Of a stretch of 35,669 nucleotides of DNA, positions 1 to 35,669 are shown piece by piece; positions within the stretch are counted from its first letter, which is position 1; every line of letters begins with the position of its first letter. A program made the translations under genes and the position numbers. The stretch spans positions 1 through 35,669 of the forward strand of contig JAHCLD010000003.1 of the NCBI GenBank assembly GCA_026125585.1. The letters run 5' to 3'. Under the pieces are notes generated by a model. The model saw only the letters and a program-made list of their open reading frames with translations. It did no database searches and was not told the DNA's origin. This stretch comes from Burkholderiales bacterium (GTDB lineage Bacteria > Pseudomonadota > Gammaproteobacteria > Burkholderiales > SG8-41).

Positions 1-1543
1 CTTTTTCCCCTTTCCTCTTCCCGCCCGATTTGCCGCCGCGCTTCCTGCCCGGCCTTCCGATGCGCGCCAGCGCCGCCTCCACCGCATCGGCCAGCGTGTG
101 CAGCACCTTGATCCGCGCGTACTGCTTGTTGTTGGCCTCGACCAGCGTCCACGGCGCGCCGCCGGTCGACGTGCGGTCGACCATGTCGCAGACCGCGCGC
201 TCGTAGGCATCCCATTTCTTCCGGTTGCGCCAGTCCTCCGGAGTGATCTTGAAGCGCTTGAAGGACACCTGCTCGCGCTCCCTGAAACGCCGGTACTGCT
301 CTTCCTTGCCGATCGCCAGCCAGAACTTCACGACCAGGACGTCGTGCTGCCCGAGCTGCTGTTCGAAATCGTTGATCTCGGCATAGGCGCGCATCCAGTC
401 CGCCTCGGCGCAGAAACCTTCGACACGCTCGACCAGCACGCGCCCGTACCAGGAACGGTCGAAGATCAGCAGGCGGCCGCGCCGCGGCAGATGGCGCCAG
501 AAACGCCAGAGATAGGGTTTCGCCCGTTCCTCCTCGCCGGGGGCGGCGACGGAAACGGTCTGGTAACTGCGGGCATCCAAAGCGCGGGTCACACGGCGGA
601 TCGCGCCGCCCTTGCCGGCGGCATCGTTGCCCTCGAACACCGCGACCACCGCCATCTGTTTCATGCGCGGGTCGCGGAACAGCAGGTTCAGCCGCCCCTG
701 CTGCTTTTCCAGTTCCTGCTGGTAGGCCTTCTTCGGCAGCGCCCGGTCGAGATTCAATGCGCGGATCACGTTCAGCCGGCCGACGTCCGGCAACAGCGGC
801 GGACTGCGGTCCGGCGGATGCCTTGCCGCCTTTTCATCCAGCCGTTCGCGCAGCGCCGCCAGCAGCGTGCGTCCGACCGTCAGGCTGCGGTAGTGCGGAT
901 CGGCGCCCGCCACCACCAGCCACGGCGCCTCGCCGGTGCTGGTCCTGCGCACGAAGGGCTCGCAGACGCCGATGTAGTCGTCATACTGCCCGAAAAGATC
1001 CCAGTCCTTCCGGGACACGCGCCAGCGCGTGGCCGGATCGGCCTCGAGTTCGCGCAGCCGTTTTTTCTGCTGCGCCTTCGACAGGTGGAACCAGAACTTG
1101 AGCAACAGCACGCCCTCGTCGACCAGCATGCGCTCGAGCCGCAGGATCTCCCCGATATGCGATTCGAACTGTCCGGCGCCGATGCGCCGGGCGACGCGGT
1201 CGACGATGGGCCGGGTGTGCCAGCCGCCGAAAAAGATGCCGATCTTGCCTTTCGGCGGCAACGCCCGCCAGTAACGCCAGAGGCGGGGCCGTTCGCTTTC
1301 CTCGTCGGAGGGTTCGGCGAATCCGCTGACTTCGATATGCCGCGGATCCATCCATTCGTTGAGCAGGTTGACCGTCTCACCCTTGCCCGCGCCTTCGACC
1401 CCGGCGATCAGGATCAGCACGGAAAAGCGCCCGTTCTGCTTCAGGTCGTACTGCGCATTGAGCAGGGCTTCGCGCAGCTTCGGCTCCGCGCGGCGATAGG
1501 CCGTCTTGTCGACGCGATGGGCCAGGCTGGCCGATTCGAACAT
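1..1543 (-). CDS. pap: Polyphosphate:AMP phosphotransferase, double PPK2 domain; 3' end runs off the window
   Basis: Predicted cytoplasmic kinase of the PPK2 family that moves phosphate from polyphosphate to AMP. Two tandem PPK2 domains are visible in 514 codons. The first has a P-loop GVEGAGKGE at residues 48-56. The second has GNDAAGKGG near residue 305, followed by an FDRSWYGR motif. Fused two-domain proteins of about 500 residues are the AMP-phosphorylating class of PPK2. The start is the ATG at 1543, 8 bp after the sixA stop, with only a weak GGCGG ribosome site, so translation may be coupled to sixA. The frame is still open at base 1. The last visible 20 or so residues are a Lys/Arg/Gly tail of low complexity, so the true C-terminus is not seen. 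Last gene of the ppk1 operon. Confidence 0.9.
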   Translation of the reverse strand, partial: MFESASLAHRVDKTAYRRAEPKLREALLNAQYDLKQNGRFSVLILIAGVEGAGKGETVNLLNEWMDPRHIEVSGFAEPSDEESERPRLWRYWRALPPKGKIGIFFGGWHTRPIVDRVARRIGAGQFESHIGEILRLERMLVDEGVLLLKFWFHLSKAQQKKRLRELEADPATRWRVSRKDWDLFGQYDDYIGVCEPFVRRTSTGEAPWLVVAGADPHYRSLTVGRTLLAALRERLDEKAARHPPDRSPPLLPDVGRLNVIRALNLDRALPKKAYQQELEKQQGRLNLLFRDPRMKQMAVVAVFEGNDAAGKGGAIRRVTRALDARSYQTVSVAAPGEEERAKPYLWRFWRHLPRRGRLLIFDRSWYGRVLVERVEGFCAEADWMRAYAEINDFEQQLGQHDVLVVKFWLAIGKEEQYRRFREREQVSFKRFKITPEDWRNRKKWDAYERAVCDMVDRTSTGGAPWTLVEANNKQYARIKVLHTLADAVEAALARIGRPGRKRGGKSGGKRKGEK

Positions 1544-1551
1544 GCCGCCGC

Positions 1552-1992
1552 CTAGAGAATGCCGGGGGCGAGCATCGCGCGCACCTCGACATCGCTGCCG
1601 TCGTCGCCGGCCAGCCACCAGATCGCGCCCTTCTTCAGGCTCCAGGCCGAGGCCTCGCCGGTCAGCGCCAGCGCCGCCGCCGCGCCCAGCGTCGGCTGGT
1701 GGCCGACAACGACAACCGCGCCGGAACCGCCGGGCCAGCCCGCCGCCTTGAGCAGGCCCTGCGGCGTGGCCGCGGTGGACAGCGCCTTTTCGATCCGCGG
1801 ATCGCCCAGCGCCGCCGCCGTCTCTCTCGCGCGCGCGGCCGGGCTGCAGATGAGCCGGTAATCCGCGGGCAGGCGCCCGGCGAGCCAGGCCGCCATCTTT
1901 TTCGCCTGCCGGCGCCCTTTCGCGGTCAGCCGCCGCGTCTCGTCCGGCACGCCATCCTCGGCATCCGCATGCCGCCACAGAATCAGGTCCAT
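1552..1992 (-). CDS. sixA: SixA-type phosphohistidine phosphatase (histidine phosphatase superfamily)
   Basis: Small (146 aa) cytoplasmic member of the phosphoglycerate-mutase-like histidine phosphatase superfamily. The N-terminus MDLILWRHADAED carries the RHA variant of the catalytic RHG motif, with the nucleophile at His8, the same place as in E. coli Six[11 protein letters not shown] in the middle and GHQPTLG in the second half are the other superfamily signatures. The ATG at 1992 is preferred over an in-frame ATG at 2037 because it is preceded by CGGGAGTG at good spacing and puts the RH motif at the usual position. It begins 2 bp after the stop of the CYTH-CHAD gene. SixA removes phosphate from phosphohistidine proteins; its place among polyphosphate genes suggests a different or additional target, which is inference. 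Confidence 0.85.
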   Translation of the reverse strand: MDLILWRHADAEDGVPDETRRLTAKGRRQAKKMAAWLAGRLPADYRLICSPAARARETAAALGDPRIEKALSTAATPQGLLKAAGWPGGSGAVVVVGHQPTLGAAAALALTGEASAWSLKKGAIWWLAGDDGSDVEVRAMLAPGIL

Positions 1993-1994
1993 GT

Positions 1995-3551
1995 TCACTC
2001 CCGCCAGGGTTGCGGCGCCGCGCGGAAACGCCGCCATGCCGCCTGCAGCACAGCGCGCTCGCCGGCCGCGCGGGCTTCACACCAGCCGATGACGATACCC
2101 GCCGAGGCCTGCGCCGCGCGTCCGCCGGAAACCGCGGCGCCGCCGAGCAGCGATTCCACGCTTGCGGCATCGTTGATGCGCCCCAGTATATCCTGCAGCC
2201 GCACCAGATGATCCCGCAGCGCCGCCATGCGGCGCGGCGAAAACAGTACGCTGAAAAACTCCACCGCATAACGCAGCTGCTTGACCGCAATGCGCAGCCG
2301 GTGCAATTCCGCGCTGCTGCATTGCTCCAAATGGCGTCCGCGCCTGAGCACCCGCGCATGCCATGCGGCAAGAATCTTCGCGGCGCTGCCGCGGACGGGC
2401 CGTCGCCACGCGGCCTGACCGGGCCCGTCGCCGAGCCGGGCCAGCCACTGGCCCAGCACCAGCATTGATTCATTATAAGTATTTGTTTTTATTGATGTTT
2501 TTAATTTTCTTCGGGCCAGTGCCCGCTGCCGTGCACAGGCCGCGAAAAACGCCGGCGACAGCCGCTCCGCCGGCAACATCGTGGCGATTGCCGGCAGGGT
2601 TTCGGTGACCAGCACATCCCAGTCGCGCGCCGGCCCGAGATCGGCAGCGATGGCGCGCAGCGCCCCGGCCGGCGGCGTCGCCGCTTCGCCCAGCAAATCG
2701 CGGAACAGCCGGAACGCCGAGCGCAGCCGGCGGATGCCGACGCGCATCTGGTGCAGGTATTCCGGATCATCGCCGTGGATGACGCCGTGTTCGTTGGCCT
2801 GCGCCTGCGCCAGGGCGTTGCCGGCGATCGCGCAAAACGCCTCGCCGGTGCTCATCGAGCGATCAAGCACCGGCGCGACCGCCTTCGCCGGCGGCATGTC
2901 GCTTCCCCGGAACAGCGCATAGCCCCGCTGCGCCTTCGACCGGTGCTCCAGCGTCAGCGGCAGCTGCGCCGCCAGCCGCAGGGCCAGGTCGAACAGGGCC
3001 GTCACCGGCCCGCGTTTCAGTTCCAGCTCGATTTCGCAGACGGCTTCGCGGCGCCTGCCGCTGCGTACCGTTCCGCGGTCGATCGCCGCCTCGATCAGCA
3101 CACCCGGCGCCGGCTCCAGCAGACACGGCGAGCGGGTGATCGCGGTATGGAACACCGGCGTCACGGCTTCCGCCACCTTGCGTGACCGCAGGACCCGGGT
3201 CACGGCGTGGCGCGGCAATCCGGACAGATCCGGTCGCGGGTCCGTCAGCGGGATTTCGATTTCCAGGCGGCGATGCACGCCCGACGCGGCGGATCCGCCG
3301 CCCTTGACCGTCTGCACCCAGCGGCCGCCTTCGCGCCGCACGCGCAATGCGATCCGCCGCCGCCACAGATCCAGAGCGGGCGTGTCGTAATACGTGGCCG
3401 CCAGCCGCCGGCCGGCGGTGCGGCGCACCCCCGGCAGCAGCGGCGACGCCAGCACGTCGCGCAGGCGCGACGGCGGAAACCGCAGCTTGAGTTCGACCTC
3501 GGTCGCCGCCGCGGCATCGGCCTTCTGCTGCCGGCGGCGGCCGCGGTTCAT
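1995..3551 (-). CDS. CYTH-CHAD domain protein, probable inorganic triphosphatase / polyphosphate-binding protein
   Basis: 518 aa protein with an N-terminal CYTH domain (about residues 17-215) and a C-terminal all-helical CHAD domain (about 225-505). The CYTH signature ExExK is present as E18, E20 and K22, followed by the expected alternating Arg/Lys/Glu strands of the triphosphate tunnel. CHAD domains bind polyphosphate and are rich in His, Arg and Lys, as here. E. coli YgiF has the same two-domain architecture and hydrolyses tripolyphosphate. The ATG overlaps the ppk1 stop by 4 bp (ATGA), so the two are probably translationally coupled. A short AT-rich patch near 2465-2515 is out of character with the rest of the gene. 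The domain calls are secure; the exact substrate is not. Confidence 0.88.
   Translation of the reverse strand: MNRGRRRQQKADAAAATEVELKLRFPPSRLRDVLASPLLPGVRRTAGRRLAATYYDTPALDLWRRRIALRVRREGGRWVQTVKGGGSAASGVHRRLEIEIPLTDPRPDLSGLPRHAVTRVLRSRKVAEAVTPVFHTAITRSPCLLEPAPGVLIEAAIDRGTVRSGRRREAVCEIELELKRGPVTALFDLALRLAAQLPLTLEHRSKAQRGYALFRGSDMPPAKAVAPVLDRSMSTGEAFCAIAGNALAQAQANEHGVIHGDDPEYLHQMRVGIRRLRSAFRLFRDLLGEAATPPAGALRAIAADLGPARDWDVLVTETLPAIATMLPAERLSPAFFAACARQRALARRKLKTSIKTNTYNESMLVLGQWLARLGDGPGQAAWRRPVRGSAAKILAAWHARVLRRGRHLEQCSSAELHRLRIAVKQLRYAVEFFSVLFSPRRMAALRDHLVRLQDILGRINDAASVESLLGGAAVSGGRAAQASAGIVIGWCEARAAGERAVLQAAWRRFRAAPQPWRE
2472..2477 (-). promoter_or_regulatory. Candidate internal -10 element inside the CYTH-CHAD gene
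   Basis: On the minus strand this reads TATAAT, a perfect sigma-70 -10 hexamer, inside about 50 bp of AT-rich DNA in an otherwise very GC-rich gene. It faces sixA and pap. No good -35 hexamer sits at 16-18 bp spacing, so this is only a candidate secondary promoter. Confidence 0.25.
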
Positions 3552-5659
3552 GCGCCGGTCTTGCGGGTCAACAAGTCGAGCAGCGATTCCTGGGCGAAGA
3601 CCGGCTTGCCACGGCCCGGAACGCGGCAGGCGTACTGGCCGTCCTCTCCCATCAGCCAGGCCTGGGTGTTGTCCTCGAGGTAGGCCTGCAGGCCTTCGCC
3701 GATCACCCGCCGCTTGAGTTCGGGATCAAGCACCGGAAAACACACCTCGACGCGCCCGAAAAAATTGCGGTCCATCCAGTCGGCGCTCGACAGGTAGACG
3801 TCCTCGGCGCCGTCGTTGTAGAAATAGAACACCCGGGTATGCTCGAGAAAGCGGCCGATCACCGAGCGCACGCGGATGTTGTCCGAGAAACCGGCGACGC
3901 CGGGGCGCAGCGCGCAGACGCCGCGCACGATCAGGTCGATCTGCACGCCGGCCTTCGACGCCTCGTACAGCGCGCCGACCACCTCGGCCTCGAGCAGCGA
4001 ATTCATCTTGGCAATGATCTGCCCCTTGCGGCCGGAGCGGGCGATCGCCGTCTCGTTCTCGATCGCGCGCATCATCTCCTTGTGCAGCGTGAACGGCGAC
4101 TGGCGCAGGTGACGCAGCTTCGTCGCGCGGCCCAGCCCGGTGAGCTGCATGAACACGTCGGCGACGTCGTTGCCGATTTCCTCGTGGCAGGTGAACAGCC
4201 CGAAATCGGTGTAGAGGCGCGCCGTGCGCGGATGGTAGTTGCCGGTGGACAGGTGCACGTAGCGGCGCAGCCCCTCGGCCTCGCGCCGCACCACCATCAG
4301 CATTTTCGCGTGGGTCTTGTGGCCGACGACGCCGTAGACGACGTGGGCACCCGCCTCCTCCAGCCGCTGCGCCCAGTTGATGTTCGCCTCCTCGTCGAAG
4401 CGCGCCATCAGCTCCAGCACCACGGTCACTTCCTTGCCGCTGCGCGCCGCGCTGATCAGCTCTTCCATCAGCTCCGATTCGGCGCCGGTGCGGTACACCG
4501 TCATCTTGATCGCCGCCACCGCCGGATCGCGCGCGGCCTGCTGCAGGAACACGAGCACCGGCTGGAACGACTGGTAGGGATGATGCAGCAGGATGTCGCG
4601 CGCGCGGATCGCGTCGAACATGCTCCCCGGCTGGTCGAGGCGTTCCGGCATGCCGGGCCGGAACTGCGGAAACTTCAGTTCCGGCCGGTCGACCCAGTCG
4701 GGCACGCTGATGACCCGGGCGAGATTGACCGGACCGTCGACGCGGTAGAGATCCTCCTCGTCGAGCTTGAACTGGGTCAGCAGGAAGTTCGAGATGTGCT
4801 GCGGACAGCTGTCGGCGACCTCGAGGCGCACCTCGTCGCCGAAATGCCGGTGCGGCAGTTCGCCGCGCAGCGCGGTGCGCAGATCCTTGACCTCCTCCTC
4901 GTCGACGAACAGGTCGCTGTTGCGCGTCAGCCGGAACTGGTAGCAGCCGAGCACCTTCATGCCGGTGAACAGTTCGCCGACGTATTCGTGCAGCACCGAG
5001 GACAGGAACACGAAATCGTATTCGGCACCGGCGACGTCCTGCGGCAGGCGGATCACCCGCGGCAGTACGCGCGGCGCCTGCACGATGGCGATGCCGGAAT
5101 TGCGGCCGAAGGCGTCCTTGCCCTCGAGCTCGACGGCGAAATTCAGGCTCTTGTTGAGCACCCGCGGGAACGGATGCGCCGGATCGAGGCCGATCGGCGT
5201 CAGCACCGGCATCACTTCGCGCAGGAAATAGCCGCGCGTCCACTCGGCCTGCTGCGGCGTCAGGCCGCTGCGCCGCAGGAAGCGGATGCCCTCGCTTTCG
5301 AGCCCGGGCAGGATTTCCTCGTTGAGTAGCCGGTACTGGCGCGCGACAAGCTCATGGGCCTCCTGCGCGACCTGGCGGTAGACTTGGTCGGCGCGCAACT
5401 GGTCCGGGTACACCGGCGCCGAGCCGGCTTCGATCTCGGCCTGCAGGCCGGCAACGCGAATCTCGAAAAACTCGTCGAGGTTGCTGCTGACGATGCACAG
5501 GAAACGGAGACGTTCGAGCAGCGGGCAGGCGCGGTTCTCGGCCTGCGCCAGCACCCGGCGGTTGAACGACAGCAGTCCGAGTTCGCGGTTGAGATAGAAC
5601 TCCGGCGCAAACCTGGCCTTGCCCGGCGAGCGCCGCGGGCGGCGGACCGCGGCGTTCAT
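3548..5659 (-). CDS. ppk1: Polyphosphate kinase 1
   Basis: 703 aa, full length for PPK1, which reversibly makes polyphosphate from ATP. The N domain begins with the typical YLNRELGLLSFNRRVL motif (residues 22-37), followed by the SSNLDEFFEIR motif. The two histidines needed for catalysis are at H450 (in KTHAKM) and H607 (in FLEHTRV). Their spacing of 157 residues is the same as H435 and H592 of the E. coli enzyme. The acceptor-site motif HLSTGNYHPRTARLYTD lies between them. Its stop overlaps the start of the CYTH-CHAD gene (ATGA), making it the first gene of a four-gene polyphosphate cassette. The start has no clear ribosome site, and a perfect hairpin lies just upstream. No exopolyphosphatase (ppx) is present in the window. 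Confidence 0.97.
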   Translation of the reverse strand: MNAAVRRPRRSPGKARFAPEFYLNRELGLLSFNRRVLAQAENRACPLLERLRFLCIVSSNLDEFFEIRVAGLQAEIEAGSAPVYPDQLRADQVYRQVAQEAHELVARQYRLLNEEILPGLESEGIRFLRRSGLTPQQAEWTRGYFLREVMPVLTPIGLDPAHPFPRVLNKSLNFAVELEGKDAFGRNSGIAIVQAPRVLPRVIRLPQDVAGAEYDFVFLSSVLHEYVGELFTGMKVLGCYQFRLTRNSDLFVDEEEVKDLRTALRGELPHRHFGDEVRLEVADSCPQHISNFLLTQFKLDEEDLYRVDGPVNLARVISVPDWVDRPELKFPQFRPGMPERLDQPGSMFDAIRARDILLHHPYQSFQPVLVFLQQAARDPAVAAIKMTVYRTGAESELMEELISAARSGKEVTVVLELMARFDEEANINWAQRLEEAGAHVVYGVVGHKTHAKMLMVVRREAEGLRRYVHLSTGNYHPRTARLYTDFGLFTCHEEIGNDVADVFMQLTGLGRATKLRHLRQSPFTLHKEMMRAIENETAIARSGRKGQIIAKMNSLLEAEVVGALYEASKAGVQIDLIVRGVCALRPGVAGFSDNIRVRSVIGRFLEHTRVFYFYNDGAEDVYLSSADWMDRNFFGRVEVCFPVLDPELKRRVIGEGLQAYLEDNTQAWLMGEDGQYACRVPGRGKPVFAQESLLDLLTRKTGA

Positions 5660-5668
5660 CGCAGACAG

Positions 5669-5687
5669 GTCCCGGCGATGCCGGGAC
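5669..5687 (-). promoter_or_regulatory. Perfect hairpin in the ppk1 leader
   Basis: The arms GTCCCGGC and GCCGGGAC form an 8-bp stem with a 3-base loop, 9 bp upstream of the ppk1 start and 8 bp downstream of the yggX stop. No U-tract follows, so it is not a classical terminator. It could act on ppk1 translation or on transcript stability. Confidence 0.4.
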
Positions 5688-5695
5688 GGACGGCG

Positions 5696-5971
5696 TCACC
5701 CCCCCGAAGGCGGGACGTAGCCGGCCGCGGTGTCCGCACCGCCGCCGAAAAAATGCCGTTCCATCTGCTGCGCAAGATAATCACGGGCCTTTTTGTCCGC
5801 AAGATTGAGGCGGTTTTCGTTGACCAGCATTTTCTGCTGTTCCAGCCACTGCTTCCACGCTTCCTTCGACACATTGTCGAATATCCGCCGGCCGAGTTCC
5901 CCCGGATAGGGCGGGAAATCCAGGCCTTCGGCCTCGCGCTTGAGTTTTACGCACTGCACCTGGCGTGCCAT
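5696..5971 (-). CDS. yggX: Probable Fe(2+)-trafficking protein YggX
   Basis: Small cytoplasmic protein of 91 aa, the usual size for YggX, which is linked to iron handling and protection of iron-sulfur clusters from oxidants. The conserved Cys7 lies in VQCVKL. The family signatures [11 protein letters not shown] and the [19 protein letters not shown] run follow, and the C-terminus ends in the variable FFGGG tail. The start at 5971 is chosen because GGAGG lies 7 bases upstream. An ATG at 5986 in the same frame lacks support. It follows argA on the same strand with a 75-bp gap and precedes ppk1 by 36 bp, so read-through into the polyphosphate operon is possible. Confidence 0.93.
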
Positions 5972-6020
5972 GTCATGCCTCCACAATAAGACTTTAATGT
6001 TACGGATTTGTTGCGACGGA

Positions 6021-6039
6021 CCGGGGCATGGCGCCCCGG
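6021..6039 (-). terminator. Candidate hairpin after argA
   Basis: Arms CCGGGGC and GCCCCGG separated by 5 bases, starting 7 bp past the argA stop. There is no downstream U-run, so if it ends transcription it is not a canonical intrinsic terminator. It may only be a stabilising 3' hairpin. Confidence 0.3.
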
Positions 6040-6046
6040 GGGTCCG

Positions 6047-7432
6047 TCACAGCCGCTTGATCAGCACCACTGACCGGCGCTGGTAGTTGTAAAGTTCCTT
6101 CTTTTTCTGCGGCAGCGTGCTGACGTCGGTTTCGGTAAAGCCGCGCTCGACGAACCAGTGCTCGGCCCGGGTGGTCAGCACGAACAGCTGCTTCAGCCGC
6201 AGGCCGCGGGCGCGTTTTTCGATGGCCGCCAGCAGGCGCTCGCCGGCGCCGCGGCGGCGGAATTCCGGATGCACCGCGAGTCCGGCCAGTTCGCCGGACT
6301 TTTCGCCGGAAAAGGGATACAGCGCCGCGCAGCCGACGATCATGCGGTCGTGCTCGAGCACCCAGAAGCGGTCGATTTCCATTTCCAGCAGGTCGCGGTT
6401 GCGCTTGACCAGCAGGCCCGCCTCCTCCAGCGGCTCGATCAGGCCGAGGATGCCGCCGATGTCGTCGATTTTCGCGTGGCGCAGCGTCTCCAGCGGATCC
6501 GGCGTCACCAGCGTGCCGACGCCCTTGCGGGTGAACAGCTCGAGCAGCAGGCTGTCGTCGAGGTGCCCGGAGATCAGGTGCGTCCGGCCCACGCCCTGCT
6601 CGCAGGCGCGCACCGCCGCCGGCAGGTAGAACTGCATTTCCTCGGAGTCGATGCGCCCGCGGGTCAACAGGCTGTTCGCTTCGCGCACCGTCAGCTCGCG
6701 CAGCAGCTCGCCGCGGCGGCCGGTGACGCCCGCGGACTCCATCAGGAAAATCAGCTTGTCCGCCTTCAGCGCCGCCGCAGTTGCCGCGGCGACGTCGCCG
6801 AGCGCGAGATTGAACACCTCGCCGGTCGGCGAATAGCCGAGCGGCGAAATCACCACCAGCTCGTCGTCCTTCAGACGCCGCTCGATCGCCGGCGCGTCGA
6901 TCTTGCGCACTTCGCCGGTATGCATCAAGTCGACGCCGTCGACGACGCCGATCGGCCGCGCGGTGACGAAATTGCCGCTGGCCACGCGGATGTGCGCGCC
7001 GGCCATCGGCGAGTTGGGCAGGCCCATCGACAGCAGCGCCTCGATCTGCACGCGCAACGTGCCGGCGACCTCCATCGCCGCCTCCAGCGCCGCGGCGTCG
7101 GTGATGCGCAGTTTCTCGACAAAACGGCTGCGCAGATTCTGCGCCTTCAGCTTGGCCTCGATCTGTCGCCGCGAGCCGTGCACCAGCACCAACCTGACGC
7201 CCAGCGCGGCGAGCAGGTTCAGGTCGTGGGTCAGGTGGAAAAACCGGCCGTCGGCGACGACTTCGCTGCCGAAAGCAATGACGAACACCTTGCCGCGGAA
7301 GGCGTGGATGTACGGCGCGACCGACTGGAACCAGTCGATGAAGCGGTCCTGCGCCGACAGGCGCGGCCGCGCGCCGCCGCGGCTCTTGGCGGCCTCCTGC
7401 GCGGCGGAAGCGGTGTCTTTATCGGTGGAAAT
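6047..7432 (-). CDS. argA: Amino-acid N-acetyltransferase (N-acetylglutamate synthase), apparent ATT start
   Basis: First enzyme of arginine biosynthesis, acetylating glutamate with acetyl-CoA. It has an N-terminal amino-acid-kinase-like regulatory domain (FVIAFGSEVV, then VLVHGSRRQIEAKL) and a C-terminal GNAT domain (LAGLAVHPEFRRRGAGERLL is the acetyl-CoA loop). The open frame has no ATG, and the only GTG (7288) would cut into the first strand of the kinase-like domain. The residues before it, including FIDWFQSVAPYIHAFRGK, match the conserved family N-terminus, so the real start lies upstream. An ATT at 7432 follows AAGGA by 7 bases and is the best candidate, giving 461 aa. The reading frame is certain; the start codon is inferred. 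Arginine feedback through the kinase-like domain is expected from the family. Confidence 0.9.
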   Translation of the reverse strand: MSTDKDTASAAQEAAKSRGGARPRLSAQDRFIDWFQSVAPYIHAFRGKVFVIAFGSEVVADGRFFHLTHDLNLLAALGVRLVLVHGSRRQIEAKLKAQNLRSRFVEKLRITDAAALEAAMEVAGTLRVQIEALLSMGLPNSPMAGAHIRVASGNFVTARPIGVVDGVDLMHTGEVRKIDAPAIERRLKDDELVVISPLGYSPTGEVFNLALGDVAAATAAALKADKLIFLMESAGVTGRRGELLRELTVREANSLLTRGRIDSEEMQFYLPAAVRACEQGVGRTHLISGHLDDSLLLELFTRKGVGTLVTPDPLETLRHAKIDDIGGILGLIEPLEEAGLLVKRNRDLLEMEIDRFWVLEHDRMIVGCAALYPFSGEKSGELAGLAVHPEFRRRGAGERLLAAIEKRARGLRLKQLFVLTTRAEHWFVERGFTETDVSTLPQKKKELYNYQRRSVVLIKRL

Positions 7433-7495
7433 GGCCCTGTCCTTTCTGTGCTGCGATGATGGTATGCGAGAACCCGCGGCGGTGAAAGCCGCCGC

Positions 7496-8245
7496 TCAGA
7501 AATCCCCCCACAGCGCCTGCAGCGCCGCCAGCAGCGCCACCGCGGCGGTTTCGGTGCGCAGCACGCGCGGGCCCAGCCGCAGCGGCGTAAATCCCGCGCG
7601 CACGGCATCGTCCGCCTCCGTCGGCGCCAGGCCGCCCTCGGGACCGGCCAGCACCGTGATGCCGTCCGCGGGCCGGGACAGATCGCGCAGCCCGGTCGCG
7701 GCGCCCGGCGCGAGCAGCAGGCGCAGTCCGCCAGCCGGCCCGGGCTGCTGCAGCCAGTCGCGCAGCCCCAGCAGCGGTCGCACTTCAGGCACCACGTCGC
7801 GCCCGCATTGCTCGCAGGCCGATACCACGACACCCTGCCAGTGCGCCCGTTTTTTTTCCGCGCGTTCCCCCGACAGGCGCACCACGCAGCGCTCGGCGAG
7901 CAGCGGCTGGATCGCGGTCGCGCCCAGCTCGACGGCCTTCTGTATCGTGTAATCCATGCGCTCGCCGCTGGACACTGCCTGCGCCAGCGTCACCTGCAGC
8001 GGCGACTCTCGGCTGTCGTTGCGGCGGCCGCCGACCAGCACGCTGACCGCACCGCGCGCGCAGCCCGTGATGACCGCATCGTGCGCACCGCCCCGCCCGT
8101 CGAACAGCACGACCGGATCGCCCTCCGCGAGACGCAGCACATGCGCCACGTGATGGGCCTTAGCCGGCGGCAGATGACAACGGCCATGGTCCGGGATCGG
8201 ATCCGGAAAATATATTCTAGTCAATGAGTTAGCGCGGGTCTTCAC
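7496..8245 (-). CDS. rsmE: 16S rRNA (uracil1498-N3)-methyltransferase
   Basis: SPOUT-class RNA methyltransferase that modifies U1498 of 16S rRNA in the assembled small subunit. The N-terminal PUA-like region begins near TRIYFPDP and contains HHVAHVLRL. The C-terminal trefoil knot carries GPEGGLAPTE and LRLGPRVLRTETAA, which form the S-adenosylmethionine pocket. With the GTG start at 8245 the protein is 249 aa, normal for RsmE. No well-spaced ribosome site is visible: AAGG directly abuts the GTG. A TTG at 8224, which would give a shorter N-terminus nearer the family norm, is an alternative. It is divergent from trkA and stops 63 bp before the argA start. Confidence 0.9.
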   Translation of the reverse strand: MKTRANSLTRIYFPDPIPDHGRCHLPPAKAHHVAHVLRLAEGDPVVLFDGRGGAHDAVITGCARGAVSVLVGGRRNDSRESPLQVTLAQAVSSGERMDYTIQKAVELGATAIQPLLAERCVVRLSGERAEKKRAHWQGVVVSACEQCGRDVVPEVRPLLGLRDWLQQPGPAGGLRLLLAPGAATGLRDLSRPADGITVLAGPEGGLAPTEADDAVRAGFTPLRLGPRVLRTETAAVALLAALQALWGDF

Positions 8246-8379
8246 CCTTGGAATTATGCCACAGCAGCGTCCGCGGCCATGCCCCGCACAGTCGGGCCGG
8301 AACGGTTCCGCACTGCAGCAAAGGTATACAATCGCGTTTTTTCCGGCGTGCCCGACGGCGCCCGGCAGGGAGAGTCCGT

Positions 8380-9792
8380 TTGCGCATCGTCATCCTCGGC
8401 GCGGGGCAGGTCGGCAGTTCGGTAGCTGAAAACCTGGTTTCGGAAGCGAACGACATCACCGTCGTCGATACCGACACCGCCCGCCTGCGCAAGCTGCAGG
8501 ACCGGCTCGACCTGCGCACGGTGGTCGGCAACGCCGGCCACCCGGAAACCCTGGAACGCGCCGGCGCCCGCGAAGCCGATCTGATCCTCGCCGTGACCCA
8601 GAGCGACGAAACCAACCTGGTCGCCTGCAAGCTGGCGGCGACGATGTTCAACATCCCGACCAGGATCGCGCGCATCCGCGCCGCCGACTACCTGTCGCAC
8701 CCGGAGATGTTCTCGCCGGAAAACTTCTCCGTCGACACCGTGATCTGCCCGGAGCAGGTGCTGACCGACTACATCGCCAAGCTGATCGAATTCCCGGAGT
8801 CACTGCAGGTGCTGGAATTCGCCGAAGGCCGGGTCAGCCTGGTCGCGGTGCGCGCCTTCCACGGCGGGCCGCTGGTCGGCAAGGAACTGCAGACCATCCG
8901 CAAACACCTGCCGAAGCTGGACACCCGGGTGGCGGCGATTTTCCGCCAAGACAGCCCGATCATCCCTGACGCGACGACGGTGATTGAGGCCGGCGACGAG
9001 GTGTTTTTCATCGCCGCCACCGAACACATCCGCGGCATCATGCGCGAGCTGCGGCGCATGGACAAGCCGGTGAAGCGCGTGATGATCGGCGGCGGCGGCA
9101 ACATCGGCCGCCGGCTGGCCCGGGCGATCGAGGACCATTACGACGTCAAGATCATCGAGTACAGCCGCGCCGGCGCCGAAAAACTCGCCGCCGGACTGCG
9201 CTCGACGCTGGTGCTGGCCGGCGACGTCACCGACGAAGACCTGCTGCAGGCCGAGAACATGGGCGACATGGACGTCTACTGCGCGCTGACCAACGACGAC
9301 GAAAACAACATCATGTCCTCGCTGCTCGCCAAGCGCATGGGCGTGCGGCGGGTCGTCGCGCTGATCAACCGCGGCTCCTACGTCAACCTGGTGCAGGCCG
9401 GGCAGATCGACATCGCGATTTCGCCGGCGCAGGCGACCATCGGCACGCTGCTCGCCCATGTGCGCCACGGCGACTGCGTGGCGGTGCACAGCCTGCGCCG
9501 CGGCGCCGCCGAAGCGCTGGAACTGGTCGCCCACGGCGATGCGCAATCCTCGAAAGTGGTCGGCCGCCGCATCGAGGACATCGACCTGCCGAAGGGCGCC
9601 ACGATCGGCGCCGTCGCCCGTCCGCTCCGGCCCGGCGGGAACGGCGGCAAAAAACAGGATGGGTACGAAGTGCTGATCGCGCACCACGACACCGTCATCG
9701 AATCCGGAGACCACGTGATCGTGTTCGCGATCAGCAAGCGCATCGTGCCCAAGGTCGAAAAGCTGTTCCAGGTCAGCATCGGATTCCTGTGA
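8380..9792 (+). CDS. trkA: Trk potassium uptake system, peripheral NAD-binding regulator TrkA
   Basis: 470 aa cytoplasmic gating subunit of the Trk potassium channel. It has two tandem RCK modules, each with a Rossmann domain followed by a TrkA-C domain. The first nucleotide-binding loop is GAGQVG at residues 7-12; the second is GGGGNIG near residue 237. The start is taken as a TTG at 8380, six bases after GGGAGAG, because the first strand of the Rossmann fold begins immediately with RIVILGAG. The frame is open further upstream but carries no conserved sequence there. The partner channel gene trkH follows after 62 bp. The length matches E. coli TrkA (458 aa). Confidence 0.93.
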   Translation: MRIVILGAGQVGSSVAENLVSEANDITVVDTDTARLRKLQDRLDLRTVVGNAGHPETLERAGAREADLILAVTQSDETNLVACKLAATMFNIPTRIARIRAADYLSHPEMFSPENFSVDTVICPEQVLTDYIAKLIEFPESLQVLEFAEGRVSLVAVRAFHGGPLVGKELQTIRKHLPKLDTRVAAIFRQDSPIIPDATTVIEAGDEVFFIAATEHIRGIMRELRRMDKPVKRVMIGGGGNIGRRLARAIEDHYDVKIIEYSRAGAEKLAAGLRSTLVLAGDVTDEDLLQAENMGDMDVYCALTNDDENNIMSSLLAKRMGVRRVVALINRGSYVNLVQAGQIDIAISPAQATIGTLLAHVRHGDCVAVHSLRRGAAEALELVAHGDAQSSKVVGRRIEDIDLPKGATIGAVARPLRPGGNGGKKQDGYEVLIAHHDTVIESGDHVIVFAISKRIVPKVEKLFQVSIGFL

Positions 9793-9854
9793 ACGCCCGC
9801 TCCCGGTACCGTCGCGGCGCAGCCGCGCCACGCCTCCGCCCGCGCTGATTCCGC

Positions 9855-11312
9855 ATGTCCTGGCTGCTGACCGTCGCCCCGGTGGCCGCGCTGATCGCGA
9901 TGGCGATGAGCCTGACCCATCTGCTGCCGATCGGCGTCTCGCTGCATTTCGGCGACGGCATGGCCGGCGCGCTGGCACTGTCGATGGCGTTCAACTTCTG
10001 CGCCGGCGCGATCCTCTGGCTGCTGACCCGCCGCAACAGGCGGGAACTCAGCCTGCGCGAGGGCATCCTGCTGGTGGTCGCGGTGTGGGCCGGCGGCGCG
10101 CTGTTCGCCGCGGTGCCGCTGCTGCTGGCGATGCCACAGCTTTCCTTCACCGACGCCTATTTCGAGGCGGTGTCGGGACTGACCGCCACCGGCGCCACGG
10201 TGATTTCCGGGCTCGAGGAACAGCCGCCCTCGATCAACGTCTGGCGCGCGGTGCTGCAATGGCTGGGCGGCATGGGCGTCATCGTGCTGGTGGTGGCGAT
10301 CCTGCCGATGCTCGGCGTCGGCGGCCGCCAGATCTCCAAATCGGAAATCCCCGGCCCGATGAAGGACGAGCAACTGACCCCGCGCATCACCCAGACCGCC
10401 AAGGGCCTGTGGCTGATCTACGCGGCGCTGACCGTCGCCTGCGGCCTCGCCTACCATGCCGCCGGCATGTCGTGGCTGGACGCCCTGATCCACGGCTTCA
10501 CGACGATGTCGCTGGGCGGATTCTCCGCCTACGACGCGAGCCTCGGCCACTTCGATTCGACCGCGGTGGAGCTGGTCGCGATCTGTTTCATGGTCATCGC
10601 CGGCATCAACTTCTCCACCCATTTCCTGGTCTGGCGCAGCAGAAGCCTGCTGGCCTACGCCCGCGATACCGAGGTGCGCTATTTCGTGCTGGCCATCGCG
10701 GTCAGCGTCGCCGGCATCGCGATGCTGCTCTACGGCTCCGGCACCTACCCCGATCCGCTGACCGCGCTGCGCTACGCCGCCTTCAACATCATTTCGGTCG
10801 GCACCACCACCGGGTACTCCACGGCCGACTACGGCCTGTGGCCGGTGTTCGCGCCGCTGTGGCTGCTGTTCCTCGGCACCTTCCTCAGTTGCTCGGGATC
10901 GGCCGGCGGCGGCATCAAGATGATGCGCGCGGTCATTCTCTACCGGCAGGTCTACCGCGAAATCAGGAGCCTTGCCCATCCGCAGGCGGTCAGCCCGGTC
11001 AAGGTCGCGGGCCACGTGATCGCTGATTCGGTGGTGTTCGCGGTGCTCGGCTTCTTCTTCGTCTGGGTCGCGCTGCTGGTGACGATGACGCTGATCCTCG
11101 GCTGGACCGGACTGGACGCGATGACCGCATTTTCGGCGGTCGTCGCCTCGCTGAACAACATCGGCCCCGGCCTGCACGGGGTCGGCCCGTCGACCAACTA
11201 CGCGACGCTCACCGATTTCCAGACCTGGGTCTGCGCCTTCGCGATGCTGCTCGGGCGCCTCGAACTGTTCGCGCTGCTGGTGGTGTTCACGCCGGCGTTC
11301 TGGCGCAAGTGA
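9855..11312 (+). CDS. trkH: Trk potassium uptake system, channel subunit TrkH
   Basis: 485 aa inner-membrane potassium channel subunit with four M1-P-M2 repeats. The four selectivity loops can be read: GLTATGA near residue 108, [12 protein letters not shown] near 216, [14 protein letters not shown] near 314 and [12 protein letters not shown] near 434. The conserved [10 protein letters not shown] segment follows the first loop. It forms a two-gene unit with trkA. Its last 26 bp overlap the 3' end of the photolyase gene on the opposite strand, a tail-to-tail overlap with no room for a separate terminator. Confidence 0.95.
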
Positions 11313-12753
11313 CCTCCTGTCCCTTCACCGCCTTGAACAGTTCGAGCGCGCGGATCCGCGCCTCGGTATGGTCGACCACCGGCGCCGGGTAATCGCGGCC
11401 GATCGTCACGCCGGCGGCCTGCTGCTGGCCCGGCGTCATCGTCCACGGCGCGTGGATGTGGCGCGCATCGCAGCGCGCCAGCTCCGGCACGTAGCGGCGG
11501 ATGAACGCGCCGCCGGCGTCGAATTTCTCCGACTGGGTCACCGGATTGAAAATGCGGAAATAGGGCTGCGCGTCGCAGCCGGTCGACGCCGCCCACTGCC
11601 AGCCGCCGTTGTTGGCGGCGAGGTCGAAATCGTTGAGGCGGTCGGCGAAATATCGTTCGCCCCGGCGCCAGTCGACCAGCAGGTCCTTAACCAGGAAGGA
11701 CGCGGCGATCATGCGCAGCCGGTTGTGCATGTAGCCGGTCCGGTTGAGCTGGCGCATCGCGGCATCGACGATCGGGTAACCGGTGCGCCCTTCGCACCAG
11801 GCCGCGAACAGCGCCGGATCGTTCGGCCAGCGGATCGCGTCGTACGCCGGCCTGAACGCGCCGGACACCACCTGCGGATGATGGTGCAGGATCATGAAAT
11901 AGAAATCGCGCCACACCAGCTCCGACAGCCAGGTCGCCGCGCCGGCGCTGCCCCCGCGCGCGGCCTGCCAGGCGATGCGCGCCAGTTCGCGGACGGAAAT
12001 CGTGCCGAAGCGCAGGTGCACCGACAGGTAGGAAGGTCCTTTTTTCGCGGGGAAATCCCTGGTCTCGCGGTAGCGGTCCATGCGCGGCAGAAAATCCGCC
12101 AGCAGCTTCCGCGCGGCCGCCGCGCCGCCGGCGATGCCCAGCGACCCGAGATCGGTGCTGCCGAAACCGATGTCGGCCAGCGTTGGCGGATCCGCATCCC
12201 CCGCGGCGCGGGCGAGGCGCGACGCATGGGCTTCGACCGGATAGGCCTTCAGGAAAAACGGCTCGAGTTTTTTCAGCCAGGCATTTTTGTACGGCGTGAA
12301 CACCGAGTACGGCGCGCCGCCCTGGGTCAGCACTTCGTCCTTCTCGAAAATGACCTGGTCCTTGCGGGTCACGAATCCGATGCCGGAAACCGCGAGCGCC
12401 TGCGCGACCGCGGCGTCGCGCGCCACCGCCGCGGGTTCGTAGTCGTGATTGGCATAGACCGCCTGCACGCCGAGTTCCCGCGCGAGCCGCGGGATTTCCG
12501 CATGCGCCGCGCCGTGCCGCGCGATCAGCCCGCCGCCGGACGCGGCAAGTTCGCGATGCAGTTCGGTCACCGACTGCACGATGAACTCGACCCGGCGGTC
12601 GCTGCGCACCGGCAGCAGATCGAGGATCCCGGTGTCGTAGACGAAAACGCAATATACGCGCCGCGCCGCCTTGAGCGCAGCGTACAGCGCGGCATTGTCC
12701 GCGACGCGCAGATCGCGGCGGAACCACATCAGCGCGGTGTCGGATCGGCTCAT
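11287..12753 (-). CDS. phrB: Deoxyribodipyrimidine photolyase (class I CPD photolyase)
   Basis: 488 aa light-driven DNA repair enzyme that splits cyclobutane pyrimidine dimers. The N-terminal alpha/beta antenna domain starts with [16 protein letters not shown]. The C-terminal FAD domain carries the cryptochrome/photolyase signatures [13 protein letters not shown] and [18 protein letters not shown], followed by DWRRGERYF and the [20 protein letters not shown] segment that lines the flavin and lesion pocket. It starts at an ATG with no strong ribosome site and is divergent from algH across a 69-bp region. The class could be confirmed only by alignment; a cryptochrome function is less likely given how complete the photolyase motifs are. 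Confidence 0.95.
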
Positions 12754-12781
12754 CGGGGGAAAGATTTCCGGGGATCACGAA

Positions 12782-12810
12782 TTGTCGCTGCCACCCGCCG
12801 GCTTTACAAT
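12782..12810 (+). promoter_or_regulatory. Probable sigma-70 promoter for algH-ruvX (near-leaderless)
   Basis: TTGTCG (12782-12787) and TACAAT (12805-12810) are separated by exactly 17 bp, a good sigma-70 pair. Transcription would begin near 12817, leaving only about 5 bases before the algH ATG and no ribosome site, so the mRNA would be close to leaderless. Confidence 0.55.
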
Positions 12811-12822
12811 ACACGGCCGGCC

Positions 12823-13386
12823 ATGAACAGCGTCGACCTCACGCAGCATTTCCTGATCGCCATGCCGGCCATGGCCGACCCGCATTTCGCGAAAACGCTG
12901 ACGCTGGTCTGCGAACACAACGAAAACGGCGCGCTCGGCATCATCGTCAACCGCCCCACCGATCTCGATCTGCAGGGGCTGCTCGAACAGGTCAAGATCG
13001 CGCCGCAGCAGGGCCAGTCGTTCGGTGCCGTGCCCGTGCACTTCGGCGGACCGGTGCAGGTCGACCGCGGTTTCGTGCTGCACAGCCCGGCCGGGACCTG
13101 GCAATCCACACTGCAGGTCGGCGCGGACATCGGACTGACCACGTCGAAGGACATCCTCGAAGCCGTTGCCCGCGGCGACGGCCCGCCGCAGATGCTGGTG
13201 ACCCTCGGCTATGCCGGCTGGGCGCCGGGCCAGCTGGAGCACGAGCTTGCGCAGAATGCCTGGCTGACGGTGCCGGCGCGCGCCGACATCCTGTTCGAAC
13301 TGCCCGCCGAAGAACGGCTCGCCGCGGCCATGCAGTTGCTCGGCGTCGATTACGCCAACCTGTCGGACGAGGCCGGCCACGCGTGA
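12823..13386 (+). CDS. algH: UPF0301/AlgH family protein
   Basis: 187 aa protein of the YqgE/AlgH family, whose molecular function is not settled. Family signatures are [18 protein letters not shown] at the N-terminus, [11 protein letters not shown], the [16 protein letters not shown] segment and [14 protein letters not shown]. In many proteobacteria the gene sits directly before ruvX, as here: its TGA overlaps the GTG of ruvX by 3 bases. The neighbours downstream are pyrR, pyrB and pyrC', the same gene order seen in Pseudomonas and many betaproteobacteria. The ATG at 12823 is the one that starts the conserved block. Confidence 0.93.
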
Positions 13387-13826
13387 ACCCGCGGCCGGCA
13401 CGCGGCGCGGTGCTCGCCTTCGATTTCGGCGAAAAGCGGGTCGGTGTCGCCGTCGGCGAAATCGAGCTGGCCATTCCCCATGCGCTGACGGTGATCGCGG
13501 CGGAAGACAACGACCGCCGGTTCGCCGTGATCGCAGCGCTGATCGCCGAGTGGCGCCCAGTGCGGCTGGTGGTCGGCGTGGCGACGCACGATGACGGCAC
13601 CGTCCACGAAACCGGACGCCTGGCGCGGCGCTTCGGCCAGCGCCTGACCGGCCGTTTCGGTATCGCCACCGAGTTCGTCGACGAACGGCTGACGTCCCAC
13701 GCCGCCGGGGCCGCGCTGCGCGAGGGCGGCGCCCGTGCCGGCCGGCGTGCCGCGATGCTCGACGCGGCGGCGGCGGCCGAAATCCTGCGCACCTGGTTTG
13801 CGACCCCGCCGGAAAAGCCGGTTTGA
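13383..13826 (+). CDS. ruvX: Putative pre-16S rRNA nuclease / Holliday junction resolvase-like protein YqgF
   Basis: 147 aa RNase-H-fold protein of the YqgF/RuvX family. E. coli YqgF matures the 5' end of 16S rRNA; an older view is Holliday junction resolution. The first metal-binding strand [14 protein letters not shown] and the later [12 protein letters not shown] segment carry the conserved acidic residues. The third conserved acid falls in [12 protein letters not shown]. The start is a GTG at 13383 overlapping the algH stop, implying translational coupling. The protein is the usual size. Confidence 0.92.
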
Positions 13827-13878
13827 CCCCCCGCGGGCATTTTGGCGGCGCAGCGATTGTGTTAGGCTACGGCCCGCC

Positions 13879-14382
13879 ATGCCGGCTAACCCGCTTCCTG
13901 ATGCCGAGCAACTGCTCGCATCGCTGACCGACCGGATGCGGCCCGCCGTCGGGCCGGACACCGGACTGGTGGGCATTCACACCGGCGGCGTGTGGCTCGC
14001 CCAGCGTCTGCACAAGGCGCTGGGCATCAGGCTCCCGCTCGGCACCCTCGACGTTTCCTTCTACCGCGACGACTTCAGCCGGAAGGGGCTGCGCCGCAAC
14101 GTCAAGAGTTCGGACATCCCCTTCGACGTCGACGGCTGCCACGTGGTCATCGTCGACGACGTGCTCTACACCGGGCGCACCATCCGCGCCGCAATGAACG
14201 AACTGTTCGACTACGGCCGGCCCGCCAGCATCCGCCTAGCGACGCTGGTCGATCGCGGCGGCCGCGAACTGCCGATCAGCGCCGACTTCACCGGCGCGGA
14301 CATCAGCGCCGGCGCCGACGAGAGCATCGAGCTCGCGCGCGACGCGCAGGACAGACTGTCCCTGCAACTGACCAGGAACTGA
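13879..14382 (+). CDS. pyrR: PyrR-type bifunctional regulator / uracil phosphoribosyltransferase
   Basis: 167 aa type I phosphoribosyltransferase-fold protein. The PRPP loop [14 protein letters not shown] is intact, and [10 protein letters not shown] forms the pyrophosphate loop. In Gram-positive bacteria PyrR is an mRNA-binding attenuator and a weak uracil phosphoribosyltransferase. In proteobacteria with this gene order it is thought to regulate the pyr genes, though the mechanism is less clear. It lies 52 bp after ruvX and 5 bp before pyrB. I saw no obvious PyrR-binding anti-antiterminator loop in the short region upstream. The ATG at 13879 has no strong ribosome site. Confidence 0.9.
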
Positions 14383-14387
14383 ACGCG

Positions 14388-15353
14388 ATGTGGCTCGATC
14401 CCGCCAACCCGCAGCTCAACAAGAACGGCGAGCTGCACCACCTGCTGTCGCTGGAAGGCCTGCCGGCCGGCGTGCTGCGCCAGATCCTCGACACCGCGGA
14501 ATCCTTCGTCGGCGTCACGCAGCGCGAAGTCAAGAAAGTGCCGCTGCTGCGCGGCAAGGCGGTGTTCAACCTGTTTTTCGAACCGTCGACGCGCACCCGC
14601 ACGACCTTCGAGATCGCCGCCAAGCGGCTGTCGGCCGACGTCATCAACCTCGCGATCAACGTATCCTCGCAGAGCAAGGGCGAATCGGTGCTCGACACCG
14701 TCGCCAACCTCGCGGCCATGCAGGCGGACATGTTCATCGTGAGGCACTCGGCAAGCGGCGCGCCGTACATGATCGCCAAACACGTCGCGCCGGAAATCCA
14801 CGTCGTCAACGCCGGCGACGGGCGCCATGCGCATCCGACGCAGGGCCTGCTCGACATGTACACCATCCGCCACTACAAGGGCGACTTCACGAAACTGCGC
14901 GTGGCCATCGTCGGCGACATCCTGCACTCGCGCGTTGCGCGTTCCCAGATCCACGCGCTGACCACGCTGGGCTGCCCGGAGATCCGCGTCATCGGGCCGA
15001 AAACCCTGCTGCCTTCGCACGTAGACCGGCTCGGCGTGCAGGTCTGCGCGGACATGCGCCAGGGCCTGAAAGACGTCGACGTGGTGATGATGCTGCGGCT
15101 GCAGAACGAACGCATGAAAGGCGCGCTGCTGCCCTCGGCGCAGGAGTTCTACAAGTATTACGGCCTGACCGAGGACAAGCTGGCGCTGGCGAAACCCGAC
15201 GCCATCGTGCTGCACCCGGGGCCGATGAACCGTGGCGTCGAGATCGACTCCAGCGTCGCCGACGGCAGGCAGTCGGTGATCCTGCCGCAGGTCACCTTCG
15301 GCATCGCCATCCGCATGGCCGTCATGAGCCTCCTTGCAGGAGGCCCGCGATGA
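14388..15353 (+). CDS. pyrB: Aspartate carbamoyltransferase catalytic subunit
   Basis: 321 aa enzyme of de novo pyrimidine synthesis that joins carbamoyl phosphate to aspartate. The carbamoyl phosphate site [13 protein letters not shown] is intact. [11 protein letters not shown], the SQSKGES loop and the [13 protein letters not shown] segment are the other family signatures. It starts 5 bp after pyrR. No pyrI regulatory gene is present. Instead a degenerate dihydroorotase follows, the arrangement of the class A aspartate transcarbamoylases of Pseudomonas, in which PyrC' is needed for assembly. Its C-terminal codons contain an AGGAGG that serves the following small ORF. Confidence 0.97.
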
Positions 15354-15436
15354 ACGATGAGCGCGGAACGATGAATACAAACCACAAACCGGTGACCAGG
15401 CTCCGCTCATCGCTCGAAGCAAAGCGCTCCCGATGA
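15350..15436 (+). CDS. Small ORF (28 aa) linking pyrB and pyrC', possible leader/coupling peptide
   Basis: An ATG at 15350 overlaps the pyrB stop (ATGA), and its own TGA overlaps the pyrC' ATG (ATGA at 15433-15436). AGGAGG lies 6 bases before its start, the best ribosome site in this operon, whereas pyrC' itself has none. The predicted peptide is 28 residues, basic (four Arg and two Lys among the last 16), with no recognised domain. The DNA holds a direct repeat of GAACGATGA 14 bases apart. It may serve only to deliver ribosomes to pyrC'. There is no evidence that the peptide itself has a role. Confidence 0.4.
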
Positions 15437-16722
15437 AAATTCACATCAAATCCGGCCGCCTGGTTGACCCCAAAAACGGCATCGACGCACAGCGCGACCT
15501 CTATGTCGCGGCCGGCAAGGTGGTCGCCGTCGGCGAGGCGCCGGCGGGATTCAGCGCCAACCGCATCATCGACGCGGCCGGCAAGATCGTCTGCCCGGGG
15601 CTGGTGGACCTCGCGGTCCGCCTGCGCGAGCCCGGCTACGAATACATGGCCACGCTGGAATCGGAAATGGAAGCGGCGATCGCCGGCGGCGTCACCAGCC
15701 TCGCCTGTCCGCCCGACACCGATCCCGCCCTCGATGAACCGGGACTGGTGGAAATGCTCAAGTTCCGCGCCAAGAATCTCAACCAGGCGCATGTCTACCC
15801 GGTCGGCGCGCTGACCGTCGGCCTGAAAGGCGCGCGCCTCACCGAAATGGCGGAACTGCGCGACGCGGGCTGCGTTGCCTTCTCGCAGGCGGAAGCGCCC
15901 TTCGCCGATAACCAGGTGCTGCTGCATGCCCTGGAGTACGCCGCGACCTTCGGCTTTCCGGTATGGCTGCGTCCCCAGGATCCGGCGCTCGCCGGCCACG
16001 GCGTCGCCCATGACGGCGAAGTCGCCACCCGGCTCGGCCTGCCGGCGATACCTTCCGCCGCCGAAGTCATTGCCCTGTCGACCATCCTGATCCTCGCCCG
16101 CGAAACCGGGGCCCGGATCCATGTCGCCCGCCTGTCCTCGGCCGAGGGCGTGGCGATGGTGCGCGAAGCCAGGGCGCGCGGCCTGCCGGTCAGCTGCGAC
16201 ATCGGCATCCACCATGCCCATCTCTCGGAGATGGACATCGGTTATTTCGATCCCAACTGCCACCTGTCGCCGCCGCTGCGCAGCCTGCGCGACCGCGACG
16301 CGCTGCGCGCGGGGCTCGCCGACGGCACGATCGACGCACTGTGCTCGGATCACACGCCGGTGGACGAAGACGTCAAGCAGGTGCCTTTCTCCGAAGCCGA
16401 GGCCGGCGCCACCGGCGTCGAACTGCTGCTGCCGCTGGCGCTGAAGTGGGCCGCGGAATCGCAACTGCCGCTGTCCATGGCGATCGACCGCATCACCGCC
16501 AGGCCGGCCGCGATCCTCGGCATCGACGCCGGCCATCTGGCGGTGGACGCCGCCGCCGACATCTGCATCTTCGATCCCAAACAGTACTGGCGGGTGGAAG
16601 CGGCGGCATTGCGCAGTCAGGGCAAGAACACGCCGTTCTCGGGCATCGAGCTGCAGGGCCGAGTCAGCCACACGCTGGTCAGCGGCAGCGTCGTTTTTGA
16701 AAATATCAATAAAATCAAATAG
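15433..16722 (+). CDS. pyrX: Dihydroorotase-like protein PyrC' (predicted catalytically inactive, ATCase partner)
   Basis: 429 aa amidohydrolase-fold protein, class I dihydroorotase by sequence. The HxH metal motif after strand 1 is replaced: where active enzymes have PGLVDLHVHFREPG, this one reads PGLVDLAVRLREPG, so A61 and R63 stand in for both histidines. The later HAED-type motif reads LRPQDP, and the HIxHLS-type motif reads HVARLS, so more metal ligands are gone. CSDHTP near the C-terminus is kept. This matches the non-catalytic PyrC' of Pseudomonas, which forms the dodecameric ATCase with PyrB. An active dihydroorotase must be encoded elsewhere. It starts at the ATGA overlap with the small ORF. 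Confidence 0.92.
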   Translation: MKIHIKSGRLVDPKNGIDAQRDLYVAAGKVVAVGEAPAGFSANRIIDAAGKIVCPGLVDLAVRLREPGYEYMATLESEMEAAIAGGVTSLACPPDTDPALDEPGLVEMLKFRAKNLNQAHVYPVGALTVGLKGARLTEMAELRDAGCVAFSQAEAPFADNQVLLHALEYAATFGFPVWLRPQDPALAGHGVAHDGEVATRLGLPAIPSAAEVIALSTILILARETGARIHVARLSSAEGVAMVREARARGLPVSCDIGIHHAHLSEMDIGYFDPNCHLSPPLRSLRDRDALRAGLADGTIDALCSDHTPVDEDVKQVPFSEAEAGATGVELLLPLALKWAAESQLPLSMAIDRITARPAAILGIDAGHLAVDAAADICIFDPKQYWRVEAAALRSQGKNTPFSGIELQGRVSHTLVSGSVVFENINKIK

Positions 16723-16793
16723 TTATATATGTTTGCGGAGCGTGACCCCGCGCTTCCCCCGTTAAACCAAACGCAGTTGCCACGGTCACACCG

Positions 16794-18857
16794 ATGACCG
16801 CTTCCCACACACCGCACACCATGAATCCATTACTCGATTTTTCGGGATTGCCCCGTTTCGCCGATTTCCAGCCGGCCCATGTCGCGCCAGCAATCGACAG
16901 CCTGCTCGCTGACAACCGCACGCTGGTCGAAAGCCTCGCCGCGGATACCGCCGCGCCGACCTGGGAAAATTTTGCAGGCCCGCTGGAAGACGCCAATGAA
17001 AGGCTGCATCGCGCCTGGGGCCAGGTCGGCCACCTCAACGCGGTGATGAACAGCCCGGAACTGCGCGAGGCCTACAACGCCGCGCTGCCGAAAATCACCC
17101 AGTACCACACCGAGCTCGGCCAGCACGAAGGCCTCTACCGCAGGTTCAAGGCACTGCGCAACGGCAGCGCCTGGGACTCGCTGTCCCCGGCGCAGCGCCG
17201 GATCGTCGACAACGAACTGCGCGATTTCCGCCTCGGCGGCGCGGAACTCCCGCCCGCCGGCAAGCGGCGCTATACCGAGATCAGCGACCGGCTGTCGACC
17301 CTGACCTCGCGCTTCAGCGACAACCTGCTCGACGCCACCAACGCCTGGTCCCACGTCGTCACTGACGCCGCGGAGCTCGCCGGCCTGCCCGGAGACGCGA
17401 AAGAAGCCGCGCACGCCGCGGCGGAGGCCGACAAACTGGCCGGCTGGAAATTCACGCTGCATGCGCCCTCCTACCTGCCGGTGCTGCAGTACGCCGACAA
17501 CCGCGCCCTACGCGAACGCCTCTACCGCGCCTACGTCACCCGCGCCTCCGAGTTCGGCGATGCGAAGCTCGACAACACGCCGCTGATCGCCGAAATCGTC
17601 GCCCTGCGCCGCGAGCTCGCGCAGCTGCTGGGATTCGCCAGTTATGCGGAGCTGTCGCTGGAGGCGAAAATGGCGGACACGCCGGCGCAGGTGCTGCAGT
17701 TCCTGCGCGAGCTGGCGGCGCGCGCGAAGCCTCATGCGCAGCGCGATCTTGCCGAGCTGCAGGATTTCGCGCGCGAAGAGCTCGGCATGACCCGGCTCGA
17801 GGCCTGGGACTACGCCTATGTCTCGGAAAAGCTGCGCGTCGCGCGTTATGCCTTCTCCGAAAACGAGGTGAAACAGTACTTCCCGGAAACCACGGTGCTG
17901 CCCGGCATGTTCAGGCTGGTCGAAACCCTGTACGACCTCCGCATCGAACAGACCGAGGCGCCGCAATGGCATCCCGACGTGCGCTTTTTCTCGATCCGCG
18001 ACCGCAGCGGCGGCCTGGTCGGGCAGTTCTACCTCGATCTCTATGCGCGGCCGAGCAAGCGCGGCGGGGCGTGGATGGACGATGCGATCACCCGCCGCGC
18101 CACCGCGCAGGGCACCCAGGCGCCGGTGGCCTACCTCAACTGCAACTTCTCGCCGCCGGTCGGCAAAAAGCCGGCGCTGTTCACCCACGACGAGGTGATC
18201 ACGCTGTTCCATGAGTTCGGCCACGGCCTGCACCACCTGCTGACCCGCGTCGACTACCTCGGCGTCTCCGGCATCAACGGCGTCGAATGGGATGCCGTCG
18301 AGCTGCCCAGCCAGTTCATGGAGAACTTCTGCTGGGAATGGGATGTCGTGCGGCCGATGACCCGCCACGCCGACAGCGGGGCCGCGCTGCCGAAGGCGCT
18401 GTTCGACAAGATGCTGGCCGCGAAAAACTTCCAGAGCGGCATGCAGACCGTGCGCCAGATCGAATTCTCGCTGTTCGACCTGCGCCTGCACCACGACTTC
18501 GATCCGGCGGGCGGACAGACCGCGCTGCAGCTGCTCGATGAGGTGCGCAACGAAGTCGCGGTGGTGTTCCCCCCGGAATACAACCGCTTCCCCAACAATT
18601 TCTCGCACATCTTCGCCGGCGGCTATGCCGCGGGCTACTACAGCTACAAATGGGCGGAAGTGCTGTCGGCCGACGCCTACAGCCTGTTCGAAGAAAACGG
18701 CGTGCTCGACCCGGAAACAGGCATGCGCTTCTGGAACGAAGTCCTGGCCGTGGGCGGCAGCCGGCCGGCGCTGGAATCCTTCGTCGCCTTCCGCGGGCGG
18801 GAACCGAAAATCGACGCCCTGCTGCGCCACAACGGGATGACCGCGGAAGCCGCCTGA
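16794..18857 (+). CDS. prlC: Oligopeptidase A (M3 family zinc metallopeptidase)
   Basis: 687 aa cytoplasmic M3 peptidase, the size of E. coli PrlC/OpdA, which degrades short peptides including cleaved signal peptides. The zinc motif HEFGH is at residues 473-477, followed by the downstream zinc ligand region GVEWDAVELPSQFMENF, which contains the third-ligand Glu. The FAGGYAAGYYSYKWAEV segment near the C-terminus is the substrate-binding tyrosine loop of the family. The ATG at 16794 is taken as start; a second in-frame ATG at 16821, directly before the conserved NPLLDFSGLPRF block, is equally possible, and neither has a clear ribosome site. It is separated from pyrC' by 71 bp that are notably AT-rich at their start. 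Confidence 0.95.
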   Translation: MTASHTPHTMNPLLDFSGLPRFADFQPAHVAPAIDSLLADNRTLVESLAADTAAPTWENFAGPLEDANERLHRAWGQVGHLNAVMNSPELREAYNAALPKITQYHTELGQHEGLYRRFKALRNGSAWDSLSPAQRRIVDNELRDFRLGGAELPPAGKRRYTEISDRLSTLTSRFSDNLLDATNAWSHVVTDAAELAGLPGDAKEAAHAAAEADKLAGWKFTLHAPSYLPVLQYADNRALRERLYRAYVTRASEFGDAKLDNTPLIAEIVALRRELAQLLGFASYAELSLEAKMADTPAQVLQFLRELAARAKPHAQRDLAELQDFAREELGMTRLEAWDYAYVSEKLRVARYAFSENEVKQYFPETTVLPGMFRLVETLYDLRIEQTEAPQWHPDVRFFSIRDRSGGLVGQFYLDLYARPSKRGGAWMDDAITRRATAQGTQAPVAYLNCNFSPPVGKKPALFTHDEVITLFHEFGHGLHHLLTRVDYLGVSGINGVEWDAVELPSQFMENFCWEWDVVRPMTRHADSGAALPKALFDKMLAAKNFQSGMQTVRQIEFSLFDLRLHHDFDPAGGQTALQLLDEVRNEVAVVFPPEYNRFPNNFSHIFAGGYAAGYYSYKWAEVLSADAYSLFEENGVLDPETGMRFWNEVLAVGGSRPALESFVAFRGREPKIDALLRHNGMTAEAA

Positions 18858-18956
18858 AACCACGGCGACAACATAACCGGCCGCGGTATCATGCGGTTCT
18901 GCGGTCCGGCAGCGCATCCGGATGCCGGCCGCGACATTTCCTGCGAGGTGACCGAC

Positions 18957-19529
18957 ATGACAAAACCGATTGTTCTGCTCGCCGCGCTGGCCTTTGCCGT
19001 TCCGGCACAGGCAGCGCAACTCTATCGCTGGGTCGACGACAGGGGCCGCGTCGAATGGCGCGACACGCCGCCCCCCGCCACCGCGAAAAAAGTGGAGAAA
19101 CGCACCGTCGGCGGCAGCGTGATCGAAACCTCGACGCTGCCGTACAGCCTGCAGCAGGCCGTGAAAAGTTTCCCGGTCACCCTCTATACCGGCAACTGCG
19201 GCGAGGGCTGTGACAAGGCGCGCGCGCACCTGGTGCGCCGCGGCGTCCCGTACAGCCAGAAAAACCCGCAGGACGATGTCGATGCCTACAAAAAACTGAC
19301 CAACGGCGGCATGCAGGTGCCCCTGCTTTTCGTCGGCCGCGAACGCCTGACCGGTTATGAAGAAAGCGCATGGGACCGCGCGCTGGATTCTGCCGGTTAT
19401 GCGCGCCAGCCGGTGCCCGGCTATACGGCGCCCAAACCCGCCGCTGCGCCACCGCCCAAGCCGCCGGCGCCCCAGGCCGCCGCCCCGGCACCGGAATCCG
19501 CGGAGCCGGCACCCGCGCCGGCGCAATGA
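18957..19529 (+). CDS. Exported DUF4124 / glutaredoxin-like protein
   Basis: 190 aa protein with a signal peptide (residues 1-20, ending AQAA), a DUF4124 segment (QLYRWVDDRGRVEWRDTPPP) and a glutaredoxin-like domain from about residue 72 (VTLYTGNCG onward, with MQVPLLFVG as the cis-proline strand). The expected CxxC is replaced by CGEGC, a CxxxC arrangement with C81 and C85. The tail from about residue 150 is Pro/Ala-rich, probably disordered. It is predicted periplasmic or membrane-associated. The role is unknown; a thiol-disulfide function is plausible from the fold but unproven. The start has GAGG 8 bases upstream. Its stop overlaps the xthA start (ATGA). Confidence 0.82.
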   Translation: MTKPIVLLAALAFAVPAQAAQLYRWVDDRGRVEWRDTPPPATAKKVEKRTVGGSVIETSTLPYSLQQAVKSFPVTLYTGNCGEGCDKARAHLVRRGVPYSQKNPQDDVDAYKKLTNGGMQVPLLFVGRERLTGYEESAWDRALDSAGYARQPVPGYTAPKPAAAPPPKPPAPQAAAPAPESAEPAPAPAQ

Positions 19530-20296
19530 AACTCGCCACCTGGAACGTCAATTCGCTGAAGGTGCGTCTGCCGCAGGTGCTGGACTGGCTGACCGCGCAT
19601 CAACCGGACGCGCTGTGCCTGCAGGAAACCAAGCTCGAGGACGACAAGTTTCCAGTGGCAGAAATCGAGGCCGCCGGCTACCGTGCCGCCTTCAGCGGCC
19701 AGAAAACCTATAACGGCGTCGCCGTCCTGACGCGCAAGGCAGTGAGCGACGTCAGCCATGGCATTCCCGGCTTCAACGATCCGCAGAAGCGCGTGATTGC
19801 CGCCACGCTCGACGGCGTGCGCGTGGTCTGCGGCTACATGCCCAATGGCGAGTCCGTGGAATCCGACAAGTACCGGTACAAACTGGAATGGTACGCCGCG
19901 CTGACGAACTGGCTGCGCGATGAAGTGTCACGCCATCCGCAGCTTGCGCTGCTCGGCGACTTCAACATCGCCCCGGCCGACGCCGACGTGCACGATCCGC
20001 AGGCCTGGGCCGGCAAGGTGTTGTGCAGCGACGCCGAACGCAACGCCTTCCAGGGCCTGCTGGCATTGGGCCTGAGCGACACCTTCCGCCTGTTCGAGCA
20101 GCCCGAGCGCTCGTTTTCGTGGTGGGACTACCGGATGAACGCCTTCCGCCGCAAGATGGGCCTGCGCATCGACCACATCCTCGCTTCGGGACCGCTCGCG
20201 GGCCGCTGCAAGGGTTGCCTCATCGACAGCGCGCCTCGCGCCAACGAGCGCCCCTCGGATCACGCCCCGGTCATCGCTGAGTTCGCCACCATCTAA
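19526..20296 (+). CDS. xthA: Exodeoxyribonuclease III
   Basis: 256 aa enzyme of base excision repair that cuts DNA at abasic sites and trims 3' ends. The EEP-fold motifs are complete: TWNVNSLKVRL at the N-terminus, QETK with Glu34, GDFNIAP with the catalytic Asp/Asn pair, RIDHIL, and the C-terminal SDHAPV with the catalytic His. It is translationally coupled to the preceding gene by ATGA. The accessory block begins immediately downstream. A diverged and internally deleted second copy of its middle and 3' portions lies at 28380-28685, so this locus was probably the target of an insertion or a replacement. Confidence 0.95.
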   Translation: MKLATWNVNSLKVRLPQVLDWLTAHQPDALCLQETKLEDDKFPVAEIEAAGYRAAFSGQKTYNGVAVLTRKAVSDVSHGIPGFNDPQKRVIAATLDGVRVVCGYMPNGESVESDKYRYKLEWYAALTNWLRDEVSRHPQLALLGDFNIAPADADVHDPQAWAGKVLCSDAERNAFQGLLALGLSDTFRLFEQPERSFSWWDYRMNAFRRKMGLRIDHILASGPLAGRCKGCLIDSAPRANERPSDHAPVIAEFATI

Positions 20297-20319
20297 ACAG
20301 CGGAAACAGGCGGCCGAAT

Positions 20320-21534
20320 TCAGCCTTCGTCCCCGCGGCCCGGCTCGGTTCTCCGTTCGTCGGGCAGCAGCAGCACGATCGTGGCTTTGATCGTGGCGAC
20401 ACCGGCGAGTATCCACAGCGAGGCGGCAAATCCGATGTTCTTCACCATCGGACCGAGCAGCCAGACAGCGAGTGCGCTGATACCAAACGCGACCGTCAGC
20501 CGCAGGCCGGCGACTCGCGAGCGCAACCGGTCGTCGACGTAGCGCACGACCATCGCCTCAGTAAACGGAATAGAACCGAAGACAAACACCATCACCGCAA
20601 GCAGCGCGATGAACAGCCACCAGTCTTGCGTGTGCGCTGCGAAGATCAGCGGTGGAATCTGAATTACCGACATCCAGAACTGCAGCGGCTTGAACGGCAT
20701 GACATCTATCATGCGCCCGATGACGATCTGCGCAAGCGACGCAACGACGTAGATCACCGAGAGCAGCGCACCCAGCACAGCCGGGTCTTCGATCACGCCG
20801 AGGAAAGCCTCGGACAGCAGCTGCGCATTACCGTTGGTGGTGAAGTTGAAGAGCAGGCTGCCCGCGACCGCCACCACCGTCATCACCGCGAATACACGTG
20901 CGAGCATCGCAGGCGACAACTTCACCTGGGCCTTGCCGCCCTTGCCTTTGGATGGTGCCTCGACTTCCTTCGGGCACAGAAGTGCGAACGCGATACCGCA
21001 CGCGATCGAAATCGAGCCTGGAATCACGAATGCAGCACGCCAACCCAGCCATTTGACGAGGAAGCCAGTGAGCAGCGCGGCGACGGCGATGCCGAGGTTG
21101 CCTGCGAGCCCGTTGAAACCGATCACGGCACCCGGATTGGGTACGTTCTGCACCAGCATCGGGATACCGACCGGATGATAGATCGCGGCAAACGCGCCGA
21201 GCAGCATCAGTGCCGCCGCGAGCTGCCAGGCATTCTGTGTAAACGCCACCAGGATCGCGGCCGCGCCCATGCCGATGAAAAAAATGATCATCATGATGCG
21301 GCGGCCCCACAGATCGCCCAAATGTCCGGCGGGCAATGCGCCGAGGCCGAACAGTACGAACGCGCCCACACCGTACGGCATCAGGTCTGTCCAGTTCGAA
21401 TAGCCGAATTCGACGGCGATCGAAGCGACGGCGGTTGCAAAAATCAACAGAAACATGTGGTCGATGCCGTGGGCAACGTTCAGCAGAAACCTAATGACAC
21501 CATGATTCGCGGCACTGCCTCTGACATTTTCCAT
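20320..21534 (-). CDS. Major facilitator superfamily transporter
   Basis: 404 aa inner-membrane protein with about 12 hydrophobic segments in two halves split by a charged linker near residues 190-215 (KEVEAPSKGKGGKAQVK). The cytoplasmic loop 2-3 carries the MFS signature GHLGDLWGRRIMMI. The start at 21534 is preferred because AAGGAGG lies just upstream; two earlier in-frame starts (21555, 21576) lack this. As last gene of the tctC-led cluster it is a candidate importer or exporter of the compound handled there. No substrate can be read from sequence. Its GC content is closer to the flanks than that of its neighbours. It ends 23 bp from the end of xthA, tail to tail. Confidence 0.88.
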   Translation of the reverse strand: MENVRGSAANHGVIRFLLNVAHGIDHMFLLIFATAVASIAVEFGYSNWTDLMPYGVGAFVLFGLGALPAGHLGDLWGRRIMMIIFFIGMGAAAILVAFTQNAWQLAAALMLLGAFAAIYHPVGIPMLVQNVPNPGAVIGFNGLAGNLGIAVAALLTGFLVKWLGWRAAFVIPGSISIACGIAFALLCPKEVEAPSKGKGGKAQVKLSPAMLARVFAVMTVVAVAGSLLFNFTTNGNAQLLSEAFLGVIEDPAVLGALLSVIYVVASLAQIVIGRMIDVMPFKPLQFWMSVIQIPPLIFAAHTQDWWLFIALLAVMVFVFGSIPFTEAMVVRYVDDRLRSRVAGLRLTVAFGISALAVWLLGPMVKNIGFAASLWILAGVATIKATIVLLLPDERRTEPGRGDEG

Positions 21535-21576
21535 CCTGCCTCCTTGTGCGCCCATCCGCACTATTTTCCAAATCAA

Positions 21577-22107
21577 CTAGTTTATTGCCCTTTCACGCTC
21601 CAACCATTCTTTCTCGGATTTTGACAAAGGAGCGTTCAACTTCACATGTCGCCGTATTGACCCAAAGCAGGGTTCCAGTTTTCGCAACTCATTGACCGTA
21701 ACACGGGCAAGCAACTGCGGATACAAACCCTTCGGATTTTTCTTCGAACCCTGCTCGGCCAAGCGCAGACTCAACTCACGCATTAAAGGTGTTATCGAAA
21801 CGGATCCTTTCATGCACTGAAAAATCGGCCCGGAAAATGATCGCACACGCAAATAGCATACTTTTGCACCTTTGCGCGCATAAAAACAGAATTTCCTATT
21901 CGCGCCGATCCATAAACCTCTTGCAGGGCTTACCGCGAAAAGCAATCCTCTCGTTGCGATCGCGACCACACCAGCATCAACAATGATCAATTGATTCCAA
22001 GGACAGCCATGCGGAGTCGAAGGGTTATCGTATCGCCTACTTTCAATCCGTCGCACTACAGAGTCGACGTCAATCGTGCCCTTATCTTTGACCTGTCGCC
22101 TTGCCAT
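21577..22107 (-). CDS. Stand-alone AraC-type sensor (cupin) domain without a DNA-binding domain
   Basis: 176 aa. Residues from about 24 to 128 align by eye with the N-terminal cupin-like domain of the AraC regulator at 25885: a shared RRY, then NQLIIVDAGVV against AQLVFAEEGVM, ARGLWIGANRKF against QRAVWVPPETPH, and TPLMRELSLRLAEQ against SELLRALILQFSRI. The full regulator then has two helix-turn-helix motifs; this protein ends after a short basic/acidic tail (SKSEKEWLERERAIN) with no such motifs. The His-x-His at the ligand end of the cupin is not conserved. It is AT-richer than the flanks. It could be a truncated relic or a ligand-sensing partner; the intact frame and in-operon position leave both open. 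Confidence 0.6.
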   Translation of the reverse strand: MARRQVKDKGTIDVDSVVRRIESRRYDNPSTPHGCPWNQLIIVDAGVVAIATRGLLFAVSPARGLWIGANRKFCFYARKGAKVCYLRVRSFSGPIFQCMKGSVSITPLMRELSLRLAEQGSKKNPKGLYPQLLARVTVNELRKLEPCFGSIRRHVKLNAPLSKSEKEWLERERAIN

Positions 22108-22153
22108 TAAGCCGCCCCTACCGAGATGTATTTACGCAACACACAGTAGCCGA

Positions 22154-23398
22154 CTACATCCGAGAAATCATTTCTCTCCCGAAACCGGAGCACGATATTT
22201 GGCGAGATCCCTCAATGGACGACGCCAGATCGACGGTCACGACCCTGTCCCGGATCGTTTTCTCCAGTGAGTCACTTATAACTATCGCCGCTTCATTCCA
22301 TCCCAGGTGACGCAGCATCATCTCGGCGGAAAGAATCTCGGATGATGGATTTGCACAATCCAGTCCGGCGATACTTGGAGCTGTGCCATGAGTGGCCTCA
22401 AAGACCGCAATTGAATCGCTTAGGTTAGCCCCTGGCGCTATTCCTATGCCACCCACTTGGGCAGCCAAAGCATCCGAAAGATAATCGCCATTCAAATTCA
22501 GGGTAGCCACGATGTCATGCTCCTCCGGTCTCAGGAGGATTTCCTGCATGAACGCATCGCAGATGACATCCTTGATCACAATGTCGCCATGTTCGGCGGG
22601 AATGCTTAACCATGGACTACTTCCGAGGAGCCGGGCACCAAACTCCTCTTTTGCCAGCTCATATCCCCAGTTCTTGAACCACCCTTCCGTGAATTTCTGA
22701 ATATTTCCCTTATGAACCAAAGTCACCGAACGACGACGATTGTCGATCGCGTACCTGATCGCTCTCCTTATCAACCTTTGACTGCCCTCTTTGGAGACAG
22801 GCTTAATGCCGATGGACGCGGATTCAGGAAACTTTATTGAGGTCACCTTCATTTCAGAGATCAGGAAGTTCAATATTTTCGAGGCCTCCTTTGTCCCCGT
22901 TCCCCACTCGATGCCGGCATAAATGTCTTCCGTGTTCTCCCGGAAGATGACCATGTCAGTTTTCTCCGGATATTTCAGAGGACTTGGAACACCCTTGAAA
23001 TAGCGTATGGGCCTCAAGCAGACATACAGGTCAAGAACCTGGCGCAGCGCGACATTCAGGGAGCGCGTGCCACCCCCGACCGGAGTGGCCAGCGGACCCT
23101 TTATCAGAACACCAAACTCCCTCGCCGCATCCAGCGTTTCTTCGGGCAGGGCATTACCGTCACCATAGAGTTGCGCGGCCTTCTTTCCGGCATATATTTC
23201 GGTCCACGCGATCTTCCGGCGCCTTCCATATGCCTTTTGGACCGCCGCATCAACCACCTGCATCATCACCGGCGTTATGTCGGCGCCTATCCCATCGCCT
23301 TCAATGTATGGCAACACAGGATTGTCGGGAACGCGCAACGTCATGTCCTTGGCGACAGACACTGCTTCGCCGGCTCCGACCTTGATGTGTTTGTACAT
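22154..23398 (-). CDS. icd: Isocitrate dehydrogenase, predicted NAD-preferring
   Basis: 414 aa beta-decarboxylating dehydrogenase closely resembling E. coli Icd and sharing its residue numbering through the active site: S113, N115, R119, R129, R153, Y160 and K230 are all present, so isocitrate is the expected substrate and 2-oxoglutarate the product. The cofactor site differs. With a 2-residue offset, E. coli K344, Y345, V351, Y391 and R395 are here S342, I343, A349, V389 and S393, so the residues that hold the NADP 2'-phosphate are gone. It starts 10 bp after the lyase stop and has no strong ribosome site, suggesting coupling. Probably a second, accessory copy beside the housekeeping enzyme, which is inference since the rest of the genome is not seen. 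Confidence 0.9.
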
Positions 23399-23408
23399 GG
23401 CGAAAGTC

Positions 23409-24776
23409 TTATACCTTCAGCCAGCCGCTTTTATCGACGTCCTTCAGAACCCTTTCGACGATTTCCGGGGCGAAACCAATGTATGTGGTTGGGTCGAGCA
23501 GCTCTTTAAGTTCGCCCGGAGACAGCGCCGATCCGATCTGTTTGTTCTTGCTGAGCGATTCTTCGAGACTCAGCCCCTTTTCAATTCCATGAATCGCAAC
23601 TTCGTGCATGACATCGTGCGCAGTTTGCTTGCCAACCTTGTCGGACAACGCGAACATGATTCGCTCTGTGAGAAGGTAGCCGCCCATGGTGTTCAAATTC
23701 CTGCGCATGCTCGAAGTGTTGACGACGAGACCCGCCAGCACGTAATGCATTCGGGAAAGCATCACCCCCAGCATGAGACAAGACTCGGGCACAGCGCGCC
23801 ACTCACTGAACCATCCAGAACCATCCCGTTCATGCAACGTGACCATTGACTCCATCATCAAGGACGCGTTGTAGCGAAGTGATCGCCCTACGGCGCATAT
23901 CTCCATCACGACAAACGGGTTGCGTTTGTGCGGCATCGTGGATGACCCCACATTGGCCTGCTCGGCCGGTTCAGAGATCTCATCAATTTCGTTATGGGTA
24001 AGAATATAGATTTCATTCGCGATCTTTGCGATTGTTCCGCCGATCAGGCCTAGAAGGTTCACATACTCCGCAAATCGGTCTCGTGCCGGTTGCCAGGAAA
24101 TGTCCGCCACCGCCAAGCCAAGTCTTTTCATCACACGGGCATCGACTTCGAAAGGCTCTTGGGCAAATGACGCCTTAGTCCCCACCCCACCTACCATCAG
24201 CCCCACAAATACGCGTTCCTCAAGCTGCCGCAGCCTCTCATAGTGACGAGTTACTTCGGATAACCAGATTGCAGTCTTATGACCGAAGGTGATCGGTAGC
24301 GCCTGCGTGCCCAATGAGCGACCGACCATTGGGGTGCTCATGTGCTCCTTCGACAGGCGGTACAACTCCTTGCCGATCAGCTTCACGTCCCTCAGAAAGA
24401 TCGCATGTGCTTCCTTGACCTGAAGCATCAGCGCCGTATCTGTAATGTCCTGCGTCGTGGGCCCGAAGTGAATAAACTCGCCGGCTTCTTTCTTACATGC
24501 TTTTTGAAGCGCCTTGAGGGCAGGAACCAGCGGGTGCCGGACACTCTTCATTCCGGCCCCGATTTCTTCCATATCGACGTTGGCAACCTTTGCCTTGGCC
24601 GCAATCTCATCCGCTGCGCTCTTGGGGATAATTCCCAGTGCCGCCTGCTCTATTGCCAGCGCAGCCTCTATGTCAAACCACTTTTGCACTTTGTTCGAAT
24701 CGGAGAAGATGGCGCGCAACTCATCCGTTCCCCACATATGCTTTATTAGCCGATCGTCAAATATTCCGGTCGCCAT
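23409..24776 (-). CDS. Fumarase/aspartase superfamily lyase, ADSL/carboxymuconate cycloisomerase type
   Basis: 455 aa. The superfamily signature [11 protein letters not shown] holds the catalytic-loop serine. The N-terminus ([19 protein letters not shown]) and the C-terminal domain ([23 protein letters not shown]) are of the adenylosuccinate lyase / 3-carboxy-cis,cis-muconate cycloisomerase group. [13 protein letters not shown] is the conserved second region. Members eliminate fumarate-like products from succinyl-substituted amines or rearrange tricarboxylates. Position in a catabolic cluster, not a purine cluster, argues against a housekeeping purB. The start has GGAG 5 bases upstream. The substrate is unknown: iminodisuccinate-type lyases belong to this superfamily, so an aminopolycarboxylate is one possibility. 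Confidence 0.85.
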
Positions 24777-24831
24777 TTCTGCTCCAAATAAGTGTTGATT
24801 TGAAATTAACCATCTAACGGGCGATTGAAAC

Positions 24832-25809
24832 CTAATTCGCCCTCACATTGCCGCGCTTGATCACATCTGAATACTTGATCACCTCATTCTTGAAATACGA
24901 CCCAAGTACGGCCGGAGAGCTGCCAACGGGATCGATTCCATCTTTCGCCATGAAGCTCAACACCTCAGGCGCTTTAGTTGCTTGAGAAAACTCTTCGCTG
25001 AGTTTCGTTACGATCTCTTTTGGCGCATTCACCTGCGCAAACACCGCATACCAGTTGTTTGATTCAAACCCCGGCAAGACCGATCCAACAGTTGGCAAAT
25101 CGGGAAATGCCGGAGATTTGTTGGCCGTCGTAATCGCAATCCCCTTTAATCTACGGGTCGACAAATGCGGCTTTGCGGACGGAGCTGTAGCGAAGAGAAT
25201 GTCTACTTCGCCAGAAACCGCACCTGTGATCGCAGGGCCTCCTCCCTTGTAGGGCACATGCGCAATCTCAATCCCGGTCATCTGTCGCAGCATTTCAATG
25301 GATAGATGGCTTGTCGTTCCCGCGCCGTTCGATCCCGCATTCATGCCGCCAGCACGATTCTTCGCCAGTGCAATAAGTTCTTTTAACGAATTTGCGGGAA
25401 CACTTGGATGCGCCACCAACACAAGCGGCCCCGATGCCAGCCAGCTGACAGGAGCCAAGCTCTTGATAGGATCGAACCGGACATTGGCAAGAAGGCTTGT
25501 GTTCACTGCAAGCGAAGCTGTAGCGAGCAGGATGGTGTAGCCGTCCGGGGCGCTACCGGCAACGATCTGCGCCCCCAAGAGCCCACCCGCCCCCGCACGG
25601 TTGTCCACAACCAACATCTGATTCAGCTTCGCCTGCATGGGTTTTGCCAGAAGTCTTGCCAGCACATCAGCACCTCCTCCGGGCGCAAATGGAACAACCA
25701 CCCGGATCGGCTTGGTGGGGTACTGCTGAGCAAGCAGCGCGTCACTTCCCACCATGCCTGTCAAAGCGAGCACTCCCGCTACAGCCGATCGGAAAGTTTT
25801 AAACTTCAT
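24832..25809 (-). CDS. Bug/TctC family periplasmic solute-binding protein
   Basis: 325 aa with a signal peptide (about residues 1-28, basic start then a hydrophobic run ending DALLA). The mature part opens with YPTKPIRVVVPFAPGGGADV, the family hallmark, followed by VDNRAGAGGLLGA and the HVPYKGGGPA loop that contacts a carboxylate ligand. Bug proteins bind small carboxylates and amino acids, and are hugely expanded in Burkholderiales. The matching membrane partners TctA and TctB are absent from the window. The start is supported by AGGAGG at 7-8 bases. It is the first gene of the minus-strand cluster and divergent from araC. Ligand unknown. Confidence 0.92.
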   Translation of the reverse strand: MKFKTFRSAVAGVLALTGMVGSDALLAQQYPTKPIRVVVPFAPGGGADVLARLLAKPMQAKLNQMLVVDNRAGAGGLLGAQIVAGSAPDGYTILLATASLAVNTSLLANVRFDPIKSLAPVSWLASGPLVLVAHPSVPANSLKELIALAKNRAGGMNAGSNGAGTTSHLSIEMLRQMTGIEIAHVPYKGGGPAITGAVSGEVDILFATAPSAKPHLSTRRLKGIAITTANKSPAFPDLPTVGSVLPGFESNNWYAVFAQVNAPKEIVTKLSEEFSQATKAPEVLSFMAKDGIDPVGSSPAVLGSYFKNEVIKYSDVIKRGNVRAN

Positions 25810-25884
25810 GTGCTATCCTCCTAATTGTCCGCATGATCTCGTTTAACATATTGTTTTATATGAATTTTTTCATGTTGATGCCTG
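25810..25884. promoter_or_regulatory. Divergent tctC / araC intergenic region with candidate operator
   Basis: 75 bp, strongly AT-rich, between two divergent starts. It contains CATAT-N6-ATATG and TGAA-N4-TTCA inverted repeats close together, plausible as regulator binding sites. No convincing -35/-10 pair could be chosen for either direction. AraC-family proteins often bind direct repeats, so the assignment to this regulator is only a guess. Confidence 0.35.
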
Positions 25885-26754
25885 ATGATCCCCTCTGTGC
25901 GAGAGCCCGTTGAAACTTCCACAATCGAGCGCCATGACACCGGGCATGACGTTCCGCGCGCGGTCATACTCCAGACGCGTCGATATGCCGCCGGAACCCA
26001 GATTCCAACGCACGTACATGCGCGAGCGCAGCTGGTGTTCGCTGAAGAAGGAGTCATGCGGGTCAGCACAGTCGACGGCAGCTGGGTAGTACCGTCGCAG
26101 CGTGCCGTATGGGTCCCGCCAGAAACCCCGCATACGATCCTGATCGGTTCTCGTCCACTCTTGATGCGAAGCTTGTACATAAAACAATCCGTCAAATCCC
26201 TGGGGCCTCGTTGCTGCACGGTTAACGTTTCCGAGTTGCTGCGCGCGTTGATTCTGCAGTTCTCGAGAATTCCGGAAGTTTTTGACGAACGAGGGCCAGA
26301 CGGCCGATTGGCGCAAGTGCTGCTGGATCAAATTTCCTCATCTCAGGTCACTCCTCTTCACCTTCCGATGGGCCGGGACGCGCGTGCTCGGAAAATCATG
26401 GATTTTCTTGCGAAGCACCCGGAAGACACGCGAACCATTGAGGAGTGGTCCAGTGAAGTTGGTGGATCGCCGAAAACACTCACGCGCCTATTTCTCAAGG
26501 AAACCAGAATGGGTTTCAGGGAATGGCGGCAGAGGGCCCGCTTACTGAGGGCGCTCGAATACCTTGCGGGAGGCAGATCGGTCCACGCCGTCGCGAATGA
26601 TGTAGGGTACGAAAGCCCCAGCGCCTTCATCACAATGTTCACCAAGACGCTAGGCATGACCCCGGCCGAGTATTTCCGGGACACAACAGAGCCCCGTCGC
26701 CGCAATATCTTGAAGTCTAGGCATTCAGGCTCCAAAGCGAAGCAAGTTCGTTAA
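25885..26754 (+). CDS. AraC family transcriptional regulator
   Basis: 289 aa. N-terminal cupin ligand domain (PTHVHARAQLVF onward, with the His-x-His retained) and C-terminal AraC DNA-binding domain from about residue 180 with two helix-turn-helix units (RTIEEWSSEVGGSPKTLTRLF, then VHAVANDVGYESPSAFITMF, ending in the family GMTPAEYFRD). It is divergent from the tctC cluster across 75 bp and overlaps the 3' end of the MmgE/PrpD gene by 38 bp, tail to tail. It is therefore likely to control both arms in response to the substrate or an intermediate. The ATG at 25885 has no good ribosome site; a start slightly downstream is possible. Confidence 0.9.
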   Translation: MIPSVREPVETSTIERHDTGHDVPRAVILQTRRYAAGTQIPTHVHARAQLVFAEEGVMRVSTVDGSWVVPSQRAVWVPPETPHTILIGSRPLLMRSLYIKQSVKSLGPRCCTVNVSELLRALILQFSRIPEVFDERGPDGRLAQVLLDQISSSQVTPLHLPMGRDARARKIMDFLAKHPEDTRTIEEWSSEVGGSPKTLTRLFLKETRMGFREWRQRARLLRALEYLAGGRSVHAVANDVGYESPSAFITMFTKTLGMTPAEYFRDTTEPRRRNILKSRHSGSKAKQVR

Positions 26755-28099
26755 CGTCCTGAATCTCATCCAAGGAACGAATTTTCGAGATCAGTGTGGT
26801 TGCCGCGTCGCCAACCAGCACGTTTGCGGTAAGGTCCCGGAATTTCTGCTCAACCCGTTGCTGCTGATGCTCGAGATCCTGATCGGGTATGGTCATGTCC
26901 GAAGCAGCTCTGTGAGTAATGCCCGTATCCAATCTCACGATCACTTCGCCATTCCCCGGCGCCAGTTCCTCCCCCACTTCAACCCTGCACTTGTCCCTGA
27001 TACGCACCAATTCGGGATCGTCGCAAAGCGCATCGCTGTAACTTTCGATACTGCTTGTGCTTCTTTTTGCAAGCGCCATGGCCGTCGTCATGCGCAGACT
27101 GAACTTGATCTCCAATCCGCTGACCGGCTTTTCAATGTTGCACATTCCCAATGCCAGCCTCGGGATTCGAATGACCACTCCTTCGATATTCTTCGCGTCG
27201 AATTGTGTGGTCTCCCGAATTTTTATCGCCGCTTCAATCGGCGCATGAGTGGCGTAGCAAGACGCGTGATACTTGAAAAGCAGGTCGCGGGCGTGAAAGC
27301 CGCCCTTGTTGATGTCCTTGAGCGCCGCTTCCTCGTTTTGGCCGTTGCTATGCGTCTTTACATACCCCTGATCGGTTTCCAGGATGCTGCCGTTCGACGT
27401 GAATCCCTTCCCGGCCAGCTGCGCTGCATAGAGTCCGTTCGAACACGCCTTCCCGACGTTGAGTGCCTTACACATCGTGCCGAACATGCTCTTCAACCCG
27501 GCCGCCTGGGTTCCGGCAATTCCAAGTGCCGTGGCACATTGCGCCGGCGTCAGATTGAGCAGGTTCGCAGCGGCCGCAGCAGCACCAAATGTGCCCATGG
27601 TGCCGCTCGCATGCCAACCCCTTTCGTAATGATCGTCCGTCATGAACAATCCCGCCCGGCAGGCAATCTCCAGTCCCGCGATGTAGGCTGTAATGACCTG
27701 CTTTCCCGTTGCTTTTCGCAGCTCGGCCAAGGCAAATACGACGGGAAGTACAGGAGCACTCGGGTGTCCAGGAACGGCAAAATGTTTATCGTCGTAATCA
27801 AGAACGTGGGAAGCGACACCGTTTATCAGCGCGCTTTGGATGGCACTCACTTTGCGTGCACGGCCAACTATCGAAGTCTGGGAAAATCCGCCTTCCTCGA
27901 GTGCCTGCTGAATGACGATCTCAGTGGTCCGATCACCAGCTCCTGCCAGTGCCGAGCCGAGCCAGTCGATGATCCCTTGCCGTGCGATCTGCCTCACGTC
28001 TTGCGGGATATCTTCGTATTTCAGCGAGGAAGCATAACCAGCCAAGGTGGCAGTCATACCTGCTGAAGTATTAGGCTCTGGTTTTACTGCCCTATCCAT
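26717..28099 (-). CDS. MmgE/PrpD family protein
   Basis: 460 aa. Signatures of the family are the IIDWLGSALAG helix near the N-terminus, NGVASHVLDYDD, GHPSAPVLP, GWHASGTMGTFGAAAAAA and the KYHASCYATH segment. Members include 2-methylcitrate dehydratase, cis-aconitate decarboxylase and iminodisuccinate epimerase, all acting on polycarboxylates by proton abstraction. The start at 28099 is preferred to 28108 because AGGGA lies 8 bases upstream, whereas it directly abuts the earlier ATG. The gene sits on the same strand as the lyase cluster but is separated from it by the araC gene. Its exact reaction cannot be assigned. With the lyase and isocitrate dehydrogenase it suggests a polycarboxylate pathway. 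Confidence 0.88.
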   Translation of the reverse strand: MDRAVKPEPNTSAGMTATLAGYASSLKYEDIPQDVRQIARQGIIDWLGSALAGAGDRTTEIVIQQALEEGGFSQTSIVGRARKVSAIQSALINGVASHVLDYDDKHFAVPGHPSAPVLPVVFALAELRKATGKQVITAYIAGLEIACRAGLFMTDDHYERGWHASGTMGTFGAAAAAANLLNLTPAQCATALGIAGTQAAGLKSMFGTMCKALNVGKACSNGLYAAQLAGKGFTSNGSILETDQGYVKTHSNGQNEEAALKDINKGGFHARDLLFKYHASCYATHAPIEAAIKIRETTQFDAKNIEGVVIRIPRLALGMCNIEKPVSGLEIKFSLRMTTAMALAKRSTSSIESYSDALCDDPELVRIRDKCRVEVGEELAPGNGEVIVRLDTGITHRAASDMTIPDQDLEHQQQRVEQKFRDLTANVLVGDAATTLISKIRSLDEIQDVNELASLWSLNA

Positions 28100-28379
28100 T
28101 CTTTTCATCCCTATTCAAGGCGATTACTTCTTGCCGAAGAGAACGGTACGGCGCGCTCTCACGGTGAACAATTCGAAATAGGGACAAAGAGTTGCTGTTT
28201 TAGGACAATCTTGGACGCCGTGCTGCCGTGCCGAAGATTTCTTGGCGAAATCCGCGATTACCTGGCTGCCAATGCTCCGGAGACCAAGGACCCACAATGG
28301 GGAAATGGGATCAGAAGCATGGCAGCCTGAAGGGGAGAGAGTCCGACAATTTAAGGATCGGGACAAAAATCAGCCGCTT
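28100..28379. other. Gene-free segment between mmgE/prpD and the xthA remnant
   Basis: About 280 bp with no convincing gene. Short open frames exist on both strands but none has a recognisable domain or a clear ribosome site. It should hold the promoter of the MmgE/PrpD gene and may contain the true right-hand junction of the island. No terminal repeats or transposase fragments were recognised. Confidence 0.4.
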
Positions 28380-28685
28380 CACAAGACCGTGAGCAACATC
28401 AGCCATGGCATTCCCGGCCTAGGCGACCCGCAGAAGGGAAGCGCGCGGAACTGGAGCAATATCAAACTTGGACTAGCAAAGCGCTGCAGCGATGCAGAAC
28501 ACATTGCCATAACCGGACTTGGCCTAAATGGCGCCTTCCGCCGCAAAATGGGCCTGCGCATCGACCACATTCTCGCCTCCGGCGCACTCGCCGGGAGTTG
28601 CCGCTCCTGCCTGATCGACATCGAACCGCGACGCAACGAACGCCCGTCCGACCACGCGCCGGTGATCGCCGAATTCGCCCGGTAA
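28380..28685 (+). pseudogene. xthA: Decayed second copy of xthA (middle and 3' portions)
   Basis: The start of this segment matches xthA residues about 80-97 ([16 protein letters not shown] against VSDVSHGIPGFNDPQK), then jumps to a degraded CSDAE segment and a short LGL block. It finally matches the whole C-terminus from [14 protein letters not shown] through [10 protein letters not shown] (39 of 46 residues identical by eye; DNA about four bases in five). The first 80 residues, with the catalytic Glu, and the GDFNIAP centre are missing. The frame is open through the remnant to a TAA at 28683, but such a protein could not be active. The level of divergence suggests a copy from a different lineage, not a recent duplication. 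Only 9 bp separate it from the end of the gor-like gene. Confidence 0.85.
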
Positions 28686-28694
28686 TGCGCGGGC

Positions 28695-30038
28695 TCAGCC
28701 GCGCAGCGTGACGAACTCCTCCGCGGTTGTCGGGTGAATGCCGATGGTGGTGTCGAACTGCGCCTTGGTCGCGCCGCAGTTCATCGCAACGGCCAGGCCC
28801 TGGATGATCTCGCCGGCCTCGGCCCCCACCATGTGCGCGCCGAGCACGCGGTCCGAGGCAGCATCCACCACCAGCTTGATGAATACCTTGCCGGCATCGC
28901 CGGACAGCGTCGCCTTCAGCGGACGGAAACTGCTGCGGTAGACCTTCACTTCGGGAAAACGCCGGCGTGCCTCATCCTCGGCCAGCCCCACGGTGCCGAC
29001 ATGGGGATGGCTGAATATCGCGGTCGGGATGTTCGCGTAATCGACCGTCGACGGCTGCCCGCCGAACAGGGTGCGCGCGAGCGCGGCACCTTCCGCGAGC
29101 GCCACCGGCGTCAGTTGCACGCGGCCGATCACGTCGCCCACGGCGTGCACCGACGGCACGGCGCTGCGGTAACGGTCATCGACCTGCACCGCGCCGTTCT
29201 TCGCCACGGCGACCCCGGCGGCTTCCAGCCCCAACCCCTTGATATTGGGCCGGCGACCGGTGGCGAACATCAGCAGGTCGCTGGCCAGTTCGCGCCCCGA
29301 AGCCAGCGTCACCCGCAACGCGCCGCCCTCGCGCGCCACGCGGGCCGGTGATTCGTCGAGCAGCAGCGTGACTCCCTGACGGCGGAGTTCGCCTGACAGA
29401 ACGTCTGCGATGTCCTCGTCGAAGCCGCGCAGCAGGCGGCTGCCGCGATGCACCAGCGTGGTTTCCACGCCGAGCCCGCTGAAAATCGAAGCAAATTCGA
29501 CGGCGATGTAGCCGCCGCCGACCAGCAGCGCGCGGCACGGCAGGGCCTCAAGGTGAAAGGCCTCGTCGGAAGTGATGCCAAGTTCCGCCCCCGGGATGTC
29601 CGGCCTGACGGCCCGACCGCCGGTCGCCACCAGCAGATGCTCCGCGCTCAGGCGGCGCCCCGCCACTTCGACGGCATGCGCGTCCCTGATCATGGCGCGC
29701 CCTTCCACAACCTGCACGCCGGCATCGCCGAGCAGTTTTGCGTAGACGCCGTTCAGCCGCGATATCTCGCGGTCCTTGGCAATGCGCAGTGCCTTCCAAT
29801 CGAAACGGGGCCCGGGCACCTGCCAGCCGTAACCCGCGGCATCTCCAAAATCGGACGCAAAACCGGCCGCGTAGGAAAACAGTTTCTTGGGAATACAGCC
29901 GGCGTTGACGCAGGTGCCGCCGAGCGCCGCCGTTTCGACCAGCGCGACCCGTGCGCCGAGGGAAGCCGCCACGCGGCTCGCGCGCACACCGCCGGAACCG
30001 CCGCCGATGGTGATCAGGTCGTAGTCGTAGCGGGGCAC
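28695..30038 (-). CDS. gor: Glutathione-disulfide reductase-type flavoprotein
   Basis: 447 aa pyridine nucleotide-disulfide oxidoreductase, expected to reduce oxidised glutathione with NADPH in the cytoplasm. FAD loop IGGGSGG at residues 11-17. Redox-active disulfide CVNAGC at C43 and C48, followed by IPKK as in glutathione reductases. NADPH domain with GGGYIAVEFAS and arginines in HRGSRLLRGFD that favour NADPH. ATGRRPN and AVGDV follow, and the C-terminal HPTTAEE (His435) is the catalytic base from the partner subunit. The GTG start at 30038 has GGAGG 4 bases upstream. It follows ntrC by 30 bp on the same strand, so it may be co-transcribed with ntrBC. A related disulfide reductase is possible but less likely. 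Confidence 0.9.
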   Translation of the reverse strand: MPRYDYDLITIGGGSGGVRASRVAASLGARVALVETAALGGTCVNAGCIPKKLFSYAAGFASDFGDAAGYGWQVPGPRFDWKALRIAKDREISRLNGVYAKLLGDAGVQVVEGRAMIRDAHAVEVAGRRLSAEHLLVATGGRAVRPDIPGAELGITSDEAFHLEALPCRALLVGGGYIAVEFASIFSGLGVETTLVHRGSRLLRGFDEDIADVLSGELRRQGVTLLLDESPARVAREGGALRVTLASGRELASDLLMFATGRRPNIKGLGLEAAGVAVAKNGAVQVDDRYRSAVPSVHAVGDVIGRVQLTPVALAEGAALARTLFGGQPSTVDYANIPTAIFSHPHVGTVGLAEDEARRRFPEVKVYRSSFRPLKATLSGDAGKVFIKLVVDAASDRVLGAHMVGAEAGEIIQGLAVAMNCGATKAQFDTTIGIHPTTAEEFVTLRG

Positions 30039-30045
30039 GCTGCCT

Positions 30046-30064
30046 CCGGGGTTGTTTTCCCCGG
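30046..30064 (-). promoter_or_regulatory. Intercistronic hairpin between ntrC and gor
   Basis: Arms CCGGGG and CCCCGG with a 7-base AT-rich loop, 4 bp after the ntrC stop. The downstream arm ends in the first bases of the gor ribosome site (GGAGG), so folding could reduce gor translation. No U-tract, so not an obvious terminator. Confidence 0.4.
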
Positions 30065-30068
30065 AATG

Positions 30069-31475
<1,407 letters not shown>

Positions 31476-31491
31476 GGCATTCCACAATCAT

Positions 31492-32610
31492 TCATTGGTT
31501 TCGGGATGCAGGCGGCGCGTGCCCGGCCTGCCGCGATGCGTGTGCGTCGTCCTGCACCGGCAACAGCAGGGTGAAGCAGGTCCTGCCCGGTGCGGTTTCG
31601 AATGTGATGGCGCCCTGGTGCTGGGTGACGAAATCGTGCGCGATGGTCAGGCCGAGGCCGCTGCCGCCCTCGCGCCCGGAGATCAGCGGCTGGAACACGC
31701 GCTCGCGCATCTGTTCGGGAATGCCCGGGCCGTTGTCGATGATTTCCAGCTGCACCGCGTGCCGGTAGCGCCGGCGCGCCAGCGTCACCTGGCGCGCGAT
31801 GCGCGTCCTCAGCCGGATCTCGCCGTCTGAAATCTCCATGCTGCCGCCCCGGATCGCCTGCGCGGCATTGCGCGTAATGTTGAGCACCGCCTGGATCAGC
31901 TGCTCGCGGTCGCCGGTCAGCAGCGGCATGCTGGTGTCGTAGTCGCGGCGCACGCGGATGCCGGGAAACTCGGCGAGGATGATGCTGCGCACGCGCTCCA
32001 GCACCTCGTGGATGTTGACCGGCCCGGGCAGCGGCAGACGGTGCGGCGTCAGCAGGCGGTCCATCAACGACTGCAGGCGGTCGGATTCCTTGATGATGAC
32101 CTGGGTGTATTCGTGCAGCGCGGGCCGCTCAAGCTCACGGTCGAGCAATTGGGCGGCGCCGCGGATGCCCCCCAGCGGATTCTTGATTTCATGCGCGAGG
32201 TTGCGGATCAGTTCGCGGTGCGCCCGGCTCTGCTCGAGCAGGCGCGCCTCGCGTTCGACGCGCAGCTGGCGGTCGATCTGGCGGAATTCGAGCAGCGTGC
32301 CCGAGATTTCGTCCCCGAGGTCGGTCGGGCTGACGGTGCAGGCCAGGTTCAGCCGCAGCCTGCCGTTGACCGCGAGTTCGACCTCGTGTTCGGTGTAACT
32401 GCAGTTGTTGGCCTGCGCGTAACGGATCGCCGAGGCCAGCACGGCATTGTCGCCAAACAGGCGCTCGAGCGTCAGGCCGGCGACGTTGGTGACCGAAACC
32501 TCGAACAGGTTTTCCGCTGCGGGATTCATGTGGATCACGGCATGTTTGTCATCCGCCACGACCACCGCCGTGGCAAGCAGGTCGAGCCCGCCCAGCATGG
32601 CGGAATTCAT
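31492..32610 (-). CDS. ntrB: Nitrogen regulation sensor histidine kinase NtrB
   Basis: 372 aa cytoplasmic histidine kinase without membrane segments. An N-terminal PAS domain (about residues 5-115; AVVVADDKHAVIHMNPAAENLF) is followed by the H-box LAHEIKNPLGG with phosphoacceptor His140, the N-box NITRNAAQAI, then DNGPGIP and GSGLGLTIAHDFV. NtrB is controlled by PII protein and phosphorylates or dephosphorylates NtrC according to nitrogen supply. It has an extended Ala/Pro/His/Arg tail. It is preceded by the DUF4124 gene with a 127-bp gap that could hold its own promoter. Confidence 0.96.
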   Translation of the reverse strand: MNSAMLGGLDLLATAVVVADDKHAVIHMNPAAENLFEVSVTNVAGLTLERLFGDNAVLASAIRYAQANNCSYTEHEVELAVNGRLRLNLACTVSPTDLGDEISGTLLEFRQIDRQLRVEREARLLEQSRAHRELIRNLAHEIKNPLGGIRGAAQLLDRELERPALHEYTQVIIKESDRLQSLMDRLLTPHRLPLPGPVNIHEVLERVRSIILAEFPGIRVRRDYDTSMPLLTGDREQLIQAVLNITRNAAQAIRGGSMEISDGEIRLRTRIARQVTLARRRYRHAVQLEIIDNGPGIPEQMRERVFQPLISGREGGSGLGLTIAHDFVTQHQGAITFETAPGRTCFTLLLPVQDDAHASRQAGHAPPASRNQ

Positions 32611-32737
32611 GGCCGGACTTCATGGCATGCGCGAGCAAAAAGCACGCCAGCCGTGACAGCCTGAACAGGGCGGATGGACGGGAACCGCCGCCCGGCTTCG
32701 ACGCCGGATGACGGGCGGCATCCAGCGGGATCGAGCG

Positions 32738-33223
32738 TCAGCGCAGCGCGCCGAGCTCCTTGCGCAGGTTCGCGACGTTGCTTTCGTGCAGCGCGACCTT
32801 CTTCTGGAAGGGCTCCAGACGGTCCAGCACGCGCTGGTAATTGCGCTCGCTGCCCAGCCGCACGGCCTCCTGCTCGGCGAGCTCCTTCCGGGCCTGGTCG
32901 AGCAGTTTCTGTTCGTTGGCCAGTTCCTGCTCGAGTATCTTGCGCCGCTCCGCATCGCGCTGCTGCTGTGTCGGCGCATCGACCTTGGGGAAACTGCCGG
33001 GCGTGGCCGCCTGTGGCTTCGCTTCCGCGCCTTTGGCGGGCACCTGCGGCTTGGGCGCGGGCACGCTCGACACCGGGGGCAGGTTCATCGGCTTGCAGCC
33101 CGCCGCCTCGGATTTCAGGTTGGTGAAACGCTTGTTGCCGTTGCTGTCGACGCACTCCCAGATATCGGCGCGGACCGTCGCCGACATTCCCAGCAAAACC
33201 GCGAAAAGCATCAGCAAGCGCAT
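32738..33223 (-). CDS. Exported DUF4124 protein with coiled coil
   Basis: 161 aa with a signal peptide (residues 1-19, ending VRA), a short DUF4124 domain (DIWECVDSNGNKRFTNLKSEAAGC), a Pro/Ala/Lys linker and a long charged helical region from about residue 85, predicted coiled coil (QQQRDAERRKILEQELANEQ and onward). Function unknown. A gene like this commonly sits between glnA and ntrB in betaproteobacteria. The ATG at 33223 is chosen because the signal peptide begins there; an upstream in-frame start at 33286 would bury the signal peptide. Predicted periplasmic or cell-envelope associated. Confidence 0.85.
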   Translation of the reverse strand: MRLLMLFAVLLGMSATVRADIWECVDSNGNKRFTNLKSEAAGCKPMNLPPVSSVPAPKPQVPAKGAEAKPQAATPGSFPKVDAPTQQQRDAERRKILEQELANEQKLLDQARKELAEQEAVRLGSERNYQRVLDRLEPFQKKVALHESNVANLRKELGALR

Positions 33224-33352
33224 CGATGACCCCGGTTGAACCTGCAACAAGGCCGGTATTCCCGGCAACGGAAACGGCGGCTGCATGGTTGACCTGCAAC
33301 ATGGAGAGAGATATCGATTAAGTCTATGTCAGCAAAGAAAAAACCGCAATCC

Positions 33353-33390
33353 GGCAGAAAAACAAAAGGGCGGGCACAGCCCGCCCTTTT
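33353..33390 (-). terminator. Intrinsic terminator after glnA
   Basis: On the minus strand, a perfect 12-bp stem (33364-33375 with 33379-33390) rich in GC at its core with a 3-base loop, flanked by A and T runs and followed by TTTTGTTTTT. It lies 18 bp past the glnA stop. This is the clearest intrinsic terminator in the window and separates glnA from the DUF4124-ntrBC genes. Confidence 0.93.
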
Positions 33391-33408
33391 GCCGGAGCGC
33401 AGCCGCGA

Positions 33409-34821
33409 TCAGAGGCTGTAGTAAAGCTGGAACTCGAGCGGATGCGTGGTCATGCGGAACGCGGTGACCTCTTCCATCTTCAGGTCGATGTAGGCATCGA
33501 TCATGTCGTTGGAAAAAACGCCGCCGCGGGTCAGGAAATCGCGATCCTTGTCGAGATAGTCCAGCGCCATGTCCAGCGACGAGCAGACATTCGGCACCTT
33601 CTTCGCCTCTTCGGGCGGGAGGTCGTACAGGTTCTTGTCCACCGCATCGCCCGGATGAATCTTGTTCTGGATGCCATCGAGGCCGGCCATCAGCATCGCC
33701 GTAAAGGCGAGGTACGGGTTCGCCGTCGGATCCGGGAAGCGCACCTCGATGCGGCGCGCCTTCGGGCTCGCCACGTGCGGGATGCGGATCGAGGCGGAAC
33801 GGTTCTTCGCGGAATAGGCCAGGTTGATCGGCGCCTCGAAGCCCGGAACCAGGCGCTTGTACGAGTTGGTGCCCGGATTGGTGATCGCGTTCAGCGCGCG
33901 GGCATGCTTGATGATGCCGCCGATGTAATACAGCGCGAGTTCGGACAGTCCGGCATAACCGTTGCCGCTGAACAGGTTCTGGCCGCCCTTCCACACGGAC
34001 TGGTGCACATGCATGCCCGAGCCATTGTCGCCGACCACCGGTTTCGGCATGAAGGTCGCAGTCTTGCCATAGGAATGGGCGACGTTGTGCACGGTGTATT
34101 TCAGGATCTGGTTCCAGTCGGCGCGCTTGACCAGGCTGGAGAACATGGTGCCGATTTCGCACTGACCGGGCGCGGCGACTTCATGGTGATGCACTTCGAC
34201 CGGCACGCCCTGTTCTTCGAGGGCAAGGCACATCGCCGAACGGATGTCCTGCAGCGAGTCGACCGGGGGCACCGGGAAATAGCCGCCCTTGACCGCGGGG
34301 CGGTGCGCCATGTTGCCGCCCTCCATGTCGTCGCCGGAGGACCACGGCGCCTCCGAGGTCTTGACCTTGACCATCGAGCCCGACATGTCGATGCTCCAAG
34401 TCACCGAGTCGAACACGAAGAATTCGGGTTCGGGGCCGAAGTACGCGGTGTCGCCGATGCCGGTCGACTTCAGATAGGCCTCGGCGCGCTTGGCGATGGA
34501 ACGCGGGTCGCGGTCGTAACCCTTGCCGTCGGACGGTTCGATCACGTCGCAGGTCAGGATCAGCGTCGCCTCGTCGGTGAAGGGATCCATGCGCGCAGTG
34601 CCCGGATCCGGCATCAGCAGCATGTCGGAAGCCTGGATGCCTTTCCAGCCGGCAATCGAGGAGCCGTCAAAGGCATGGCCATCGGTGAACTTGTCCTCGC
34701 CGAACACCTTGGTCGGCACGGACACGTGCTGTTCCTTGCCGCGCGTATCGGTAAAGCGCAGGTCAACGAATTTGACTTCGTTGTCCTTCAGCATCTTCAT
34801 GACATCGGCAGTGCTTCCCAT
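33409..34821 (-). CDS. glnA: Glutamine synthetase type I
   Basis: 470 aa class I-beta glutamine synthetase, dodecameric and cytoplasmic, which makes glutamine from glutamate, ammonia and ATP. Active-site motifs are [19 protein letters not shown], the MHVHQSVW loop, [13 protein letters not shown] and NRSASIRIP. The adenylylation tyrosine is Y399 in [11 protein letters not shown], so control by GlnE is expected. The ATG follows AGGAG at 7 bases. Transcription is expected from the sigma-54 promoter at 34885-34900, activated by NtrC bound upstream, and ends at the strong terminator after the gene. Confidence 0.98.
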
Positions 34822-34884
34822 CTAACTCTCCTAACGATTGCGAATGATTGAAAAAGGATTTGAACCGCTCCGGCGCTCCTGTTC

Positions 34885-34900
34885 AGCAGGATATGTACCA
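34885..34900 (-). promoter_or_regulatory. Sigma-54 promoter of glnA
   Basis: On the minus strand this reads TGGTACATATCCTGCT, matching the sigma-54 consensus (TGGCAC-N5-TTGCW) with the essential GG and GC exactly 10 bases apart. Transcription would start near 34873, about 52 bases before the glnA ATG. The glnA context and adjacent NtrC sites support it strongly. Confidence 0.85.
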
Positions 34901-34961
34901 CCACGGTGCATACGTATCTAATTGAATATAAAGTAGAAATTATCCGGGATCGCTTGCATGG

Positions 34962-34978
34962 CGCACCAAACTGGTGCT
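34962..34978 (-). promoter_or_regulatory. NtrC binding site, promoter-proximal
   Basis: CGCACCAAACTGGTGCT on the plus strand, a near-perfect palindrome of the form GCAC-N7-GTGC found at E. coli glnAp2. Its centre is about 97 bp upstream of the predicted glnA start point. Confidence 0.85.
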
Positions 34979-34991
34979 CACTCACCGACCA

Positions 34992-35008
34992 CGCATCATT
35001 ATAGTGCA
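34992..35008 (-). promoter_or_regulatory. NtrC binding site, promoter-distal
   Basis: On the minus strand TGCACTATAATGATGCG, an imperfect match to the NtrC consensus TGCACTAAAATGGTGCA (one good half-site). Its centre is 30 bp (about three helical turns) from the proximal site, the geometry used for cooperative binding in enteric glnA enhancers. Confidence 0.65.
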
Positions 35009-35076
35009 CCGGCCGGATGCCCGCCTCCGGTTAGAATCCATAGCCCTATTCCACCACGCCGCCCCACGGAAATCCG

Positions 35077-35529
35077 ATGAACACCCCTGAAGAAATTCTT
35101 GCCGCAGCCCGCCAACGCGCCAGCCAGATGGGCCTGCCATACAACGGCGCGCTGACCCCTGCCGAAGCTTTCCGGTTGTGGAAATCCCTGCCGGGCACGC
35201 AACTGGTCGATGTCCGCACCCGCGCCGAATGGGACTGGGTCGGACGCATACCGGGTGCCGTCGAAATCGAACTGCTGTCCTATCCCGGCAACCGGCCGAA
35301 TCCCGCCTTCATGCAGGAACTCGAGCAGAAAACGGACGCCGACGCGCCGGTGCTGTTCATCTGCCGCAGCGGCGGGCGTTCGCACAACGCGGCAATGCTG
35401 GCGCTGCAGGCCGGCTACGGCGAGATCTACAACGTACTCGAGGGATTCGAAGGTGACCGCGACCCGCAGGGGCATCGCAACACCGTCGGCGGCTGGCGCG
35501 CGGCGGGCCTGCCCTGGGTGCAGGGCTGA
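35077..35529 (+). CDS. Rhodanese-like domain protein
   Basis: 150 aa single-domain rhodanese (sulfurtransferase fold). The active-site loop CRSGGRS has the catalytic cysteine. QLVDVRTRAEWDWVGRIPGA is the conserved substrate-side motif, and NVLEGFEGDRDPQGHRN is typical of the subgroup found next to glnA in betaproteobacteria. No signal peptide, so probably cytoplasmic. It is divergent from glnA across a 255-bp region that holds the glnA control sites. The physiological sulfur acceptor is unknown. Confidence 0.92.
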   Translation: MNTPEEILAAARQRASQMGLPYNGALTPAEAFRLWKSLPGTQLVDVRTRAEWDWVGRIPGAVEIELLSYPGNRPNPAFMQELEQKTDADAPVLFICRSGGRSHNAAMLALQAGYGEIYNVLEGFEGDRDPQGHRNTVGGWRAAGLPWVQG

Positions 35530-35544
35530 AGCGGGAAACACCGC

Positions 35545-35669
35545 CTACCAGCGGACGAGGCCGGTCCAGGCCGTGGCCAGAATCAACAGGCCGAAGCCGA
35601 TGCGGTACCAGGCAAAAATCCTGAAATCGTGTGTCGCCACGTAACGCATCAGCCAGCGGATGCAGACAA
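35545..35669 (-). CDS. uppP: Undecaprenyl-diphosphatase (UppP/BacA), 3' fragment
   Basis: Only the last 40 or so codons are in the window. The visible C-terminus reads [17 protein letters not shown], then [19 protein letters not shown], ending in a stop at 35545-35547. The pattern of a basic loop (THDFR), AWYRI and a final membrane helix matches the end of UppP, the membrane enzyme that recycles the lipid carrier of cell-wall synthesis. The catalytic motifs lie outside the window, so the call rests on the C-terminal segment alone. It is convergent with the rhodanese gene, 15 bp apart. Confidence 0.75.

Follow-up and report, generated by a model that had tools for sequence, protein, structure and literature searches.

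A truncated AraC-type regulator, probably a relic, beside an MFS transporter gene in a Burkholderiales bacterium

Does an AraC-type sensor domain that is encoded without a DNA-binding domain inside a run of metabolic genes still work, or is it what remains of a regulator? The question is raised by a short frame in a 35,669-nt stretch of DNA from a Burkholderiales bacterium (the whole stretch is called the window here). The frame belongs to a same-strand run of five genes, tctC, lyase, icd, the short frame and MFS, which are separated by gaps of 55, 10, 46 and 42 nt. The features discussed below are as follows.

20297–28694, no strand: inserted block of about 8.4 kb, flanked by xth and gor, missing from the related sites read
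20320–21534, minus strand: MFS transporter gene, preceded by an AGGAGG leader of its own; paired with a divergent full AraC gene in many relatives
21577–22107, minus strand: short frame, AraC-type sensor domain plus linker without DNA-binding domain, 176 aa (from frame and homology)
22154–23398, minus strand: NADP-dependent isocitrate dehydrogenase (icd), island copy (NF005425, 658 bits)
23409–24776, minus strand: adenylosuccinate lyase/carboxymuconate cycloisomerase-type lyase
24832–25809, minus strand: TctC-type solute receptor (tctC); opens the run and diverges from araC
25885–26754, plus strand: full AraC-type regulator (araC), sensor plus helix-turn-helix (HTH_18 6.4e-22, AraC_binding 1.1e-5)
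26717–28108, minus strand: MmgE/PrpD-type protein, tail-to-tail with araC
28382–28679, plus strand: decayed partial xth copy at the distal end of the inserted block, in two pieces of 84% and 78% DNA identity

The first-pass annotation had described a complete frame between icd and the MFS gene whose product aligns with the sensor half of AraC and then stops, and on all three counts we agree. The frame comprises 176 codons from an ATG without an internal stop, a length expected by chance at the same base composition with a probability of about 5e-5 per frame, and a plausible ribosome site (AGGGG) lies ahead of the ATG. In a single BLASTP comparison, its product is 23% identical to the AraC protein of the window over residues 21–167 (E = 5e-4). 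Other full AraC proteins are matched in seven of the 73 other family genomes (E 2.7e-7 to 8.2e-6), all seven encoded in open frames of 288–387 aa, and a sensor profile built without the short protein finds it at E 9.3e-8; Pfam and NCBIfam give no match for it. The matches end at residue 164 in five of eight AraC loci and at residue 147 in the other three, while at one further locus (L060) the match extends to residue 176. Judged by alignment, they reach no further than roughly where the DNA-binding domain starts, and besides the real araC the best match to such a domain in the whole window has an E-value of only 0.15. With the AraC/XylS family the protein thus has in common the N-terminal sensor homologous to AraC-type cupin sensors; the C-terminal DNA-binding domain with its two helix-turn-helix motifs is missing, and truncation relative to homologues is one of the marks of a pseudogene. 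Its last nine residues (EWLERERAI) align deep in the DNA-binding domain of full-length AraC proteins (EWRQRARLL), a placement that may reflect an internal deletion; a 44-row alignment sets the tail at helix one of that domain and, with rows trimmed close to this position, does not discriminate between the two placements.

Structure prediction from a two-row alignment yielded a mean pLDDT of 33.1 for the short protein, and the control failed over the sensor as well: the full AraC protein alone reached pLDDT values of 22–42 per ten-residue block across residues 1–150, and its DNA-binding domain did not fail. A Foldseek search with the model of the short protein returned no match at E ≤ 0.001.

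If one-domain sensors of this kind were in use elsewhere, relatives might be found beside similar clusters, as the first-pass annotation proposed to check. None was found in the family genomes, the class sample, the plasmid regions opened or the pattern scans of genome and viral contigs. A peptide-pattern scan of genome_contigs and viral_contigs, which reaches close relatives only, gave no one-domain relative, and none of the 273 other genomes of a class sample held a match of the short protein at E ≤ 1e-6. The plasmid search (tblastn) gave 67 records (20 listed), none of which reached 60% identity. Six plasmid regions were opened, four of them annotated as helix-turn-helix regulators and two unannotated; each has an open frame of 265–320 aa, and there is no one-domain orthologue among them. 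Across the 74 family genomes, the sensor profile, from an alignment of nine rows (A3; the AraC protein of G022:C52 is present twice, as L132 and L179), has 36 matches at E ≤ 1e-5. Those other than the short frame itself lie in open frames of 243–433 aa, the 243-aa frame extending to a contig end, except for G101:C287:7042-7550, where the sensor is divided between frames of 146 and 198 aa and which represents either a frameshifted AraC gene or an assembly error. The sensor match in G022:C52 contains a stop within the matched stretch. On this sampling, one-domain AraC sensors do not appear to be a recurrent design in the 74 family genomes.

The relatives that were found point to the origin of the frame. 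All eight full AraC proteins first found (seven in relatives, the eighth on contig C35 of the genome studied here) are encoded divergently beside an MFS homologue, and these MFS homologues are 74–81% identical to the MFS protein of the window. Such a divergent AraC–MFS pair is present in 17 of 20 other genus genomes and in the genome studied here; approached from the MFS side in an order sample, a divergent AraC gene lies within the available stretch at nine of 29 other MFS loci. Sensor and linker of these proteins (L037–L044, with L044 on contig C35) are homologous to residues 16–164 of the short protein, and the neighbouring MFS gene is of one kind in both cases. The short frame differs from them in that it lacks the DNA-binding domain, lies on the MFS strand and has lost two conserved His residues. 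It is also more distant, with 26–30% identity to them, whereas eight of nine such AraC proteins are 66–88% identical to that of L044 and the ninth (L071) 45%. Stretches of the types TPL-REL and L-x-PC are shared between the short protein and the MFS-linked AraC proteins. Moreover, phmmer matches it to five of five MFS-linked AraC proteins and not to the AraC protein of the window, and it agrees with 7 of the 22 columns that characterise the MFS-linked clade alone, a share exceeded by only one of 15 outgroup rows (L071).

In a tree of 44 sensor domains, the short protein groups within the MFS-linked clade (97/99); its end branch measures 9.56, compared with a median of 0.23 (7.53 for L079, a full AraC protein), and the tree analysis warns of its deviant amino-acid make-up. 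In the AU test, neither a pairing of the short protein with the AraC protein of the window (p 0.398) nor an MFS-linked clade without it (p 0.291) is rejected. The first-pass annotation had proposed the AraC protein 4 kb away as the partner of the short protein: the AU test leaves room for that relationship, while the closest relatives found are MFS-linked AraC proteins. By sequence comparison, descent from an MFS-linked AraC gene is favoured over descent from the one at 25885–26754, 3.8 kb away.

The junction with the MFS gene is in keeping with a rearrangement. The short frame lies on the MFS strand, and the AraC genes of relatives are oriented opposite to MFS. We collected the region upstream of MFS from 31 relatives, aligned 21 of them with the window and printed 15 of these; by eye, 13 of the 15 (e.g., L037–L044) share a stretch (approximately TCGAAAGACAGACGATTGTAAC) in the MFS–AraC intergenic region, which is absent from the window. 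Both the orientation of the short frame and the absence of this stretch would fit a rearrangement at the junction. As for relatives with a full AraC gene at the same locus, to which the first-pass annotation had looked for a decision, a full AraC gene often does stand beside MFS, and a relative with the same island is not among the matches listed.

The whole run lies on inserted DNA. The xth locus was obtained from 17 of 20 other genus genomes; in 16 of them, gor or ntrC directly follows xth, and in the remaining one the sequence stretch stops 254 nt past xth. Since all 16 readable sites are empty, the block 20297–28694 is an insertion. Its G+C content per kb (21001–29000) is 0.51–0.59, compared with 0.63–0.72 leftwards, and by gene it is 0.49 in the short frame, 0.53–0.57 in the five other low-GC island genes and 0.61 in MFS. 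Searching 100 genomes (the own genome and 99 relatives) with the DNA of 21500–28200 recovered single genes only among the matches listed, and not the whole cluster. At the far end, the decayed xth copy has the same orientation as the intact xth and sits in an open frame of 147 aa (28242–28685). As this decayed copy still reads open, the openness of the short frame is no proof of function.

Could the junction between the short frame and MFS be an artefact in which the assembly joined DNA of two strains? The genome is fragmented (266 contigs, 74% complete) and the arrangement was found nowhere else, both of which would suit such an error. Against it, the MFS leader, the spacing and the neighbouring genes are intact, and the island flanks follow the gene order of the genus. 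We therefore regard an artefact as highly improbable.

Evidence for decay comes from codon usage. Scored in its own frame with a codon model (leave-one-gene-out), the short frame lies below all 55 windows of equal length from five island genes, and its own frame is not the best-scoring of the six. G+C at its three codon positions is 0.50/0.46/0.50, compared with third-position values of 0.58–0.64 in the five island genes, and a weak codon signal is left (z 2.0 over shuffles, compared with 5.0–8.2 for the island genes, which are themselves included in that model). The frame has nonetheless acquired neither a stop nor a frameshift. In a simulation of neutral substitution, which did not include indels, a 176-codon frame remained open in 0.9% of runs with 41% of residues remaining and in 0.13% with 32%; for neutral drift from about 70% clade identity to below 30%, it stayed open in roughly 1% of runs. 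Because the frame rarely stays open in this way, the divergence of the short protein is probably largely older than the loss of constraint. Taken together, the evidence for and against decay suggests one of two histories: constraint acted while the regulator diverged and decay set in once the DNA-binding half was gone, or the frame encodes a small protein whose constraints have changed. The ratio dN/dS cannot be measured for the short frame, as no orthologue was found.

Foreign codon usage and a long branch would also be expected of an ordinary AraC paralogue whose source is an unsampled low-GC lineage and whose truncation is too recent for decay to have set in. Its G+C content, lower than that of the five other low-GC island genes, would agree with such a source, and L079 demonstrates that a full AraC protein can be long-branched and keep few near-universal columns. 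The other island genes nevertheless have one codon usage, into which the short frame does not fit, and it has lost His residues that every other row retains (see below), so that we consider a foreign paralogue very unlikely.

The conserved His residues of cupin-type sensors have a metal-ligand-like role. The first-pass annotation had regarded the His-x-His motif as lost, which is correct for the second His, now C35, and not for the first, which remains as H33 (His-x-Cys); the third conserved His is replaced by R71 or F73, depending on the alignment, so the full set of His-x-His plus third His is not present. At near-universal columns, defined as conserved to at least 90% inside the MFS-linked AraC clade and at least 75% outside and reclassified for each row (n = 19–21), the short protein keeps 12 of 19 and has lost seven, two His among them. 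Among the outgroup full AraC rows, 14 of 15 keep 0.80–1.00 of these columns and L079 keeps 0.60; the His at columns 67 and 105, lost from the short protein, is kept in 15 of 15 outgroup and 28 of 28 clade rows.

Near-universal columns are still better kept in the short protein than other clade-conserved columns (12/19 compared with 17/65; Fisher p 0.005), which is a mark of past or present constraint. It would suit a small protein that has taken on another function in the pathway, as a cupin-like binder or ligand buffer, and has diverged fast under selection. A precedent in kind is the ligand domain of the AraC-type regulator STM3175, which is described as conferring albicidin resistance without a DNA-binding domain (PMC10414762). 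As in a ligand-only reading of the short protein, the STM3175/YgiV ligand domain is active by itself, but it has a different, GyrI-like fold and is C-terminal in its parent, while the short protein is a cupin-type sensor. Given the lost His positions, a codon signal not comparable to that of the neighbours and the absence of any orthologue among the matches, a changed role seems rather improbable to us.

Another reading is a working tuning partner. The C-terminal sensor helices of the short protein could mediate dimerisation with a full AraC protein (that of 25885, or the MFS-linked protein encoded on a different contig), so that it would act as a dominant negative and damp the induction of its own run. 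Its open frame and its position within the run would allow this, as would the clade-consensus matches, which are found at 15 of 41 columns in the region of the two C-terminal helices and at 17 of 68 in the barrel. This difference is not significant (p 0.278), and the full AraC rows L131, L134 and L080 have similar helix-to-barrel ratios. Furthermore, 23% identity to the AraC protein 4 kb away is low for a heterodimer partner, and a stand-alone homologue was not found.

The closest model is TrlR of Agrobacterium, a truncated TraR-like anti-activator without a DNA-binding domain that is described as forming inactive heterodimers with TraR (PMC13043044). Like the short protein, it is a regulator paralogue minus its DNA-binding domain; it differs in belonging to the LuxR family and in that its heterodimers have been demonstrated, whereas the short protein is known here from its sequence. 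The ANR proteins (AraC negative regulators, e.g., Aar), which are reported to down-regulate AraC activators (PMC4038620; PMC10148876; PMC5570504), are likewise small proteins that are encoded near AraC regulators and act on them. They form a family of their own, set apart by description and by their size of 39–80 aa compared with 176 aa. For the partner and the buffer readings alike, these systems would be precedents in kind only, and we found no positive support for buffering or heterodimerisation by the short protein. An AraC cupin sensor without a DNA-binding domain in its own operon does not occur among the literature matches listed (open-licence PMC, title and abstract level). We consider a TrlR-like partner unlikely, and equally doubtful is the broader idea that a one-domain AraC sensor was captured on a catabolic island and has been kept within the run that it tunes, to poison the dimerisation of a full AraC protein or to soak up its inducer. 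If true, it would be the AraC-family counterpart of TrlR, a regulator fragment that controls its parent family.

We think it fairly likely that the short frame is the relic of an AraC gene truncated at the C-terminal end of its product, which may still be made. This reading, which the first-pass annotation had already entertained, is preferred because MFS begins where a DNA-binding domain would be expected, because the codon signal and seven of 19 near-universal positions are lost, because no stand-alone relative was found and the insertion holds another decayed gene copy, and because the gene beside MFS in relatives is often a full divergent AraC gene. An AraC-family gene would have kept its sensor and linker and lost the 3′ part with the DNA-binding domain in a rearrangement that joined MFS 42 nt downstream. 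The remnant, carried on the 8.4-kb island inserted beside xth, would probably be a passenger that is transcribed, and perhaps translated, along with the run, presumably without a function of its own, and the full AraC protein would regulate the run in its place. From its position, that protein is the probable regulator of tctC, lyase, icd, the short frame and MFS. As a relic, the short frame is ordinary. It cautions that an open frame with domain homology within a run need not mean a working gene.

A sigma-70 scan gave two sites (4.4 expected), none of them between icd and MFS. The icd gene, which lies in the TctC/lyase cluster, is about 70% identical to the icd of a family member (L182). Relatives of the lyase gene occur at 19 loci in genome_contigs, with an MmgE homologue alongside in 16; icd, tctC, MFS and AraC matches were not found in the available flanking stretches of these loci. 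The co-occurrence suggests that a common pathway may combine lyase and MmgE. The lyase homologues that lie beside an MmgE/PrpD homologue have 51–56% identity and come from Proteus, Providencia, Budvicia, Limnobaculum, Leminorella, Citrobacter and Campylobacter. The tctC–araC intergenic region (25810–25884) is AT-rich; by eye, it contains an imperfect inverted repeat, ATGAATTTTTTCAT, which may serve as an AraC or promoter site.
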